The notes under the pieces are model-generated. The model had not been told where the DNA came from and ran no database searches. It saw only the letters and a list, made by a program, of their open reading frames with translations. DNA of 64,000 nt, from contig SUVL01000003.1 of NCBI GenBank assembly GCA_015062005.1, forward strand, positions 1-64,000, written 5' to 3'. Shown one piece after another: positions 1 to 64,000 of this stretch (positions are counted from its first letter, which is position 1; every line of letters begins with the position of its first letter). The translations under genes were made by a program, and so were the position numbers. Source of the stretch: Akkermansiaceae bacterium. GTDB lineage: Bacteria > Verrucomicrobiota > Verrucomicrobiia > Verrucomicrobiales > Akkermansiaceae.

Positions 1-55
1 AATGAAGTTTCATAGTATTTTCTTGTGTGTTTTAATTGGTTGAAGCAGGCGGAAA

Positions 56-336
56 GCACCTTCTTGCGCACTGAAGACACAGTTCACCCACTGTCCCGCA
101 GTATATCGCATTTCAGATGCGATGTACTGGATTTTCGATTTCCTGATTCATCTGCAATGCCGTATGTACGTCTGGTTGAGAAGTACGCCCACTATCTACG
201 CCGCATCCGGCAGATTGGTGGAGATGATTTACACTAAAATTCAATTTCTTCTGCATTTTCTGCTGTACATCGCATCTGAAATGCGATGTACTGCAACACA
301 GTGGACGAGCTGTGTCTTCAGTGCGCAAGAAGGTGC
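56..336. repeat. Long imperfect inverted repeat (arms about 56-129 and 262-336), MITE-like
   Basis: Left arm gcaccttcttgcgcactgaagacacag...cgcatttcagatgcgatgtac matches, with a few mismatches, the reverse complement of gtacatcgcatctgaaatgcgatgtac...ctgtgtcttcagtgcgcaagaaggtgc; arms separated by about 130 bp. Confidence 0.8.
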
Positions 337-364
337 GTTTTTCCTGCTGCAATTCATTAAAAAT

Positions 365-1155
365 ACGCGTTGGAACAATTAAATTTCAAGCGGACAAAGT
401 ATATCGCATTTGACTCAGAGGCTTGTTATTCATGAGATTGATGTATTGAAGCATAGTGAATAGGGTTACTTTCGAAATAATTCGCGCAAACAGGCCTATT
501 TGAGACTTCGCGTAATTTTTCCGAATGGCGAACTGGTCAACCAGTTGAGAAATGACCACTTCCACTCGCTTTCTGATTCTTTGGTAATCATCCGGCATGG
601 TGTGTTGTAACAGCTCATTTTTGCGGCACGGCGTGGCAAGTTCTATGCCTGCATATTCAAAAAAGGGTAAGTCTCAAAGGATTGCTGCGATATCCTTTAT
701 CGCCTACGAGAACGCAATTTGATACTTCATCCTGAATGTCCTGCAGATATTTAATGTCGTGGTGGTGAGCAGGGCTCAAATCATAACGCACAATAACTCC
801 GGCAGCAGTACAAACACAATGGAACTTGTATCCCCAATACAATTGCTGTTGAGCCGCACAATAACCATATGAGGGGGCAGAGTCCTCATTCTCTTTGAAA
901 ATGCGAAAGAGCAATAATCTCGATGTCTGAACAGGCAGGTATAGGTCCAGGATGAGGCAAATTTCCCTGAGAATTGAACGCAAGTGGAGAAAAAAGCTTG
1001 CAAATCGAAAGAATTCTGTCAAACTGAGCGTGTGGTTGCATAATGCGTTTGGTATATTTGTTAGCGCATTTATTATACTATAAATAAATGCATTATGCGA
1101 CCACATTTTAAACATTATAACGTCATTTTTCTAAAAAATAATTATTCCAACGCGT
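365..1155 (-). mobile_element. Degenerate IS982-family insertion sequence (frameshifted, N-terminally truncated transposase)
   Basis: Minus-strand peptides YWGYKFHCVCTAAGVIVRYDLSPAHHHDIKYLQDI...LVGDKGYRS and RIRKRVEVVISQLVDQFAIRKNYAKSQIGLFARIISKVTLFTMLQYIN are IS982-like, in different frames; terminal inverted repeats acgcgttggaa[c/t]aatta at 365-381 and 1139-1155. Confidence 0.75.
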
Positions 1156-1557
1156 GAAGTTTCATAAAAACTAATGGGTTAAAGTGAACGCACTTTCGCT
1201 CCACCAATATGAATACTAGTACATTCCTCGTGCGAAGAAAAGCTAAAAATTAAGCATAGCGTCATAAACAACACCATAATATATAGGTGGATATGCGCAG
1301 GAGAAGAATCACCGGAACCACTCACATAACCACAATTGATTAAATTACAATTTCTGCGAAAAAATCTTAAATACTACACTAAAAAGGAAGGAAATACAAC
1401 TTCTGCGGGAACGGGGCAGAATCAGAAGCAAAGCAATGATTATGCAGATAAAAACAGAACCAGGGATTTGAACCAAAGCCAGCCCCATACTGCACCAGAG
1501 ATTACGCTGTCTCACTTTCGGCTCGCCAAAAGGGCAGAAGCAATATATAATGCGCGC

Positions 1558-2184
1558 GTGAGCAGAAAGATACAGGTCTATACAGGTGGTTCCGTGGGTT
1601 GCAACGGCTACCTTATCGAAGCAGAGGAGGGATACGTGGCCATAGACGCACCGCTGGGTATGGCAGCCTGGGTGGCCCGCCAGTTACCGCCGGGGGCAAA
1701 GCTGACAGACCTGCTGCTCACGCACCAGCATTTTGACCATGTGGAAGGAGCCGCCGAGCTCCAGCGCCAGACGGGCTGCAACATTCACGCAGTGGCGCCC
1801 TACAGCAAAAAGCTCACGCTGGAGGAAGCCGCCGGAGCCTGGGGGCTGCCCCCGGTGGAGCCCTACACGGTAGATGATGTGCTGGGAACCGCTCCCCGCA
1901 AGGCTCACTGGGCCGGACTGGAGTGGCAGATTTTCCCGATATCCGGCCACGCCACCGATGGCGCTGCCTATTACCTGCCGGGGGATGCCGAACTCTTCGT
2001 GGGCGATATTCTCTTTGCCGGCAGCGTGGGGCGCACAGATTTCCCCGGTGGCAGCATGAGTGCGCTGGTACACGGTATACGCGAGCACCTCATGCCCCTG
2101 CCCCCGCAAACCACGGTCAACAGTGGCCACGGCCCCGCTTCCACCATAGGCGAGGAACAACTCAACAACCCTTACATCAGCTGA
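1558..2184 (+). CDS. MBL-fold metallo-hydrolase (glyoxalase II-like)
   Basis: LTHQHFDHVEG metal motif, GHATDGAAYYL, GDILFAGSVGRTDFPGG, NSGHGPAST; likely GTG start inside the longer ORF 1336-2184. Confidence 0.8.
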   Translation: MSRKIQVYTGGSVGCNGYLIEAEEGYVAIDAPLGMAAWVARQLPPGAKLTDLLLTHQHFDHVEGAAELQRQTGCNIHAVAPYSKKLTLEEAAGAWGLPPVEPYTVDDVLGTAPRKAHWAGLEWQIFPISGHATDGAAYYLPGDAELFVGDILFAGSVGRTDFPGGSMSALVHGIREHLMPLPPQTTVNSGHGPASTIGEEQLNNPYIS

Positions 2185-2193
2185 TTCAGGGCA

Positions 2194-3435
2194 ATGGACG
2201 ATTCTACACAACAAACGACAACGGAAACCAAGATGACATTCGAAGAACTGGGGCTTTCCGCCCCCATTCTGGAAGCCGTGAAGGACTGCGGCTATGAGAA
2301 CCCGACACCGATTCAGGAGCAGGCCATCCCCCACATCATGCAAGGCAAGGATGTCATCGGCGCCTCCCAGACCGGCACGGGCAAATCCGCCGCATTCGCC
2401 CTTCCTCTGCTCAACAACATCACCCACACCGGGCAGCCCCAGGTGCTGGTGCTTGAGCCCACCCGCGAGCTTGCAGACCAGCTGGCAGAGTCCTTCCGCA
2501 CCTACGCGAAGCACACCGATATCAAGGTGGGGCTGCTCTACGGCGGCGTTGGCTACGGCGCCCAGACCGAGGAGCTCAAGAAGGGCGTCGATGTCGTCGT
2601 GGCGACTCCGGGCCGCCTCATTGATCATTTCTACCGCGGCAACATGAAGTTCAAGGCCGTGAAGACCCTGGTCCTGGACGAAGTGGATCGCATGACGGAC
2701 ATGGGTTTCCTGCCCATCGTGCGCAAGATCGTGAATCTCTGCCCCTGGGAAGGACGCCAGACCCTCTTCTTCTCCGCCACCATGCCGCAGATACTGCAAG
2801 GCTTTGCCAAGTGGTGCCTGACCGACCCGGTGGAGATAGCCATAGCCCGCCGGGAAGTGGCCAGCACCATATCCCACGCCTTCTATCCGGTGGGGCTCGA
2901 CCAGCGAGATGAGCTGCTGCTCGCCCTCATCAAGGCCACGGATTTCCAGAACCTCATGATTTTCACCCGCACCCGCAAGGAAGCCGACACCGTGGGTAAC
3001 ATGCTCGCCAACGCCGGCTGGAAGGATGAGGTGACCGTGATGCACTCCGATATCGCCCAGAAGGAGCGCATGGCCGCGCTCAAGGGGTTCAAGGAGGATA
3101 AGTTCCGCATCCTTGTGGCCACGGACGTGGCTGCCCGAGGGATTGATATCAACGGCGTGACCCACGTCATCAACTACCGCGTGCCGGAAAACCCGGAGGA
3201 CTACGTGCACCGCATCGGCCGCACCGGCCGTGCCGAATCCACCGGCGATGCCTTCACCCTGCTCACTGCCGATGAAGTGGACTTTGCCAAGAGCGTGGAA
3301 ATCTTCATCAACCGCAAGATTGCCCGCCGCAAGCTGGACGGCTTCAACTACGCCTACACCGCCCTGCTGGAGGAAGGGCCCGTTCGACCGGTGCGCAAGC
3401 CGCGCCCCGCTGCCCCCAAGCGCCGCCGCCGCTGA
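2194..3435 (+). CDS. DEAD/DEAH-box RNA helicase
   Basis: ASQTGTGKSAAFALP, PTRELADQ, LVLDEVDRM (DEVD variant), FSATMP, ATDVAARGID, HRIGRTGR. Confidence 0.95.
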   Translation: MDDSTQQTTTETKMTFEELGLSAPILEAVKDCGYENPTPIQEQAIPHIMQGKDVIGASQTGTGKSAAFALPLLNNITHTGQPQVLVLEPTRELADQLAESFRTYAKHTDIKVGLLYGGVGYGAQTEELKKGVDVVVATPGRLIDHFYRGNMKFKAVKTLVLDEVDRMTDMGFLPIVRKIVNLCPWEGRQTLFFSATMPQILQGFAKWCLTDPVEIAIARREVASTISHAFYPVGLDQRDELLLALIKATDFQNLMIFTRTRKEADTVGNMLANAGWKDEVTVMHSDIAQKERMAALKGFKEDKFRILVATDVAARGIDINGVTHVINYRVPENPEDYVHRIGRTGRAESTGDAFTLLTADEVDFAKSVEIFINRKIARRKLDGFNYAYTALLEEGPVRPVRKPRPAAPKRRRR

Positions 3436-3449
3436 TTTCTGGACCAGAG

Positions 3450-3956
3450 ATGCGCGTTGTCAGCATAGACCCCGCCATCCGCAACACGGGATACGCGGTC
3501 ATCGATGGAGATTTCCGCGCCCCGCGGGCGCTGGATTACGGCACGCTCTCCCTGCCGGCAAAACTGAGCCAGAGCCAGTGTCTGCTGGCTATTCATGAGC
3601 ATGTATGTTCCCTTATCGACAAATGGCAGCCCGATGAGCTTGCCATCGAAGGCATCATCTACGTGCAGAGCCACCGCACGGCCATCACCATGGGCTCCGC
3701 CCGGGGCGCCACGGTGCTGGCAGCAGCCCGCCACGGCCTGCAGATTATGGAATACCCGCCCAGCTGTGTGAAACTGGCCACCGTGGGGCGCGGTGGTGCA
3801 GGCAAACAGCAAGTGGCCTTCATGATGCGCGCCCTGCTCCACCTTACCGAAACACCGGCCCCCGATGCGGCCGATGCGCTGGCCATCGGCTACACCCACC
3901 TCGCCGCCTCCGATCCCATCCGCGCCCATCTCTTCCGCGAGCGCAAGTACATCTGA
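3450..3956 (+). CDS. ruvC: Crossover junction endodeoxyribonuclease RuvC
   Basis: SIDPAIRNTGYAVI, LAIEGIIYVQS, GSARGATVLAA, PDAADALAIGYTH; acidic catalytic residues present. Confidence 0.9.
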   Translation: MRVVSIDPAIRNTGYAVIDGDFRAPRALDYGTLSLPAKLSQSQCLLAIHEHVCSLIDKWQPDELAIEGIIYVQSHRTAITMGSARGATVLAAARHGLQIMEYPPSCVKLATVGRGGAGKQQVAFMMRALLHLTETPAPDAADALAIGYTHLAASDPIRAHLFRERKYI

Positions 3957-3980
3957 CGTGGGCAGGCAGCCCTGCCGCGT

Positions 3981-5360
3981 TTATTCCTCATCGAAATCCG
4001 GTTCCTCCGCACCATCGGCGAAGAGCTCGTAGGCTATGGAATCCACAATTTCCACCTCGGCAAACTCGCCAACGGGGAGAGCCGGATCCACATGGATGGT
4101 GCCATCCACATCCGGGGCATCCCAGGGGCCGCGGGCAATGCCGGGAGCATCCACCAGCACACGCATGCGGGAACCGATGCTCTCCTGCCCGATTTCATCA
4201 GCAATGCCGGCCAGCAGCATGGAAAGCTCGTTGCTGCGGCGCTTCCTGGTGGCGTGGTGTACCTGGTTCTTCATTTTTGCTGCGAGGGAACCTTCCTCCC
4301 TGGAATAAGGGAAGACCCCGGCACGCTCGAAACGGAACTCCTTGATGAACTCACGCAGCTCTGCATGGTCTTCTTCCGTTTCTCCCGGCAGACCGGATAT
4401 GAAGGTAGTGCGCAGGCCGATACCGGGCACCGCTGCGCGAATATCGCGGATGAGGTTTCGGATGTAGTCGCCATCCGTCTTGCGGCGCATGGAATCCAGG
4501 ATACCGTCTGCAATGTGCTGCAGGGGGATATCCACATATTTCACCACCTTCTCGCACTGGGCAAAGGTCTCGATGAGCTCCCGGCTCCAGTGGGCGGGAT
4601 GGGTGTAAAGCACGCGTATCCAGAAATCGCCGGGGATGGCATTTATCTCGCGCAGCAGGCTGGCAAGCGATTCACCGCGGGAGGAATCCACCCCGTCGGT
4701 CTTGCTGCCGCGCTTCTCCCACTTGTCCATGCCATAGTAGGTGGTATCCTGGGCAATGAGGTTGATTTCCCTGGCGCCCTGCGCCACCCAGTGGCGCACT
4801 TCCTTGAGGATATTGGCCTGCGGCCGGCTGCGGTGCCCACCGCGAATGCGAGGAATCACGCAGTAGGCACAGGCGTGGTTGCACCCCTCGGCAATCTTCA
4901 CATAGGCATAGTGCGGCGGCGAAATCAGCTTGCGAGGCACGCCCCAGTCCGGCAGGTAGGTGGAAACCTTGCTCGTGTAGGTCTTCTCTGCCGAGCCGTT
5001 CAGGCAGGCAGAGGCAATCTCCGCCACCCGGGTGATTTCATCCACCCCCATGAAACAGCTTACCTCCGGCATCTCTTTGACCAGCTCCTTCGCATAGCGC
5101 TGGGAGAGGCAACCAGCCACGATGATATGCTGCTCCGCCGGGGCTTCCCCCGCCTCGCGGGCGCGTACGGCATCAAAAATGGTGTTAATCGCCTCCTCCT
5201 TGGCGGGGTCAATAAAACCGCAGGTGTTGATGATGAGCACATCGGCCTCCCCCGGCTCCACCTGGCGGAATCCGGCCGCCACCATGCAGCCGGTCATGTG
5301 TTCGGAATCCACCTGATTCTTGGCACAACCCAGGGAAATAAGAGCGAAGGATGCATTCAT
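3981..5360 (-). CDS. rimO: Ribosomal protein uS12 methylthiotransferase RimO
   Basis: MNASFALISLGCAKNQVDSEHM; INTCGFI; radical SAM EGCNHACAYCVIPRIRGGHRSR; TRAM-like C-terminus; start trimmed from 5408 to 5360. Confidence 0.93.
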   Translation of the reverse strand: MNASFALISLGCAKNQVDSEHMTGCMVAAGFRQVEPGEADVLIINTCGFIDPAKEEAINTIFDAVRAREAGEAPAEQHIIVAGCLSQRYAKELVKEMPEVSCFMGVDEITRVAEIASACLNGSAEKTYTSKVSTYLPDWGVPRKLISPPHYAYVKIAEGCNHACAYCVIPRIRGGHRSRPQANILKEVRHWVAQGAREINLIAQDTTYYGMDKWEKRGSKTDGVDSSRGESLASLLREINAIPGDFWIRVLYTHPAHWSRELIETFAQCEKVVKYVDIPLQHIADGILDSMRRKTDGDYIRNLIRDIRAAVPGIGLRTTFISGLPGETEEDHAELREFIKEFRFERAGVFPYSREEGSLAAKMKNQVHHATRKRRSNELSMLLAGIADEIGQESIGSRMRVLVDAPGIARGPWDAPDVDGTIHVDPALPVGEFAEVEIVDSIAYELFADGAEEPDFDEE

Positions 5361-5403
5361 GCGCGCATTATACCCGCGAGCCGCCCCGTAAGCAAGCAAA
5401 ATG

Positions 5404-5844
5404 GGCATTTGGCGAGCCGCAGGCGAGTCAAATGCCTATCCCTCATGCGCTAGCATGAGGGATTTCATACATGCCACAGGCATGTATTTCATGCACTGCG
5501 ATAGCAGTGCTTTCATACCGCTGCGAGCAGCGGTATTTACATACTTGCGATAGCAAGTATTTCATTGAGCGAAGCGACTAGTTACCGCTGCATCAGCAGC
5601 GGTACTGCCATTTTCGCAATATATTGGCCATAAGCGTGCAATGGGATACATAAAGCATATAATTTTTCCCAGGGAAGGCTAATTTATTATGCGACCGCCC
5701 ATTGGATGTACCGCTGCTAATGCAGCGGTAACTAGTCGCTTCGCTCAATGAATTACACCGGCAAAGCCGGTGTATGTAAATACCGCCTGCGGCGGTATGA
5801 AAGCGGCACTATGTGCCGCATGGCTCTGGCGTATACGCCAGAGC
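5404..5844. repeat. Mirror-symmetric array of about 12 short perfect hairpins around a 44-bp inverted repeat
   Basis: Hairpins at 5404-5436, 5440-5461, 5467-5487, 5493-5510, 5515-5536, 5541-5560, 5583-5604 | 5709-5730, 5754-5774, 5780-5798, 5803-5819, 5823-5844; 5561-5604 is the reverse complement of 5709-5752 with one mismatch. Confidence 0.95.
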
Positions 5845-5874
5845 TGCAAATTCCAATAACGGGGGGGGGAAAGG

Positions 5875-5911
5875 AACCGGCTCCCCACCAGGAAAAGGCG
5901 AGGAGCCGGTT
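5875..5911 (-). terminator. Stem-loop downstream of the small basic protein gene
   Basis: aaccggctcc...ggagccggtt perfect 10-bp stem; no strong U-tract on the minus strand. Confidence 0.5.
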
Positions 5912-5939
5912 TTGAAGTCGGGATATAATAGAGACGCTA

Positions 5940-6071
5940 TTAGTCCTTGGAAATCTTCTTAGCCATCTGAACAGGCGCAGTGTTCTTGCTGTTCTTGGCG
6001 ATTTCCTTCTGGCGCTTGATGTAAGCGGTGCGGCGGCGACGCTTCGTCTCCTTACGATGTTGTTGACCCAT
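5940..6071 (-). CDS. Small basic protein (43 aa), probably ribosome or nucleic-acid associated
   Basis: MGQQHRKETKRRRRTAYIKRQKEIAKNSKNTAPVQMAKKISKD; highly basic; internal start in ORF 5940-6200. Confidence 0.65.
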   Translation of the reverse strand: MGQQHRKETKRRRRTAYIKRQKEIAKNSKNTAPVQMAKKISKD

Positions 6072-6222
6072 GGTGGTTCTGTTGTGTGTTTGTAGGGCAG
6101 GCAAACAGGCCCGCCCGGGTTGATATAAGTGACTCTTAAATACAGCTTTTACTTTGGGATTGCAAGGCAAAAGTGTGTGTACTGGCTTTTTTATTGCCAA
6201 AAAAGGGCGTAAATGCTAGTCT

Positions 6223-7146
6223 ATGGGCATGAAAACCGCCATATTGGGAGCAGGTGCGCTGGGATGCTACTACGGTGCCCGCCTGGCCGAAGCCGGGCAT
6301 GAGGTGTGCTTCATCGGCCGCTCCGTGTATGAACCGCTGCGCGCAGAAGGGCTGCATGTGGAAAGTGTACATGGGGATATCCACCTGCCACAGGTGAAAG
6401 TATGCCGCAAGGCTGAGGAATGCGGTCCGGTGGACCTGGTGATTGTTTGCTGGAAAACCACCTGCAACGACCAGCTGGCCCACTACCTGCCCGCCCTGGT
6501 GAAAAAAAACACCGAGGTGCTTACCTTCCAGAACGGCATGGGCAATGCCGAGGCCATCTCCGCCTTTGTTCCCGCAGAGCGCGTTTTCATCGGTCTGTGC
6601 TTTGTGTGCTGCATGATGGATGAACCCGGCAGAATCCGCCACCTGGAGGGCGGAGATATCCAGTTTGCGCCCTTTGTAAGTTCACCGGCAGGTTCAGCCC
6701 GGGCGCGCGAGTTTGCAGCCATGTTCGAGCAGGCCCGCATCGTTTCCACTGCGTTTGACCACGCAGAGCAGATTCAGTGGTGCAAACTTTCCTGGAATAT
6801 CCCCTTCAACGGGCTCTGTGTGGCCCATGGCGGTATCAGCGTCAAACAACTCTTCACCATGCCGGGAGAGGATGCCCGCGCACGCGCCATCATGGAGGAG
6901 GTATGCCAGGCCGCAGAGAAACGCGGCTTTCCCCTGCCGCTGGATATCGTACACCGCCAGATGGAGCGCACGCGCATCATGGGCGAGTTCATCCCCAGCA
7001 GTGCGGTGGATTACCTGCGAGGCCGACCCGTGGAGTACGATGCCATCTGGGGCAGCACGCTGGAAAGAGCCCACGAAGCCGGAGCAGACGTGCCGCACTG
7101 GGATAAACTGGCAGCCGATATCCGCGCAAGACTGAACCGCCCATGA
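6223..7146 (+). CDS. panE: 2-dehydropantoate 2-reductase
   Basis: MKTAILGAGALGCYYGARLAEAGHEVCFIGR; KTTCNDQ; KLSWNIPFNGL. Confidence 0.85.
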   Translation: MGMKTAILGAGALGCYYGARLAEAGHEVCFIGRSVYEPLRAEGLHVESVHGDIHLPQVKVCRKAEECGPVDLVIVCWKTTCNDQLAHYLPALVKKNTEVLTFQNGMGNAEAISAFVPAERVFIGLCFVCCMMDEPGRIRHLEGGDIQFAPFVSSPAGSARAREFAAMFEQARIVSTAFDHAEQIQWCKLSWNIPFNGLCVAHGGISVKQLFTMPGEDARARAIMEEVCQAAEKRGFPLPLDIVHRQMERTRIMGEFIPSSAVDYLRGRPVEYDAIWGSTLERAHEAGADVPHWDKLAADIRARLNRP

Positions 7147-8033
7147 TACTGAATCCAGCCAGTTCCCTGCGTCAGGCTCTCCGCTGTGCCGGGGCTCTGC
7201 TCCTGCTGGCAGCAGCCGGCTGGGGGCTGCAACCACTGCGCCTGCACCTGCAACAGCAGGAAAAGGAAGCCCACCTGAAGCTGCCGCCGCCGGATTATGA
7301 ACGCACGGATGCCCTCTCCCAGCAGCTGGTCCTGTTCGGGCTGGGCGGCTTACGTACCTTTGCGGCAGAGATGCTGTGTGTTGATGCCACGAACGCCTGG
7401 CTGCAGCAGGACTGGCCACGCGCCCGCCAGCGCTGGGAACAGATTACCACACTCTGTCCCCGCCGCGTCAATTACTGGATTCGAGCCGCCCGCGATATGG
7501 CCAAGAACGCCGTAGCCTGGGTGAAGCAGGATGAGCACCTGGACGCACACGCCCGCGCCGTGCTCTGCAAGGATTATCTGGATGCCGCCGAAACCTTCCT
7601 GCAAGAGGGTATTGCCAACAATCCGCAAAGTGCCCTCCTCTGGCTGGAAATGGGCGCATTTGATGAAGACCTGGCCCGCCGCACCAACTTCACCCGCGCG
7701 GTGGAGGATTACCGCCGCGCCGTGGAGCTGGGAGCCTCACCCATGTACAAGCGCTGGGAATTCTACAATCTCTGCCGTATCCGCGGCCGCGAGCAGGAAG
7801 CCTGGGAACTGGGCCGCAGGCTGTATGAAGAAGAGCGCCACCGTTCCCCCTCCCTCCGCTGTCTGCTGGTGGTGCTGCAGAATAAGCTCCAGGTTCCTGA
7901 GGAACAGAAATTGAGCCCGGAGCAACTCTTCGGTTCCCGTGAACGGGCGCTCAAATTCCTCCGTCCCTTCCTTCGCAACGACCTTCGCTTCCCCACCACG
8001 GGAATCAGAGAGTATCTTGATGCAGCGGAATAG
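7143..8033 (+). CDS. Hypothetical membrane-anchored TPR-like protein
   Basis: N-terminal hydrophobic segment and TPR-like helical repeats; overlaps the panE stop by 4 nt. Confidence 0.6.
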   Translation: MILNPASSLRQALRCAGALLLLAAAGWGLQPLRLHLQQQEKEAHLKLPPPDYERTDALSQQLVLFGLGGLRTFAAEMLCVDATNAWLQQDWPRARQRWEQITTLCPRRVNYWIRAARDMAKNAVAWVKQDEHLDAHARAVLCKDYLDAAETFLQEGIANNPQSALLWLEMGAFDEDLARRTNFTRAVEDYRRAVELGASPMYKRWEFYNLCRIRGREQEAWELGRRLYEEERHRSPSLRCLLVVLQNKLQVPEEQKLSPEQLFGSRERALKFLRPFLRNDLRFPTTGIREYLDAAE

Positions 8034-8071
8034 GCCTTGAGTGAATGAGGTTGCTGTGTTAGAATAGCCCC

Positions 8072-9676
8072 ATGGTAAGCGAGAAGCCTGTGGTGCAGGA
8101 ACTGGTGGCGCTGATGCTGGCGCATGGTGTGACAAGAGCGGTACTCTGCCCTGGCAGCAGGAATTCTCCCATTGTAGCCACACTGGCGGCTCAACCCGGG
8201 GTGGAATGCCGCAGCGTAACGGATGAACGCAGCGCGGGGTTCGTGGCCATGGGCTGGGCTCAGCAGGCGCAAGCACCGGTGGCAGTCGTTGTGACCTCCG
8301 GCAGCGCTGTTCTGAACCTGCATCCAGCTGTGGCCGAGGCCTTTTATCGCAAGACCCCCCTGCTCGTCATTTCCGCTGACCGGCCTGCCGCCTGGGTGGG
8401 GCAGAACGATGGGCAGACGATACCGCAACCGGGTGTGTTCAACTCCCTGGTGCGCTTCTCCGCCCAGGTGCCGGAGGACGATACCTGGCACGCCAACCGG
8501 GTTATCAATGAAGCCTTGCTGGAGCTCCGCCACCGCGGCGGAGGCCCGGTGCATCTGAATATTCCGCTCACCGAGCCCTTCTTTTCCATGGTGGAGAAGC
8601 CCCTGCCGCCGGTGCGGGTCATCGGGCGCACGGAAGCAGCCCGTATGGGCGCGGACGAAGAGGAATCCCTGCTGGAGGAAGCCGCAGCCCTGCCTCGCCG
8701 GCTGATTCTGCTGGGGCAGCAGCATGCCCCCTCGCCCATTCTGGCCAGACTGGCCGCAGAAAAGCAATTTGCCGTGGTGGGTGAGCACATTGCCAACGCA
8801 CCCTTTGCCGATTGCTGCCGGCCGGATACCCTCATTGGCGCCACACCGGCAGCCGACTGGAGCCCGGATTTACTCATCACCTGCGGGGGCGATATCATTT
8901 CCAAACGAATGAAGCGTCTTCTGCGCACCCACCCACCCAAGGCGCACTGGCATATCTCACCCGATGGCGAAGTGGTGGATACCTTCTGCGCGCTCACCCG
9001 TGTGCTGGAGGGCGAGCCGGATGAATTCTGGGAGCTATTTGAGGCCTTTGCCGAAGAAGGCGATGAGGGCTACCGCGCCCGCTGGCAGGCCGAACCGGCC
9101 ACCCTGCCAGAGCACGAATTCAGCGGGATGAAAATAGTGGGCGAGGTGCTGAATAATCTTCCGGAAGGCTCCGTGCTGCACCTGGGCAACAGCTCCGCCG
9201 TGCGCTACGCTCAGCTCTTCCCGCTACCCGGGGGCGTACACAAGGTTCTCTGCAATCGTGGTGTGAATGGCATCGAAGGCAGTGTTTCCACCGCAGCCGG
9301 CTATGCTCAAGCCGAACCAGAACGGCTGCATTTCCTCATCATCGGCGACCTGAGTATGTTCTACGATTTGAACGGGCTACTGACCGCCAAACCGTGCGAC
9401 AACCTGCGCATCCTGCTGCTCAACAACAACGAAGGCGGCATCTTCGGCACTCTTCCCGGCATGCCCGATTGCCCGCATATCCGAGCCCCGCACGGCGAAA
9501 GCATCATGGCCTGGGGCGGATGCAACTTCCGCGGCAGGCAGGTTATCAATGCAGCCGACTGGCCGGCAGCACTGGAGCTGCTGCTGAATCCCGAGCCCGG
9601 CGCCGTCCTCATCGAGACCTATACAGAAACCGGGCTGGACGCCGCCATCCTGAAAGATTTTTCCCAGAAGTACTGA
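8072..9676 (+). CDS. menD: 2-succinyl-5-enolpyruvyl-6-hydroxy-3-cyclohexene-1-carboxylate synthase
   Basis: [39 protein letters not shown]; ThDP-binding [12 protein letters not shown]...[12 protein letters not shown]. Confidence 0.93.
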
Positions 9677-9678
9677 AT

Positions 9679-10497
9679 ATGAAACGCGAGTGGACTCCCA
9701 TCAAGGAATATAAGGATATCATCTTCGACAAGTTCAACGGCATTGCCCGCATCACGATCAACCGCGAGCGCTACCGCAATGCCTTCACCCCGCTCACCAC
9801 TGCGGAAATGAGCGATGCGCTGCGCCTCTGCCGCGAGATGCAGGATATCAGCGTGGTGGTGCTTACCGGCGCGGGCGATACAGCCTTCTGCGCCGGTGGG
9901 GATATGAACGTGAAAGGCCGCGGCGGCTATGTAGATACTGAAGGAGTACCCCGCCTCTCCGTGCTCGATGTGCAGAAACAAATCCGCTCACTGCCCAAGC
10001 CCGTGATTGCCGCGGTGAATGGTTTTGCCATCGGCGGCGGGCATGTGCTGCACGTGGTGTGTGACCTGAGTATTGCTTCTGAAAATGCCATTTTCGGCCA
10101 GACCGGCCCGCGAGTGGGCAGCTTCGATGCCGGTTTCGGCTCCTCGTACATGGCGCGCTGCATAGGCCAGAAAAAGACGCGCGAAATCTGGTTCCTCTGT
10201 CGCAAATACAATGCGCAGGAAGCACTGGAAATGGGTCTGGTGAACAAGGTGGTGCCGCTGGAACAGCTGGAGGACGAATACGTGCAGTGGGCCGAGGAGA
10301 TGATGCAGCACTCCCCCATTGCCCTGCGCCTCATCAAAGCTGGTCTGAATGCAGAACTGGACGGGCAGGCCGGTATTCAGGAGCTGGCGGGTGATGCCAC
10401 CATGCTCTTCTACATGTGCGATGAAGCGCACGAAGGTTCCCGGGCCTTCCTCGAAAAACGAAAGCCTGATTACTCGAAGTACCCGAAACTGCCCTGA
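9679..10497 (+). CDS. menB: 1,4-dihydroxy-2-naphthoyl-CoA synthase
   Basis: [44 protein letters not shown]; crotonase fold; adjacent to menD/menC. Confidence 0.93.
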
Positions 10498-11516
10498 TGC
10501 AGCTTATCGATGCCACGCCGCTGATGCACTTTCCGCACTCCTTCCGGCTGCGGTGGCAGCGGCGTGTGCTGCATTTCAAACACCCTGCCGCCACCTCGCG
10601 CGGGGCGCTGACAGAACGCACCACCTACATCATCGAAGCTGAAACGGCGCAGGGTTCCGGCCGGGGCGAATGCTGCATCATGCCCGGGCTCTTGCCAGAG
10701 CCGGCACCGGCTGAACTCGACACCTGGTGCGCACTCGTTGAAAAGAACCAGGGACTGACAGGACAATCCGCCCCCTCTCCCATACAGTTCGGGTTGGAAT
10801 GCGCACTGCTGGCGGCGCTTCAACCGGGAAAGCCCCGCTGGGATACCCCCTTTGCACGGGGCGAAGCGGGCATCCCGATTCACCACCTCATCTGGATGGA
10901 TAGCAGCGAGCGGATGCTGCAGGCCATGCAGCAAGGAATTGCAGCTGGCTTTACCTGTCTGAAAATGAAGGTGGGCGCCCTCCCCTTTGATGTCGAACTG
11001 AACCTGTTGCAGCAGGCGCATGCCTCCTTTCCGCAGGCGGAGCTGCGGGTGGATGCCAATGGAGCCTTTTCACCACAGGAGGCCCTGCAGCGACTGGAAG
11101 CACTGGCAGCAGCCGGGGTAAGCCTCATCGAGCAACCCATCCGCCCGGGTCAGCCGCATAAAATGGCGGAGCTCAGCCGCCAGTCCCCCCTGCCCATTGC
11201 GCTGGATGAAGAGCTTATCGGCCAAGCCCCCGGGATACTGGGGCTCATCCGGCCACAGGCCATCGTCATCAAACCCTCGCTGCACGGCGGCCTGCTCGCC
11301 GCAGAGAAATGGGCGCAGAAGGCAGAGGAAGCCGGCATCCGCTGGTGGGTCAATTCTGCACTGGAAAGCCAGGTGGGACTGACTGCCCTGGCTGAGTGGT
11401 GCGCCTATACTGCACCGGGGCACATGCAGGCATTGGGCAAGGGAAACCTCTTTGCCGATGATGCCTCCGGCCCCATCCGCCTGGAAGGCAACTGCCTGAA
11501 AATGCAAGAAATCTGA
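10497..11516 (+). CDS. menC: o-succinylbenzoate synthase
   Basis: Enolase-superfamily LKMKVG, LRVDANGAFSP, LIEQPI, IALDEEL, VIKPSLHGGL; translationally coupled to menB (ATGA). Confidence 0.88.
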   Translation: MQLIDATPLMHFPHSFRLRWQRRVLHFKHPAATSRGALTERTTYIIEAETAQGSGRGECCIMPGLLPEPAPAELDTWCALVEKNQGLTGQSAPSPIQFGLECALLAALQPGKPRWDTPFARGEAGIPIHHLIWMDSSERMLQAMQQGIAAGFTCLKMKVGALPFDVELNLLQQAHASFPQAELRVDANGAFSPQEALQRLEALAAAGVSLIEQPIRPGQPHKMAELSRQSPLPIALDEELIGQAPGILGLIRPQAIVIKPSLHGGLLAAEKWAQKAEEAGIRWWVNSALESQVGLTALAEWCAYTAPGHMQALGKGNLFADDASGPIRLEGNCLKMQEI

Positions 11517-11564
11517 TAGATGACTTGAACGATTCACGTACTACTTGCGTCAACAAGTATAATC

Positions 11565-12503
11565 ATGAGCAGAATCATTACACTTAGCTCGGTCATGGCC
11601 CTGGCCATGAGTACGCCTATGCTTCTGGCAAATAATGCACCAGCCCTGCGCCCCATGCCCGCCGGAATTATGCCCACGCAGCCCCGCGGCAACTGCGATT
11701 TGATGGCGACCAACACCATCACCGCTCATTTTGTAGGTCTGCGCGACCTTGCGGTGCAGCGCGTAGACCAGGCAGAACCCACCACAGTGAAAGTGGCTGT
11801 GTTCCAGGTTATCAACAACCTGGCATACCGCCGGTTCAACCGCATCGGCGATGGTCAGCTGGTGCCCGGCATGCAGTTCACCATCGCTATGAACAAGCAG
11901 CTGCCCGGCCAGCCCTCTGAGAATGTGGACACCATTTCCACCCTGCAACCCGGGGAAGAAGTTGTCATGCGTGTCGACCACCTGTACCTGATTACCGGTC
12001 AGGAGGGTGAATCCATCCGCGTGTGTGCCCGTCTGAAGCAACGCAATGCCCAGCAGGCTGCCGCACCCGCGGCTGCCCCGGCTCCGCTGCCTATCCCCGG
12101 CGCCCAGGCACCCGCAGCCGCCAATGGCATACAGTACACCAGCAGCAGCTCCTCGTTCTCCTTCTCCTCCAATTCCAACGGAGAGGTGCAGTCTATCCAG
12201 ACCAGCCGCTATTATGATTCTGCTACGGGTGAAATCAAGACCCGCATGATTATCAACGGCGTGGAGGTTGACCCGGTAACCCGCCAGCCGCTTGCCCCCG
12301 CAACACCCGCTCCGCAGGCTGCCCCCACGGCACCCCAGCAGGATGCCACGGGAGATGAGGAGGATGACACCATCATCGAGCACAATAACAACCCCATTGT
12401 GCAACCGGGCGACAAGCCCATCCTCACCCCGGAAACCACGCCCGATCCTGCTCCGGCTCCTGCCACCCCAGAGGGGCAGATACCGGCAGGCGACAGTTTC
12501 TGA
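11565..12503 (+). CDS. Hypothetical exported protein with Pro/Ala-rich C-terminal half
   Basis: Signal-peptide-like N-terminus, low-complexity Ser run and PAPA tail. Confidence 0.6.
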   Translation: MSRIITLSSVMALAMSTPMLLANNAPALRPMPAGIMPTQPRGNCDLMATNTITAHFVGLRDLAVQRVDQAEPTTVKVAVFQVINNLAYRRFNRIGDGQLVPGMQFTIAMNKQLPGQPSENVDTISTLQPGEEVVMRVDHLYLITGQEGESIRVCARLKQRNAQQAAAPAAAPAPLPIPGAQAPAAANGIQYTSSSSSFSFSSNSNGEVQSIQTSRYYDSATGEIKTRMIINGVEVDPVTRQPLAPATPAPQAAPTAPQQDATGDEEDDTIIEHNNNPIVQPGDKPILTPETTPDPAPAPATPEGQIPAGDSF

Positions 12504-12529
12504 TTGCCCGACAACGGCCCCCCTTTTCC

Positions 12530-12559
12530 TGCCACCCGTTCTGCGGGTGGCATTTTTTT
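12530..12559 (+). terminator. Rho-independent terminator
   Basis: gccacccgttctgcgggtggcattttttt. Confidence 0.85.
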
Positions 12560-12598
12560 GCATTGTCCACCGGGAACAGGATGTGCTAAACTCCCGGC

Positions 12599-13006
12599 AT
12601 GGCAGACGACACAAGAATTCCCTTTTTCGCAGAAGGGGTAGCGGCGGGCTTCCCTTCACCGGCTGTCGGCGAGCTGAATGGCACCCTGGATTTGAACCGG
12701 CTCTGCATACGCCACCCGGCGGCTACCTATTTTGTACGCGCCCGGGGCGACAGCATGACCGGCGCAGGCATTGACGATGGCGATATCCTGGTGGTAGACC
12801 GCAGCGTCACGGTGACGAACGGTACCATCATCATCGCCTCGCTGGATGGCGAATTCACCGTCAAACGCCTGGATATGCAAGGCAGGAAAGTGCGCCTGCT
12901 GCCGGAAAACCCGGCCTATTCTCCCATTGAAATAACAGCTGCCAGCGGAGCGGAGTTTTTCGGTGTCGTCACCTATGTCATCAAGAGCATGCACGCATCA
13001 AACTAA
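12599..13006 (+). CDS. umuD: UmuD-like S24-family autoprotease
   Basis: AAGFPSPAVGE...LDLNRLCIRHPAATYFVRARGDSMTGAGIDDGDILVVDRS...DGEFTVKRL...NPAYSPI, close in pattern to E. coli UmuD. Confidence 0.85.
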   Translation: MADDTRIPFFAEGVAAGFPSPAVGELNGTLDLNRLCIRHPAATYFVRARGDSMTGAGIDDGDILVVDRSVTVTNGTIIIASLDGEFTVKRLDMQGRKVRLLPENPAYSPIEITAASGAEFFGVVTYVIKSMHASN

Positions 13007-13078
13007 GCGTATCAATCACCGAAGAGTGACAAGCTTTGCGCTTGCGCTGGGTGGTACAACGTGCTAGATTGAGCAGTA

Positions 13079-13771
13079 ATGAGCAACAAGTGCATACTAG
13101 TGGCTGAGGATGACGCCGCCATCCGGCGGGTGCTGGCAGATTCACTGACCGGCGCCGGATACGAGGTACGCACCGCACCAGATGGCCGCGCGGCGCTGGA
13201 GCAGCTGCTCTCCTCTCCGGTGGATCTGGCCCTGCTTGACGTGAACATGCCTGAAATCAGCGGATTCAAGCTGCTGCGCATGATGCAGAAGGAATGCCCA
13301 GGGATTCCGAGTATCATCCTCACGGCCTGCGGCGATGAACAGGACCGGGTGAAAGGCCTGCAACTGGGCGCGGACGATTACGTGGTAAAGCCCTTCAGCA
13401 TAGCAGAACTGCTGGCCCGCGTGGCGGCGGTGCTGCGCCGCTCCCCCGGGCGGCAGCTGGCAGTGGCGCAGGTACTTCATTTTCCCGGCGGAACCCTGGA
13501 TGGCGAGACCCGCCACGCCCGGTTCGACGATGGCACACCACTGCCCCTCACCGAGAAGGAATTCGAACTTTTCCGCTATTTCCTGACGCACCCCGGCCGG
13601 GTGATTCCACAGGAAGAGCTCCTGCTGCGCGTGTGGGGCAGCCGCAGCAAGGCTGCCCAGACCCGCACCGTAGCCGTCACCCTCACCCGTTTGCGCGAGA
13701 AACTGGGCCCCGGCCCCTCTGCGTGTATCGAAACCATCCGCGGACGCGGATACCGTTGGAACGAAGCATGA
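13079..13771 (+). CDS. OmpR-family response regulator
   Basis: Receiver VAEDDAAIR...LLDVNMPEISGF...DDYVVKPFS; winged-helix LTEKEFELFRYFL...TVAVTLTRLREKLG...IRGRGYRW. Confidence 0.92.
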   Translation: MSNKCILVAEDDAAIRRVLADSLTGAGYEVRTAPDGRAALEQLLSSPVDLALLDVNMPEISGFKLLRMMQKECPGIPSIILTACGDEQDRVKGLQLGADDYVVKPFSIAELLARVAAVLRRSPGRQLAVAQVLHFPGGTLDGETRHARFDDGTPLPLTEKEFELFRYFLTHPGRVIPQEELLLRVWGSRSKAAQTRTVAVTLTRLREKLGPGPSACIETIRGRGYRWNEA

Positions 13772-15339
13772 ATAAGAAACTAATCCTCATCATCACCTTT
13801 TTCTCCCTGCTCACCCTGAGTGCTGCTGCATGGCTGGCCTACGAGGCTTTCACGCTCGACACACGCCTGCTGCAACTGGATAAGCAGGCCCAGGAGAAGC
13901 GCCTGATAGAGCTCTCCCTGCCGCGCATCCAGGCAGAAATCAAGCGAGTGCTGGAGCAGGAACGAAACAAACTGGGCTATGCCCCGCCCATCGGCCAGTT
14001 GGCATACGCCCCGCCCACCAGCGATATGCCGGATTATGTGCGCGGGTATTTCCTGCTCACCCCGGCCGGGCTGCAGGTACCGGAAGGCCAGGAATCCATC
14101 GCTGCCGAAATTGAAGGCAAGCCGGCTATCATCGATACGATTCGCCGCAAGGCCTTCAACCCCTCAGCCCCGGTATACGACCCGACGCAGCCGACCCACC
14201 GCACCATCGACCGCAAGACCCAGCAGCCTATTTTCGGTGTGTATGAAGCCGAGGCCAACGATTTCTCCAAACCGATGGAAATGAAAGGCGCCCCTGGTCC
14301 TTTCTACTCCTGGTACTACATCGACGACATGGTGTACATGCGCAACATCCGCACCACCCACGGCTCTGCCGCTGAAGGCATTCTGCTGGATGCCGCGAAA
14401 CTGGCCGAGCGGCTCAAGCCCTATATTGAACCAGCGCTGAAAGGTGCAACCATCTCCCTCTGCCGCAAGAACGAAGCAGCCAACCTCTTTCCCTTGCCCA
14501 TGGTGCTGCGCCCCGGAGCCGATGTAGAAGTGCCGGACACCGCAGCCCGCCGCGAAGCCATGCGGGGCACCCTGGCCTCGGCCACCCTGGTCACCGTGCT
14601 CGCCATCGGCATCCTCTTCGGGTTGCTCTTCTTCTACGGGCGTCTTGAACGGCGCCGCTCCGACTTCGTTTCAGCAGTCACGCACGAACTGCGCACCCCG
14701 CTCACGAGCTTCTCACTCATGACCGAGATGCTCAAGAACAAGCTCGTGCCCGCCGAAAAGCTCGATGAATACCACGAAACGCTGCACCAGGAGAGCCTGC
14801 GTCTCGGGCACTTGGTGGAAAACGTGCTCTCCTTCGCCAGACTCACACGAGGCAAGCCGCGCGGGCGAGCCGATAAGGCGCCGTGCCCCCAGCTTATTGA
14901 CCGGGCCCTCAGCAAGGTAATGTTCCGCTTGAAGGAAGCAGGATTCAGCGTGCAGGTGAAGCACGACAAGCGCACCGAACTCATCACCCTGAACACCGAC
15001 CTCATCTCGCTGGAGCAGGTTTTCACCAACCTGGCCGATAACGCCATCAAATACGCAGCCACGGCAGAGCACCCGGCCATCACCATCTCCACCATGCGCG
15101 GGCACGATACCCTCAGCGTCCGCTTTGCTGATAACGGTCCCGGCATCCCGCCCAAGCTGCAGCGCAGCATCTTCCGACCGTTCTCCCGCTCGGCCAAGGA
15201 TGTCGAAGGCCGCAAACCCGGCATTGGACTCGGGCTGGCGCTCTCCCGCGATGTGGCCCGCAGCATCGGCGGCAACCTCGTCCTGGAAAAGAGCGATGAT
15301 AAAGGAACCGCCTTCACCCTCACGCTGCCGCTGAATTGA
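13768..15339 (+). CDS. Membrane sensor histidine kinase
   Basis: Two TM segments, H-box FVSAVTHELRTPLTSFSLM, N-box FTNLADNAIKYA, G-boxes DNGPGIP and GIGLGLALS; ATGA overlap with the regulator. Confidence 0.92.
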   Translation: MNKKLILIITFFSLLTLSAAAWLAYEAFTLDTRLLQLDKQAQEKRLIELSLPRIQAEIKRVLEQERNKLGYAPPIGQLAYAPPTSDMPDYVRGYFLLTPAGLQVPEGQESIAAEIEGKPAIIDTIRRKAFNPSAPVYDPTQPTHRTIDRKTQQPIFGVYEAEANDFSKPMEMKGAPGPFYSWYYIDDMVYMRNIRTTHGSAAEGILLDAAKLAERLKPYIEPALKGATISLCRKNEAANLFPLPMVLRPGADVEVPDTAARREAMRGTLASATLVTVLAIGILFGLLFFYGRLERRRSDFVSAVTHELRTPLTSFSLMTEMLKNKLVPAEKLDEYHETLHQESLRLGHLVENVLSFARLTRGKPRGRADKAPCPQLIDRALSKVMFRLKEAGFSVQVKHDKRTELITLNTDLISLEQVFTNLADNAIKYAATAEHPAITISTMRGHDTLSVRFADNGPGIPPKLQRSIFRPFSRSAKDVEGRKPGIGLGLALSRDVARSIGGNLVLEKSDDKGTAFTLTLPLN

Positions 15340-15465
15340 GCCTCCAGCCCCCGCGCCTGATACCCCGTTTCATAGCCTGCACCCGGGATGATGAACGATG
15401 AAGAGTAAAACCATGCTTGTTCCGCCTTGCATTTCAGCAAAAGCGGCGTACAATGAATCGCTGTC

Positions 15466-16425
15466 ATGTTGAGCATTTTACAGAGTATCAGTGCGTGGTT
15501 GTCGCGCTACACCTCCCCCTTTGTCATTGCTGCGGCAGCCGCTGCGTTTGTGGTACCAGGGCTTTTCAGCTGGGTACACGGCGATGTGCAGGCTCTGGTG
15601 CTGGGCTTCATCATGCTGACCATGGGTATGACCCTGCGCCCGTCCGATTTCCGAATCCTGGCCGCGCAGCCGCTGGATATCCTCATCGGAGCCGTGGCGC
15701 AGTTCAGCATCATGCCACTGGTGGCCTGGGCACTGGTGCAGGGCTTTGACCTGCCGCGCGGCATTGCGGCAGGGCTCATCCTGGTGGGCTGCTGCCCGGG
15801 CGGCGTCTCCAGCAACATCATGAGCTTCCTGTGCAAGGGAGATGTGCCCTACTCCGTGGGCATGACCACCGTCTCCACCCTGCTCGCCCCACTCATGACA
15901 CCCCTGCTCATGCTCTGGCTCGCCGGCGAAAGCATTGATGTAGACGCCGCGGGCATGTTCCGCAGCATTCTCTTCGTAACCATCCTGCCCGTGGCCATAG
16001 GCGCCTTCTGCAATGGGAAATGGGGCAAGCGCCCCGGCTATGCCGAAGTCTGCAAGGTGATGCCCGGACTCTCCGTCATCGGCCTGGCCTGCATCGTCGG
16101 CGGCGTGACCGCAGCCAAAGGCGGCAGTTTCTTCACCAGCGGCGCGCTCATCTTCCTCACCGTCTTCCTGCACAATGCGCTGGGCTATGTCCTGGGGTAC
16201 AGCGTGGGCCGCGCCACCCGCATGCCCCGCCCCAAGCGGCGCACCCTCAGCATCGAGGTCGGCATGCAGAATGCCGGGCTGGCCACTGTGCTGGCCGGGC
16301 GGCACTTCCCCGCCATGCCGGAAGCCGCCGTGGCCTCAGCCATCTGCTGCGTGTGGCACAGCATCTCCGGCACACTGCTGGCGGGCATCTTCAACCTCAT
16401 CGACCGCAGGCGCAGGCAAGAATAA
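15466..16425 (+). CDS. Bile acid:sodium symporter (BASS) family transporter
   Basis: Multi-TM; MLTMGMTLRPSDF, LVGCCPGGVSSNIMSFLCKGD, EVGMQNAGLA. Confidence 0.88.
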   Translation: MLSILQSISAWLSRYTSPFVIAAAAAAFVVPGLFSWVHGDVQALVLGFIMLTMGMTLRPSDFRILAAQPLDILIGAVAQFSIMPLVAWALVQGFDLPRGIAAGLILVGCCPGGVSSNIMSFLCKGDVPYSVGMTTVSTLLAPLMTPLLMLWLAGESIDVDAAGMFRSILFVTILPVAIGAFCNGKWGKRPGYAEVCKVMPGLSVIGLACIVGGVTAAKGGSFFTSGALIFLTVFLHNALGYVLGYSVGRATRMPRPKRRTLSIEVGMQNAGLATVLAGRHFPAMPEAAVASAICCVWHSISGTLLAGIFNLIDRRRRQE

Positions 16426-16517
16426 GCCCGCCACCGCCACGCCGTGGAAAATCATATTTTATTCTTGCAGAAGAGCTACGCATCTGCTACCCTCGTGCCG
16501 CGCCTTGCACCGTACCG

Positions 16518-17657
16518 ATGAAATCCTGCGTCATAGAATCGGCCAGTCTGATTTGCAACCTTGGGAGCAACGCTTCCGATGTACTTATCGCACTGGACAC
16601 TGGCAGACCTGGGCCCATGCACCAGATGAGCCTGTGTGGAAGAGATGTACCAGTCGGCGCAGTGACTACGCCCCTGCCTGCCATCCCCCGGAAGAAATGG
16701 AGGACGCGCACCAACCAACTGGTGCTGTGGTGCCTTAATCAGTTAAGCTTCTACTGGGAACGGATTCCGAAAAACCGACTGGGCATCGTCCTGGGTTCCA
16801 GCAATTCCGGTATCGAAGAATACCACCAGGCATGGACCCAAGGCCAGCAGGGCAATGAAGCACTGCACCTTCTGGAAGTGGGAAATGTCGCGCGTTTTGC
16901 AGCAGACATCACCGGAGCGACCGGCCCGGCTTATACCATCAGCACGGCTTGTTCCTCTTCAGCAAAAGCACTGGCAAGCGCAGCGCGCCTTCTCCGGGCC
17001 GGAGTGTGCGATGCCGTCATCGCCGGTGGAGGCGATGCCCTCTGCCGCTATGCGCTGAGCGGGTTCGATGCCCTGCACCTTATCTCCGACACGCGGAGCG
17101 CCCCCTTCACCCTGCAAGGAGGCGGAGTCAACCATGGTGAAGGAGCGGCTCTTTTCGTACTCACCCACCGGGAAGCGAAAGCGGGGGACATCACCCTCTC
17201 CGGGTACGGAGAAACCGCAGATGCATACCACACCACAACCCCTGAACCGGGTGGTCACCAGGCCACCAGAGCAATGCAGCAGGCCATGCAGATGGCGGGG
17301 ATTGCACCGCAGGACATAGATTATGTCAATCTGCACGGAACCGGAACCGATGCCAACGATAGTATGGAGCTGGATTCCATGCGTACCACGTTTGGCGACC
17401 TCCGGCCACCCTGTGGCAGCACCAAAGCCTACACCGGCCACACACTCGGTGCCGCCGGAGCAGTGGAAGCAGCCATCTGCCACGCACTGCTGCAGCGGAA
17501 CAGCACACAGCTTCCGCGTCAACCATGGCTTGAGGATTTCGCATATGAGGGAATCAACTTCGGAGCCGAGGCAAGGCGCCCGGTGCAGCATTGCATGAGC
17601 AACTCCTTTGCCTTCGGTGGCAACAACATCTCCCTGATACTCTCTCGTCATGTGTGA
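16518..17657 (+). CDS. Beta-ketoacyl-ACP synthase (APE-type KS)
   Basis: ISTACSSSAKAL (Cys), LHGTGTDAND (His), STKAYTGHTLGAAG (Lys/His), NSFAFGGNN; first gene of the APE-like cluster. Confidence 0.88.
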   Translation: MKSCVIESASLICNLGSNASDVLIALDTGRPGPMHQMSLCGRDVPVGAVTTPLPAIPRKKWRTRTNQLVLWCLNQLSFYWERIPKNRLGIVLGSSNSGIEEYHQAWTQGQQGNEALHLLEVGNVARFAADITGATGPAYTISTACSSSAKALASAARLLRAGVCDAVIAGGGDALCRYALSGFDALHLISDTRSAPFTLQGGGVNHGEGAALFVLTHREAKAGDITLSGYGETADAYHTTTPEPGGHQATRAMQQAMQMAGIAPQDIDYVNLHGTGTDANDSMELDSMRTTFGDLRPPCGSTKAYTGHTLGAAGAVEAAICHALLQRNSTQLPRQPWLEDFAYEGINFGAEARRPVQHCMSNSFAFGGNNISLILSRHV

Positions 17658-18081
17658 TATCCACGCCTCAGAACTACTGCCGCACCGTCCCCCCATGCTT
17701 CTGGTAGACCGTATTCTGACGGTTGACATTGCCAGGGACTATATCTGCGCAGCGGTGCAGTGCTCCGAAAATGATTTACTCTACGATTCTGAACTCAACG
17801 GCATAATGACATCCGCAGCTGTTGAAATCATGGCTCAGAGCATCGGCCTTCTTTCCGGCTATTCAGACCTGCAGAAAGGGCACAGCCTCGCCAGTATGGG
17901 TAAATTACTCTCCATCAAGCAATACCAGGTATACACAAACGTAATTCCTGTGAACACACCGCTGCGGGCAGAAGCACGGGGCATCATGAATGCACCGCCT
18001 ATCGGCGTTTATGAATGCCAGCTTAAAGCAGGAGAGCAGCTCCTGGCCGAAGCTGAGCTCACCGTCCTTCGCGAAGATTAA
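17650..18081 (+). CDS. 3-hydroxyacyl-ACP dehydratase, hotdog fold (APE-type)
   Basis: LLPHRPPMLLVDRIL; AAVEIMAQSIGLLSGY; overlaps KS end. Confidence 0.8.
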   Translation: MCDIHASELLPHRPPMLLVDRILTVDIARDYICAAVQCSENDLLYDSELNGIMTSAAVEIMAQSIGLLSGYSDLQKGHSLASMGKLLSIKQYQVYTNVIPVNTPLRAEARGIMNAPPIGVYECQLKAGEQLLAEAELTVLRED

Positions 18082-18091
18082 ATCCCTTCCC

Positions 18092-18511
18092 ATGAAAACA
18101 ACCGTATACCACCAGGTGGCCTTCCACGAAATGGATCCCATGGGCGTCGTGTGGCACGGCAATTATGCCAATTACTTCGAACTGGCCCGAGCCGCCCTCC
18201 TCCGCGAGCTCGGACTCGACTATATCCAAATGGCCGAAATGGGGCACCAGTGGCCAGTCGTCAAACTGCGAGTCAAATACATCCGCTCCGCCAGGCTTAA
18301 CCAGAAACTGGCCATTACCGCAGAACTGAAGGACTACAAGAACTCGCTGACCATGACCTTCACCATACGCGATGCCGAAACAAATACTCTGATTACCAAA
18401 GGTGAAACGATGCAGATGGCGGTAAACACCAGGACAGGGGAAACCGCTATCACCAACCCTGCCTATTTCATCGACCTTATCTCGAAAGCGTTGAACGTAA
18501 CCGAGCCTTAA
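18092..18511 (+). CDS. Acyl-CoA/ACP thioesterase (YbgC/4HBT family)
   Basis: AFHEMDPMGVVWHGNYANYFELARAALLRELGLDY. Confidence 0.88.
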   Translation: MKTTVYHQVAFHEMDPMGVVWHGNYANYFELARAALLRELGLDYIQMAEMGHQWPVVKLRVKYIRSARLNQKLAITAELKDYKNSLTMTFTIRDAETNTLITKGETMQMAVNTRTGETAITNPAYFIDLISKALNVTEP

Positions 18512-18517
18512 TATTCC

Positions 18518-19258
18518 ATGCCAAGCTTCAATCCATGCCTTGTCATTCCCTGCTACAACCACGGCAGAGAACTCATCCACTACCTGCCCAGGCTGGTGCG
18601 CACTCAGATTCCTGCCATCGTGGTGGACGATGGCAGCTGCGCGGAGGAAGCAGAGCTCATTCGCGATGCTTGCAGCCGGTGCGACGTGCGGCTGGAGCGA
18701 CTTCCGGATAATAAAGGAAAATGGGAGGCTGTGGCAGCTGGCATGCGGCTCGCAGCCCAGGCAGGCTATACCCATGTTCTGCAATGCGATGCGGATGGGC
18801 AGCACAATCCTGACTGCATCGCAGATTTCATTACCACCGGGCAAAATGCACCGGAACACATGGTAGTGGGGCAACCCAGATACGGGGCGGATGTCCCCCG
18901 GGCACGTCTGCATGGCCGGAAAATCACCAATTTCTTTACATGGCTGGAAACCGCCGGCGCCTGCCGCTGCGATGCCATGTGCGGATTCCGGCTGTACCCG
19001 TTGGAGCGCAGTCTGCGCATACTGAAGCGGCACCGTATATCACCGGGCATGCCGGGTGATATTGAAATGCTGGTGCGTTGTTATTGGGATGGCATGCCCA
19101 TCATAAGCAGAGAGGTCGACGTCTGCTACCCCGAAGGAGGACGCTCCAACTTCCGCATGCTGCGCGACAATGTGCTTATTTCCTTGACTCACACAAAACT
19201 CTGCATCAGTGCTTTATTGCACCCCTGGCGGCTGGTGAGAGCACATAAGCCACGGTAA
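18518..19258 (+). CDS. Family 2 glycosyltransferase
   Basis: CLVIPCYNHG...IVVDDGS...LQCDADGQHNPD. Confidence 0.85.
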   Translation: MPSFNPCLVIPCYNHGRELIHYLPRLVRTQIPAIVVDDGSCAEEAELIRDACSRCDVRLERLPDNKGKWEAVAAGMRLAAQAGYTHVLQCDADGQHNPDCIADFITTGQNAPEHMVVGQPRYGADVPRARLHGRKITNFFTWLETAGACRCDAMCGFRLYPLERSLRILKRHRISPGMPGDIEMLVRCYWDGMPIISREVDVCYPEGGRSNFRMLRDNVLISLTHTKLCISALLHPWRLVRAHKPR

Positions 19259-21407
19259 GCCCGATACTGACAGCCAGCCCCATATCGCAAGTCACGGAAA
19301 AACTGGTGAAGGCCAGCACACCGAACATAGCCCAGGAGGTCAGAAAGGAAATTCCCACAGCGAGGGCCGGCAAGGTCTGCGAGTCCTGCTGGCTTGCCCG
19401 GAAAATCGCATAATCGCAACCCAGCCCCAGAATCAGGTAGCAGGCCAGCACATGGAAAAGAGTCAGCGGCACCCCAAAGGCGGCCAACACCCCGAACACG
19501 CAGGAAATGCCGGCGAGCACCGGGCCACAGATACCCAGGGCCGCCCTGAATCCGTAGCAATATGAAAGCAACGCCAGCACCACTACACCTACCACACCAA
19601 GCAGCAGCATGAGTTGCTCCCGCCATTTGCCTATCTCGTTCTTCAGCTCAGCAAAGCGATCCACGGCAGCAACCCAGGGCACTGAATCAAGAACAGCCAG
19701 CCGGGCTCGGTATTTACCCGGCACCAGCACCACAGAATGATTCCCATTCCACAGCGCAATGAGGGAGCTGAGGGACGAACTCGCCTTCAATAATTCATCG
19801 GGCAGCAGCGCTCCCGGCCATTCATCCGGCACACGGAGCGGCACCTCATCCGCATGCGCAGCCACCAGCTCGCGCACCATTTCAAAATTCTCGCGCTGGC
19901 GTCTTGCAGAAGGCACGAGTGATGCCACTGACGTATAGTTCTCCACACCGGCTTGTTCAAGCATATGAGCCAGCATCTCCTGACGTTGCAAGTTCTCCTC
20001 AGCGCTCTCCCCGCTGACCACCAGGGTCACCACGCCCTGCTCCATGCCAGTGAGGCGTGCGAACTGCTTTTCTGCTTCCATCAGCTCAGCATCAGGGCGG
20101 TAAAAGCCGCGCAGGTCATCGCACACAGCAAGCTTCCAGAAACTCAGGCCCAGCATCACCCCAGCCAGCAGCCAGGGGAGCAGCATGCGGAATCGCCAGC
20201 GGCTGATGCAGGCCCCAACCAGCAATGCACCACTGGTCAGGCGCACAGGTAAATGCCGGGCATAAACCCGCGGATAGAAAGCCACAATCAGCAACATCGC
20301 AGATAATAGCCCGGAGACAGATACCGTTGCAATCTGAGCCAGCAGACCAACCCCGGTCAGATAAAAGGTAGAATAGCCCAGCACACTGGTCAGCATGCCC
20401 AGAAGCAACGCCCGAAGCAGGGGAAGAGCTATACGCGCATCGGTATCTTCATGGTGAGCCACCAGGTAATGCACCATGTAATCTGACGATATGCCCACCA
20501 GGGAACAACCGAATACGAGCGCCAGTATGTGCACATTACCATGCAGAAGCATCGCAATACCCAGAGAAATCACCCCGGAGGCGGCCAGGGTCAGCACCAT
20601 GATGAACATGCCGCGCAGCGAAACAAATACACCGAGAAACAAAGCTACCACCAGCAGCACCGAAACCACACTCAGCCCCCCCATGGCACGCTGGCTGGAG
20701 CTGCTGGCCTTCCATGTGTGCACCGGAGCACCGCAGAGCAAGGCCCCAGTCTGCCCGCACAGCTCCGCAAGCTGACTCATCTCCTGCTGCAGCAGGGAGA
20801 GGGAAGCGGCGGTTTCCTCTGCTATCATCAATGGAATGCAGGCATACCAGGAATCATCCAACCGCCCCAGCATGATGCCCTGGTGCAGCTCCAGGTTCTT
20901 TTTATTCAGCAGGGGGGACTCCAGCAGAAAGGATGTTGCAAAACCGTAGGGGTCGTCATCAACCGGATACAAGGCCAGCGGCACAAAGCTGTAGAGATTG
21001 GTCAGCGCCTCATCACGCAGCGCCTCCGTATTTCCTTGTCGCAGGAGCTCCCGATGCCGTGCAGAAAGGAGCTGAAAACGGTACGCTTGCAGCACTGCGG
21101 ACATCCGCGCCAAGGCCTTGTCATCCGTCATCCGGCTCAAGGCAGGCGGAAGTTTTTCGCACAAAGCCAAAGCGGAATCCAGCACGACTTCCTCCGATTC
21201 ACCCTTGAGCAGCACATTCACCTGGCGGCTGCCTGCCTCGGCCATGCGCTCCAGACTCCGGACCGCATCCCCACCGCCTGAGGGCAGCAAATCGTACAGA
21301 TTCGTCTGCACCCTCACTCCCCGCAAAGAAAGGACGAGCACCGCTCCCAGCAGCAGAATGCCGGCAACAACGCGCAGAACAACACCTCCCTGGTTCAATT
21401 TAATCAT
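19206..21407 (-). CDS. MMPL/RND-family exporter
   Basis: 733 aa, two sets of clustered TM helices with GISSDYMVHYLVAHHED-type and GLGCDYAIFRASQQD motifs. Confidence 0.88.
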   Translation of the reverse strand: MIKLNQGGVVLRVVAGILLLGAVLVLSLRGVRVQTNLYDLLPSGGGDAVRSLERMAEAGSRQVNVLLKGESEEVVLDSALALCEKLPPALSRMTDDKALARMSAVLQAYRFQLLSARHRELLRQGNTEALRDEALTNLYSFVPLALYPVDDDPYGFATSFLLESPLLNKKNLELHQGIMLGRLDDSWYACIPLMIAEETAASLSLLQQEMSQLAELCGQTGALLCGAPVHTWKASSSSQRAMGGLSVVSVLLVVALFLGVFVSLRGMFIMVLTLAASGVISLGIAMLLHGNVHILALVFGCSLVGISSDYMVHYLVAHHEDTDARIALPLLRALLLGMLTSVLGYSTFYLTGVGLLAQIATVSVSGLLSAMLLIVAFYPRVYARHLPVRLTSGALLVGACISRWRFRMLLPWLLAGVMLGLSFWKLAVCDDLRGFYRPDAELMEAEKQFARLTGMEQGVVTLVVSGESAEENLQRQEMLAHMLEQAGVENYTSVASLVPSARRQRENFEMVRELVAAHADEVPLRVPDEWPGALLPDELLKASSSLSSLIALWNGNHSVVLVPGKYRARLAVLDSVPWVAAVDRFAELKNEIGKWREQLMLLLGVVGVVVLALLSYCYGFRAALGICGPVLAGISCVFGVLAAFGVPLTLFHVLACYLILGLGCDYAIFRASQQDSQTLPALAVGISFLTSWAMFGVLAFTSFSVTCDMGLAVSIGLTVAYVLSPAARGAIKH

Positions 21408-22033
21408 GGGATAAGTTTGAATCCTTGTTCCGGAATCATTTGAGAGTGGCGTACATTGCGGAATATGACATGGGTCCGCCCCTGGCGGGCCGATTCATAG
21501 AAAACCTGCTCCAGCGTACGGTTCTTCACCACAAGCAGGAGCCAACGCAAATCACTGGCTTCATGCTTGCTTTTCAAACCGAGGACCAAGGTATCGGCCT
21601 GCGCATTCGAACGGCTCGTCATGGTAAAGGATCGCTCCATCTGGCGGATATACTCCGGCTTCAGCTCCTGCATGAACGCCCCGGTGAAACGGGATGACGG
21701 CGCACCGCTCACACTCAACTGACGAATAACGCGCCCCCGGGCATCATAATTCGTCAGCCATTCGGATGAAATCACCATCGCATTCCGCACCGGGAACTCC
21801 GTGCGCCACATCATGCCCACCCCACGGCGGAACTCGAAGGTTCCCCGGCTTTTCAATTTCCGGCCGGAAGGCGTGGTGCGTGTCATTTCAAACTCTGCCA
21901 GTGTATGGGGGGCATCATCAAACCAGGCACGCAGCGATTCATAGTCATTGACCCGGTTCTCAGGGAATTCAGGCATTCCCTGCGCCAGAAGCAGCGGGAA
22001 GAGGCTCAGCAGGCATATAACAAACTTCTTCAT
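21404..22033 (-). CDS. LolA-like outer-membrane lipoprotein carrier
   Basis: Signal peptide; DAPHTLAEFEMTRTTPSGRKLKSRGTFEFRRGVGMMWRTEFP; coupled to the MMPL gene. Confidence 0.8.
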   Translation of the reverse strand: MKKFVICLLSLFPLLLAQGMPEFPENRVNDYESLRAWFDDAPHTLAEFEMTRTTPSGRKLKSRGTFEFRRGVGMMWRTEFPVRNAMVISSEWLTNYDARGRVIRQLSVSGAPSSRFTGAFMQELKPEYIRQMERSFTMTSRSNAQADTLVLGLKSKHEASDLRWLLLVVKNRTLEQVFYESARQGRTHVIFRNVRHSQMIPEQGFKLIP

Positions 22034-22920
22034 TTCCAGAAATGGTAAAAATTAAACCAGTTGGCCGGGTAGCGGCAGCAGAGCTTCTCCAGAGAAGCCA
22101 CAAAGGCCTCCGCCAGGGGCGCTGCTTTGATTTCACCCCGGGCCGATAAACATTCTACATGCAAATCATACTTTCCGCCGTTCTCAGCCAGACACAGCGA
22201 ATAAACCGGTACCTTCATGGCTGCCGCCCAGCGGAAACACCCCCGGGGAAACCATGCTCGCCGGCCAAGGAAGGAAAACTCATAATTGGCCGCGTCCGAG
22301 TCACGCCAGATCCGGTCACCGGCCATCACGAGCATGGCTCCTTCATCAAGCTTTTGTGCCATTTCCATGGAGAGAGCCGGTCCCAGCTCTTCAACCGAAT
22401 GCACCAAGGTCTCCAGCTGAGCGCCGCCGTAACGCTTCTGACAGCGGACAAAAGCCTGCGTGGCTCTGGTATCCATGAACACATGAATCTCACCGGCCAT
22501 TCCCTCGCGGGTGGAATCGAACAAGACGCGCAGCATATCAAAGCACCCCAGGTGAGACACGATGCAGAACACGCCTTTTCCCTGGCGGTACAACGCAGTA
22601 AGGCTCTCTGTCGCTTCAGGCGTACACACGCGCACCTGGTCAAATCGAAACAAGCCGGCGCGGCAGGCAAGCCGGTCAGCCAGCGTATAGGCAAAGGTGC
22701 GCAGATGCTTCAGGCCGCTGATACAACGGGTTGACGTGAACTGCTCCCACTGTTTCCGGAACGCGGCAGACGCCTGCCGGGCGGGACGCAGGAAGGGATA
22801 TGCGAAAAAGATGACAGCAGCTATGAAGCAGCGGCACACACGCTGGCCGAAGGCCTTGTAGACAAACAGGAGCAAAGCTATGCCTGCCCCGCTGACATAG
22901 GTTTCGCGGGGCTTGTTCAC
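22030..22920 (-). CDS. LpxL/HtrB-like acyltransferase
   Basis: GVFCIVSHLGCFDMLRVLF (HxxxxD-like), EGAMLVMAGDRI, FYHFW C-terminus; GTGA overlap with upstream methyltransferase. Confidence 0.75.
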   Translation of the reverse strand: MNKPRETYVSGAGIALLLFVYKAFGQRVCRCFIAAVIFFAYPFLRPARQASAAFRKQWEQFTSTRCISGLKHLRTFAYTLADRLACRAGLFRFDQVRVCTPEATESLTALYRQGKGVFCIVSHLGCFDMLRVLFDSTREGMAGEIHVFMDTRATQAFVRCQKRYGGAQLETLVHSVEELGPALSMEMAQKLDEGAMLVMAGDRIWRDSDAANYEFSFLGRRAWFPRGCFRWAAAMKVPVYSLCLAENGGKYDLHVECLSARGEIKAAPLAEAFVASLEKLCCRYPANWFNFYHFWK

Positions 22921-23984
22921 GCGAGCACACATTGCATCAGCGAATACTGGTATTTGCCCAGAGCATGCCACGAGCGCTTCACGGAAAGCCCGGCCTCCTG
23001 CACACATTCCTCCATTTCGGCGGCAGTATAGAACTTGCTGTTGCCATTGGCCATGCAGGTGAAATACAGCGACCCTTGCGCCAGGGAATAGGCCGCAGCC
23101 TCGAAGGTCTGACAATCAATGAAGGGCTCGGCGATGAATATACTGCCGCCCGGTTCGAGCACAGCCGCAGCCTTGCGCAGGATATGCACTATCTGCGCGT
23201 GAGAGAAACAATCCAGGAACTGGGACATCCAGACCACACTAGCCCCGGTCGGCCAGTCGGCTTCGCCCAACACATTGACCGCTGCATAATCGCAACGGGT
23301 CCCTGCCCATTCCATATTCTGTTTTGCAAGCGCCAGCTGCCCGGGCAGGTCAACTATCGTCACCGCGGCCTCAGGAACGGTGCGCAACAGGCAACCGGCA
23401 AATTTTCCAGTATTGCCGCCCACATCAAACACGTGATTCAGTGAGGCGTTCCGACTCATCAGCTCAATAGCCTGAGGGAAAAAGGCATCTGAATAAAGAT
23501 GGTCAAAGGCAAACCAGCTGGTACGGGCTGGTTCCGGCAAGCGGGATAAGCCTTCATATATAGTTGCCCAGTCGCCAAAGACCGGCAGCCCTGCGGGCCG
23601 CCCCTCTGCCAGTGCTTCCGGCAGATGCTCAGCGCCGGCGTAGCAGACGTCCGCCACGAAGTTGAAATTGGCAATCGTCATCGGGTCATTCAGCAGGCAG
23701 TACCCGACATCGCTGACGGATACCCCCGTTTCCTGCTCCTGCAGCACCCCGGAAGTCACCCCGGATTCGACCAGCACATCTGCCACGTAGCGGCTGTAGC
23801 GGGAAGCCAGGGCGCTTCGCATCACAGGTTCATGCGCCGCTACATACTCAAGCATCCCATTCAGCAGCATCGCGCGGACCGCCTGAAAGGCCAGCGGTGC
23901 AAATGCCAGTTTCTGAGCTTCCGCCAGGGCTTCCACCATTCTGGGCTGTCTGTTTCTTTTTCGTCTTCGCGGTTCTTGATTCAT
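22917..23984 (-). CDS. SAM-dependent O-methyltransferase
   Basis: VFDVGGNTGKFAGCLL, VDLPGQLALAKQN, EPGGSIFIAEPF; ORF may start at 24023. Confidence 0.82.
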   Translation of the reverse strand: MNQEPRRRKRNRQPRMVEALAEAQKLAFAPLAFQAVRAMLLNGMLEYVAAHEPVMRSALASRYSRYVADVLVESGVTSGVLQEQETGVSVSDVGYCLLNDPMTIANFNFVADVCYAGAEHLPEALAEGRPAGLPVFGDWATIYEGLSRLPEPARTSWFAFDHLYSDAFFPQAIELMSRNASLNHVFDVGGNTGKFAGCLLRTVPEAAVTIVDLPGQLALAKQNMEWAGTRCDYAAVNVLGEADWPTGASVVWMSQFLDCFSHAQIVHILRKAAAVLEPGGSIFIAEPFIDCQTFEAAAYSLAQGSLYFTCMANGNSKFYTAAEMEECVQEAGLSVKRSWHALGKYQYSLMQCVLA

Positions 23985-24068
23985 GCTGACAAAACGGGTA
24001 GCTGTATGTACCAGATTTTCCAATCTTTGTCAACACGTATCTAATCAATGCAAATGCCTAAATAAGAA

Positions 24069-24098
24069 TTGACACCCGGCATCATCTAGTGATATAAC
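24069..24098 (+). promoter_or_regulatory. Putative sigma70-type promoter for the KR-KS-CLF-AGPAT operon
   Basis: ttgaca - 18 bp - tataac, about 50 bp upstream of the KR start in the divergent intergenic region. Confidence 0.5.
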
Positions 24099-24146
24099 AT
24101 GCCGTCTCCGGCAGGAGCCGGACTCAAATCTACGATTTCATCAGAT

Positions 24147-24887
24147 ATGACTCAAATGCCCACACCAAAGTGGTGTCTCGTAACTGGTTCCAGCAGGGGG
24201 ATCGGAGCGGCCATCGCAAGAAAACTGGCGGATGACGGATTCGCCATAGTCCTTCACGCGCGCAGCAACCGTCAAGCCTGTGAAGAGCTTGCCGCAGAAC
24301 TGGGCAGCCGGGGGACACCGACACGCATTCTGATGTTTGATGTTTCCGACAGGGAGACCGCAGCCGGGATTCTCCAGGCAGACATGGCCGAACACGGGGC
24401 CTATTACGGCATAGTCTGCAATGCCGGCATCACTCGCGACACCCCCTTCCCGGCGATGGAGGGCAACCAGTGGGATGCCGTTCTGCGCACGGATCTGGAC
24501 TCCTTCTACAATGTGCTCTCCCCCTGCATCATGCCCATGATCCAGAACCGCAAAGGTGGCAGAATCATCACCATTTCGTCCATCTCAGGCGTGGTGGGGA
24601 ATCGCGGGCAAGTCAACTACAGCGCCGCCAAGGCCGGCATCATCGGTGCCACAAAAGCGCTTGCGCTGGAACTTGCCAAGCGCAACATCACAGTCAACTG
24701 CATTGCCCCGGGTATTATCGAAACAGACATGACCAGCAACTTACCGCTTGACGAACTCCGGAAAATGGTGCCGCTGCGCCGCCTCGGCACGGCCGATGAC
24801 ATTGCCGCAGCGGCATCATTCCTCATGTCCGATGGGGCGGCATACATCACTCGCCAGGTCATCAACGTAAATGGAGGTATGGCATGA
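24147..24887 (+). CDS. 3-oxoacyl-ACP reductase (FabG/APE-type KR)
   Basis: LVTGSSRGIGAAIARKLA; NAGITRD; SISGVVGNRGQVNYSAAKAG; SDR family. Confidence 0.9.
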   Translation: MTQMPTPKWCLVTGSSRGIGAAIARKLADDGFAIVLHARSNRQACEELAAELGSRGTPTRILMFDVSDRETAAGILQADMAEHGAYYGIVCNAGITRDTPFPAMEGNQWDAVLRTDLDSFYNVLSPCIMPMIQNRKGGRIITISSISGVVGNRGQVNYSAAKAGIIGATKALALELAKRNITVNCIAPGIIETDMTSNLPLDELRKMVPLRRLGTADDIAAAASFLMSDGAAYITRQVINVNGGMA

Positions 24888-26116
24888 GCAGGCGCGTGGT
24901 CATCACCGGCATGGCAGCTATCAGCACCCTGGGTCGCAGCCAGCAGAGTATCCTTGACGCACTGAAAGCGCGCAGGAACACCACCCGCCACATCGAGGAG
25001 TGGGACCATATCCAGGGGCTGCGCTCCAGATTGTTTGCTGCGATACCAGACTACACGGCCCCGGCGGATTTCACCCGCAAACAGATGCGCACCATGTCAA
25101 GCGTATCAGTCATGGCGGTGGATTGCACCCGCGAAGCGCTTCGCGATGCTGGGCTCGAAGGCTCGGAAGAATTGAAACACGGCCGCACGGGCGTGGCATA
25201 CGGTTCCTGTTCCGGCTCGCTGAGGGCAAACAAGGGCTGTATCACCCTGCTGGAGGAAAACAGCACCAGGGATTTAAATTCCTCTACCTACATCAAGATG
25301 ATGGGGCAGACCGTGCCGGTCAACCTCTCCCTCTTCTTCGGCACCCGGGGCCGCCTCATCAACAGCAGCACGGCCTGCACCTCCGGCAGCATGTCCATCG
25401 GCATGGCATATGAAGCCATCCTCATGGGCAGGCAGGACATCATGATTGCCGGTGGTGCGGAAACCCGCAACGTGGTGCAGACGGCTGTGTTTGACACGCT
25501 CTTTGCCACCAGCACACGCAACGAGGCCCCCGCCAGCACACCAGCCCCCTTTGATGCCAACCGCGATGGCCTGGTGCTGGGAGAGGGTGCCTGCTCCCTG
25601 ATTCTGGAGGAATTGGAGCATGCCACGGCACGCGGGGCACACATCTACGCCGAAATCGTCGGCTTCGGCACCAATACAGACGGCACCCACATCACCAACC
25701 CCAATGCCGGTACCATGAAGGAAGCCATGCGGGAAGCCCTGGAGCAGGCCGGCCTGACGGCAGGGCAAATCGGTTATGTAAGTCTCCATGGCACAGGCAC
25801 CGTGAATGGAGATATTGCCGAAGCAGAAGCGACCCGGAGCATTTTCACCACACCGGTACCGGCCAGTTCGCTGAAGGGATATACCGGTCACACGCTGGGA
25901 GCCTGCGGAGCACTGGAATCGATGGTTTCCATCATGATGATGCGCGAGGGGTGGTTCCACCCGAACCTGAATCTCGACACACTGGATGAACACTGCACAG
26001 GGCTCGACCTGATTGTGGGTAACGGGCGGGAAATGCATCCGGAATACGTCATGAACAACAACTTCGCTTTCGGCGGTATCAATACCAGCCTCATTTTCCG
26101 AAAATGGCCCCACTAA
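24884..26116 (+). CDS. Beta-ketoacyl-ACP synthase (second APE-type KS)
   Basis: NSSTACTSGSMSIG, LHGTGTVNGD, SLKGYTGHTLGACGALES, NNNFAFGGINTS. Confidence 0.9.
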   Translation: MSRRVVITGMAAISTLGRSQQSILDALKARRNTTRHIEEWDHIQGLRSRLFAAIPDYTAPADFTRKQMRTMSSVSVMAVDCTREALRDAGLEGSEELKHGRTGVAYGSCSGSLRANKGCITLLEENSTRDLNSSTYIKMMGQTVPVNLSLFFGTRGRLINSSTACTSGSMSIGMAYEAILMGRQDIMIAGGAETRNVVQTAVFDTLFATSTRNEAPASTPAPFDANRDGLVLGEGACSLILEELEHATARGAHIYAEIVGFGTNTDGTHITNPNAGTMKEAMREALEQAGLTAGQIGYVSLHGTGTVNGDIAEAEATRSIFTTPVPASSLKGYTGHTLGACGALESMVSIMMMREGWFHPNLNLDTLDEHCTGLDLIVGNGREMHPEYVMNNNFAFGGINTSLIFRKWPH

Positions 26117-26667
26117 GCCTCTCTTTCCGGATTCTCGGCGCAGTGTTCCACCGGGAAGCGAAACCACAAGTGCCCAGGGGAGTCTTCCCCTGCCCCCTGC
26201 CCAGGCGCCTGAGCCCGCTGAGCCAGGCCGCTCTCAGCTGCGTTGCACGCCTGAGCCAGGAACTGGGGACAGACATACTCACCCTGCCTGTGATTTATGC
26301 CAGCCGGCATGGTGAACTGGAGCGCACACATGCCCTGTTCCAGGAATGGGCAGAGTTCGGCGAGATGTCGCCGGCGGGATTCTCGCTTTCGGTGCATAAT
26401 GCCACGGCTTCCCTGCTGGGACTGGCCTGCCACAACCAGAATAGCAGCACCACCCTGGCTGCTGGCCCGGAAACCCTGCAGATGGGGCTCCTGGAAACCC
26501 TCATGATCAGCAGGGACAGCGGTCCCTGCCTGTTTGTGTATGGAGATTGCCACCCCTCTCTTCAGGCGGCGGCGCTTGTTCTGGAACACGGCTCCGGCTC
26601 CACACGGAATCTGCCTGATAATCTGGAAGCACTTGAAGCATTATGGATAAGCGAGTCCCACCCATGA
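26104..26667 (+). CDS. Beta-ketoacyl synthase-like chain-length-factor protein, no catalytic Cys
   Basis: FSLSVHNATASLLGLACHNQNSSTTLAAGPETLQMGLLE resembles CLF-like proteins of APE clusters; about 187 aa. Confidence 0.75.
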   Translation: MAPLSLSFRILGAVFHREAKPQVPRGVFPCPLPRRLSPLSQAALSCVARLSQELGTDILTLPVIYASRHGELERTHALFQEWAEFGEMSPAGFSLSVHNATASLLGLACHNQNSSTTLAAGPETLQMGLLETLMISRDSGPCLFVYGDCHPSLQAAALVLEHGSGSTRNLPDNLEALEALWISESHP

Positions 26668-27395
26668 GCACATCCACCCGTCTGCGGTGTGTGCTGGCGG
26701 TTATGGACTATTTCTTCTTCGGGCTTGGCGGCTTGTGCATCTCCGTCGTTCTGGTGCTGATACGCCCATTATTTCCCCGCATGGAAAGGCCGCTGGGCAG
26801 CTTCGTGCTCCGGTATTCCTGGAAGCTTATGTGCCTTCTACTGCGCTGCACCTGGAACCTGCGGCTGCATGCCCCGCAGAAGAAGGAAATGGAGCAGTTG
26901 CGTTCCGCCATCATTGTAGCCAACCACCCGTCATTGATAGATGTTGTCATCCTCGCATCCATCATTCCGCGCTGCATGCTCATTGTCAAGCCGGCATTGC
27001 TCCGCTGGCCCTTTCTGCGCCCCATTCTCCGGAGACTCTGCATTGTGAACAATGGCGACGCACAGCAAATGCTCAAAGCTTCGCGAGAAGCCCTCGCCCA
27101 AGGCTACAACATTATTATTTTCCCGGAAGGCACCCGGACATCCCCCCACAAGAAGAACAAGCTGCAACGAGGCGCTTTTCACCTGGCCATCCAGAGTGGT
27201 GCTCCCATTGTCCCGATCCACATTCATACCAGCCAGCCATTCCTGACAAAGGAGGTCCCGTGGTGGTATGTGGGCGAGCACTGCCCGGTCTTCTCGCTGA
27301 CGCTCCATCCAGCAGTTTATGCCCGGCCCGGTGAATTGCCCCACCGGGAGGCAGTGCGGCTCAGCCACCAGATTGCCGAGCAGCTGGGGTTATAA
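26664..27395 (+). CDS. 1-acyl-sn-glycerol-3-phosphate acyltransferase (PlsC family)
   Basis: IIVANHPSLIDVVIL (HxxxxD), IIFPEGTRTSP, RGAFHLAIQSGAPIVPI; ATGA coupling. Confidence 0.9.
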   Translation: MSTSTRLRCVLAVMDYFFFGLGGLCISVVLVLIRPLFPRMERPLGSFVLRYSWKLMCLLLRCTWNLRLHAPQKKEMEQLRSAIIVANHPSLIDVVILASIIPRCMLIVKPALLRWPFLRPILRRLCIVNNGDAQQMLKASREALAQGYNIIIFPEGTRTSPHKKNKLQRGAFHLAIQSGAPIVPIHIHTSQPFLTKEVPWWYVGEHCPVFSLTLHPAVYARPGELPHREAVRLSHQIAEQLGL

Positions 27396-29084
27396 TGCAT
27401 ACTGCGGGGCAGATTCCTCCTGCTCCACACGAAGGCGCCCCTGGCAGACCTTGACTCCGGTCTCGCTGCGAATGTCTACTGCAACTTCACCCTCCTTGCG
27501 GGTCAGGCGCACCGTCTGCTCGTGGCCGGGAAGAGTCTCGGCTGAAAACTTGAGGCGAACAATTCCCACAACCCGCAGCCCCCAGTAGCGCTCAATGAGC
27601 GTATTGAGGCTCTGCAGAATCACCACCCCCGGCACCAGCGGATAGCCGGGAAAATGCCCGGTGAGGTAGAAGGAATCACGCACGAAGAGCAGTCGGAATA
27701 CCAACTCCTGCGCAGACTTGGTAAGAGGGCGCATGACCGGCAGCTGCAAGCGCTGGGCAAACAAAGAGCGCACCGCAGAGTGCTGCACCTTCCCCTGAGC
27801 ATTGCGGGGCAATTCGCCCACTACCCTCCACTTGCGCGGCAGCAATCCGGGTTCAACCTGGTGGGCAAGCACGCGACGCAGCTCCTTCTTGTATGCAGCA
27901 TACCCATACTTTTGCAGAAGGTCTGTACCCTCCGCGGCGGGTACCACCGCAACGGCCAGCCGATTCACGTTCTGCACGGGGAGCACCAAGGCACATGCCT
28001 GCGCCACCAGGGGCGAAGACGTGAGACACTGTTCCACTTCTGAAAGAGATACACGCTTATCAGCCAGCTTGACGATGCGGTCCACCCGCGGCAGCAAGCA
28101 GAAACGGCCATCCTCCGAAATCTCGGCAGAATCCCCCAGGTGCGCCTTTGTGCCCGCCGGCACTGCCGGGGATGAAATGCGCATTCCCTGTCCCGGGGCG
28201 AGTTCCAGCCTCACCCCCTGGAATGGCTGCCACAGCTGGGTCTCCAGCGGGTAGCGGTAGGCTGCCACCCCGGTTTCAGAACTCCCGAATATCTCCAGCA
28301 GGCGGCCGCCGGTCGTGGCAGATATGGAGGCGGCAACTGCCGGGGACAGCGGAGCCCCTGCGGAAACGAGGCGCACCGGGCGGTGGAGAAAGGAAACCAG
28401 CCCGGCATTCGCAGCCCAGACATTCAGAAACGCGGGCGTTGTAACCAGCCAGATCAGCGCCCCGGGGGTACTCAGATTCTCTACCCGCGACACCCAGGGT
28501 TCGAGTCCGTTAAACGCATCCGTATCCGTCAGGATACAATGGCTCAGGGGCAGTAATAAACCAAAGATGATACCGTAGGCGTGGTAAAACCGCACCGTGG
28601 AAAAGACCTCCTGAACCTCCGTATAATCCGGCAGCACTCCCTCCAGCATCTGTAATTCGGCTTCCAGATGGGCGAATGTGCGAATAATACGCTTGGGAGC
28701 CCCTGTGCTTCCGGAGGTAAAGAACTCCACCACCACTCTCCCGGGCTGTGCCGGTTCAAGTGGAGCAGGTTCTGCCCCTGGGGTCAGTTCATGCACAAAC
28801 ACAACATCCTCCCCTTGCAACTGCCGGCGGATATTCTTGCACAGATTGCCGGGGATAATGGTATAGACTCCGGCATGCAGACAGGCAAACAGACCTACTG
28901 CAAAATCATAATTATCTTCCATGTGCAGCACAGCGCTGTGGGTTCCACGCTGCTGCAAGGCCGCCACCATGCAGGCTACATCCCGTCGGAACGCAGCATA
29001 GTTGACTATCGAATCACGGCGCCGGAATAAATGCAACCCTGGCGATATGGGTTCTGACAACAACTTTGAAGGAAGAATCTTCAT
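27390..29084 (-). CDS. AMP-dependent acyl/aryl ligase fused to a C-terminal ApeI-like hotdog dehydratase domain
   Basis: EFFTSGSTGAPKRIIRT, EIFGSSETG, LPRVDRIVKLADKRVSL, LPRNAQGKVQ; C-terminal DSFYLTGHFPGYPLVPGVVILQS hotdog motif. Confidence 0.88.
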   Translation of the reverse strand: MKILPSKLLSEPISPGLHLFRRRDSIVNYAAFRRDVACMVAALQQRGTHSAVLHMEDNYDFAVGLFACLHAGVYTIIPGNLCKNIRRQLQGEDVVFVHELTPGAEPAPLEPAQPGRVVVEFFTSGSTGAPKRIIRTFAHLEAELQMLEGVLPDYTEVQEVFSTVRFYHAYGIIFGLLLPLSHCILTDTDAFNGLEPWVSRVENLSTPGALIWLVTTPAFLNVWAANAGLVSFLHRPVRLVSAGAPLSPAVAASISATTGGRLLEIFGSSETGVAAYRYPLETQLWQPFQGVRLELAPGQGMRISSPAVPAGTKAHLGDSAEISEDGRFCLLPRVDRIVKLADKRVSLSEVEQCLTSSPLVAQACALVLPVQNVNRLAVAVVPAAEGTDLLQKYGYAAYKKELRRVLAHQVEPGLLPRKWRVVGELPRNAQGKVQHSAVRSLFAQRLQLPVMRPLTKSAQELVFRLLFVRDSFYLTGHFPGYPLVPGVVILQSLNTLIERYWGLRVVGIVRLKFSAETLPGHEQTVRLTRKEGEVAVDIRSETGVKVCQGRLRVEQEESAPQYAL

Positions 29085-29089
29085 AGAAA

Positions 29090-29653
29090 TTATTGACGGA
29101 CACGACGGCGGACCAACCATTCACCAGCCATTAGCAGCCCGATTAACATATACGAAATACAACCGTTGTACCAGGTCCACACCGCCCAACTGCCGATCAG
29201 CGCCGTCAGGCCGGACACTCCGATATTGAAGCAGAAAAAGCCCACCCAGACCCAGGTCACCTTGCGGCAGTAGGAAACCGCCCCTGGGGGAAGCGGGGCG
29301 TCTCCTCGCTGGGCCATGGCAGCAAAGCGCTCCACCACAGTCGGCGGATTAAGCAGAGACCCGGCAAACTGCACCAGCAGAAGCCCGCTGACCAGAATGG
29401 GATAAAGCTTGAAGAAATCCGGGCTGTCCGTTGCCAGAACTGCGGAAAACAACAGAATAAGCACTGCAGGGCTGAGCAGCCGGACCAGGCGGCGGTCCCG
29501 CACCCAGCGGATAAGGCACACCACCACCAGCACCGGCAAAACAGCCAGGCAGATGTGCTGTAACTGCTCCCGGTATGAGCTCAGTACCCACAACACCAGA
29601 AGGGGGTACAGGATGGAGCAGATACCCCCCAGCACTCTCAGTGTGCGCATCAT
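29090..29653 (-). CDS. Small polytopic membrane protein (APE-cluster type)
   Basis: Several TM segments, SGLLLVQFAGSLLNPPTVVERFAAM, KVTWVWVGFFCFNI; between ACP and ligase genes. Confidence 0.75.
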   Translation of the reverse strand: MMRTLRVLGGICSILYPLLVLWVLSSYREQLQHICLAVLPVLVVVCLIRWVRDRRLVRLLSPAVLILLFSAVLATDSPDFFKLYPILVSGLLLVQFAGSLLNPPTVVERFAAMAQRGDAPLPPGAVSYCRKVTWVWVGFFCFNIGVSGLTALIGSWAVWTWYNGCISYMLIGLLMAGEWLVRRRVRQ

Positions 29654-29901
29654 GCTGCGCCGACTGCTGCCTTGCTTATCACATCCAGCAGGTCGCCGTA
29701 ATTCCGGACCAATTTGAAATCCTCGGCCTGGAGACTGATGCCGTACTCCTTCTGCACCCGCACCACGATATCCACGGCATCGATGCTGTCCAGGTCAAAA
29801 GTCTCAAAAATATTCGTTTCTTCATTCAGGATGCTCACATCGCAATCGAATTCACTTTCGAGCACCTGGCGCACATACTGGTCTACTTCCTGTCGGGTCA
29901 T
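29650..29901 (-). CDS. Acyl carrier protein
   Basis: 83 aa with ETFDLDSIDAVDIVV phosphopantetheine site. Confidence 0.9.
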   Translation of the reverse strand: MTRQEVDQYVRQVLESEFDCDVSILNEETNIFETFDLDSIDAVDIVVRVQKEYGISLQAEDFKLVRNYGDLLDVISKAAVGAA

Positions 29902-29915
29902 ATTTCTGTTGGATA

Positions 29916-30197
29916 TTACCGGTTGTCTGCGACAAAACGGGCCAGCGAGGCCACATTGGCAAAGTGTTTATCAACGTCCTGAGTCTCCTGATTCAGGGCC
30001 ACCTGATAGCGACGCTTCAGCGCCACCCCAAGCTCCATGGCATCGATGGAATCCAGCCCCAGTCCATCCTCGCTGAATAACGGCATCTCCGGCTTGATAT
30101 CCTCCGGCTGCACATCTTCCAGTTCCAACGCATCAACAATAAGCTGCTGCAGTTCGGTAATCAAAAGCTCTTCTCTCTGTGTGTTGTCGTCACTCAT
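29916..30197 (-). CDS. Acyl carrier protein
   Basis: EDGLGLDSIDAMELGVAL phosphopantetheine site. Confidence 0.9.
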   Translation of the reverse strand: MSDDNTQREELLITELQQLIVDALELEDVQPEDIKPEMPLFSEDGLGLDSIDAMELGVALKRRYQVALNQETQDVDKHFANVASLARFVADNR

Positions 30198-30210
30198 GGG
30201 GGCACACATT

Positions 30211-31053
30211 CTAACAACTCTTTACCTGCATGTCAATTCCCGCTTGCAGAGCTTCAGCGACATAACTATTTTCGGCGAATGTTCTGAAATGCTCCACCTC
30301 CCTCTTGAATTCTTCCAGAGCCTCCGGGCGGGTGCGGGTGGTTTCAATGGTGAGCATGGCCCCCGGAGCCAGGATACCGGGAATGAAGCGGGCAAAATCC
30401 AGCATCCCGTGCCCGAGCCGCGTGTGGTCATCAATGAGCAGCTCCGGGGACTTCATATCTGCCAGGTGATACATGACGGGGTGCAGGCTGTTCATCTCAT
30501 GCAGCATGCTCATCTGCTCCTGCTGCATATAATTGGCCGCACAGAGGGCATGAGGAATATCGAGGCAGAACCCGCAGCCGGCCACCTGCAAGACATGTCG
30601 GATTTCCTCCACGGAAGCCCCGCGACATTCCAGGATGCTCCCCTCATTCCGGGTGATGGCCGGTTTATTCTCAATCAGAGCACGGGGTTCATGCAGAGCT
30701 GCCAGCTGCCGGGCCGTTTCCGCAATGCAGCCGAAGGTTCCCCCGTGAAAAATGATGTACCGCGCCTCCAGCGCATCAGCAAAGCGGCGCATTTCATCAT
30801 AAATTCTGCGGTTTGCTGCGGTGCAATCCTCCCTGGCCAGATTGAAGCCATGCTTGAAATGAGCTGCGTGAACCACGCAGGGGATTCCCAGCGCTTTCCA
30901 CCCGGGCAGCGTATCGGCAGTGCCAGGCACCGCATACAGCTCCAGATAATCATACACCCCGGCATCATACAAGCGCCGCGCCTCACGCTGGCACACGCCT
31001 GTGTTCACCGACCACAATTTCAGGCCTATCTGATATCCCGGCACCGCACTCAT
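30211..31053 (-). CDS. Xylose-isomerase/endonuclease IV-like TIM-barrel protein
   Basis: VVHAAHF, IIFHGGTFG, ALIENKPA, FCLDIPHAL, YHLADMKSPELLIDDHTRLGHG, TIETTR: metal-ligand pattern of the AP-endonuclease 2/sugar isomerase superfamily. Confidence 0.75.
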   Translation of the reverse strand: MSAVPGYQIGLKLWSVNTGVCQREARRLYDAGVYDYLELYAVPGTADTLPGWKALGIPCVVHAAHFKHGFNLAREDCTAANRRIYDEMRRFADALEARYIIFHGGTFGCIAETARQLAALHEPRALIENKPAITRNEGSILECRGASVEEIRHVLQVAGCGFCLDIPHALCAANYMQQEQMSMLHEMNSLHPVMYHLADMKSPELLIDDHTRLGHGMLDFARFIPGILAPGAMLTIETTRTRPEALEEFKREVEHFRTFAENSYVAEALQAGIDMQVKSC

Positions 31054-31066
31054 AAAAAACGTCAAT

Positions 31067-31915
31067 TCAAGCTAGCGGAGCATCCGACACCGTGGCACCG
31101 GTCATGATGTCGTGCTGTTCGATGAGGTCAGATTGCATCTTGCGCCCTGCGACGTCCACCAGGCGGCAGACGGATTTCCCGAGGCACGCGGATTCGTAGC
31201 GCTGAATCCAATCCTGCGCCTGCGGGGAAGAAACCGACTCCGAATCCACCGGCCGGGGATAGCCCGGCACGCCCACGCGGTATGGCTTGGGGGTGAGGCG
31301 GGCGCGCCAGCATTGCTGGCGGGTGCAGAGCGATTCATACAAGGGGTCGGCATGCAGCAGGCGGCATATCCGGTGCATCCGTTCGGAATCCGGCGCCAGT
31401 TCCCTGCCCGTCAGCATGACACGCCAGCCATTGTGCGTGCGGTACAGGCGGGCGCCCAGCGATTCATCCGCCGCGCACATATCACGCAGCGTCTGGAGCA
31501 GCTTTTCCTCCGGCGTGGTCTTTCTGCCGAAGAGGCCTTTCAGCCTATCCCCCAGCGAGAGCGGGAAATCATCCACATCCACAAAGCAGAGGGTAGTGCT
31601 GTTGAGCACCTGCACCCCATAGCGATTGCGAGTGATAATATTCTCCGCATCCACCTGCTCCACCACCGGCTCCAGCAGCAGGGTGGAGTATTCCTCCGAC
31701 TTCAGCTCATCCAGTGCGCGCAGGCGGGCGCAGTGTTCAGCCACCGCCTCCTCGCTTACCCCGCGCCGCGCGGCAAACTCAGAGCGGATGCGGAAGCGCT
31801 CCTCCAGTCGCTCCCGCGCCTCGCTCATCGAGCAGTACGATATGCCGCGCAATTTCCACAGCGAACCATCGCTGCCCCTGCGCCTCTCTGTAACCCAGTA
31901 GGGAGGAATCTTCAT
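31067..31915 (-). CDS. Conserved hypothetical protein
   Basis: ORF of 282 aa; FVDVDDFPLSLGD, LYRTHNGWRVMLTGR, RARLTPKPYRVGV; 13 bp upstream of the TIM-barrel gene. Confidence 0.6.
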   Translation of the reverse strand: MKIPPYWVTERRRGSDGSLWKLRGISYCSMSEARERLEERFRIRSEFAARRGVSEEAVAEHCARLRALDELKSEEYSTLLLEPVVEQVDAENIITRNRYGVQVLNSTTLCFVDVDDFPLSLGDRLKGLFGRKTTPEEKLLQTLRDMCAADESLGARLYRTHNGWRVMLTGRELAPDSERMHRICRLLHADPLYESLCTRQQCWRARLTPKPYRVGVPGYPRPVDSESVSSPQAQDWIQRYESACLGKSVCRLVDVAGRKMQSDLIEQHDIMTGATVSDAPLA

Positions 31916-32014
31916 AATCCGGATGATATTCCCCAGCCCACTCCAAGTCAACAAAAAACGGGAAGTTCTCTGCATTTGCTTGACCTGCCGGCCATTTACT
32001 GTATCCTATTGACG

Positions 32015-32965
32015 ATGAAAGTCAGCATCCAATCGCCCGCCACAAAGAAATTCATTTCCTTGTATATTCCGCTTGAGGGCAGGATTTATTCTGAAAGCGG
32101 GCAAATGATTGCCACCCTGGAGTACCGCCATAGCAGTGATTGCTTTCCGAGGCTTTCAATTCAGATGGGTGAGAATACCATCGAAATACGCTCCGATTGC
32201 CGGACAGGCAGCAAGGGTGAAATCTGCTTCAATGGCTCCCGGCGTGGTCGTTTCGACTGCACCATCAGCCACTACCCGATGTTCTTTGACAAAACGGGGC
32301 GCAGGATTCTGCATATGGAGACCGATGACTCAGACCGGCGTTTTCTCTGGGCTTTCCGCAATGGATTCAGCAAGAAAGAAGCAAAGGCCTACGCCGCCGC
32401 GCGTCATGCCTTGCTCGTCGGGCCCGATTATGTGCTGGCTTCCATCAACTCCGGCGTGTACAGGCCGGATTCTCGCATGAACAACTCGCTCTACCCCCTG
32501 ATGAACGAATCGGACGAGCAAATATGGGCCGCCCAATCCACCGAAACGCAGCTACTCATTCTGACAGGGGCCTGCTGGTGGCTGTGCTACGGTCTGCATT
32601 ATGCCAGCAAAGAAAGTGAGCACGCGGTCAGGAGCTGGGATGTTCAGGTAAACGTGCCCTCGACACGCTGTCTGGAGGGGCGGCTCACCCTCAATCCGGA
32701 GCACCTGCCACCTGTGAACGCCAGAACGGAATACCTTGCCACTCACCCGCTCATTGCCGGCATCTGGCTGGTATGCGGGCTGATGCTGGGGCTGGTTATC
32801 CTGCCGCTCCGCCAGCAGGAGTTCAATGCGGACTGCCTGGCGGCCACCATCTATACCTCACTCATTCCGGCCATCTGGCTTGCGGTTCGCCACTTACTCA
32901 GCAAAAACTCTGCAAAAAAGATTAAGGAGATTGAAATTCAGATTAACTCTGCAAATCAAGCTTGA
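32015..32965 (+). CDS. Hypothetical protein with C-terminal TM segments
   Basis: Internal ATG preceded by ttgacc-N17-tatcct; hydrophobic LIAGIWLVCGLMLGLVILPL. Confidence 0.55.
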   Translation: MKVSIQSPATKKFISLYIPLEGRIYSESGQMIATLEYRHSSDCFPRLSIQMGENTIEIRSDCRTGSKGEICFNGSRRGRFDCTISHYPMFFDKTGRRILHMETDDSDRRFLWAFRNGFSKKEAKAYAAARHALLVGPDYVLASINSGVYRPDSRMNNSLYPLMNESDEQIWAAQSTETQLLILTGACWWLCYGLHYASKESEHAVRSWDVQVNVPSTRCLEGRLTLNPEHLPPVNARTEYLATHPLIAGIWLVCGLMLGLVILPLRQQEFNADCLAATIYTSLIPAIWLAVRHLLSKNSAKKIKEIEIQINSANQA

Positions 32966-33389
32966 AATACACCCAGCCGGTAGAGGGGGAGAACACCACC
33001 TCCCCGCTCCTCTTCGTGCGCCACAGCAGCAACCGGATTTCCTCGCTGCTCATCCAATCGCTCACGGTCTCCCCGGTGTAGGTCTCGTACCCCTGCGGGT
33101 TTGCGGGTATTCCATTCCCGGGCAAAGCCTCGGGAGCAAGTCTGAATGCACCTTCGATGCAGTATTCGGCATCCTGCCGTGGAATGCTCCGTGATTTCTG
33201 CACATCCTCCCCGGTGAGCTTATCAAGAACTGCCCAGGAAGCCTCTGCAACATCATCCATCTCCACACGAAACAGCTTGCAGACCGTTACCTTCTTCTCC
33301 CCCGAATCCTCCGTTACCACATAAACCACGGCAAGCACCAGAACTAGCGCAAGTAACCATTTCAGCACAACTCTCTTCGTGGCGGGCAT
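32943..33389 (-). CDS. Hypothetical single-TM protein
   Basis: VVLKWLLALVLVLAVVYVV anchor; tail-to-tail overlap with the preceding gene. Confidence 0.5.
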   Translation of the reverse strand: MPATKRVVLKWLLALVLVLAVVYVVTEDSGEKKVTVCKLFRVEMDDVAEASWAVLDKLTGEDVQKSRSIPRQDAEYCIEGAFRLAPEALPGNGIPANPQGYETYTGETVSDWMSSEEIRLLLWRTKRSGEVVFSPSTGWVYFKLDLQS

Positions 33390-33512
33390 ACTCAGGAACT
33401 GTACATCACTCACAGTCTCACAGTCAAGTGCCTTTCCTGATTTCGTGCAAAAATCTGCATGGCAGCATTGCGGCTTGCACATGAGGGGGAATGGTGGTAT
33501 GCTGGCCGCGTT

Positions 33513-34877
33513 ATGTGGACAGGACGTTTTTCACAGCCTACGGCAGATTTGGTATTGGAGTACGGTGAATCCGTTTCCTACGACTGGAAGCTTTATGAAC
33601 ACGACATTGCCGGCTCCACGGCGCATGCCCGCGCCCAGCTGAAAGCTGGCATGCTCACGCAGGATGAGTTCGATGCCATTGCCAACGGCCTGCAGGAGAT
33701 TCTGGCCGACATCAAGGCCGGCAACTTCAGCTGGAGCATGAAACTCGAGGATGTGCACATGAACATCGAAAGCGAGCTGACCCGCCGCATCGGGGCCCCC
33801 GGTGCCAAGCTGCACACCGCCCGCTCCCGCAATGACCAGGTAGCCACCGATACGCGCCTGTACTGCCGCGCCCAGATTGATGTGACTCTGGAGCTGCTCA
33901 AGGATATGCAGCGAGCCCTGGTGCAGAAAGCTTCCCAATATGCGGAGGTCCGCATTCCCGGTTACACCCACCTGCAGCGCGCCCAGCCGGTCACCATCGG
34001 TCACCACCTGCTGGCCTATGTGGAGATGCTGGACCGCGATGCCGCCCGCCTGGCCGATTGCCGCCGCCGCGTGAACGTGAGCCCGCTGGGCAGCGGCGCC
34101 ATTGCCGGCAGCACCATCAACCTGGACCGCGCGGGTATCGCCGCCGAGCTGGGCTTTGATTCCGTGAGCGAAAACTCCATGGATGCCATCGCCGACCGCG
34201 ACTACATCATGGAAACACTCTTCGACCTCTCCCTCATCGGCACCCATCTTTCCCGCCTGAGCGAAGACCTGGTGCTGTGGAGCAGCGCTGAGTTCGGCTA
34301 CTGCACACTGAGCGATGCCCACACCACGGGCTCCAGCCTCATGCCGCAGAAGAAGAACCCGGACGTGTGCGAGCTGACCCGCGGCAAGAGCGGCCGGCTG
34401 TACGGCAACCTGGTGAGCGTGATGGTGGCCGTGAAGGGGCTGCCCCTCACCTACAACCGCGACCTGCAGGAAGACAAGGAGCCCCTCTTCGATTCCTTCG
34501 AGACGGTGAGCCTTGCCCTGCGTGTGAATGCCGAGATGGTGGCTGCCATGCGCATCAACCCCGACCGCTGCGCCGCCGCTGTGAGCGACCCCCTGCTCCT
34601 CGCCACCGACCTGGCCGATTACCTGGTGCGCCGCGGCGTGCCCTTCCGCAAGGCTCATGAGCTCGTGGGCAAGGCTGTGGCAGTCTCCGTGGGTACCGGC
34701 ACCCCGCTCAATGAACTGAGCCTGGAGGAGTTCAAGGAAATCTCCCCGGAATACGGCGAGGACGTACACGAGGTGTTCAACCTGGACCGCGCTTTCTCCC
34801 TGCGCACTAATCCCGGTGCCCCCAGTGCAGACAACACCGCCCGCCGTATCGCCTACTGGCAGAACAAACTCGCCTGA
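33513..34877 (+). CDS. argH: Argininosuccinate lyase
   Basis: MWTGRFSQPTADLVLEYGESVSYDWKLYEHDIAGSTAHA; GSSLMPQKKNPD signature. Confidence 0.96.
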   Translation: MWTGRFSQPTADLVLEYGESVSYDWKLYEHDIAGSTAHARAQLKAGMLTQDEFDAIANGLQEILADIKAGNFSWSMKLEDVHMNIESELTRRIGAPGAKLHTARSRNDQVATDTRLYCRAQIDVTLELLKDMQRALVQKASQYAEVRIPGYTHLQRAQPVTIGHHLLAYVEMLDRDAARLADCRRRVNVSPLGSGAIAGSTINLDRAGIAAELGFDSVSENSMDAIADRDYIMETLFDLSLIGTHLSRLSEDLVLWSSAEFGYCTLSDAHTTGSSLMPQKKNPDVCELTRGKSGRLYGNLVSVMVAVKGLPLTYNRDLQEDKEPLFDSFETVSLALRVNAEMVAAMRINPDRCAAAVSDPLLLATDLADYLVRRGVPFRKAHELVGKAVAVSVGTGTPLNELSLEEFKEISPEYGEDVHEVFNLDRAFSLRTNPGAPSADNTARRIAYWQNKLA

Positions 34878-34905
34878 TAAACCAGATGATACTTTTCTAA
34901 CAACA

Positions 34906-34940
34906 CAGTGCTCACCCCTATTGGTGGGCACTGTGTTTAA
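34906..34940 (+). terminator. Probable terminator hairpin after argH
   Basis: cagtgctcacccctattggtgggcactgtgttt. Confidence 0.6.
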
Positions 34941-35041
34941 GTCTGGCCCAGAGTGCGGATTCTTCCACGCAATACGGTTTTTAAGCTTGCCTTTTCTACT
35001 GCAAAAATGCAGTATAGAGACATCTTCCCTATTCTTTTCTG

Positions 35042-36532
35042 ATGAATACAACAACAACCAAAATCGGTCTTATTCAAACAGCCCCGCTACCCGGAGATTT
35101 TTCCAACAACCTGCGCGCCATTGTGCAAGGGTACCGGGAATGTCTGGAGCACGGTGCTGATATTGTCATTGCCCCTGCGGCAGCCCTGTGCGGGCTGGAA
35201 CCACGCAGTCTGGCATCGCGACGCTCCTTCATCGCCCAGACCCGGGCTGCCCTGGATACCCTTTCACGAGAGCTGGGCAATGCCCCGCTCCTGCTGGCCG
35301 CATACACCATGATGGTGAACGATGATGAAATATACGTGGGTCTTGTCGGCGAGGATGATGAGATGGATGCCTCCATGCAGGAAAAAGACCAGAGCGTCAT
35401 TCTGACTCCATACCTGCTTGAAAAGGATTGCGTCACTGAACTGGAGAACTGCAGCACGGTCACTATTAACGGCAAAACCTACTTCACCGAAACCAGCGAT
35501 GAAGAACTCCTGCCGGACGAGGAATTTGATTTCATGGTGCGTCTGCCGAATAATCCCTGGTACGCCGGGGCCGCAAGAGACGATGCAGAAACCCGGAAAT
35601 GGGAAGCGCGCATGTCCGGCACCACCGTCATCTGCTGCCGTCCGGTCGGCACCGTGGGGGGCAATGTATACGGCGGCGGCTCTGGAGTATATAGTGCAGA
35701 AGGGCAGACTCTCCTGCGCCTGCCCTTCTTTGAAAGCGCAGCAAAAGTCGTAGACATAGCCCGCACGGCAGCGCCGGTGCTGAACCTGCCGGAGGCGGAG
35801 GAACTACTGACCAGTGCGCTGGAACGCGGCATCCGGGACAACGTGCGCAACAATTGCTTCAGCGGGGTATGCATTCCACTGGATCACCCACACTCAGCCC
35901 TGCTTGGAGTCCTCTGCGTGGAAGCCCTCGGTGCAGCCAACGTGTGCGGCATCACCTTTGAGGCCGATGCTTCCCTTGCCGACAAGCTCGGAATCAACTG
36001 CTTCCGCCCCCATACAGAGGAACTGGCAGCGGCTGCAAAAGCAGCACTCGGCGGAGAGGAATCCGCAGCGCTGACGGAACGGCTCCGTAGTGCCATTGCC
36101 ATCACTCACGCGGAATCCCGCGGCATGATGTACTGCAGCCCGCTGGGGCGCCGTGAAATCATGCTTGGGGAATTCCATATGTATGGTCTGAGCGCCGGGC
36201 ACCTGGCACCGCTTGGCAATCTGTATGATGTGGATATCTACCTGCTCAGCGAGCGTTTCCGCGAGGAATACAGCGACGTATTCGGCAGCATAACCGAACC
36301 GCCGCACGGAGTCACCAACCGCATCATCCACGAACTGGCCGACCTCAACACCCCCCCCTCAGTTCTGGTGAGGGAAGAAATGAACTACCTCTTCAAGGAA
36401 AACGATGTGAGACTGATACAGCGTAAGCTGATGGCATCGGCCATCAAGCGCACGCAGCTTCCCATCATCCTGCATGTTGATGCACCGATTGAGCAGCTGT
36501 CATTTCCGCTAGCCAACCGGCTCAACGACTAA
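35042..36532 (+). CDS. Glutamine-dependent NAD+ synthetase homologue with degenerate active sites (putative pseudoenzyme)
   Basis: Nitrilase-like N-domain and NAD-synthase-like C-domain (EFHMYGLSAGHLAPLGNLYDVDIYLLSERF vs canonical YGDMAGG..PIGDLYKT), but canonical catalytic motifs not recognisable. Confidence 0.75.
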   Translation: MNTTTTKIGLIQTAPLPGDFSNNLRAIVQGYRECLEHGADIVIAPAAALCGLEPRSLASRRSFIAQTRAALDTLSRELGNAPLLLAAYTMMVNDDEIYVGLVGEDDEMDASMQEKDQSVILTPYLLEKDCVTELENCSTVTINGKTYFTETSDEELLPDEEFDFMVRLPNNPWYAGAARDDAETRKWEARMSGTTVICCRPVGTVGGNVYGGGSGVYSAEGQTLLRLPFFESAAKVVDIARTAAPVLNLPEAEELLTSALERGIRDNVRNNCFSGVCIPLDHPHSALLGVLCVEALGAANVCGITFEADASLADKLGINCFRPHTEELAAAAKAALGGEESAALTERLRSAIAITHAESRGMMYCSPLGRREIMLGEFHMYGLSAGHLAPLGNLYDVDIYLLSERFREEYSDVFGSITEPPHGVTNRIIHELADLNTPPSVLVREEMNYLFKENDVRLIQRKLMASAIKRTQLPIILHVDAPIEQLSFPLANRLND

Positions 36533-36594
36533 TCATTAGGTATAAGTTATTGAATAACATGAGGGTATGCAGCATCCACACGCTACATACCCTC

Positions 36595-36903
36595 ATGAAA
36601 AGCAAAAACCTGACCAGATACACCTACGAAAACACCGACTTCCAGGGTTGGAGAGTAAGTATCCAGCGCTGTGGCCGTATCATCACCCGCTATTTTTCGG
36701 ACCTACAGTACGGCTCTGAAGAAGAATCGAAAGCAGCAGCCATCGAATACCGCGACAGGGTGTTTGCCAACATGTCACAGCACCGCAATGACCTGCCGGA
36801 ATACATGGACCTGGAGCTGGAGCATGTGCAACAGCTGCTCAGGGAAAAAGGAGCAGGTCTTAATCCTCATCGTGGTCAATCTCGCGGAGCTTCTCGCGCT
36901 TAG
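36595..36903 (+). CDS. AP2-like DNA-binding-domain protein
   Basis: YENTDFQGWRVSIQRCGRIITRYFSDLQYGSEEESKAAAIEYRDRV matches bacterial AP2-domain pattern. Confidence 0.65.
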   Translation: MKSKNLTRYTYENTDFQGWRVSIQRCGRIITRYFSDLQYGSEEESKAAAIEYRDRVFANMSQHRNDLPEYMDLELEHVQQLLREKGAGLNPHRGQSRGASRA

Positions 36904-37294
36904 CTCGCTGGGCCTCAGGTGAATCCAGCACCTGGGGAGCCAGCAGTGCCTTCAGCTCCCCATTACTGAAGAACCCGGCATTCTTCAGGCGGGCAAACTG
37001 CAAGGCCAGGCGCTCCAGTTCATCCACAAGAGGCTGCTTGACACCGGGGGTGTTATCAATGTAGAGCCAGAGCTCTTTCTGATCCACCTCCATGAGTGAT
37101 TTCAACGCCGCGAGACTGGAGCGCAACTCCTCCAGTGCCGCGGGAACATCCTCAGCCATCTGCATCCGGGTAAGCGCTGCCGTCTCCTGCTCCAGGGCAG
37201 CAGCCAGACGGTCGCACACTTCCGCCATCGGGTCAGTTTCGGCAGCATAGAGTGCCGTCGTTGCGAGGAGTACGGGAACCAGAGTCTTGAACAT
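36860..37294 (-). CDS. Small exported helical hypothetical protein
   Basis: Signal peptide MFKTLVPVLLATTALYAAE; helical body; overlaps the AP2 gene 3' end antisense. Confidence 0.55.
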   Translation of the reverse strand: MFKTLVPVLLATTALYAAETDPMAEVCDRLAAALEQETAALTRMQMAEDVPAALEELRSSLAALKSLMEVDQKELWLYIDNTPGVKQPLVDELERLALQFARLKNAGFFSNGELKALLAPQVLDSPEAQRAKREKLREIDHDED

Positions 37295-37429
37295 GCTGTC
37301 ATTCTAGGCTTTTCCCCGGGTGAATGTCAAGCAAAGAGCTGCCGGAAGCCTTAATTTGTGCTTTTCTTCGTGACAAATTGAAGCATATGCGCTAGTATAG
37401 ACGCACAGGAAACCACCTGTTTCTTTCCT

Positions 37430-38251
37430 ATGTCACAGTCCATTCTCATCGTAATTCCCGCCCGTTATGCCTCCACCCGCCTGCCCGGCAAACCCCTGGT
37501 CAAGATTGCCGGGGTGGAAATGATTAAGCGCGTGGCCGACATTGCAGCCTCCATCTGCCGACACAACGAGAACTGCAGCTACGTGGTCGCCACGGATGAC
37601 CAGCGCATCGTTGACTACTGTCAAGGGGTAGACGTGCCCGTAGTAATGACAGCCGAGACCTGCCGCAGCGGCACGGAACGCTGCTGGGATGCCGTGAGCC
37701 AGCAGGCCACCGCCCCGGATTTCATCGTGAACCTGCAGGGCGATAACCCGCTGTGCCCGCCCTGGGTGATTCAACAGCTCATCGATGAATGGAAAGCCTG
37801 CCCGGCAGACGTGTTCACCCCCTGCATCCACCTGGACTGGGCGGAATACGACCGCCTTGTGGAGTCCAAGAAGACGACCCCCTACAGCGGCACCACCGTA
37901 CTGGTGGACAAGAACGGCTATGCCCTCGCCTTCTCCAAGAGCACCATTCCTGCCATCCGCAAGCCGGAAAAGGCCCGCGAAACCATGGAGAAAAGCCCGG
38001 TACGCCGCCACGTGGGGCTCTACGCCTACACCTACACCGCCCTCAAAAACTATTTCGAGCTGCCGGAGGGCGACTACGAAAAGGGCTGCGTAGAAGGCCT
38101 GGAGCAGATGCGTTTCCTCTACAACGGCCTGCGCGTCAAGATGGTGGAAGTGAACTACCGCGGACGCAAGACGACCAGCGGCGTTGACTCCCCCGAAGAC
38201 GTGGCCCGCGTAGAAGCCATCCTGGCCGAATACGGTGAGTACGAGCTGTAA
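37430..38251 (+). CDS. kdsB: 3-deoxy-manno-octulosonate cytidylyltransferase
   Basis: ILIVIPARYASTRLPGKPL; NLQGDNPL; GLYAYTYTALKNY. Confidence 0.9.
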   Translation: MSQSILIVIPARYASTRLPGKPLVKIAGVEMIKRVADIAASICRHNENCSYVVATDDQRIVDYCQGVDVPVVMTAETCRSGTERCWDAVSQQATAPDFIVNLQGDNPLCPPWVIQQLIDEWKACPADVFTPCIHLDWAEYDRLVESKKTTPYSGTTVLVDKNGYALAFSKSTIPAIRKPEKARETMEKSPVRRHVGLYAYTYTALKNYFELPEGDYEKGCVEGLEQMRFLYNGLRVKMVEVNYRGRKTTSGVDSPEDVARVEAILAEYGEYEL

Positions 38252-38257
38252 TTGCGC

Positions 38258-38959
38258 ATGAGCCAGGTTCCCGAGCATATCGCCATCATCATGGATGGCA
38301 ACGGCCGCTGGGCCAAACAGAAAGGTATTCTCCGCGCTAAGGGGCACGAGGAAGGTGGGCGCTCAGTGCAGCGCGCGCTGGATTTGTGCCGCGAACACGG
38401 GGTAAAGTGGCTCACGTTGTACGCCTTTTCCACCGAAAACTGGGGACGTTCAGCCCTGGAGGTCAACGCCCTCATGCACCTGCTGGATAAATACCTGAAG
38501 GAACGCACCCCGGAAATGATGGAGAAGAACGTGCGGCTGCACGCCATCGGTGAGCTGCACATGCTGCCGGAAAACTGCCGCAGGCAGCTTCAGGCCAGCA
38601 TTGAAGCTACCAGGAACAACACCGGGGTCAACCTCGTGCTGGCGCTCTCCTACGGCTCTCGCCAGGAAATCACAGCAGCTGTGCGCCACCTGGCCGAACA
38701 GGTGAAAACCGGTTCTCTGCAGCCGGAGGATATCACGCCGGAAACCATCGCCACCCATCTCTACACCGCCGGAATGCCGGACCCGGACCTGCTCATCCGC
38801 ACCAGCGGCGAAATGCGCATCTCCAACTACCTGCTCTGGCAAATCAGCTATGCGGAGATTTTCGTAACGGACGTCCTCTGGCCGGATTTCGGCCGCAAGG
38901 AGTTCGAAGAAGCACTGGCAGAATACGCCCGCCGCGAACGCCGCTACGGCAAACGCTGA
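38258..38959 (+). CDS. uppS: Isoprenyl transferase (undecaprenyl diphosphate synthase)
   Basis: EHIAIIMDGNGRWAKQKG; DLLIRTSGEMRISNYLLWQISYAEIFVTDVLWPDF. Confidence 0.95.
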   Translation: MSQVPEHIAIIMDGNGRWAKQKGILRAKGHEEGGRSVQRALDLCREHGVKWLTLYAFSTENWGRSALEVNALMHLLDKYLKERTPEMMEKNVRLHAIGELHMLPENCRRQLQASIEATRNNTGVNLVLALSYGSRQEITAAVRHLAEQVKTGSLQPEDITPETIATHLYTAGMPDPDLLIRTSGEMRISNYLLWQISYAEIFVTDVLWPDFGRKEFEEALAEYARRERRYGKR

Positions 38960-38983
38960 CCGCCGCTCCACCTCATTTTCCGC

Positions 38984-39015
38984 AAGCCAGTTCCCCAGCA
39001 TGGGAAACTGGCTTT
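38984..39015 (+). terminator. Rho-independent terminator
   Basis: agccagttccccagcatgggaaactggcttttt. Confidence 0.75.
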
Positions 39016-39112
39016 TTGCTTTGAAGCATACTACGCCGCGTGAAATTCACGATTCGCATGCGTGCTTCTAGCTTGAAATGCCGCATGATATATGATAAAA
39101 TCCGCGCAATCC

Positions 39113-41293
39113 ATGAGCAAAGAAATCACACCCGTATACCTGCAGGAAAACCCGAGTCTTATTCAACGGATGTTCGGCGATTACTATCTGGAATACGCAT
39201 CGTATGTGATTCTGGAGCGCGCCGTTCCCCATATCATTGACGGCTTGAAACCCGTGCAGCGCCGTATTCTGCACTCCATGGAGCGCATGGACGACGGGCG
39301 GTACAACAAGGTGGCCAATATTGTGGGCGATACGATGAAGTACCACCCGCATGGCGATGCCTCCATCGGCAGTGCGCTGGTCACCCTGGGGCAGAAAGGG
39401 CTGCTCATCGACCCGCAGGGTAACTGGGGCAACATCCTCACCGGCGATGCCGCCGCCGCCCCGCGATACATAGAGGCCCGCCTCTCCCAATTTGCCAAGG
39501 ATGTGGTCTACAGCCCGAAGGTGACGGAATGGAAGCTCAGCTACGATGGCCGCAACAAGGAACCCGTAGCCCTGCCGGTGAAGTTTCCGCTGCTGCTGGC
39601 GCAGGGGGCGCTGGGTATTGCCGTGGGCATGAACTGCCTCATCCTGCCGCATAATTTCAACGAACTGATTGAAGCCGCCATCCACTACCTGCGAGGCGAG
39701 GACTTTGAACTCTACCCAGACTTCCCCACCGGTGGCCTGCTCGATGTGAGCGGCTACAACGACGGCACCGGCAACAGCCGCCTGCGCTGCCGCGCCAAAC
39801 TGGACACCAGCACCAAAAAGATCATCCGCATCACGGAAATCCCCCACGGCACCACCACGGAATCCGTCATCCAGAGCATCGAGAATGCCATGGAGAAAGG
39901 TAAGCTGAAGGTCGCAAAGATTGAGGACAACACTGCCGCCACCGCGGATATTCTGGTACATCTGCACACCGGACAGGACGTGGAAAAGACCTGCAATGCC
40001 CTCTACGCCTTCACCGAATGCCAGGTGAGCATCTCGCCCAAGGCAGTGGTCATCGTGGATAAGAAGCCCGTGTTCATGGGCGTGAGCGAGATTCTCAAAA
40101 TCAACGTCGATAACACGAAGGACACCCTGCGCCGCGAGCTGGAAGTGCAGCTGGCGGAGCTCCAGGAAAGCTGGATGCAGGCCAGTCTGGAAAAAATCTT
40201 CATCGAGAACCGCATCTACAAAGTGCTGGAAGAGAGCGAAAGCTGGGAGCAGTCCCTCACCGAGATTGAGGAACGCCTGCAACCCTTTGTGCAGGACTTC
40301 ATCCGCGCTGTCACGCGGGAGGACGTCATCCGCCTCACCGAAATCCGCATCAAGAAGATTGCCAAGTACGAAATTCACGAAGCGGAAGAGCACATCCGCG
40401 GGCTGGAGGGCGAAATCGAGCAGTGCCGCAAGAACCTGGCACAGCTCACCAGATACACCATCCGCTGGTTTGAAAAGCTCCAGAAAAAATACGGTGCCAA
40501 CTGGCCCCGCCGCACCGAACTCACCACCTTCGACACCGTCACCCGAGCCGTGGCCGCCGTGGAAAACGAGACCCTCTACATTGATGAAGAAGGCTTTGCC
40601 GGCTACGGAATCAAGAAGGGAGGCGAAGCGGTGGACAAGTGCTCCACCATGAGCGATATCCTCATCATCGACAACCAGGGGGTGCTCTCCATCCGGCGTG
40701 TGCAGGAGAAGTTCTACGTAGGCAAGAAACTGCTGCACATCAGCGTGCTGCGCCCCACGGACGACTGGGTGTTCAACATGATATACCGCGATGGCAAGGA
40801 GGGCATCACCTACGCCAAGAGATTCAAGCTGGGCGGCTTCACCCGCGACAAGGAATACCAGCTCACCCAGGGCACCAAGGGCAGCCGCGTGTTCTTCTTC
40901 ACCGTTCATAAAACGGAGGAGGAAAGCAGCGCCATGCAGGTGAATGTGTACCTGAAGAACCAACTACGCCGCCTGCGTCGCCCCATTCCCTTTGACTTCG
41001 GCAAGCTGCGCGTGAAAGGCCGCGGTGTGCTCGGCAACATCGTGACCAAGAACCAGGTGGAGCGCATCTCCCGCATTATTCCCAGCGCTGCCGGCGAGGA
41101 AGGCACCGATGCCCCCGCACCGGAGACACCCGCCACCCCGGTGGGCACCCTCAGCGCCCTGCTCGACGGCACCACCGAAGCCCCCGTTGCAGAGCCGCAG
41201 CCCCCTGCACCGGCTGCCGCCCCGCCCGCCCCCACCGATGAGCAACAGGGGCTCGATGACTCCATCCACGAGCAGATGGGCTTCGAGTTCTGA
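39113..41293 (+). CDS. Type II DNA topoisomerase (gyrase/topo IV) subunit A
   Basis: DGLKPVQRRILHSM, KYHPHGDASI, DAAAAPRYIEARLS; short CTD with Pro/Ala-rich tail. Confidence 0.92.
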   Translation: MSKEITPVYLQENPSLIQRMFGDYYLEYASYVILERAVPHIIDGLKPVQRRILHSMERMDDGRYNKVANIVGDTMKYHPHGDASIGSALVTLGQKGLLIDPQGNWGNILTGDAAAAPRYIEARLSQFAKDVVYSPKVTEWKLSYDGRNKEPVALPVKFPLLLAQGALGIAVGMNCLILPHNFNELIEAAIHYLRGEDFELYPDFPTGGLLDVSGYNDGTGNSRLRCRAKLDTSTKKIIRITEIPHGTTTESVIQSIENAMEKGKLKVAKIEDNTAATADILVHLHTGQDVEKTCNALYAFTECQVSISPKAVVIVDKKPVFMGVSEILKINVDNTKDTLRRELEVQLAELQESWMQASLEKIFIENRIYKVLEESESWEQSLTEIEERLQPFVQDFIRAVTREDVIRLTEIRIKKIAKYEIHEAEEHIRGLEGEIEQCRKNLAQLTRYTIRWFEKLQKKYGANWPRRTELTTFDTVTRAVAAVENETLYIDEEGFAGYGIKKGGEAVDKCSTMSDILIIDNQGVLSIRRVQEKFYVGKKLLHISVLRPTDDWVFNMIYRDGKEGITYAKRFKLGGFTRDKEYQLTQGTKGSRVFFFTVHKTEEESSAMQVNVYLKNQLRRLRRPIPFDFGKLRVKGRGVLGNIVTKNQVERISRIIPSAAGEEGTDAPAPETPATPVGTLSALLDGTTEAPVAEPQPPAPAAAPPAPTDEQQGLDDSIHEQMGFEF

Positions 41294-41653
41294 GCCTTCT
41301 TGCCCTGCGAATACCATCCCCCGCCCCGCTGCGGCAGCAATCCATAAAACAGCAACCACCATGTTCCTGGGCAAAAGCTCAATTTACAGCATAATCTGTA
41401 CCAGGTTCCTGGTGGTGGCAGGTTTTCCCCTCTGATATCTGATGCCGGACCTCGATTGGAATTACGAATACTGGGGGCCCCGGCAGAAATCGTGAAAATC
41501 AGCATGAGCGCGGAAAACCCCGGCTAATTGCACGTGAAGGGTGTGTATGCCCGCATTTTCATCGTGCGCACTAACTGCTTTCAACATCAGAAAAAAGAGT
41601 GGCTTTTCCGGCAAATTGTGCTATACTCAGCGCGCAACCGCAAAATTTCGCAT

Positions 41654-42268
41654 ATGACAATCGACTTCGACAAGTGCGGCGGTCTGGTTCCCGCCATTAT
41701 TCAGGATGCTGCCACGGGCAAGGTGCTCATGCTGGGCTACATGAATGAAGAATCCTTTGCCAGGACCCGGGAAACGGGACGGGTGTGCTTTTACAGCCGC
41801 AGCCGCAAATGCCTGTGGACCAAAGGCGAAACAAGCGGCAACTTCCTGGATGTGGTAAGTATCAAGGTGGATTGCGACAACGACACGCTGCTCATCCAGG
41901 CCACCCCGCATGGTCCGGTCTGCCACACCGGCACGGATACCTGCTGGGGTGAGAAAAACGAGGCCAGCCCGCTGCTTTTCCTCACCGAATTGCAGGATTT
42001 CATCAACAAACGCCACGAGGAAATGCCCGAGGGTTCCTATACCACCAGCCTCTTCCGCGACGGAGTGAACCGCATGGCCCAGAAGGTGGGCGAGGAAGCA
42101 CTCGAAGCCTGCATCGAGGCTTGCAACGGCACCGATGAGCGTCTCATCTACGAGGCCTCCGACATGTTCTACCACCTCATTGTACTGCTCACCTCCAAAG
42201 GGTTACGCATTGAGCAGGTCATCGAAGAGCTTGCCTCGCGCCACAAGCCCGGCTGGCAGAAGCACTGA
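41654..42268 (+). CDS. hisI: Bifunctional phosphoribosyl-AMP cyclohydrolase/phosphoribosyl-ATP diphosphatase
   Basis: VLMLGYMNEESF, GRVCFYSRSRKCLWTKGETSGNF, GPVCHTGTDTCW; C-terminal HisE domain KVGEEALE. Confidence 0.95.
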   Translation: MTIDFDKCGGLVPAIIQDAATGKVLMLGYMNEESFARTRETGRVCFYSRSRKCLWTKGETSGNFLDVVSIKVDCDNDTLLIQATPHGPVCHTGTDTCWGEKNEASPLLFLTELQDFINKRHEEMPEGSYTTSLFRDGVNRMAQKVGEEALEACIEACNGTDERLIYEASDMFYHLIVLLTSKGLRIEQVIEELASRHKPGWQKH

Positions 42269-42296
42269 GTTTTACCAGGTCAGCTGATTTTCTCCA

Positions 42297-42333
42297 CCCT
42301 GAGGATGCCCATATCCTCAGGGATTATTTTTTT
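42297..42333 (+). terminator. Rho-independent terminator after hisI, overlapping the 3' end of maf
   Basis: ccctgaggat-gcccat-atcctcaggg then attattttttt. Confidence 0.85.
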
Positions 42334-42875
42334 GCCAGGACCTCCAACAGTCGGGTGACAGGAAGCCCGATGACGTTATCCAGGTCACCCTCGAAGCGCT
42401 CGATAATCAGTTCGCCATGCTCCTGGATGGCATAGGCCCCAGCTTTGTCGAACACATGCACGAGCCCCATATAGTGACGGATGGCGGCTTCATCGAGCCT
42501 GCGGAAGGTCACGTGGCTGATTTCAGCGAAATCGCGGCGCTCTCCGCCCGGCATGATGACCGCCACTGCGGTGCACACACAGTGGGTCCGCCCTTGCAGC
42601 CGCAGCAGCATAGCCACGGCCTCGGCCTCATCAGCAGGTTTCCCCAGCGGTTCGCCGTCGATAAACACGAGCGTATCTGCACCTATCACCGTATCCTGAG
42701 GAAACTCCCGCGCCACGGCCTCGGCCTTGGCACCGGCATTGATGGAGCAAAGCGTTTCCGGAGAAAGCGCCGCATCGTGCACTTCATCCGTCTCACGCAC
42801 TTCTACGCGGAACTCCACCCCCTCGCGGCTGAGCAGCTCGCGGCGGCGGGGCGACTGGGATGCCAGAATAATCAT
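42324..42875 (-). CDS. maf: Maf-family nucleotide pyrophosphatase
   Basis: IILASQSPRRRELLSREGVEF; VIGADTLVFIDGEPLGKP; DKAGAYAIQEHG. Confidence 0.93.
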   Translation of the reverse strand: MIILASQSPRRRELLSREGVEFRVEVRETDEVHDAALSPETLCSINAGAKAEAVAREFPQDTVIGADTLVFIDGEPLGKPADEAEAVAMLLRLQGRTHCVCTAVAVIMPGGERRDFAEISHVTFRRLDEAAIRHYMGLVHVFDKAGAYAIQEHGELIIERFEGDLDNVIGLPVTRLLEVLAKK

Positions 42876-44434
42876 TTTCCCATGGGGGACATGCGATCCA
42901 GCACGCGGCGGCGCACTTCATCCGGTAGCTCATGAATGCCCTGAATCGTGGTACCCAGCATGCGGGAAGCCTCTGCACGGCAGGCCTCGCGATCCTCCAG
43001 GGTTTCGAATTCCATGCCCACCAGGGCACGGCCCACCTGCTCACCAGAGTAGCGGTAGTTGAAATAGCACAGGTGCGCGTATTTGCCGGTGACTCGCATA
43101 AACTCAGAGAACGCACCGGGGCGTTCCGGGAATTCTATCACAAAGAACACCGGGTGGGTCAGGCGCTCGCGGTCATAGGAAATCATGCGGAAACGCACGT
43201 CATCGTGGTTCGTCACGTCGCGGGCCTTCAGGCCTTTTTCAGAAAGGGCGCGGTCAATCTCATTGAACTGAGCGTCCGTAGCCAGCACACCGAAGACCGG
43301 ATGCTGGATTTCCCCCGCAACGCGGCCGTACTGGACATCCGTCAGCTGCACCCCGGCAGGTATGCTTTCCAGATATTTGAGAATCTGGCCGCGCTTCGTC
43401 TCCATGGGAATCTGCAGGAATTTCTCATGACGGTCACTTTCCTGGACACCGGCTCGGCTGGCCACCACGCCCATCTGAGTGAAATCCATGTTGGCACCGG
43501 AAAGCACCACCAGGCACTTCTCGCCGGGCTTGATGTTACCGTTGCGCCAATCCTGCAGCAGGGCAGCCAGGCCCATGGCACCGGAGGGCTCGGTAATTAC
43601 GCGCAGCCCATTCCAGAGCGAACGAATGGCCTTGCACACCTCCTCATTGGTCACCGTCACAAAGTCATCAAGCAGCTCCTGGCAAAGTTCATAGGTGAGT
43701 TCACCGGCGGTGCGCACCGCGGTACCATCGCAGAACACATCCACGTAGGGCAGAGTCCTGCGCTCCCCGCTCTCCACGGCCAGTTTCATGGAAGCCTGGT
43801 TCACGCCCTCCACGCCTATGCATTTGCACTCAGGCCAGAACTTCTTGAACCAGCAGGCACAGGCCGCAGCCAGGCCACCGCCGCCAATCTGGAGGTATAC
43901 ACGGTCAAACGGCCCCTGCCCGCTCATCACCACTTCATCAGCCAGGGTTCCCTGCCCACCCATGGTAAACAGGTGGTCATACGGATGCACGAAGGTGAGC
44001 TTATTCTCCTCGGCAAACTCATGGGCGGCGTGTGAGGCAGCATCATAGGAATCGCCCACCAGCACAATCTCCACCAGCTCACCACCATGCATGCGCACGG
44101 CATTCTGCTTTACCACCGGGGTGGAACGCGGCATGAAGATATGAGCCTTGCAGCCAAGGTGTCTGGCAGCCAGAGCCACCCCCTGGCCATGATTGCCGGC
44201 GGAAGCGGCCACCACGCCCCTGGCCCGCTCCTCAGGGGCGAGCTTGGCCATGCAGTTGAAAGCACCGCGCCACTTGTAAGCCTTAATCGGCCCCAGGTCC
44301 TCGCGCTTGGCAAATACGGTAACCCCTACCTCGGGCAGGCAAATTTCCTGCATAGGCGTGGGATTTCCAACGGCATACACGCGCTGGCGCGCTTGCAGAA
44401 TTTCATCGAAAAGCTGGTCTTTCAGTGTGCTCAT
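42872..44434 (-). CDS. ilvA: Threonine ammonia-lyase (biosynthetic)
   Basis: KREDLGPIKAYKWRGAFN; SAGNHGQGVA; C-terminal ACT-like regulatory domains. Confidence 0.92.
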   Translation of the reverse strand: MSTLKDQLFDEILQARQRVYAVGNPTPMQEICLPEVGVTVFAKREDLGPIKAYKWRGAFNCMAKLAPEERARGVVAASAGNHGQGVALAARHLGCKAHIFMPRSTPVVKQNAVRMHGGELVEIVLVGDSYDAASHAAHEFAEENKLTFVHPYDHLFTMGGQGTLADEVVMSGQGPFDRVYLQIGGGGLAAACACWFKKFWPECKCIGVEGVNQASMKLAVESGERRTLPYVDVFCDGTAVRTAGELTYELCQELLDDFVTVTNEEVCKAIRSLWNGLRVITEPSGAMGLAALLQDWRNGNIKPGEKCLVVLSGANMDFTQMGVVASRAGVQESDRHEKFLQIPMETKRGQILKYLESIPAGVQLTDVQYGRVAGEIQHPVFGVLATDAQFNEIDRALSEKGLKARDVTNHDDVRFRMISYDRERLTHPVFFVIEFPERPGAFSEFMRVTGKYAHLCYFNYRYSGEQVGRALVGMEFETLEDREACRAEASRMLGTTIQGIHELPDEVRRRVLDRMSPMGK

Positions 44435-44556
44435 AGCCTTGTGCGCTCCATTGTACACAACCAGCCAGCCATGCGCAAGCGCGTTGTGTGTATTATTGAC
44501 GCGGCAATTAAAGATTGATGTGTTATACGTACCGGAGGGGTAACAAATTGGAATTT

Positions 44557-44640
44557 GTGGGGGAACTCTGTCGGAGCAATAATTGCGGCTGCGCATTGGT
44601 ACCCGGGGCTGAATTCCATGCTCCGGCAGCATTCCCCACG
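44557..44640. other. Long imperfect stem-loop in the divergent ilvA / beta-CASP intergenic region
   Basis: ggggaactctgtcggagca (44560-44578) and tgctccggcagcattcccc (44619-44637) pair over 16 of 19 positions. Confidence 0.7.
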
Positions 44641-44734
44641 CAACTTCTCATATATCGGACAGGAGCCACGTGAAATAACGCTGTTATCTGTGCTTTTAGC
44701 TTGAAAAACTCTACGGTTCAGGTTAGATTACAAG

Positions 44735-46144
44735 GTGATGAAGATTCATTTTTGTGGAGCAGCTGAAACGACGACAGGCTCCCAGCATCTGCTGGAAGTG
44801 AACGGCAAGAAAATTCTGCTGGACTGCGGTATGTACCAGGGGCACCGCGAGGACCAGTTGCGCATCAACCGTGAGTTCCCGTATTTCAATCCTGCGGAGA
44901 TTGATTGTGTGGTGCTCTCCCATGCGCACATCGACCACTCCGGCAACCTGCCCAACCTGGTAAAAAAGGGATACAAGGGTTTCATCTACAGCACGCATGC
45001 CACACGAGACCTGTGCCAGGTGATGCTGGCGGATTCAGCCCGGATTCAGGAAAGCGACTGCAAGTTCATGAACAAGATGAGCGCACGCAAAGGCGGCAGC
45101 GGCAATGTGGCCGAGGTCATCTACACCGAGCAGGATGCCGAGCTCTGCCTGCGCCGCTTCATCAACATTGGCTATGAAATCCCCTTCCCGATTCTTCCGG
45201 GGGTGAGCCTCACGTTCTACGATGCCGGGCACATCCTGGGGGCAGCCCAGATTGTACTGGATATTGATGATGAGGAAGACGGGCAGCACAAGCGCCTGCT
45301 TTTCTCCGGGGACGTAGGCCGCGGCAACAACGAATTACTGCGGGATCCGGTACCGGTACCGGATGTGGATATCATGCTGATGGAGTGTACCTACGGGGGA
45401 CGGTTCCACGAAGCCCCCAGCCGGGATGATGAAACATTCTGCCGCACTATCCGCGAAGCGCTGAAACGCGGCGGCAATGTGTACATCCCCTCCTTCGCCG
45501 TGGAGCGCACGCAGCAGCTGCTCTACCTGCTGAACCGGGCCTACAAGGAAGGCCGCCTTCCCAATTACCAGGTGTATGTGGACAGTCCCATGGCGGTGAG
45601 TGCCACGGAAATCTTCCGCATTCACCCGGAATGCTTCAACAAGGAAGTGTACAATTTCCTCTTTGAAGAGCGCGACCCCTTCCAGTTCGAACAGCTGCAC
45701 ATGGTACGCAGCATTTCCGAATCCCAGCGGCTCAACAACCTGCGGGAAAACGCCATCATTATCTCCGCTTCAGGCATGTGCGAAGCCGGCCGCATTCTGC
45801 ACCACCTTAAAAACGGTATCGGACGCCCGAATAACACGGTACTCTTTGTGGGCTACTGCGCGGCCAATACCCTGGGACGCCGCATTCTGAACGGAGCCCT
45901 GGAAGTGCGGATTCTGGGTGACCTGTACCCGGTGCGAGCCCGCATCGAATCCCTGGATTCCTTCTCCGGCCACGCGGATCACGATGAATTGCTGGGCTAC
46001 TTCAAACGCACCGGCGGCAAAAAGTCAAAGGTGTACCTGGTACACGGAGAAAAGGAATGCTCCTCAGCCATGCTGGAGACTCTGCAGGGCATCCACGGCG
46101 GCGATATCCAGATAGCCAGGCTGAACACAACGGTAAGCTGCTGA
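44735..46144 (+). CDS. MBL-fold beta-CASP ribonuclease-like protein
   Basis: LSHAHIDHSGNLP, GDVGRGN, CTYGGRFHE, ISASGMCEAGRILHHL, SFSGHADHDEL, LVHGEKE. Confidence 0.93.
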   Translation: MMKIHFCGAAETTTGSQHLLEVNGKKILLDCGMYQGHREDQLRINREFPYFNPAEIDCVVLSHAHIDHSGNLPNLVKKGYKGFIYSTHATRDLCQVMLADSARIQESDCKFMNKMSARKGGSGNVAEVIYTEQDAELCLRRFINIGYEIPFPILPGVSLTFYDAGHILGAAQIVLDIDDEEDGQHKRLLFSGDVGRGNNELLRDPVPVPDVDIMLMECTYGGRFHEAPSRDDETFCRTIREALKRGGNVYIPSFAVERTQQLLYLLNRAYKEGRLPNYQVYVDSPMAVSATEIFRIHPECFNKEVYNFLFEERDPFQFEQLHMVRSISESQRLNNLRENAIIISASGMCEAGRILHHLKNGIGRPNNTVLFVGYCAANTLGRRILNGALEVRILGDLYPVRARIESLDSFSGHADHDELLGYFKRTGGKKSKVYLVHGEKECSSAMLETLQGIHGGDIQIARLNTTVSC

Positions 46145-46159
46145 AAATGCAGAAAGCTT

Positions 46160-46192
46160 CACCCCGCCTGCTGCATTGCGGCAGGCGGGGTG
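46160..46192 (+). terminator. Terminator hairpin
   Basis: caccccgcctgc...gcaggcggggtg then ctttgtt. Confidence 0.7.
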
Positions 46193-46220
46193 CTTTGTTA
46201 ACGCTGAAGAGGCGGTCGAT

Positions 46221-47582
46221 TCAAGGCATGAACTTCCAGAAACCGGCGGCCACCATAGAATCGAAGGCCTGCTGCGGCGCCAGTTCACCGCGTTCCTCCG
46301 CCATGCGCAGGTAGATGCGGGCGCGAGACGGGTCTGATGCCTTGGCTGCATTCCCCAGCTGGGTGATGACGGCCATGAGCGTGTAGCTCTGCGGAACCCC
46401 CACACTAGCAGCTGCAGTAAGGCAACTGATGGCCTTAGCCATATCGGCGGGAACTCCGGCGCCATTGAAATAGAGGTCTGCCAGCGCCAGATTAGCATAA
46501 GGCACACCTGCATCCACCAGCTGCTGGAGAATCGCCACGCCGCGCTCTGCTTCCGGGGCGCAACCACGGCCGGTAACCAGGCAATAGGCATAGGCCACCC
46601 CACCACGGGGATCCCCTGCATCTGCCGCCTGGCGGTATAGCTCAAACACTCGCTCTGGTGCGTATTTTTCCGGCTGCTTGTGGTATTCACCGGCCAATGG
46701 AATCAAGGCCGGAGCATACCCCAGCAGCACAGCCCGGCGGAACAGGCGGACCGCGGTCTCCGAATCCGGCTTGATGATATTCTTCAAGGCAGTGCTGAGT
46801 TCAGCACCAGGCAACATAAGGGCCGCCAACTGGGCCAATGCCTCCGGGTGGTCGCGGTCGGCTGCGAGTTTCAGAAAATCATAGCCCAGGGCATCCTTAC
46901 CCTGCTGCAGGTAGTAAAGACCCAGCGTAAAAGCTGCCGCCGGGCTGCCGTGAGAGGAAGCCAGCGTGAGCCATTCACGGCTTTTTTCCTCATCTCCCGG
47001 TTTCGTGAAAGCCGCGAGGAACTCCTCCACATAAAAATTATTCTTCTTCAACTCGGAGGCCACCGCAGCCCCCGCAGAGCCTTCCTTTTCGAGACGTCCG
47101 GAAAGCAACAGGTAGGCGGCACGGGCGCGGGCGCTGTTTTCCCTGCACGCCCGCATCAGGTACTTCATTCCTTCCTCTTCATCCGCCGGAGCACCAACAC
47201 CACTACCACAGAAATGAGCCATTTCCACCACAGCGGGCAAATAGCCCTGAGCCGCAGCCTGCTCCATCACCGCGCGGAGACGCACCGCCTCGGGCGCCGT
47301 CTCCAGGTTCGCCCCCTGCGCCCGTAGTTGCAGCATCGCCTGGCGCGCCAGCCAGGTGAGAGCTACCGGGTGTCCGGCATCGGCGGCTTTCTTCAACAAG
47401 GCCGGATACTGGCGTTCATCGCCACCAGTGGCATCCATCACCGCCGTCACCACAGGCCCCAAGTACTCAGATTGGGCGTGTTTCACAGCATCGAGTGCAG
47501 CCAGGCAGGCGGACTCTGCATCAGCCACCTGAGCCGAAACCGGACAAAGGGCGAACGGCAGAAGATAAAGAAAATGCTTCAT
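46221..47582 (-). CDS. Exported Sel1-repeat (TPR-like) protein
   Basis: Signal peptide; repeats such as AADAGDPRGGVAYAYCLVTGRG...LVDAGVPYANLALADLYFNGAGVP. Confidence 0.85.
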   Translation of the reverse strand: MKHFLYLLPFALCPVSAQVADAESACLAALDAVKHAQSEYLGPVVTAVMDATGGDERQYPALLKKAADAGHPVALTWLARQAMLQLRAQGANLETAPEAVRLRAVMEQAAAQGYLPAVVEMAHFCGSGVGAPADEEEGMKYLMRACRENSARARAAYLLLSGRLEKEGSAGAAVASELKKNNFYVEEFLAAFTKPGDEEKSREWLTLASSHGSPAAAFTLGLYYLQQGKDALGYDFLKLAADRDHPEALAQLAALMLPGAELSTALKNIIKPDSETAVRLFRRAVLLGYAPALIPLAGEYHKQPEKYAPERVFELYRQAADAGDPRGGVAYAYCLVTGRGCAPEAERGVAILQQLVDAGVPYANLALADLYFNGAGVPADMAKAISCLTAAASVGVPQSYTLMAVITQLGNAAKASDPSRARIYLRMAEERGELAPQQAFDSMVAAGFWKFMP

Positions 47583-47697
47583 TGCGCCATTCTACTTCTA
47601 CCAATCTGTTCTTGCAAGCTGATTTTACGGCGAAGACAAGGAATTTCCCGTAAGTCAATAACACATTTCAGCCTTTACAATCGGCCGCAGGGGATAT

Positions 47698-48576
47698 ATG
47701 ATGACCCGCATGAGCCACACGAAGGTATCGGACAACATGGAAGCGCTTATCAAATTAGCGCTGGAAGAAGATTTTGGTGATGGAGACGTGACCTCCCTCT
47801 ATTTCGTACCCGCAGAGCTGCAGGCGCGCGCCCTGCTGCGCCCCCGTACCCAGGGTGTGCTTTCCGGCGTGGAAGTAGCGCGTGCGGTATTCAAGGCGGT
47901 TGACCCCACGCTGAAGGTTGAGGTATACCTGAACGATGGCGATGAGGTTTCCCCCGGAGCCGTTGTCATGATGATTGAAGGCAAGGCCCAGTCCATCCTG
48001 GGTGCAGAGCGCACCGCCCTCAACTTCATCCAGCGTCTTTCCGGCGTAGCCAGCATGACCCACAAATACGTCAAGGCCATAGCCCACACCGAATGCAAGC
48101 TGCTGGATACCCGCAAGACCACCCCCGGCTACCGGCTTCTCGAAAAAGCAGCCGTGGTACACGGTGGCGGCAACAACCACCGCCTGGGGCTCTACGACCG
48201 CGCCATGGTGAAGGATAACCACCTGATGACCGATGGCAACACAGATCACCTGCAGGCCTGCATTACCAGGCTCAAGAATGAGCGACCTGGCGTGGAAGTG
48301 GAGCTGGAGGCCGACAATCTGCAGCAGGTGGAAGCCTTCCTGAAGCTGGAAGGTGTGGACTACATCCTGCTGGACAACATGAGCAACGAAGACATGCGCA
48401 AGGCTGTGGAAATGCGCGGCCAGAACTGCAAGCCATATTTCGAAGCCTCCGGCGGGCTCACGCTTGCCACAGCTCCCGCAGCTGCCGAAACCGGCGTGGA
48501 CTTCATGAGCTTCGGCTGCCTTACCCACTCCGTACCCTCCCTCGACCTCGGGCTGGATTTCACCGTCGAGCGCTAA
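47698..48576 (+). CDS. nadC: Nicotinate-nucleotide diphosphorylase (carboxylating)
   Basis: ALEEDFGDGDVTS; LNFIQRLSGVAS; LLDTRKTTPGYRLLEKAAVVHGGGNNHRLGL; EASGGL. Confidence 0.96.
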   Translation: MMTRMSHTKVSDNMEALIKLALEEDFGDGDVTSLYFVPAELQARALLRPRTQGVLSGVEVARAVFKAVDPTLKVEVYLNDGDEVSPGAVVMMIEGKAQSILGAERTALNFIQRLSGVASMTHKYVKAIAHTECKLLDTRKTTPGYRLLEKAAVVHGGGNNHRLGLYDRAMVKDNHLMTDGNTDHLQACITRLKNERPGVEVELEADNLQQVEAFLKLEGVDYILLDNMSNEDMRKAVEMRGQNCKPYFEASGGLTLATAPAAAETGVDFMSFGCLTHSVPSLDLGLDFTVER

Positions 48577-48586
48577 AATCCCCCCC

Positions 48587-49714
48587 ATGCTCACCCCCGG
48601 AGAAGCACTTATCACACTTAACCTCATACCCGGTATCGGTTCCATGAGGGTGCAATCGCTGCTGGAGTTTTTCGGCAGTGCAGAACTCGTGCTGAGTGCT
48701 CCCGAAAAAATGCTGACGATGGTACCGCGCATCGGCAGCAAGCTGGCTGCCGCCATTGCAGACTGGCGCCACTGCACCAATGTGCATGCAGAGTTGCAAT
48801 GCGCAGCTGATTACGGGGTGAAGGTGATAACTCTGCTGGACAAGGAATACCCGGCCTTTCTGCGCCGCATGAGCGACCCTCCCGTGGTGCTCTATGTGCG
48901 TGGGGAATGCAGGAACAGCGACAGCGACCACAGCGTGGCCATCGTAGGCACGCGCCATGCGTCTGCCTACGGGGTCACCACGGCCCGCCGCTTTGGCCGG
49001 GAACTGGCTGATGCCGGCTGCACTATCGTATCCGGACTGGCCCGCGGCATAGACACCGCCGGGCACTGGGGCGCGCTGGATGCCGGTGGCCGCACCCTGG
49101 CCGTGCTGGGTTTCGGCCAGGCGGAACTCTACCCGGAAGAAAACGCGGAACTCGCAGACCGGATCAGTGATGGGCACGGAGCCATCCTGAGCGAATTCCC
49201 CATGCACATGCGCCCCAGCCGCACCACCTTCCCACAGCGCAACCGCATCGTTGCGGCATGGAGCCGTGCCACAGTGGTGGTGGAAGCCCCGGAGCGCAGC
49301 GGATCCATACACACTGCCAACATGGCTGCGGAGGAATACGGCAACAGTGTCTTTGCCGTTCCCGGCCCCATCACCCAGCTCAACTCCTATGGCTGCCACA
49401 AGCTGATACGGGATGGCGCCACCCTCTGCACCTCACCGCAAGAGTTGCTGTCCGACATGGGCTGGCTTGGCGAACCCAGGCAGATGGAGTTGTTCGCCCC
49501 TGCCGCCCCACAGCAGGAGCTGGCCACAGCCCCTCCGGTGGATGATGAATCAAGGCTCGTTCTACAAGCGATTACCGCTGGTCATGACACGCTGGATGCC
49601 CTGTGCTCCGCCCTTGGCATGGGAGCCCACTGCATTACCCCCATACTGATGCGTTTACAGATACAGAGGCTCGTCACCCCTGTGCCCGGGGGGCGGTTCT
49701 GCGCCGCAAGCTGA
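48587..49714 (+). CDS. dprA: DNA-processing protein DprA
   Basis: VAIVGTRHASAYG, VSGLARGIDTAGHWGAL, SEFPMHMRPSRTTFPQRNRIVAAWSRATVVVEA, FAVPGPI. Confidence 0.95.
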   Translation: MLTPGEALITLNLIPGIGSMRVQSLLEFFGSAELVLSAPEKMLTMVPRIGSKLAAAIADWRHCTNVHAELQCAADYGVKVITLLDKEYPAFLRRMSDPPVVLYVRGECRNSDSDHSVAIVGTRHASAYGVTTARRFGRELADAGCTIVSGLARGIDTAGHWGALDAGGRTLAVLGFGQAELYPEENAELADRISDGHGAILSEFPMHMRPSRTTFPQRNRIVAAWSRATVVVEAPERSGSIHTANMAAEEYGNSVFAVPGPITQLNSYGCHKLIRDGATLCTSPQELLSDMGWLGEPRQMELFAPAAPQQELATAPPVDDESRLVLQAITAGHDTLDALCSALGMGAHCITPILMRLQIQRLVTPVPGGRFCAAS

Positions 49715-49764
49715 ACGCACTTTAGGCTTGCAAATGCCCAGCCGGTAACATAGACTCAGGCGCC

Positions 49765-50700
49765 ATGCGTTTCATTGCCACCACAGTAACGCTCTTGACC
49801 TTGATTTTCACCAGCGCGCCGGTATCCGGGGCGTTCCTTTCGCCTTTTGCCCAGAACCAGAATCTGAGCAGCAACCGCCCTGCCCCCATTCCTGCGGAAG
49901 CCCGGCGGGTGCGCCGTCCCTACGCCAGCCAGCTGAACCCCTCCCGGCCGCTGCGCACCCCCGCCACCCCAGCCCCCAGGCCGAACTGCGCGGCGGTCTG
50001 CGTTATAGACCCCTACAACGGCAACGTTTTGTACGGCTACAACGCCAACACCCGGCGCCAGGTAGCCAGCACCCAGAAAATCATTACAGCACTCTGTGTG
50101 TGCGACACCAAAGACCTGGATAAGGTGGTTACCATCAAAGCCTCGGATCGTCTTGCCCCCCCCATTCGCCTGAATCTGCGCGCCGGAGAGCAATACACCC
50201 GCCGCGACCTGCTGCAGGCCATGCTCACCGGCAGCTTTAATGATGTGGCCGTATCGCTCGCACGTGACTGTGCCGGCAGCGTAGATGCCTTTGTTGACCG
50301 CATGAATGCCCGCGCCAAGCGGATGCGCATGTACAACACTCACTTTAAAAACCCGAACGGCCTGCCTGCCCAGCAATACTCCACCGCCTATGACATGGCT
50401 CTGGCAGCATGCTACGCCTACAATAACCGGACTATCCGCAGCATGATTAACATACCGGCCTATGAGTTCCGCCGGAACAATGGTTCAGTGCGCATCATCC
50501 GCTCCACCAATCGCCTCATCTACACCCACCCCTGGGTACACGGTATGAAAACGGGTTATACGAACCTTGCAGGCAAATGCCTTATTTCCTGTGGTTCTTC
50601 AAACGGCAGGGCCGTCATCGTCGTGGTACTGGGCAGTACAAGCCGCAAAATCTGGGGCGAATCCCTGAAATACCTGCGCTGGGCCCTCGGGGACGTCTGA
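49765..50700 (+). CDS. D-alanyl-D-alanine carboxypeptidase (peptidase S11)
   Basis: SxxK in VASTQKIITAL, SxN in GSFND, KTG in GMKTGYTN. Confidence 0.93.
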   Translation: MRFIATTVTLLTLIFTSAPVSGAFLSPFAQNQNLSSNRPAPIPAEARRVRRPYASQLNPSRPLRTPATPAPRPNCAAVCVIDPYNGNVLYGYNANTRRQVASTQKIITALCVCDTKDLDKVVTIKASDRLAPPIRLNLRAGEQYTRRDLLQAMLTGSFNDVAVSLARDCAGSVDAFVDRMNARAKRMRMYNTHFKNPNGLPAQQYSTAYDMALAACYAYNNRTIRSMINIPAYEFRRNNGSVRIIRSTNRLIYTHPWVHGMKTGYTNLAGKCLISCGSSNGRAVIVVVLGSTSRKIWGESLKYLRWALGDV

Positions 50701-50784
50701 TGCCTGCTCACAAGCCCCCTGTTTGTCCTGGCTGTGTTTGCTTGATTCTTGACTACACACCTGCTGGTGTGCTAACATCGGTGT

Positions 50785-51429
50785 ATGAAACGTTACTTGC
50801 CCGTCTTCCTGCTGGCTCTGGGCTGCGGTCTCGCCCTTACCTCCTGCAGCCAGATACTGCAGCAACAAAACAAGCCCGATACAGAGGAAGAAACTACACC
50901 GGAAATTCCGCCGCCGCTTTATCTGGGCTCTGTTCACCAGGTATTTCCGGACGATAAATTCGCACTTCTCCGCATCATCGGCCCAATGCCCACGGAGGGC
51001 ACAGTCCTCATCACCCACCCGACAGATGGCTCAACTGAGCGCATCGGCAACCTGATTGTCTCCTCTGCCCAGCACGCCCGCAATAACATTATTGCTGCCG
51101 AAATCCGCGCCGGCGTGGTAATCAAAGGCGACAGAGTCTTTAAATACCGTTCCATAGCCTCCGCCCCCATTGAAGAAGAGGAGCCCGAGCCATTCACCAT
51201 GAGCGGCACCGAGATTGATGTAGGCTACACGCCACCGGAAATCAAAGAAAATATCCAGGAATCGCAAGTCTCCACAGAAGAAACGCCTGTAGAAGAACCA
51301 GCCCCGGAGCAGGCTGAAACCAGCATTCTGCCGGCAGCGGCCCCCCCGGTTCCTGCGATTCCGCCCCCCCCGGCCAGCGGCAAGTTTGATGACATACCGG
51401 ATAACATAAGCGACTGGGATTCCATGTAA
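50785..51429 (+). CDS. Hypothetical lipoprotein
   Basis: Lipobox-like LALTSC; acidic/Pro-rich C-terminus. Confidence 0.65.
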   Translation: MKRYLPVFLLALGCGLALTSCSQILQQQNKPDTEEETTPEIPPPLYLGSVHQVFPDDKFALLRIIGPMPTEGTVLITHPTDGSTERIGNLIVSSAQHARNNIIAAEIRAGVVIKGDRVFKYRSIASAPIEEEEPEPFTMSGTEIDVGYTPPEIKENIQESQVSTEETPVEEPAPEQAETSILPAAAPPVPAIPPPPASGKFDDIPDNISDWDSM

Positions 51430-51445
51430 CGAGCAGATTATAGAT

Positions 51446-52315
51446 ATGAGACTTCAATATTATGTAGATGAGGAAGGAGAAAGCACCATTGGCCTCTGGG
51501 TTCCCAAGCGCCAGTGCTTCATCGACGTAACCGCCCAGGATGAACAGCTCTGGGCCGCTATGCTGCCGGGCGGCAAAAAACTCCGCAAGGAGATTGAAAC
51601 CTGGATTTCCAAGGGAGCCGAGGACGGGGTACCCGTGGATATGAAGGGGCTTGTCGTATCCAGCGCCCTGCACGTGCAGCCCTGCACCCTGGCATGCCTG
51701 GGCAAGTGCTATGCCGACCACGCCAGGGAATTCAGTGGTGATTCCCCCACGGAACCCTCTCTGTTTCTGAAGGCGACCTCTGCGATTTCCTCGGATTTAT
51801 CCTATGTGCTGAATCCGGAAGGAGCCACCAAACTGGATTACGAAGTGGAACTTGCCGTCATCATCGGCGACACACTGCACCGGGCCACAGAAGCAGAGGC
51901 CCGACGAGCCATTGCAGGGTACACCCTCATGTGCGATTACTCTGAGCGCAGCTACCAGCTGGAACACGGCGGCCAATGGACCAAGGGGAAGAGCTACGAT
52001 ACCTTTGCCCCTTTCGGCCCCGTGTTCGTCACCAAAGACGAGATTCCTGACCCGGACAATCTGGAACTGGAACTCAAAGTGAACGGAGAAGTCAGACAGA
52101 AGGCCAACACCTCCCAGCTCATCATGCCCGTGGCCCGGCTGGTGGCCTACGTCTCACAATTCATGACCCTGAACCCGGGAGATGTCATCTCCACCGGCAC
52201 CCCGGGTGGCGTGGCGCTGGGCATGACCCCACCGCAATACCTCAAACCCGGCGACGTGGTGGAATTCTCATGCCCGGCCATTGGCTGCGTCACCCAGGTA
52301 GTGGAAGCAGAATAA
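51446..52315 (+). CDS. Fumarylacetoacetate hydrolase family protein
   Basis: LGKCYADHAREF, LDYEVELAVIIGD, GYTLMCDYSER, DVISTGTPGGVALGM. Confidence 0.92.
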   Translation: MRLQYYVDEEGESTIGLWVPKRQCFIDVTAQDEQLWAAMLPGGKKLRKEIETWISKGAEDGVPVDMKGLVVSSALHVQPCTLACLGKCYADHAREFSGDSPTEPSLFLKATSAISSDLSYVLNPEGATKLDYEVELAVIIGDTLHRATEAEARRAIAGYTLMCDYSERSYQLEHGGQWTKGKSYDTFAPFGPVFVTKDEIPDPDNLELELKVNGEVRQKANTSQLIMPVARLVAYVSQFMTLNPGDVISTGTPGGVALGMTPPQYLKPGDVVEFSCPAIGCVTQVVEAE

Positions 52316-52390
52316 AAAGTATTGCAATTATAGGGGCTTTTGCATACAATAGCGCGGTCTTTCAACTAACTCTCTTTTTCTCGGAATGAT

Positions 52391-53422
52391 ATGAAGATTC
52401 TCATTACAGGTGCAGCCGGCTTTATAGGATACCATGTTTCCAACCACCTCATCGAGGCCGGGCACCAGGTCATCGGCATCGATAATCTCTGCGATAACAA
52501 AGACCTGGTAATCAAGGCCGCGCGTCTCTCACTGCTTGGAATTGACGCGGAAAAAGCCACCGCAGGCCAGCCCGTCTGCGGCAACAGCGGTTTTACCTTC
52601 ATCCGTATGGACGTGTTGAACCGCCTGGCGGTCAGCGAGCTTTGCCGGCAGGAGAGTTTCGACGTCATCATCCACCTGGCTGCGCTCACAGGTGCCACCA
52701 AAGCCCGCATGAACCCGGCAGAGTTCTACGAGACGAACGTAACCGGCACCATCAACATGCTGGAGTCCGCGCGCCAGCACGGGGTGCAGCATTTCTTCTT
52801 CTCTTCCAGCTCAAGTGTATACAGCGCCCTGGCCACCCCGCCGTTTGCGGAAGAAGATCATGTGGACACCCCGATGAACATGTATGCCGCCTCTAAACGT
52901 TCAGCAGAGCTCCTTTGCTATTCCTACGCTAAGGCATACGGCATTCCGGTCACTATTTTCCGTTTGTTCAGCGTGTACGGCCCCTGGGCCAGGCCTGATT
53001 CCATACCCATGCAACTTGCGCACCGCATCATGAAAGGCGCGGAAGTCCGCGTGTTGAATAATGGCCACATCGTACGCGATTTCACCTACATTGACGACTT
53101 GCTGGAAGGCATGGATGCCGCGCTGCTCAACCAGCCTTTCAGCGTGAACGGAGTGCCATATGCCCTGTATAATGCAGGCCGCGGCAAGCCCGTTCCCTTC
53201 CTTTCCTTCATCCAATCCCTTGAATACTCACTGAGCCGCAATGCGGAAGTAGTGCTTGATGAGGCATCCCCGCTGGCGCTGGGTGAGCGCGTTGAAATGT
53301 ACGCCGACACCACCAAACTGGAACGCGAACTGGCCTACTCCCCAGTGTGGGATTACGAGGAAGCCATTCCTCGCTTTGCAGGCTGGTTCCTGGAGCACTA
53401 CGGCAAGACATTCAAGATGTAA
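52391..53422 (+). CDS. NAD-dependent nucleotide-sugar epimerase (UDP-glucuronate epimerase-like)
   Basis: ITGAAGFIGYHV; YAASKRSAE; RLFSVYGPWARPD. Confidence 0.9.
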   Translation: MKILITGAAGFIGYHVSNHLIEAGHQVIGIDNLCDNKDLVIKAARLSLLGIDAEKATAGQPVCGNSGFTFIRMDVLNRLAVSELCRQESFDVIIHLAALTGATKARMNPAEFYETNVTGTINMLESARQHGVQHFFFSSSSSVYSALATPPFAEEDHVDTPMNMYAASKRSAELLCYSYAKAYGIPVTIFRLFSVYGPWARPDSIPMQLAHRIMKGAEVRVLNNGHIVRDFTYIDDLLEGMDAALLNQPFSVNGVPYALYNAGRGKPVPFLSFIQSLEYSLSRNAEVVLDEASPLALGERVEMYADTTKLERELAYSPVWDYEEAIPRFAGWFLEHYGKTFKM

Positions 53423-53456
53423 TCCACCACTTTTTTACAACCCCAGAATCTGATAC

Positions 53457-54500
53457 GTGTCCCCTTATCTCTACAATCTCGCAAAAAAACTTCTGTTCTG
53501 TCTTGACCCGGAAACGGCACACAAGGTAACACTGGCAGGCCTGCGAACAGCAGAGCACATGCACCTGCTTCCGGCACTGGCTGGCACCAATCCTGTCTCT
53601 GACCCTGTAACCGTCATGGGGCTCCAGTTCCCGAACCGCGTCGGCCTGGCGGCTGGCATGGACAAGGAAGCCAACACCGTAGCCGCATTCGGGCATCTTG
53701 GTTTTGGTTTCGTGGAAGTCGGCACCCTCACGCCGCGGCCGCAGCCCGGCAACCCGAAGCCCAGGCTTTTCCGCTGCATCCCCCAGCAAGCCATCATCAA
53801 CCACATGGGCATCAACAACCCCGGCGTGGATGAAGGCGTTGAGAACATCCGCCGCACACGCCGTTTCAATGGTGTTCTGGGGGTCAACATCAGCAAGAAT
53901 AAAACAACCCCCAACTCCGAGGCTCACCAGGATTACCTGGAGTGCCTCCGCGCCGTGTGGGATGTGGCTGATTATGTGGCCATCAACTTCTCCTGCCCGA
54001 ATGTACCGAACCTCCAGGACCTGGCCAAGGCCGACAGCGCAGCAGACCTGCTCTCCCTCATGAAGAGCGAACAGGCCAATCTTTCCAGTGACACTGGGCG
54101 CTATGTTCCCTTGGTCATGAAGGTTTCCCCGGATATGAGTGAAGCCCAGATTCGCGACCTCGCCCATGTATTCCAGGATTGCCAGCTGGACGGCCTCATC
54201 TGCACCAACACCACCACCACCCGCACCGGCGTGGAGGATTCCCCCCATGCCTCGCAGAGCGGCGGCATGTCCGGCAAGCCCCTCTACAACAAAGCCAATG
54301 AAACCCTGGCTGCCTTTGCTCAGGAACTCAACGGCAGTATCCCCATCATTGGCGTGGGCGGCATCACCACGGCGGAAGATGCCGTTAACAAAATCAAAGC
54401 CGGTGCCTCGCTCGTGCAGCTTTACAGCGGATTCATCTACAATGGCCCCCCCCTGGTACATGCCGCAGCAACGGCCATCCGGGACCACTGCAAAGCCTGA
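53457..54500 (+). CDS. pyrD: Quinone-dependent dihydroorotate dehydrogenase
   Basis: NRVGLAAGMDKEANTV; GFVEVGTLTPRPQPGNPKPRLFR; VGVGGITTAEDA; GTG start. Confidence 0.94.
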   Translation: MSPYLYNLAKKLLFCLDPETAHKVTLAGLRTAEHMHLLPALAGTNPVSDPVTVMGLQFPNRVGLAAGMDKEANTVAAFGHLGFGFVEVGTLTPRPQPGNPKPRLFRCIPQQAIINHMGINNPGVDEGVENIRRTRRFNGVLGVNISKNKTTPNSEAHQDYLECLRAVWDVADYVAINFSCPNVPNLQDLAKADSAADLLSLMKSEQANLSSDTGRYVPLVMKVSPDMSEAQIRDLAHVFQDCQLDGLICTNTTTTRTGVEDSPHASQSGGMSGKPLYNKANETLAAFAQELNGSIPIIGVGGITTAEDAVNKIKAGASLVQLYSGFIYNGPPLVHAAATAIRDHCKA

Positions 54501-54522
54501 GCCCGTAGCCTTCACCTTCACG

Positions 54523-54557
54523 GCGCTTTCCCGGCATGCGGGGAAGCGCTGTTTTTT
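54523..54557 (+). terminator. Rho-independent terminator after pyrD
   Basis: gcgctttccc-ggcatgc-ggggaagcgc then tgtttttt. Confidence 0.85.
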
Positions 54558-54658
54558 GTAAAATGACATCTTTTCCGTTTAAATGAACGATTTGAGGTTT
54601 GCATGATGGAGTGCAATATGATAGACTGACGATTGAGATACCATATCCCCTTTCGAAC

Positions 54659-56173
54659 ATGAAGAACACGTCCCTTCTGCTTTCCCTTCTGGCACTGGGT
54701 TTCTCGATGGCCCAGGCAGCACAGGTGTACACCATCACCCTCACCTCTGCTGAGCGTTTTACTGACTGCACGGTCATTTACAAGAGCAGCAGCACCACCA
54801 AATTCCGCGGCAAGGATAAAGCGGGTAAGACTGTGACCAGGGAAATCCCCACCGGGAACATCATCATGATGCGGGAAGTGGTGAAGGATGAGCCCGAGCC
54901 GGAACAGAAAGACGAGGCACCTTCCACCCCTGCCCCTGCAGCGGCGGAAACCAACGCTGATGCCACCCCGGCGGCCCAGACTCCAGCCGGAGCCCCTGCT
55001 GCTGAAGGAGAACAGAAAGCCGAACCCATAGCCGATGGAAACATTGCCCAGCGTGCTGGTGAAGAAAAGGCAAAAGACGCCACTCTGCGTCTGCGTGAGA
55101 AACTCACCAACATGGAAACACTGATGAGCAAGATTTCCAAGCCCAGCCGGGCTCTGCAAAGCCAGGTTTCCCAAGTAAAGCGCCGCGTGACCAGCCAGCT
55201 GGAAGATATGGATAAGAAGGCTCTCGAAGTTGCCCGCCTCCAGGAGGAGTTCAACAAGGCCGGTGCAGCCGACTTCACCTTTGACAAGGTAAGCGTGGAG
55301 CAGCGTGACCAGTTTATGCGCGATGGTGAGGCTGCCTACAAGGCCATGCGCATCGACATGAAGGAAAAGAAAGGCCGCCGCAAGGTCGCAGGTCTGGACA
55401 AGTTTGAAATCATGCGCGAACGCTACCAGGGCATTCCTGAGTACAAGCAGGCCTACGAGTGGTATGTAAAGACACTCTATGCTCTCCAGAAAAAGTGGAC
55501 GGCCATGCACAACAAGGAGGAAAACGCCCGCAAGCGTCTCCCTGCCGATAAGAAGAGCCTGCGCCAGCGCCAAGATAACGCAGAATACGAAAATATTGCA
55601 GCCAAACTTAAGGAAGATGGCGATGATATCGCCACCGTATGGTTCACTCCCCCCGCCCGCAACCTGAAGATGCTTTCCATCAGCGTCAACAAGGTGAAGG
55701 ACGCCATACGCCGCAATGAAGACCGCCCGCTCGATGACGAGGTGGGCACCGTTCCCTCCCTCATCACCCAGTTCTGGGACAACATGGACAAAGTCCGCAT
55801 GTCCATGGTGACAGGTGACCTTGAGGCAGCAGAGAAGCAGCTGCGTGAAAATGGCGCCTACCCCATCATCATGCGTCTCAAGAACTACATCCTGCCCAAC
55901 GAGTACCGCACCCCCATTGTGGAGCAGTACAAGGCAACGCAGAAAGAGATTCAGACCCGCATGCGCGGATACAACAACCTGAAGCGTAGCCTGGAGCGAG
56001 CCACGGCCTCGCTTGACCGGGTCACGGCCAGTGCAGAAGCCCAGATTGACAGCGCCACAGCGGCGGTACAGAAAGAGCTGGATTCAGATGTGGGCGATAA
56101 CACCATGGAAGTTGAGCAGCCTAAAGCAGAAGCAGCACCGGCTCCGGAGCAGCCGGCAGCAGAGCAGAAGTAA
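54659..56173 (+). CDS. Exported coiled-coil-rich hypothetical protein
   Basis: Signal peptide MKNTSLLLSLLALGFSMAQAA; long charged helical segments; Pro/Ala linker. Confidence 0.6.
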   Translation: MKNTSLLLSLLALGFSMAQAAQVYTITLTSAERFTDCTVIYKSSSTTKFRGKDKAGKTVTREIPTGNIIMMREVVKDEPEPEQKDEAPSTPAPAAAETNADATPAAQTPAGAPAAEGEQKAEPIADGNIAQRAGEEKAKDATLRLREKLTNMETLMSKISKPSRALQSQVSQVKRRVTSQLEDMDKKALEVARLQEEFNKAGAADFTFDKVSVEQRDQFMRDGEAAYKAMRIDMKEKKGRRKVAGLDKFEIMRERYQGIPEYKQAYEWYVKTLYALQKKWTAMHNKEENARKRLPADKKSLRQRQDNAEYENIAAKLKEDGDDIATVWFTPPARNLKMLSISVNKVKDAIRRNEDRPLDDEVGTVPSLITQFWDNMDKVRMSMVTGDLEAAEKQLRENGAYPIIMRLKNYILPNEYRTPIVEQYKATQKEIQTRMRGYNNLKRSLERATASLDRVTASAEAQIDSATAAVQKELDSDVGDNTMEVEQPKAEAAPAPEQPAAEQK

Positions 56174-56194
56174 CCCACTTCCGCCCCATCAAGC

Positions 56195-56605
56195 ATGAAA
56201 AACTATTGCTTTGCGCTTCTCGGATTAAGCATTCCTGCCGTATATGCAGCTCCCGCAACGGAGCTGCCTGCGGCGGTGCAACAGGCGTTTAATTCGTACA
56301 CCGCCCTGCCTGCCCAGCTGGTTCCGCTGATGCAGAAGGCGCAGGATGCAACCTCCGCAACAGCTGTGGCAGGAGAATTGAAAGCCGCCCTGCCCGCCAT
56401 ATACGCGACCAGGGAGCAGTTGCACAACATGCCCCAGCTCACGCCGACTCAGGCCCAGCTTGTGCGGGCCCGCTACGGGCAGCGCATGCGGGAGGAATGG
56501 GCCCGGATGTACGAGCAGATCAGCCGGCTGAAGGCAGCTCGTTGTTATCAATCCGCTGATTTTGCAGAGGTATTCCACCTCTTGTGCATGATGATTGAAC
56601 GATGA
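56195..56605 (+). CDS. Small exported helical hypothetical protein
   Basis: Signal peptide; shape resembles the 36860 and 56602 proteins; coupled to the next gene. Confidence 0.55.
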   Translation: MKNYCFALLGLSIPAVYAAPATELPAAVQQAFNSYTALPAQLVPLMQKAQDATSATAVAGELKAALPAIYATREQLHNMPQLTPTQAQLVRARYGQRMREEWARMYEQISRLKAARCYQSADFAEVFHLLCMMIER

Positions 56606-57048
56606 ATACCCGATTCATACTTCTGACAGGTCTGCTCGCACCACTCTGTCTGGCTCAGTCCCCTGTGGTCACGGAAGAGGATAAGACTCTTCAAAATGCC
56701 CTGGCTCAGCTGCCGGAAGGACAGCAGCGTATAGTCAACGGCATCATTTTGTTGCAGCAGCTCTACCAGTGCATGGCCGAGGTAACAGATAACGACACCG
56801 CTGAGGCAGCAGTCCCCAGACTTTTGAAGCTGAATGAAGAGCTGCTGCGCTGGACGCAATCATTCGCTAATCTGCCGCCTCTCAGCGAACCCGAGGTGGC
56901 AGCCTATGAAGAGAGATTTCTTCCCGCCATCCGCAAAATCAACCAGGCCATTGAGGCTCAGGCCGACCGCATAGCTGCCGCAGAGTACTACGGTTCCCAA
57001 AACCTGCCGGCAGTTCTGGTTCGCATCGCCCGGATAGGGCATCCATAA
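56602..57048 (+). CDS. Small exported helical hypothetical protein; stop codon lies at the IS256-remnant boundary
   Basis: Signal peptide; ATGA overlap with the preceding gene; ends in the 9-bp repeat catccataa. Confidence 0.5.
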   Translation: MNTRFILLTGLLAPLCLAQSPVVTEEDKTLQNALAQLPEGQQRIVNGIILLQQLYQCMAEVTDNDTAEAAVPRLLKLNEELLRWTQSFANLPPLSEPEVAAYEERFLPAIRKINQAIEAQADRIAAAEYYGSQNLPAVLVRIARIGHP

Positions 57049-57723
57049 GGTGCGGATGTGGGCAGCGGCAATGGTTTTGTAACGCGAGGTTGTAATATAG
57101 GCTTGTGCATTCTGTTGAAAATGGAATTGGCAACGCTGCCAAAGCACCCCCGTAAGTGTCCGGGCTAAGGCTGCACGAATCCCCATATGGTCATCACTTG
57201 TAACGGTAAGTGGGCGATTCATGTCTCTCATTATCAGGCTTTGAACAAAAGTTGACCAATGCTCTGCAGCTTCGGACAAACCAACGGATACCCCCAAAAC
57301 AATGCGTCTGCCGGTTTCTGCTTCAATGCCGACGGCTACAAAGACGGCACAATCAGCAATAACACCATTAAGTCGAGCCTTGGATATTGTTCACATCCCA
57401 AGTGTGCATCACGCTGAGCTAAAAGAGCAGTATTGATAAGAGTGCGAATGGCTTCTGCAAACAAGTTTCCGGTTCCCTGAGACTCATTATTTGTGTTAGG
57501 ACAGAGAAAAGGCTTGATTACAACGTCAAATATGTTAGCTTTGTCTTGTTCGGTCATTGGTATTGTTTGGTATTTGAGCAAACGGACGATGCCCCAAATG
57601 ACCGAACATTCCAAGTTTCCATCGCGACATGCCGGCTCGCGCCTCGGGGCTCGGTCTGAGCCCGACCGGGACGCTGGGTGGAAACTCGGTGTTCATATTT
57701 TACAGAAAGAAGTATACACCAGC
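57049..57723 (-). mobile_element. IS256-family (mutator-type) transposase remnant, internally deleted and C-terminally truncated
   Basis: MTEQDKANIFDVVIKPFL...LFAEAIRTLINTALLAQRDAHLGCE and VGLSEAAEHWSTFVQSLI...SDDHMGIRAAL...LWQRCQFHFQQNAQAYI...AAAHIRT; flanked by catccataa at 57040-57048 and 57724-57732. Confidence 0.8.
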
Positions 57724-57762
57724 CATCCATAACCTGTCACTCTCAACCGAAAACAAAACAAC

Positions 57763-59007
57763 ATGGCTACCATACGCCCCTTTGCCGCAATACGGCCTCC
57801 GAAACAATACGCAGAGCAAGTATCCTGCCTCCCGTATGATGTGATGAACCATCATGAAGCCTGCGCCATGGCCGCTGGCAACGCTTCCTCCTACCTGCAT
57901 ATCTGCCGTGCCGATATCGACACCAGCGAGGAAGCCATTCACGATACCATCACCTACGAAAAGAGCGCCGAGAACCTGCAGGATTTCCTGCGCAAGGGCT
58001 TTCTCATGCGCGAAGAGAAACCCTGCTACTACATCTACCGCCAGATGATGTGGGGACGGGTGCAAACTGGCATCGTAGGCTGCGCCAGTGTGGATGAATA
58101 CCTGAATGGCACCATCAAGAAGCACGAGCTCACCCGCAAGGAAAAGGAGCTCGACCGCATCAACCATTTCGACACCTGCTCCACCCAGACAGAGCCGGTA
58201 TTCCTGGCCTACCGCAAGCATGAAGGCATTTCCACCACCATCCGCGAATGGATCAAGTTCCACAAGCCGGAGTATGAGTTCACCAGCAACGATGGTGTAA
58301 CCCACCTGCTCTGGCCGGTCACGGATGATGAGGCTATTGCAGCTATCCGCCAGGGATTCGAGGAAGTGCCCGTGCTCTACATAGCCGATGGGCACCACCG
58401 CACGGCCTCCAGCGCAGCGGTATCAGCCAAGCGCCGGGCCGAACATCCGGACTATACCGGAGAGGAAGAATTCAACTACCTCATGGCCGTTACCTTCTGC
58501 GATGAAGACCTCTTCATCATGGACTATAATCGCGTGGTGCTCGATCTCAACGGCATGACTGAAGAGGAATATCTCGCCGCCATCTCCGGCAGCTTCACCG
58601 TGGTCCCGGCAGCTCCCGGCAAGCCGCATGCCCCGCGCAACAAGCACGAATTCGGCATGTTCCTGGGCAGCAAGTGGTACAGCATCACCGCCAAGGAGGG
58701 CACATTCAACGCCACCCACCCCATCGAAAGCCTGGACTGCGCCATCCTCCAGAGCAACCTGCTGGCCCCGGTGCTCGGCATCACCGATCCCCGCACCAGC
58801 GAACGCATTGACTTTGTAGGCGGCATCCGCGGCCTGAAAGAGCTCGAAACGCGAGCCGGCAACACTGGGGTGGCCTTCTCACTCTACCCTGTCACCATGG
58901 CAGACCTCTTCAATGTGGCCGACAGCGGCGAAATCATGCCTCCGAAGTCTACCTGGTTCGAACCCAAGCTGCGCAGCGGCCTGTTCGCCCACGAGATTGA
59001 ACGCTAA
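57763..59007 (+). CDS. DUF1015 family protein
   Basis: IRPFAAIRPP...VSCLPYDVMN; YIADGHHRTASS; NYLMAVTF. Confidence 0.9.
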   Translation: MATIRPFAAIRPPKQYAEQVSCLPYDVMNHHEACAMAAGNASSYLHICRADIDTSEEAIHDTITYEKSAENLQDFLRKGFLMREEKPCYYIYRQMMWGRVQTGIVGCASVDEYLNGTIKKHELTRKEKELDRINHFDTCSTQTEPVFLAYRKHEGISTTIREWIKFHKPEYEFTSNDGVTHLLWPVTDDEAIAAIRQGFEEVPVLYIADGHHRTASSAAVSAKRRAEHPDYTGEEEFNYLMAVTFCDEDLFIMDYNRVVLDLNGMTEEEYLAAISGSFTVVPAAPGKPHAPRNKHEFGMFLGSKWYSITAKEGTFNATHPIESLDCAILQSNLLAPVLGITDPRTSERIDFVGGIRGLKELETRAGNTGVAFSLYPVTMADLFNVADSGEIMPPKSTWFEPKLRSGLFAHEIER

Positions 59008-59032
59008 ACATACCATTCCAACTCCATAGTTT

Positions 59033-60601
59033 ATGAAAATTCTGATTCCCACCAAGCTGGATAAAGCCGCAGCCGCCAACCTGACAGCCGCCGGTTATGA
59101 TGTAGTGCAGGATGACGCGCTCCCCATCGAGGAACTCGTGGCCGCCCATCCTGACGCAGCAGGCCTCATCGTACGCTCCGAAAAAGTAACCCCGGCCATC
59201 ATCGATGCCCTGCCCTCCCTCAAATGCGTTATCCGCGCCGGCGCCGGTTACGACAACATCGATTACGTCTATGCTCGCACCAAGGAAATCGACGTGATGA
59301 ACACGCCTGGCGCCAATTCCAACGCGGTGGCAGAGGAAGTCGTGGCCATGATTCTGGCCGCCTACCGCTACGTGGTGCCGGCGGACACCACCACCCGGGC
59401 CGGCGAGTGGAACAAAAAGAAGTACATGGGCCGCGAACTGACCGGCAAAACCGTAGGCATCCTGGGTCTTGGCAATATCGGCCGCTTGCTGGTCAAACGA
59501 CTCCAGGGTTTCGAATGCAAGGTGCTTGGCTACGACCACTACCTCTCCAAACAGCGAGCCCTGAACATTGGCGCCACCCCCACCGAGCTCGATGAAATAT
59601 TCTCCGAGGCGGACATCATCTCCCTGCACGTACCGGGCGGTCCTGCCACCCGCAACCTCATCAACGCCGCCCTCATCAGCAAGATGAAGGATGGTGCCAT
59701 GCTTATCAACTGCTCCCGCTACGGCGTGGTAGACGAAGACGCCATCCGCGCCGCCAAGGCCGCAGGCAGGAATATCATCTACTGCACCGATGTGCATCCT
59801 AAAGATACAGCAGCCATGCAACCCAGCGCAGATGTGGCAGATCTGATGCTGCCGCACCTGGGCGCCAATACCAGGGAAGCGAACAAGAACGCAGCCATGC
59901 GCGCCGCCAGACAGATGATTGGCTACTTCGCCCACGGTGATACATCCTGCGTCATCAATGCAGAACGCCCGGCCGACCTTGCCCCCGCCCACCTTCAGCT
60001 TGCCTCCATGCTTGGTAAGCTTTGCTACCAGGTCGGGGGCTGCAAGCCCATCCGGAAGGTAGAGTGTACCTTCTACAACAACCTGCGTTCCTTCCGCAAG
60101 TGGTTCACTCCGTGGATTCTTCAAGGCACCGTCCCCGGAGCAGAACAAGGGCTCATGCCTGCTGCTGCGGAAACCTCCTTCCGCGAGCATGGTATCGTGT
60201 ACAAGGCACGCGAGCCCAAAGATGAACGGCAGTATGATGATGCGCTCACCATCGATATCTACATGGAAATCGACGGGCAGCAGATTAAGAGCAGTGTGCG
60301 CGGTATGGTGGTGGACGGAACTCCGGTTGTGTCGCGCATCGCGGAATTCGACCATCTCTATGCGGCACTCAGCGGCAATACAATCGTGCTGCGCTATGCT
60401 GACCGCCCCGGTGTGGTGGCAGCTATTGGCCAGGCCCTTTCCCTGGCTGGCATCAACATCGAGAACATTGTGGCCCCCACCGATTCCAATAGTGGCGACT
60501 CACTCGCGGTCATCAAGACCAACATGCCCATCTCCGATGACCAGCTGCAGGCCATTGCCAAGACCATCGGTGCCAAGCTTGCCTTCTCCATCTCCATGTA
60601 A
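59033..60601 (+). CDS. serA: D-3-phosphoglycerate dehydrogenase
   Basis: IRAGAGYDNIDYVYA; VGILGLGNIGRLLVKRL; HVPGGPATRNLIN; C-terminal ACT-like domain. Confidence 0.92.
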   Translation: MKILIPTKLDKAAAANLTAAGYDVVQDDALPIEELVAAHPDAAGLIVRSEKVTPAIIDALPSLKCVIRAGAGYDNIDYVYARTKEIDVMNTPGANSNAVAEEVVAMILAAYRYVVPADTTTRAGEWNKKKYMGRELTGKTVGILGLGNIGRLLVKRLQGFECKVLGYDHYLSKQRALNIGATPTELDEIFSEADIISLHVPGGPATRNLINAALISKMKDGAMLINCSRYGVVDEDAIRAAKAAGRNIIYCTDVHPKDTAAMQPSADVADLMLPHLGANTREANKNAAMRAARQMIGYFAHGDTSCVINAERPADLAPAHLQLASMLGKLCYQVGGCKPIRKVECTFYNNLRSFRKWFTPWILQGTVPGAEQGLMPAAAETSFREHGIVYKAREPKDERQYDDALTIDIYMEIDGQQIKSSVRGMVVDGTPVVSRIAEFDHLYAALSGNTIVLRYADRPGVVAAIGQALSLAGINIENIVAPTDSNSGDSLAVIKTNMPISDDQLQAIAKTIGAKLAFSISM

Positions 60602-60629
60602 GAAGGCTCCTCCCCATATCTGAAAAAAC

Positions 60630-60663
60630 ACTCCCCCGGTGGCAGGCCTGCCACCGGGGGAGT
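60630..60663. terminator. 34-bp perfect palindrome, probable bidirectional terminator between serA and the thioesterase
   Basis: actcccccggtggcaggcctgccaccgggggagt with A-run upstream and ttt downstream. Confidence 0.8.
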
Positions 60664-60676
60664 TTCTGCATCTGCC

Positions 60677-61384
60677 TCACCAGGCAAACCAGCCGGGAGC
60701 CTGCGCATGCTGAGCCCTTCGGAACTCGATGATGCAGCAATCAGCCCCGGACTCGCGCAAAACCACGCAGAGCGTACCGTCGCCCTCCCGCATGAATGCC
60801 TGCAGGCGGGAGCCATAGCGCGCGGGGCGCTTGTATTCCACACGCACCGCGGCAATCTCGAAGCCCGAAGGCAAGTATTCAAGAGCCATGCGGATATACT
60901 GGGCATTATTCACATGCTGGTTATAGTCAATATCATTTCGCTGCACAGCAATCTCCGGGAGGGAGATTGCCGGTGAGCAAGGCAACTCAATTTTCCGTGG
61001 GAGATAAGTCATCTCATGTTTCGGCTCCAATTGCAGCTGCTGCATCACCTCGTGGGGGATTCGGAACAGCCTGCCGGAACCAGCATTCACGAATGCGCCC
61101 TGGCTCCAGCTCACGTAGCAGGGTTTTCCTTCGGCATCGCAGATGATGGTATTACGGAAGCCATTTGCCCCTTTACAGTCAAAAACCCAGGTGCGGCAGG
61201 TCAGTTCTTCATACAAACTGGGCACGCGGAGGATTTCCAATTGGCGATACACCAGGAGCTGCGCCGCGCGATTATCCTCCAGGCATTGTTTGAATGCCGG
61301 TTCGCTTGTTTTCCAGAATTCGGAGCAATCCTGCATCAATTGAATGGCTGAAAACAGCTTCAGGCGGGCATTCCGATCCGTCAT
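60677..61384 (-). CDS. Acyl-ACP thioesterase family protein
   Basis: Double hotdog; RNDIDYNQHVNNAQYIRMALEYLP; VRVEYKRPARYG. Confidence 0.82.
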   Translation of the reverse strand: MTDRNARLKLFSAIQLMQDCSEFWKTSEPAFKQCLEDNRAAQLLVYRQLEILRVPSLYEELTCRTWVFDCKGANGFRNTIICDAEGKPCYVSWSQGAFVNAGSGRLFRIPHEVMQQLQLEPKHEMTYLPRKIELPCSPAISLPEIAVQRNDIDYNQHVNNAQYIRMALEYLPSGFEIAAVRVEYKRPARYGSRLQAFMREGDGTLCVVLRESGADCCIIEFRRAQHAQAPGWFAW

Positions 61385-61479
61385 ACTGGAACACACGGTA
61401 CGTGATAACTGAAACATGTATCTAGCTTTACCCGGTTTTTACTAACAATACAACTGAATTCTCCTGTTATCGCGAATAT

Positions 61480-62568
61480 CTACTGGCACCGGCAATACTG
61501 GCGAATCGTGACAAGGGGGATGACAAACAGCAAATACAGGCGGGTCGAGTTGCAGAACCGGCGCACGCGCAGCACGGGCAGACAGGCAAACAAAAACCAG
61601 TCTACACGGCTTGGCCGTTGCTTCCGCCGCAGAACAGGCAGTATATTGAATAACCTGTATATGGAATTCTGCTTCGGAGCACCACCGGAAACCACTTGTT
61701 TCTGCCTGGACGGGTAATTTCGGATTAACCCATAGGCAAGCTGGTACACTCCGGGAGAACACCGGACAAAGCAGCGCAAAATATCCAGAGCCGTTTGCTG
61801 GTGTACGCGTCCCATGATTCGCTGCATGAGGTCATCGTCCATCTGCCCCTGGCGGAGCAGCCCTGCCGCCTTCTCCCCCAGAAGTGTCAGCCTGGAGCGC
61901 TCACATTCCTGCCGGGATAAAGAATCCGCCGCAGAGAACCCGCCCATCCGGAACGAAGTAAAATTCAAAGGCACATACACCCCCGGTTCTCCCGCCAGCA
62001 ACAGGCGGAGTACAAGGTCGTAATCCGCTGCACTCCGGTAGTGGGCATCATCAAACCCGTTCGCTCGAAGCAGGGCATCGCGCCTGGTAAACATGGTCTG
62101 GTGGCAAAACGGCATCAGGCAGGGAAACACGCCCAGCCCCGCGGCTTCTGTGCAGTAGAAGGAACCATCCTCATTTATCAAGGTGCGGGGGGCGTAGGAG
62201 AAAGTTGCACCACTTCGTTCCAATGCCTCCACTGAAGCGGAAACGGCCTCCTTGCGATGCCAGAAATCATCGCTGTTCAGATAAGCTATGTATTTGCCCT
62301 GAGCCATGCGCAGCCCTTTGTTCATGGCATCGTATATGCCAGAATCCCGTTCAGAGAGGAAACGGATCCAGCCAAGCTGGGCATACTCCTCCAGCAGGGT
62401 TGCCGTCCCATCAGCAGAGGCGCCATCAATAACCAGGTGTTCGATGCGGTGATAATCCTGGTCGTGAACAGAGTGCACGCATTGCCGGAAGCTGTCTATT
62501 CTGTTATTGGTGTACAGATTCTGGCAAACCGTAATAACTGTAACCAGTGGTGGTTCCTTTGTCGGCAT
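61480..62568 (-). CDS. Family 2 glycosyltransferase
   Basis: LVTVITVCQN...IEHLVIDGASADGT...FLSERDSGIYDAMNKGLRMAQGKYIAYLNSDD. Confidence 0.9.
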   Translation of the reverse strand: MPTKEPPLVTVITVCQNLYTNNRIDSFRQCVHSVHDQDYHRIEHLVIDGASADGTATLLEEYAQLGWIRFLSERDSGIYDAMNKGLRMAQGKYIAYLNSDDFWHRKEAVSASVEALERSGATFSYAPRTLINEDGSFYCTEAAGLGVFPCLMPFCHQTMFTRRDALLRANGFDDAHYRSAADYDLVLRLLLAGEPGVYVPLNFTSFRMGGFSAADSLSRQECERSRLTLLGEKAAGLLRQGQMDDDLMQRIMGRVHQQTALDILRCFVRCSPGVYQLAYGLIRNYPSRQKQVVSGGAPKQNSIYRLFNILPVLRRKQRPSRVDWFLFACLPVLRVRRFCNSTRLYLLFVIPLVTIRQYCRCQ

Positions 62569-62570
62569 AA

Positions 62571-63560
62571 TCAATAAATGCAATTGGTGAATAAAGTGCT
62601 GATTTCTCTATTGAGCCTGGCAGCCTGCTGCTTCCAGCCTTTGCTGCAATGGGCCAAGCCGGCATACCACCACCGCTGAAAACGCAACTGGGTGTGCAAC
62701 ATCAGACGCCGTGTGACACTCAAAGGCTCAATCACCGTGCGCACAAAATCTGCCATGCGCACAGCATCCGCCTGCGGCACCCCTTCCAGGGGATTCAACA
62801 TCATTTTCTTATTAGCGTACCGCCGCAGGTGCTTGATGATGGTGTGAATCAGCAGCGGCTTGCGACAAACTTCCAATCGGCAATCCGCCGCAAACTTGAG
62901 CAGAAGTTCAAAGACATCCCGGCCGGTGGCTGGAGCAGATGATGCTCCCCCTACATGAAATCGGGCTGCCACCTCAGGTACCACTTCGCAGGAAATCCGC
63001 GCCACATACAAGCGACGCATCAGGTCTGTATCTGCGCCAATGGGGAAGGCATCGGCATCAAAACCACCCATGCGCACCAGCAAATCCCGCCTGCAATACA
63101 TGGCCTGGTGGCAGTAAGGTTGCCGCCAGAGACTCCGTTCACAACGCGGCCGCAACTCACGTTCGCGCTTGCCGTCAACGCAAAGAGCCGATGCCACCGC
63201 ATACTGCGCCTTCCCGTTCAATACGGGTGCACAGCAGGAAACGACGGCTTCGGGGCACAGTTCATCATCTGCATTGATGAAAACCAGCACCTTGCCTCGT
63301 GCAAGCCATATAGCTTTGTTCATAGCGTGGTAGATCCCGGCATCAGGCTCACTGATGAAACGGGTAATCCGTCCGGCATGACACTGGCACCACAGAAAGG
63401 GAACGCTGCCATCGGTCGAGGCACCATCCACCACCAGGTGCTCAACTCTGAGAGGAGTGCGGTAAACAGGCTGGATGGAAGCAATACAGCGTGGCAACAC
63501 ATGCAGTGCATTGCGGCACACTGTTACAATCGTAAGGTCGTAGGGTAGTTCTTGATTCAC
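62571..63560 (-). CDS. Family 2 glycosyltransferase (likely GTG start)
   Basis: LTIVTVCRN...VEHLVVDGASTDGS...ISEPDAGIYHAMNKAIWLARGKVLVFINADDE. Confidence 0.9.
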   Translation of the reverse strand: MNQELPYDLTIVTVCRNALHVLPRCIASIQPVYRTPLRVEHLVVDGASTDGSVPFLWCQCHAGRITRFISEPDAGIYHAMNKAIWLARGKVLVFINADDELCPEAVVSCCAPVLNGKAQYAVASALCVDGKRERELRPRCERSLWRQPYCHQAMYCRRDLLVRMGGFDADAFPIGADTDLMRRLYVARISCEVVPEVAARFHVGGASSAPATGRDVFELLLKFAADCRLEVCRKPLLIHTIIKHLRRYANKKMMLNPLEGVPQADAVRMADFVRTVIEPLSVTRRLMLHTQLRFQRWWYAGLAHCSKGWKQQAARLNREISTLFTNCIY

Positions 63561-63637
63561 AGCGCCCCCAGCATACCGCAGGCACCGCACTCACGCAAGA
63601 AGATAGATACGCTGTCTTTCTAATAGATAGTCACAAA

Positions 63638-63661
63638 CAACCCCTTCCTTGCGGAAGGGGT
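63638..63661 (-). terminator. Hairpin downstream of the bL25 gene
   Basis: aaccccttcc-ttgc-ggaaggggtt. Confidence 0.6.
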
Positions 63662-63691
63662 TGCCGGAAACTTAGTCCTGTTATACCGGAA

Positions 63692-64000
63692 TCAGGGCTT
63701 GATTACGGAAGCCAGCACCACCGTGCCGTTGAAGGGGGTGCTCACATTGGCGGGCAGCTCCACCTGGGACAGACGGAAGGATTCCTTCATACCCACGTTG
63801 GTGATGTCGGCGGTGATGCAGGAGGGGATGTCCTTCACAGCGCACTTCACGGGCATCTCGTGCACAATCTGATGCACAACGCCACCCATGGCGGTACCCA
63901 CGGGAGTACCCACAAGCTTCACCTGCACGCGGGTCTTCACCACGGTGTCGGGAGTCACGGCGCAGAAATCAACGTGGTTCATGTTGTCGGTGAGCCAGTT
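63692..64000 (-). CDS. rplY: 50S ribosomal protein bL25 (Ctc form), truncated by the window edge
   Basis: VDFCAVTPDTVVKTRVQVKLVGTPVGTAMGGVVHQIVHEMPVKCAVKDIPSCITADITNVGM. Confidence 0.88.
   Translation of the reverse strand, partial: NWLTDNMNHVDFCAVTPDTVVKTRVQVKLVGTPVGTAMGGVVHQIVHEMPVKCAVKDIPSCITADITNVGMKESFRLSQVELPANVSTPFNGTVVLASVIKP

Follow-up and report, generated by a model that had tools for sequence, protein, structure and literature searches.

The block of short hairpins lying upstream of rimO in the window (the whole 64,000-nucleotide stretch of DNA analysed here) is best read, with a probability of roughly 0.68, as a MITE-like, non-autonomous copy, devoid of an ORF, belonging to a mobile element family in which the fuller members have an S23/IVP gene between mirror-image hairpin arrays, and which would be maintained and spread by the mechanism proposed below. 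This reading builds on direct observations: a repeat family, a fixed arm grammar, compensated turnover of the stems, S23 genes in the cores of sister copies, a constant spacing at the core ends and 8-bp duplications around the carriers. The window belongs to the draft genome of an Akkermansia gut bacterium (G000; 2.43 Mb, 51 contigs), and its nearest named matches are MAGs from goat and sheep rectum.

Aligned with eight other near-full copies (L002-L009), the window copy extends from hinge to hinge over positions 5399-5857. The extent given in the preliminary description (5404-5844) is slightly too short, as the left hinge, AAATGGGCATTTG (5399-5411), starts at 5399 and its inverted counterpart, the right hinge TGCAAATTCCAAT (5845-5857), continues to 5857. 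The 12 mirror-symmetric hairpins described there, seven on the left side and five on the right side of a 104-nt core, were found again in the sequence, as was the inverted repeat next to the core (5561-5604 and 5709-5752), whose halves are 44 nt long and reverse complementary save for one mismatch. The outermost left hairpin, GGCATTTG..CAAATGCC (5403-5436), has a longer loop and is of a type that recurs elsewhere in the genome, either solo or with other payloads. It is followed by a left array of five hairpins (5438-5560, with individual hairpins at 5438-5463, 5467-5487, 5493-5510, 5515-5536 and 5541-5560) separated by the linkers ttc, ttcat, tttc and ttac, linkers being conserved among 46 arms, and then by the left 44-bp arm (5561-5604), made up of a TTCATTGAG..CGAC hairpin region and the inner hairpin TACCGCTGC-atca-GCAGCGGTA (5583-5604). 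The 104-bp core (5605-5708) takes the place occupied by the S23/IVP gene in sister copies; no ORF is found in the core of the window copy, which carries an AATGGGA motif (consensus ATTGGGA) at core position 36 on the plus strand (5640-5646) and a mirror motif on the minus strand, CCTGGGA (5/7 matches), at position 36 from the opposite core end (5667-5673). On the other side, the right 44-bp arm (5709-5752) contains the inner hairpin TACCGCTGC-taat-GCAGCGGTA (5709-5730), and the right array has four hairpins (5754-5844; 5754-5774, 5780-5798, 5803-5819 and 5823-5844) with the linkers tgtaa, gaaa and atg, being two units short of fuller sister arms such as those of L004. Stems measure 7-11 bp and loops 3-4 nt throughout the block, the outermost loop excepted.

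This block is a real, unusual and reproducible feature. Under the same hairpin rule, at least three closely spaced hairpins occur nowhere else in the 64-kb window, and 20 shuffles of the window gave two hairpins in a row at most; as the predicted RNA fold of the block moreover has a z of -17.5, the block cannot be ascribed to chance. Nor is it an assembly artefact, a possibility raised at the outset, since many contigs of this genome, and eight further genomes, show blocks built in the same way. It is not a CRISPR, as had been stated from the sequence beforehand, its constant parts being linkers of 3-6 nt and its variable parts palindromes. No intrinsic-terminator match was found inside the block.

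A search of the genome and of sister strains, as proposed in the preliminary description, revealed that the element is multi-copy and also present in other Akkermansia genomes. With the block as BLAST query, nine near-full copies were recovered from its own genome, on different contigs, along with fragments (the 97 aligned pieces obtained are not a copy number, because many represent one arm matching the mirror arm). Arms were found in 9 of 76 Akkermansia genomes. The window block is a member of a dispersed family, not a one-off. Copies that were examined sit within or beside intergenic gaps, between protein genes, and for one of them (L002) the flanking genes are adjacent without the array in three relatives (G033, G034 and G035), the spacer being too diverged for a base-by-base reading of the junction. 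No Rfam 15 family was found for the block, which could have turned out to belong to a catalogued repeat family, and the whole window gave no Rfam 15 match at the gathering threshold and no match in the phage collection. In the open literature searched, a scope that leaves out most subscription papers, we found no earlier description of the element and nothing relevant on Akkermansia RAYT, MITE or palindromic repeats, or on a four-helix-bundle protein with inverted repeats. An S23 element in another genome (L264, G018:C130, 803-2353) has its left arm in three tandem copies and its right arm in two; arms can therefore amplify as units.

Every arm follows the same order from the core outward: the inner hairpin TACCGCTGC-n4-GCAGCGGTA, a TTGA..CGAC hairpin, and then further hairpins separated by the linkers gtaa, gaaa, atgaa and gaa(a). 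Across the 46 parsed arms, 10-15 distinct stems are found at each hairpin position, and these are 94-100% Watson-Crick paired, against 44-59% after re-pairing of left and right halves between arms. Because the arm parser accepts only stems that are mostly paired, the absolute pairing figure is inflated; what is informative in this test is how far it exceeds that of re-paired halves, and how many different stems occur. Structure is thus kept while stem sequence turns over, through either selection or a copying mutation mechanism. An RNA domain and a DNA structure had both been suggested for the block; the conserved structure, with stems that change and stay paired, bears out this part of the suggestion, and the stem mismatches (six A-C, one G-T) are too few for their strand bias to distinguish action as RNA from action as DNA. 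A test for the ATTGG motif additionally pairing with the start of the core (CCNNN) gave a marginal result (P ~0.008 including G-T pairs, 0.08 with Watson-Crick pairs only), and we do not propose such a pairing.

The cores of sister copies carry a gene of the S23/IVP family (PF05635 / TIGR02436, annotated as 'four helix bundle protein' or '23S rRNA intervening sequence protein'). The arms of the family surround a 118-aa S23 ORF in G033 (L023/L114) and in the window genome itself (L028, contig C42), the sister-copy protein scoring 54.4 bits with Pfam (cut-off 33.8) and 65.1 with NCBIfam (cut-off 24), with 2rld as its nearest solved structure. An S23 gene also lies between arms in G034 (L089) and G035 (L098), a truncated S23 is left in the core of a further G034 copy (L090), and S23 is found with arrays in G026, G018 and G040, the G040 gene lying at the end of a contig with a single array in view. 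S23 is present in the core of one copy in seven of the nine array-bearing genomes. The close S23 subfamily (at least 75% identity) follows the arrays, occurring in 7/9 array-bearing versus 0/15 array-free genomes, the latter being mostly more distant relatives; G036, a near relative judging by rimO (96%), has neither arrays nor a close S23. Arms are present without a close S23 in G042 (71% complete) and G043. These S23 genes are under strong purifying selection, with dN/dS of 0.03-0.08 where dS is not saturated. Three of the S23-bearing copies (L028, L114 and L098) have neighbouring genes in common (an apparent clpB-guaA interval, read by eye) and differ in their stems.

ATTGGGA (at least 6 of 7 bases) is located 35-37 positions past the inner hairpin at 47 of 66 core ends, against 0.4% in shuffles. 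This spacing is common to S23-bearing and ORF-less cores, the latter measuring 103-106 bp among those read in G000, G026 and G034. Raw similarity between the window core and the ends of S23 cores is not above that of shuffles, so the homology of these cores rests on position and motif, by which the window copy appears to be an ORF-less version of the S23-carrying element. A second S23 element type in the same genome (L052, G000:C36, S23 at 105887-106225), with a CGATA linker replacing TGAAA, shares the mirror-hairpin layout around its S23 gene.

As first described, the window copy lies between rimO (3981-5360) and the gene of a small basic protein (5940-6071), both on the minus strand; the latter, 43 aa long, has no match in Pfam or NCBIfam. 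The left hinge starts 3 bp from the -35 hexamer of a putative rimO promoter, read by eye (-10 TATAAT, 5367-5372; -35 TTGCTT, 5390-5395). When an empty counterpart of the window copy was sought in relatives, the upstream neighbour proved to differ in each one read. In G026, the closest relative with arrays, the same place upstream of the rimO promoter is taken by another palindromic element (L131, G026:C62), which ends in a similar hinge, AAATTTCCATTT; this suggests a reused insertion site. Neither a recognisable carrier TIR nor a target duplication surrounds the window copy, and its own insertion is putative. Elsewhere in the window, an ORF on the minus strand (657-1115) resembles, by eye, a fragment of an insertion-sequence transposase.

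Several sister copies are nested in a longer repeat with the TIR CACACGTGTCCCAAAG/CTTTGGGACACGTGTG and flanked by exact 8-bp target duplications, namely GTCCACAC for L008 and CATTTTTT for L004, both full copies, and GAAAAAAA for the partial copy L125/L181. Bare carriers, having the same terminal repeats and no array, form an ordinary MITE family with 9-bp duplications (ATGAAGCTC, CAGTGAACC, GAACGGCGC and CCTTCCCTC). No transposase recognising the carrier TIR CACACGTGTCCCAAAG was found. The hinge AAATTGGAATTTG is common to two other carrier types and is also occupied by other hairpin payloads, one of which has a Y1 transposase gene. Taken together, the palindromes are nested within one another, from carrier to hinge, hairpin arrays and 44-bp stem down to a gene or its remnant; the window copy has the hinge and no recognised carrier. 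Of three options offered in the preliminary description, the mobile hairpin element is supported by the multiple copies, the target duplications of sister copies and the array-free orthologous site; the core slot and the carriers were not visible to its reader. An array in L005 (G000:C33) lies inside a longer palindrome, GAGCCCTATACCC..GGGTATAGGGCTC, directly past the stop codon of a gene, possibly as an insertion into a terminator hairpin. An abundant 210-bp MITE family of the Akkermansia clade with the TIR CACACGTGTCCCAAAG and 9-bp duplications (L191-L210, e.g. L203, L207 and L210) contains short repeats of the ATTTACAATTGACA type resembling those beside some S23 genes.

The Akkermansia element shares features with several known systems. 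In the 23S rRNA intervening sequence (IVS) of Coxiella burnetii, an S23-family ORF likewise lies within inverted repeats forming a long stem, at a former hairpin tip (PMC4990558). RNA stem-loop architecture is common to both, and the sister copies do encode an S23/IVP protein within inverted repeats, the window copy being without the ORF. Related IVS without the ORF exist elsewhere. Unlike IVS, the Akkermansia element is found between protein genes and not in rRNA, its flanks consist of 5-7 separate hairpins with fixed linkers instead of one 28-bp stem, and many ORF-less copies are dispersed in one genome. As the examined copies are located between protein genes, we consider it an S23-type element, not an rRNA IVS proper (a 23S helix-tip insertion excised by RNase III). 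The carriers of sister copies are typical MITEs, with TIR and 8-9-bp duplications (seen at L004, L008 and L125/L181), except that they enclose the hairpin array as a payload, and the window copy has neither the TIR nor the duplication. REP, BIME and REPtrons with TnpA-REP (RAYT) also consist of intergenic palindromes with short constant tags in mirror-image grouping (PMC3733652, PMC8266576), and Y1 transposase genes are present in the same genomes as the Akkermansia arrays. The arrays differ in having no GTAG/CGTC tag (the linkers are gtaa, gaaa, atgaa and gaa) and no conserved stem sequence, with 10-15 stems per position, which agrees with the initial view that the block is not a simple REP; the core protein is S23 and not Y1, and sister copies have 8-bp target duplications. 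The element works like an IVS/MITE composite, being S23-type, not an rRNA IVS and, by the tests made, not a REP.

From these comparisons we infer how the element might move and what S23 might do. The family would persist as one S23-coding copy with ORF-less followers. S23/IVP is homologous to Avd of diversity-generating retroelements, in the same four-helix-bundle family (PMC10053308), and by analogy with Avd may bind the arrays' folded RNA or DNA in trans. The element would spread by landing in the tips of pre-existing palindromes (the hinge, the MITE carriers), as suggested by rRNA IVS, which replace helix tips (PMC4990558). It would then be moved with its carrier by a cut-and-paste transposase making 8-9-bp target duplications, presumably of the DDE type (none was found). 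The hairpins would keep a symmetric fold recognised by S23 or by the insertion step, and the arrays may incidentally shield neighbouring genes from read-through.

Other explanations fit part of these data. REP-like hairpins with a GAAA or GTAA tag could spread in the form of single-stranded DNA through a Y1 (IS200/RAYT-like) transposase resident in the genome, S23 being a passenger. The hairpin with its short conserved linker does resemble a REP with its tag, Y1 genes occur in all nine array-bearing genomes, and one of them (L027) is located amid arms of the family, flanked by mirror hairpins of its own with a GTGAAAG linker. However, Y1 genes are also found in 5/7 array-free genomes tested, for which reason we reject Y1 as a specific partner; the one Y1 that was scanned misses both NCBIfam thresholds, scoring 44.9 against 55 for IS200 and 22.2 against 80 for REP-associated transposases, and the arrays lack both the GTAG or CGTC tag and a conserved stem sequence. 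The 8-bp target duplications around sister copies count against it as well, such duplications not being known from Y1 transposition. Spread by Y1 therefore seems unlikely, although these transposases are a possible, non-specific helper. Less probable still is that the block is retained because it benefits the host, as a structured RNA or a transcription insulator whose hairpins, with the TTTC before the core, would block read-through in each direction. The compensated stems, the very stable fold, the polarity of the linkers and the position of examined copies in or beside intergenic gaps would suit such a role, but not the dispersal of multiple copies at unrelated loci, the array-free orthologous site or the absence of an intrinsic-terminator match inside the block and of an Rfam family, and the S23 gene in the core would be left unexplained.

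The resemblance of S23/IVP to Avd (PMC10053308) raises the idea of a retroelement in which a reverse transcriptase copies the array RNA under S23 guidance, and arms conserved in structure would suit an RNA intermediate. This differs from the Avd system in that reverse transcriptase was not found in most array-bearing genomes: in 5/7 S23-plus-array genomes (G000, G026, G034, G035 and G018, all drafts) a PF00078 gene was sought and not found, which weakens this route, and the target duplications around copies fit the carrier TIR. We consider it very improbable. We give least credence to the view that mutation (template switching at quasi-palindromes) perfected the hairpins, without selection or a protein partner, and that S23 hitch-hikes by coincidence. 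The near-absence of any mismatches fits a copying mechanism as well as selection, and the tandem arm duplication in G018 (L264) is in keeping with it, but fixed linkers, a fixed core spacing and an S23 gene that lies inside the array in seven genomes and is under strong purifying selection are not what it predicts. Under the preferred reading, a non-autonomous copy of an S23-carrying element, S23 gains a defined partner, namely multi-copy arrays of kept structure and changing sequence, some of them coding and others ORF-less. S23-encoding intervening sequences have been described as unclear in both origin and function (PMC4990558); the Akkermansia arrays offer a natural context for their study, in which the function of S23 becomes a matter of testing binding and mobility.

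The S23 observation of widest reach concerns the phylum as a whole. Four-helix-bundle S23-family genes were found in 71 of 115 Verrucomicrobiota genomes searched. At 18 of 29 S23 loci, one per genome and each from a different genome, the left flank matches the reverse-complemented right flank better than in every mismatched pairing, and 22/29 reach a rank P < 0.05; among 18 cold-shock genes handled alike, none was best and none reached P < 0.05, the test covering one phylum and this one control family. Across the phylum, S23 genes generally lie between mirror-image repeat arrays, which outside the Akkermansia clade mostly consist of ~7-nt units (GTGAATC, AGGAGTC and the like) and not of hairpins. 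It is conceivable, at somewhat less than even odds in our estimation, that S23/IVP genes are generally the coding parts of an unrecognised mobile or selfish class defined by mirror arrays, rRNA IVS being the special case located in rRNA helices, and the Akkermansia clade the case with ORF-less followers and arrays grown into back-to-back hairpins. If phylum-wide mirror arrays do mean the same, a large class of selfish elements would have gone unannotated.

Some Y1 loci of the window genome have hairpin sets of their own. Several hybrid arrays lie within ~4.5 kb in L027 (G000:C24:18000-28000, 2700-7400), with left arms having ATATCGTC/CGATA linkers and right arms ATGAAA linkers, and the Y1 gene of this locus (3250-3735, minus strand) sits between two of them, with its own mirror hairpins. 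Y1 (IS200/RAYT-like) genes are also found inside other mirror-symmetric hairpin sets at L048 (G000:C12) and L049 (G000:C34). The Y1 frame on C12 contains a TAG, and many loci (L032, L033, L035-L043) have L048-like hairpins but no Y1 gene.

Follow-up and report, generated by a model that had tools for sequence, protein, structure and literature searches.

The gap between a rimO-like open reading frame (positions 3981-5408, minus strand) and a 43-codon basic one (about 5940-6071, minus strand), two same-strand genes named here from a reading of their translations, holds an array of short hairpins, and the question is what this array represents and what keeps its hairpins in shape. The window, i.e., the whole stretch of 64,000 nucleotides under analysis, belongs to an Akkermansia (Verrucomicrobiota) genome and encodes a RuvC with 98% identity to the protein of a water-deer Akkermansia MAG. 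The preliminary description had found identical spacers and differing, fully complementary stems in the two arms of the array, had called this covariation within one locus, and had suggested that stem formation and spacers, not stem sequence, are kept, with a process at work that makes new perfect palindromes. All the hairpins and spacers quoted in it were found within 5438-5844. According to our reading, to which we assign a probability of about 0.7, we are dealing with a mobile fold-back element whose complete relatives have an IVP gene between inverted arms, the array being a non-autonomous copy that lacks this gene.

Layout of the array and its dispersed copies

As delimited by alignment with the other copies in the genome, the whole element (arm A, core and arm B) extends over positions 5401..5859. 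The distal hairpin of arm A (GGCATTTGGCGAGCC/GGCGAGTCAAATGCC) occupies 5401..5439 and is followed, on the minus strand, by H5 (ATCCCTCATGC, 5438..5463), H4 (ATACATGCC, 5467..5487), H3 (GCACTGC, 5493..5510), H2 (ATACCGCTGC, 5515..5536) and H1 (ATACTTGC, 5541..5560), by the linker ACTAGTCGCTTCGCTCAATGAA with its variable slot GTC[GCTTCGC]TCAATGAA (5561..5582), and by the innermost hairpin H0 (TACCGCTGC, 5583..5604). The 104-nt core (5605..5708), which gave no IVP match, is enclosed by a perfect inverted repeat, beyond which the inverted arm B runs on the plus strand through H0 (TACCGCTGC, 5709..5730), the linker ACTAGTCGCTTCGCTCAATGAA (5731..5752), H1 (TACACCGGC, 5754..5774), H4 (ATACCGCC, 5780..5798), H5 (GCGGCAC, 5803..5819) and H6 (GCTCTGGCGTA, 5823..5844) to CAAATTCCAATAA (5847..5859), the distal end common to other copies. 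The folding energy of the array region lies far below that of shuffled sequences (z = -22 as DNA and -20 as RNA); according to the fold predictions, the two arms are paired in their inner parts, and the outer hairpins fold locally. Elsewhere in the window, the translation of an open reading frame at 657-1115 resembles a fragment of an insertion-sequence transposase.

The linker occurs 22 times in the genome (at most 3 mismatches), in most cases forming inverted pairs at a distance of about 170 bp, and approximately 12-13 dispersed loci display the common plan (arm A, linker, H0, 104-nt core, H0, linker, arm B) or a truncated version of it. A unique regulatory locus is ruled out by these roughly 13 copies. 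Arm A carries the same hairpins H1 to H5 across copies, while the complete arm B of other copies is ordered H1-TGTAA-H2-GAAA-H3-ATGAA-H4-GAAA-H5-ATG-H6, with ATACCACAGC as H2, GCGTAGC as H3 and the remaining hairpins as in the window. Arm B has lost H2 and H3 (50 nt; deletion site at 5775..5779) in the window copy and in copy C44, and H1 and H2 in copies C33 and C34; since they are missing as blocks, hairpins are lost as whole units. The second and third hairpins of arm B in the window are consequently H4 and H5, which the preliminary description had set against H2 and H3 of arm A, so that only H1 was compared in register. Its slot-by-slot comparison nevertheless holds in substance, as the full-length arms do match in spacers and differ in stems.

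At G000:C24:20000-26500, five copies of H0 plus linker lie in the same direction within 4.4 kb; two of them enclose a Y1 transposase-like gene, and arms of another type (with tatcg spacers) are present on the opposite side.

Empty sites, element ends and the IVP gene

Comparison with related genomes revealed at least six element-occupied sites that are empty in some relative: the C44 site in G036, G044 and G010 (in G059 it carries a different insert), C34 and C27 in G038, C12 in G059, G036, G063 and G044, and C10, C27 and C33 in G059. Judged by these orthologous sites, the element is mobile, or recently was. The insertion junctions were mostly blurred by intergenic divergence, the closest relative examined being about 90-95% identical there, and the flanks of copy C33, judged against one empty site, show a possible 6-bp duplication (TGTTTC). 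For the window copy itself no empty counterpart was met, as the gap between the rimO-like gene and the 43-codon frame was not found in the relatives' loci; because each of these two genes has other neighbours in G059, the copy lies at a synteny break or rearrangement point.

Some copies reach out to CACACGTGTCCCAAAG...CTTTGGGACACGTGTG ends, and 8-9 bp duplications stand at the outer ends of full-length copies; copy C9, with CATTTTTT on both sides, has both inverted ends and the target duplication. The CACACGTGTCCCAAAG end, of which the genome contains 111 instances (at most 2 mismatches), bounds short elements, many of them with 8-9 bp duplications; in the stretches inspected, no transposase with such ends was found. 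The interiors of these short elements vary, comprising heptamer arrays, hairpin arrays and other palindromes. It may be that a miniature transposon with CACACGTGTCCCAAAG ends, producing target duplications of 8-9 bp, carried some copies of the array along as it spread. This route leaves the window copy unexplained, since it has no CACACGTGTCCCAAAG end, and neither terminal inverted repeats nor a target duplication were found at it.

The relation to a protein-coding element is indicated by locus C42 of the same genome, where arms of the window type (76-88% identical to those of the window by alignment) border a 118-codon gene matching PF05635 (23S_rRNA_IVP, E = 4e-14), with clpB-like and guaA-like neighbours. 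In G038, G044, G036 and G012 this site holds orthologues whose stems have changed; the close genomes G036 and G012 agree fully in one arm and differ in the other, each hairpin of which has been replaced. G027 has arms at the orthologous site and gave no significant IVP match there, while G010 retains a 35-residue IVP remnant between such arms. Because arms in the same genome border an IVP gene and the G027 site keeps its arms without one, the window copy is taken as a gene-less derivative. No IVP (PF05635) sequence was found in its core, and the idea that the 104-nt core arose from inner ends of IVP elements was rejected, their similarity being weak (z about 2) and some other cores being more similar. 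Between G000:C42 and G038:C51, which occupy the same site, the IVP gene is flipped and the arms stay in place, suggesting that the gene was inverted by recombination between the arms.

This genome contains nine PF05635 genes. Inverted flanks, i.e., flanks whose inverted similarity to each other exceeded all shuffles and the 99th percentile of a positional control, were detected at 57 of 66 scored PF05635 loci from six phyla, where the genus loci include orthologues and the positional control was drawn from intergenic and other sites alike. By set, they were present at 8 of 9 loci in this genome, 18 of 20 elsewhere in the genus, 23 of 29 in the phylum and all 8 plasmid loci (six genera; Spirochaetota, Cyanobacteriota, Bacteroidota, Bacillota, Chloroflexota). 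In several phyla the inverted-repeat borders of PF05635 genes are often arrays of short units, and several loci outside the genus have arrays of short direct repeats. Some PF05635 genes have defence or restriction genes on both sides (DISARM/BREX in Planktothrix, hsdS/hsdR in Monoglobus) or, in Nostoc, adjoin XisH/XisI.

Variation of stems, spacers and loops

Ninety distinct related arms were parsed into 340 hairpins (3.8 per arm on average), 307 of them perfect, and each of the slots H1 to H5 held 26-31 different stems; among 400 random 160-nt stretches, 382 were without a single such hairpin. Positions differ across the arms in 2% of cases in spacers, 10% in stems (many of these changes being two-sided) and 28% in loops. 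In the anchored slot GTC[stem]TCAATGAA, analysed as distinct variants with loops removed by hand and by a statistic that ignores relatedness, the covariation score was 0.414 as compared to 0.129 (sd 0.039) after shuffling and 0.06-0.15 when the slot was slid, and the two-sided cells numbered 16 versus 5.5, none of 500 shuffles being as high on either measure. Hairpin structure is maintained across the arms, be it through selection or through templated correction. The preliminary description was right that stems covary, as the statistical test confirmed, although they do so across related arms; the contrast within the locus is one between two arms whose stems recur in identical form at many further loci of the genome. 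Uncompensated stem forms, which it had named as contrary evidence, do occur in part (GACCC..GGGCC, GCCCCGC..GCGGTGC), the spacers being nonetheless conserved.

Close copies give a different picture of the stems. Young copies keep the same stems, and the distinct events amounted to 18 in 238 stem sites, 19 in 47 loop sites and 36 in 104 core sites, the stems thus changing more slowly than the core (p = 2e-9). The stem events were mostly one-sided, with two compensated changes among them, so the stems are not freely regenerated. The 33-nt hairpin at the distal end of arm A offers two clean cases of the opposite kind: relative to the consensus GGAATTTG..CAAATTCC, the window (GGCATTTG..CAAATGCC) and C43 (GGACTTTG..CAAAGTCC) copies have a single pair changed each, with full compensation; no one-sided variants of this hairpin were present among the copies listed, in a search the pattern of which would miss some variants. 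These two-sided changes hint at templated copying between the halves of the hairpin.

It is conceivable, at rather less than even odds, that such copying accounts for the palindromes altogether, i.e., that, along the lines suggested by the preliminary description, a template switch inside the hairpin during replication copies one half from the other, turning a mutation into a perfect two-sided change without any selection, and that the structure is a mutational by-product. The two separate two-sided changes of the distal hairpin in near-identical copies, and the two further compensated ones among close copies, speak for this explanation. On the other hand, correction alone predicts about half of the stem changes to be two-sided, whereas those observed were mostly one-sided; it also has to face the slower change of stems relative to core and loops, and it leaves the class of the loops and the conservation of the spacers unexplained. 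Accordingly, several proposals of the preliminary description need to be narrowed. Spacers are indeed the most conserved part and stems show many two-sided changes, but stems change slowly among close copies; a palindrome-making process is supported by the two compensated pairs of the distal hairpin, against the majority of one-sided changes; and changes of stems as units are represented by the loss of whole hairpins and the replacement of a whole arm, single stem changes being mostly one-sided.

Of 374 loops of 3-4 nt, 267 belong to the GNA/GNNA class when read on the inward-running strand and 12 when read on the opposite one, and two G-C closing pairs were found in 247. GNRA, the tetraloop class favoured in RNA, accounts for 17 of 83 inward tetraloops. 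Loops of GNA or GNNA type with at least two G-C pairs form extraordinarily stable DNA mini-hairpins (PMC4686876). Considering that the loops are mostly GNA/GNNA and rarely GNRA, we lean to single-stranded DNA rather than RNA as the form in which the hairpins most likely act. A host role at the RNA level, such as mRNA stabilisation, termination or RNase III processing between neighbouring genes, with the dispersal being incidental, agrees with the position of the window copy between two same-strand genes, with the strong predicted RNA fold and with the cutting of the rRNA intervening sequence (IVS) by RNase III (PMC4990558); we consider it unlikely in view of the rarity of GNRA loops, the location of copies at differing, often species-specific sites, and the lack of any Rfam family match in the window at gathering score, by which a known RNA family is ruled out.

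The proposed element and its relation to known systems

Returning to the mobile fold-back element, we infer its mechanism of mobility and its function as follows. Complete relatives would consist of two inverted arms around a 23S_rRNA_IVP (S23, four-helix-bundle) gene, the arms of the window copy enclosing no more than the 104-nt core. Each stem would be kept as a small, highly stable hairpin with a GNA/GNNA loop closed by G-C pairs, and the spacers would be kept by pairing between the arms in the fold-back or by the binding of a protein, possibly IVP. Stems would drift by single changes compensated later, some perhaps being copied half-to-half within the hairpin, and whole hairpins would be lost or exchanged as units. 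A fold-back would need the spacers to match between the arms and the stems to match only themselves, and so would fit the pattern reported.

The closest known counterpart is the 23S rRNA IVS with an S23/IVP frame of Leptospira and Coxiella, which resembles the C42 element in having a four-helix-bundle gene between complementary ends (PMC4990558). In Coxiella, heptamer repeats precede the S23 frame and the IVS with its complementary ends is excised by RNase III, and a mobile origin of IVS was proposed by earlier authors (PMC4990558). The window copy shares the inverted complementary borders; in contrast to IVS, which lie inside 23S rRNA, the Akkermansia copies are located between protein genes (the window copy in the gap between the rimO-like gene and the 43-codon frame), their borders are arrays of hairpins or heptamers, and the S23/IVP gene is present in the C42 element and missing from the window copy. 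Many dispersed gene-less copies with empty orthologous sites liken the window-type element to a MITE, and some copies have inverted-repeat ends with 8-9 bp duplications, unlike the window copy; the interior, however, is a hairpin array common to gene-bearing elements. Inverted arrays also flank IVP genes on plasmids of Nostoc, Planktothrix and Euhalothece, as in the cyanobacterial heptamer arrays next to four-helix-bundle genes, the units there being short direct repeats and those of Akkermansia hairpins.

To our knowledge, Y1 transposition makes no 8-9 bp duplications. A REP/REPIN-like system, in which the hairpins are recognised in trans by a Y1 (TnpA-REP) transposase, is therefore very improbable in the face of such duplications at the outer ends of full-length copies and of the examined Y1 genes being flanked by their own, different repeats, even though the hairpins are dispersed and intergenic with conserved spacers, and five Y1 transposase genes are present in the genome, one of them between the C24 arrays. 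For the same mismatch between these flanking repeats and the element palindromes, Y1/RAYT was rejected as the cognate enzyme. With REP, BIME and REPIN elements and their RAYT transposases (PMC3733652, PMC3116915), the likeness lies in intergenic palindromes, conserved linkers and modular arrangement, whereas here the stems vary strongly, the arms border IVP genes and the Y1 genes examined have other flanking repeats.

A full-text search of open-licence literature returned no description of free-standing IVP elements with inverted hairpin arrays or of their gene-less relatives. As a tentative and rather doubtful extension, free-standing IVP/S23 (four-helix-bundle) genes across bacteria might supply the coding portion of a single, widely distributed class of mobile elements, whose hallmark would be inverted arrays of short units (heptamers or mini-hairpins); the IVP protein would act on such arrays as single-stranded DNA or RNA, and half-to-half copying would give rise to new perfect hairpins. 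The consistent inverted-array border renders the mobile-element reading of the widespread IVP/S23/four-helix-bundle family outside rRNA testable, the arms offer a natural series of hairpins for separating selection on structure from templated hairpin correction, and the class of the loops points to single-stranded DNA, not RNA.
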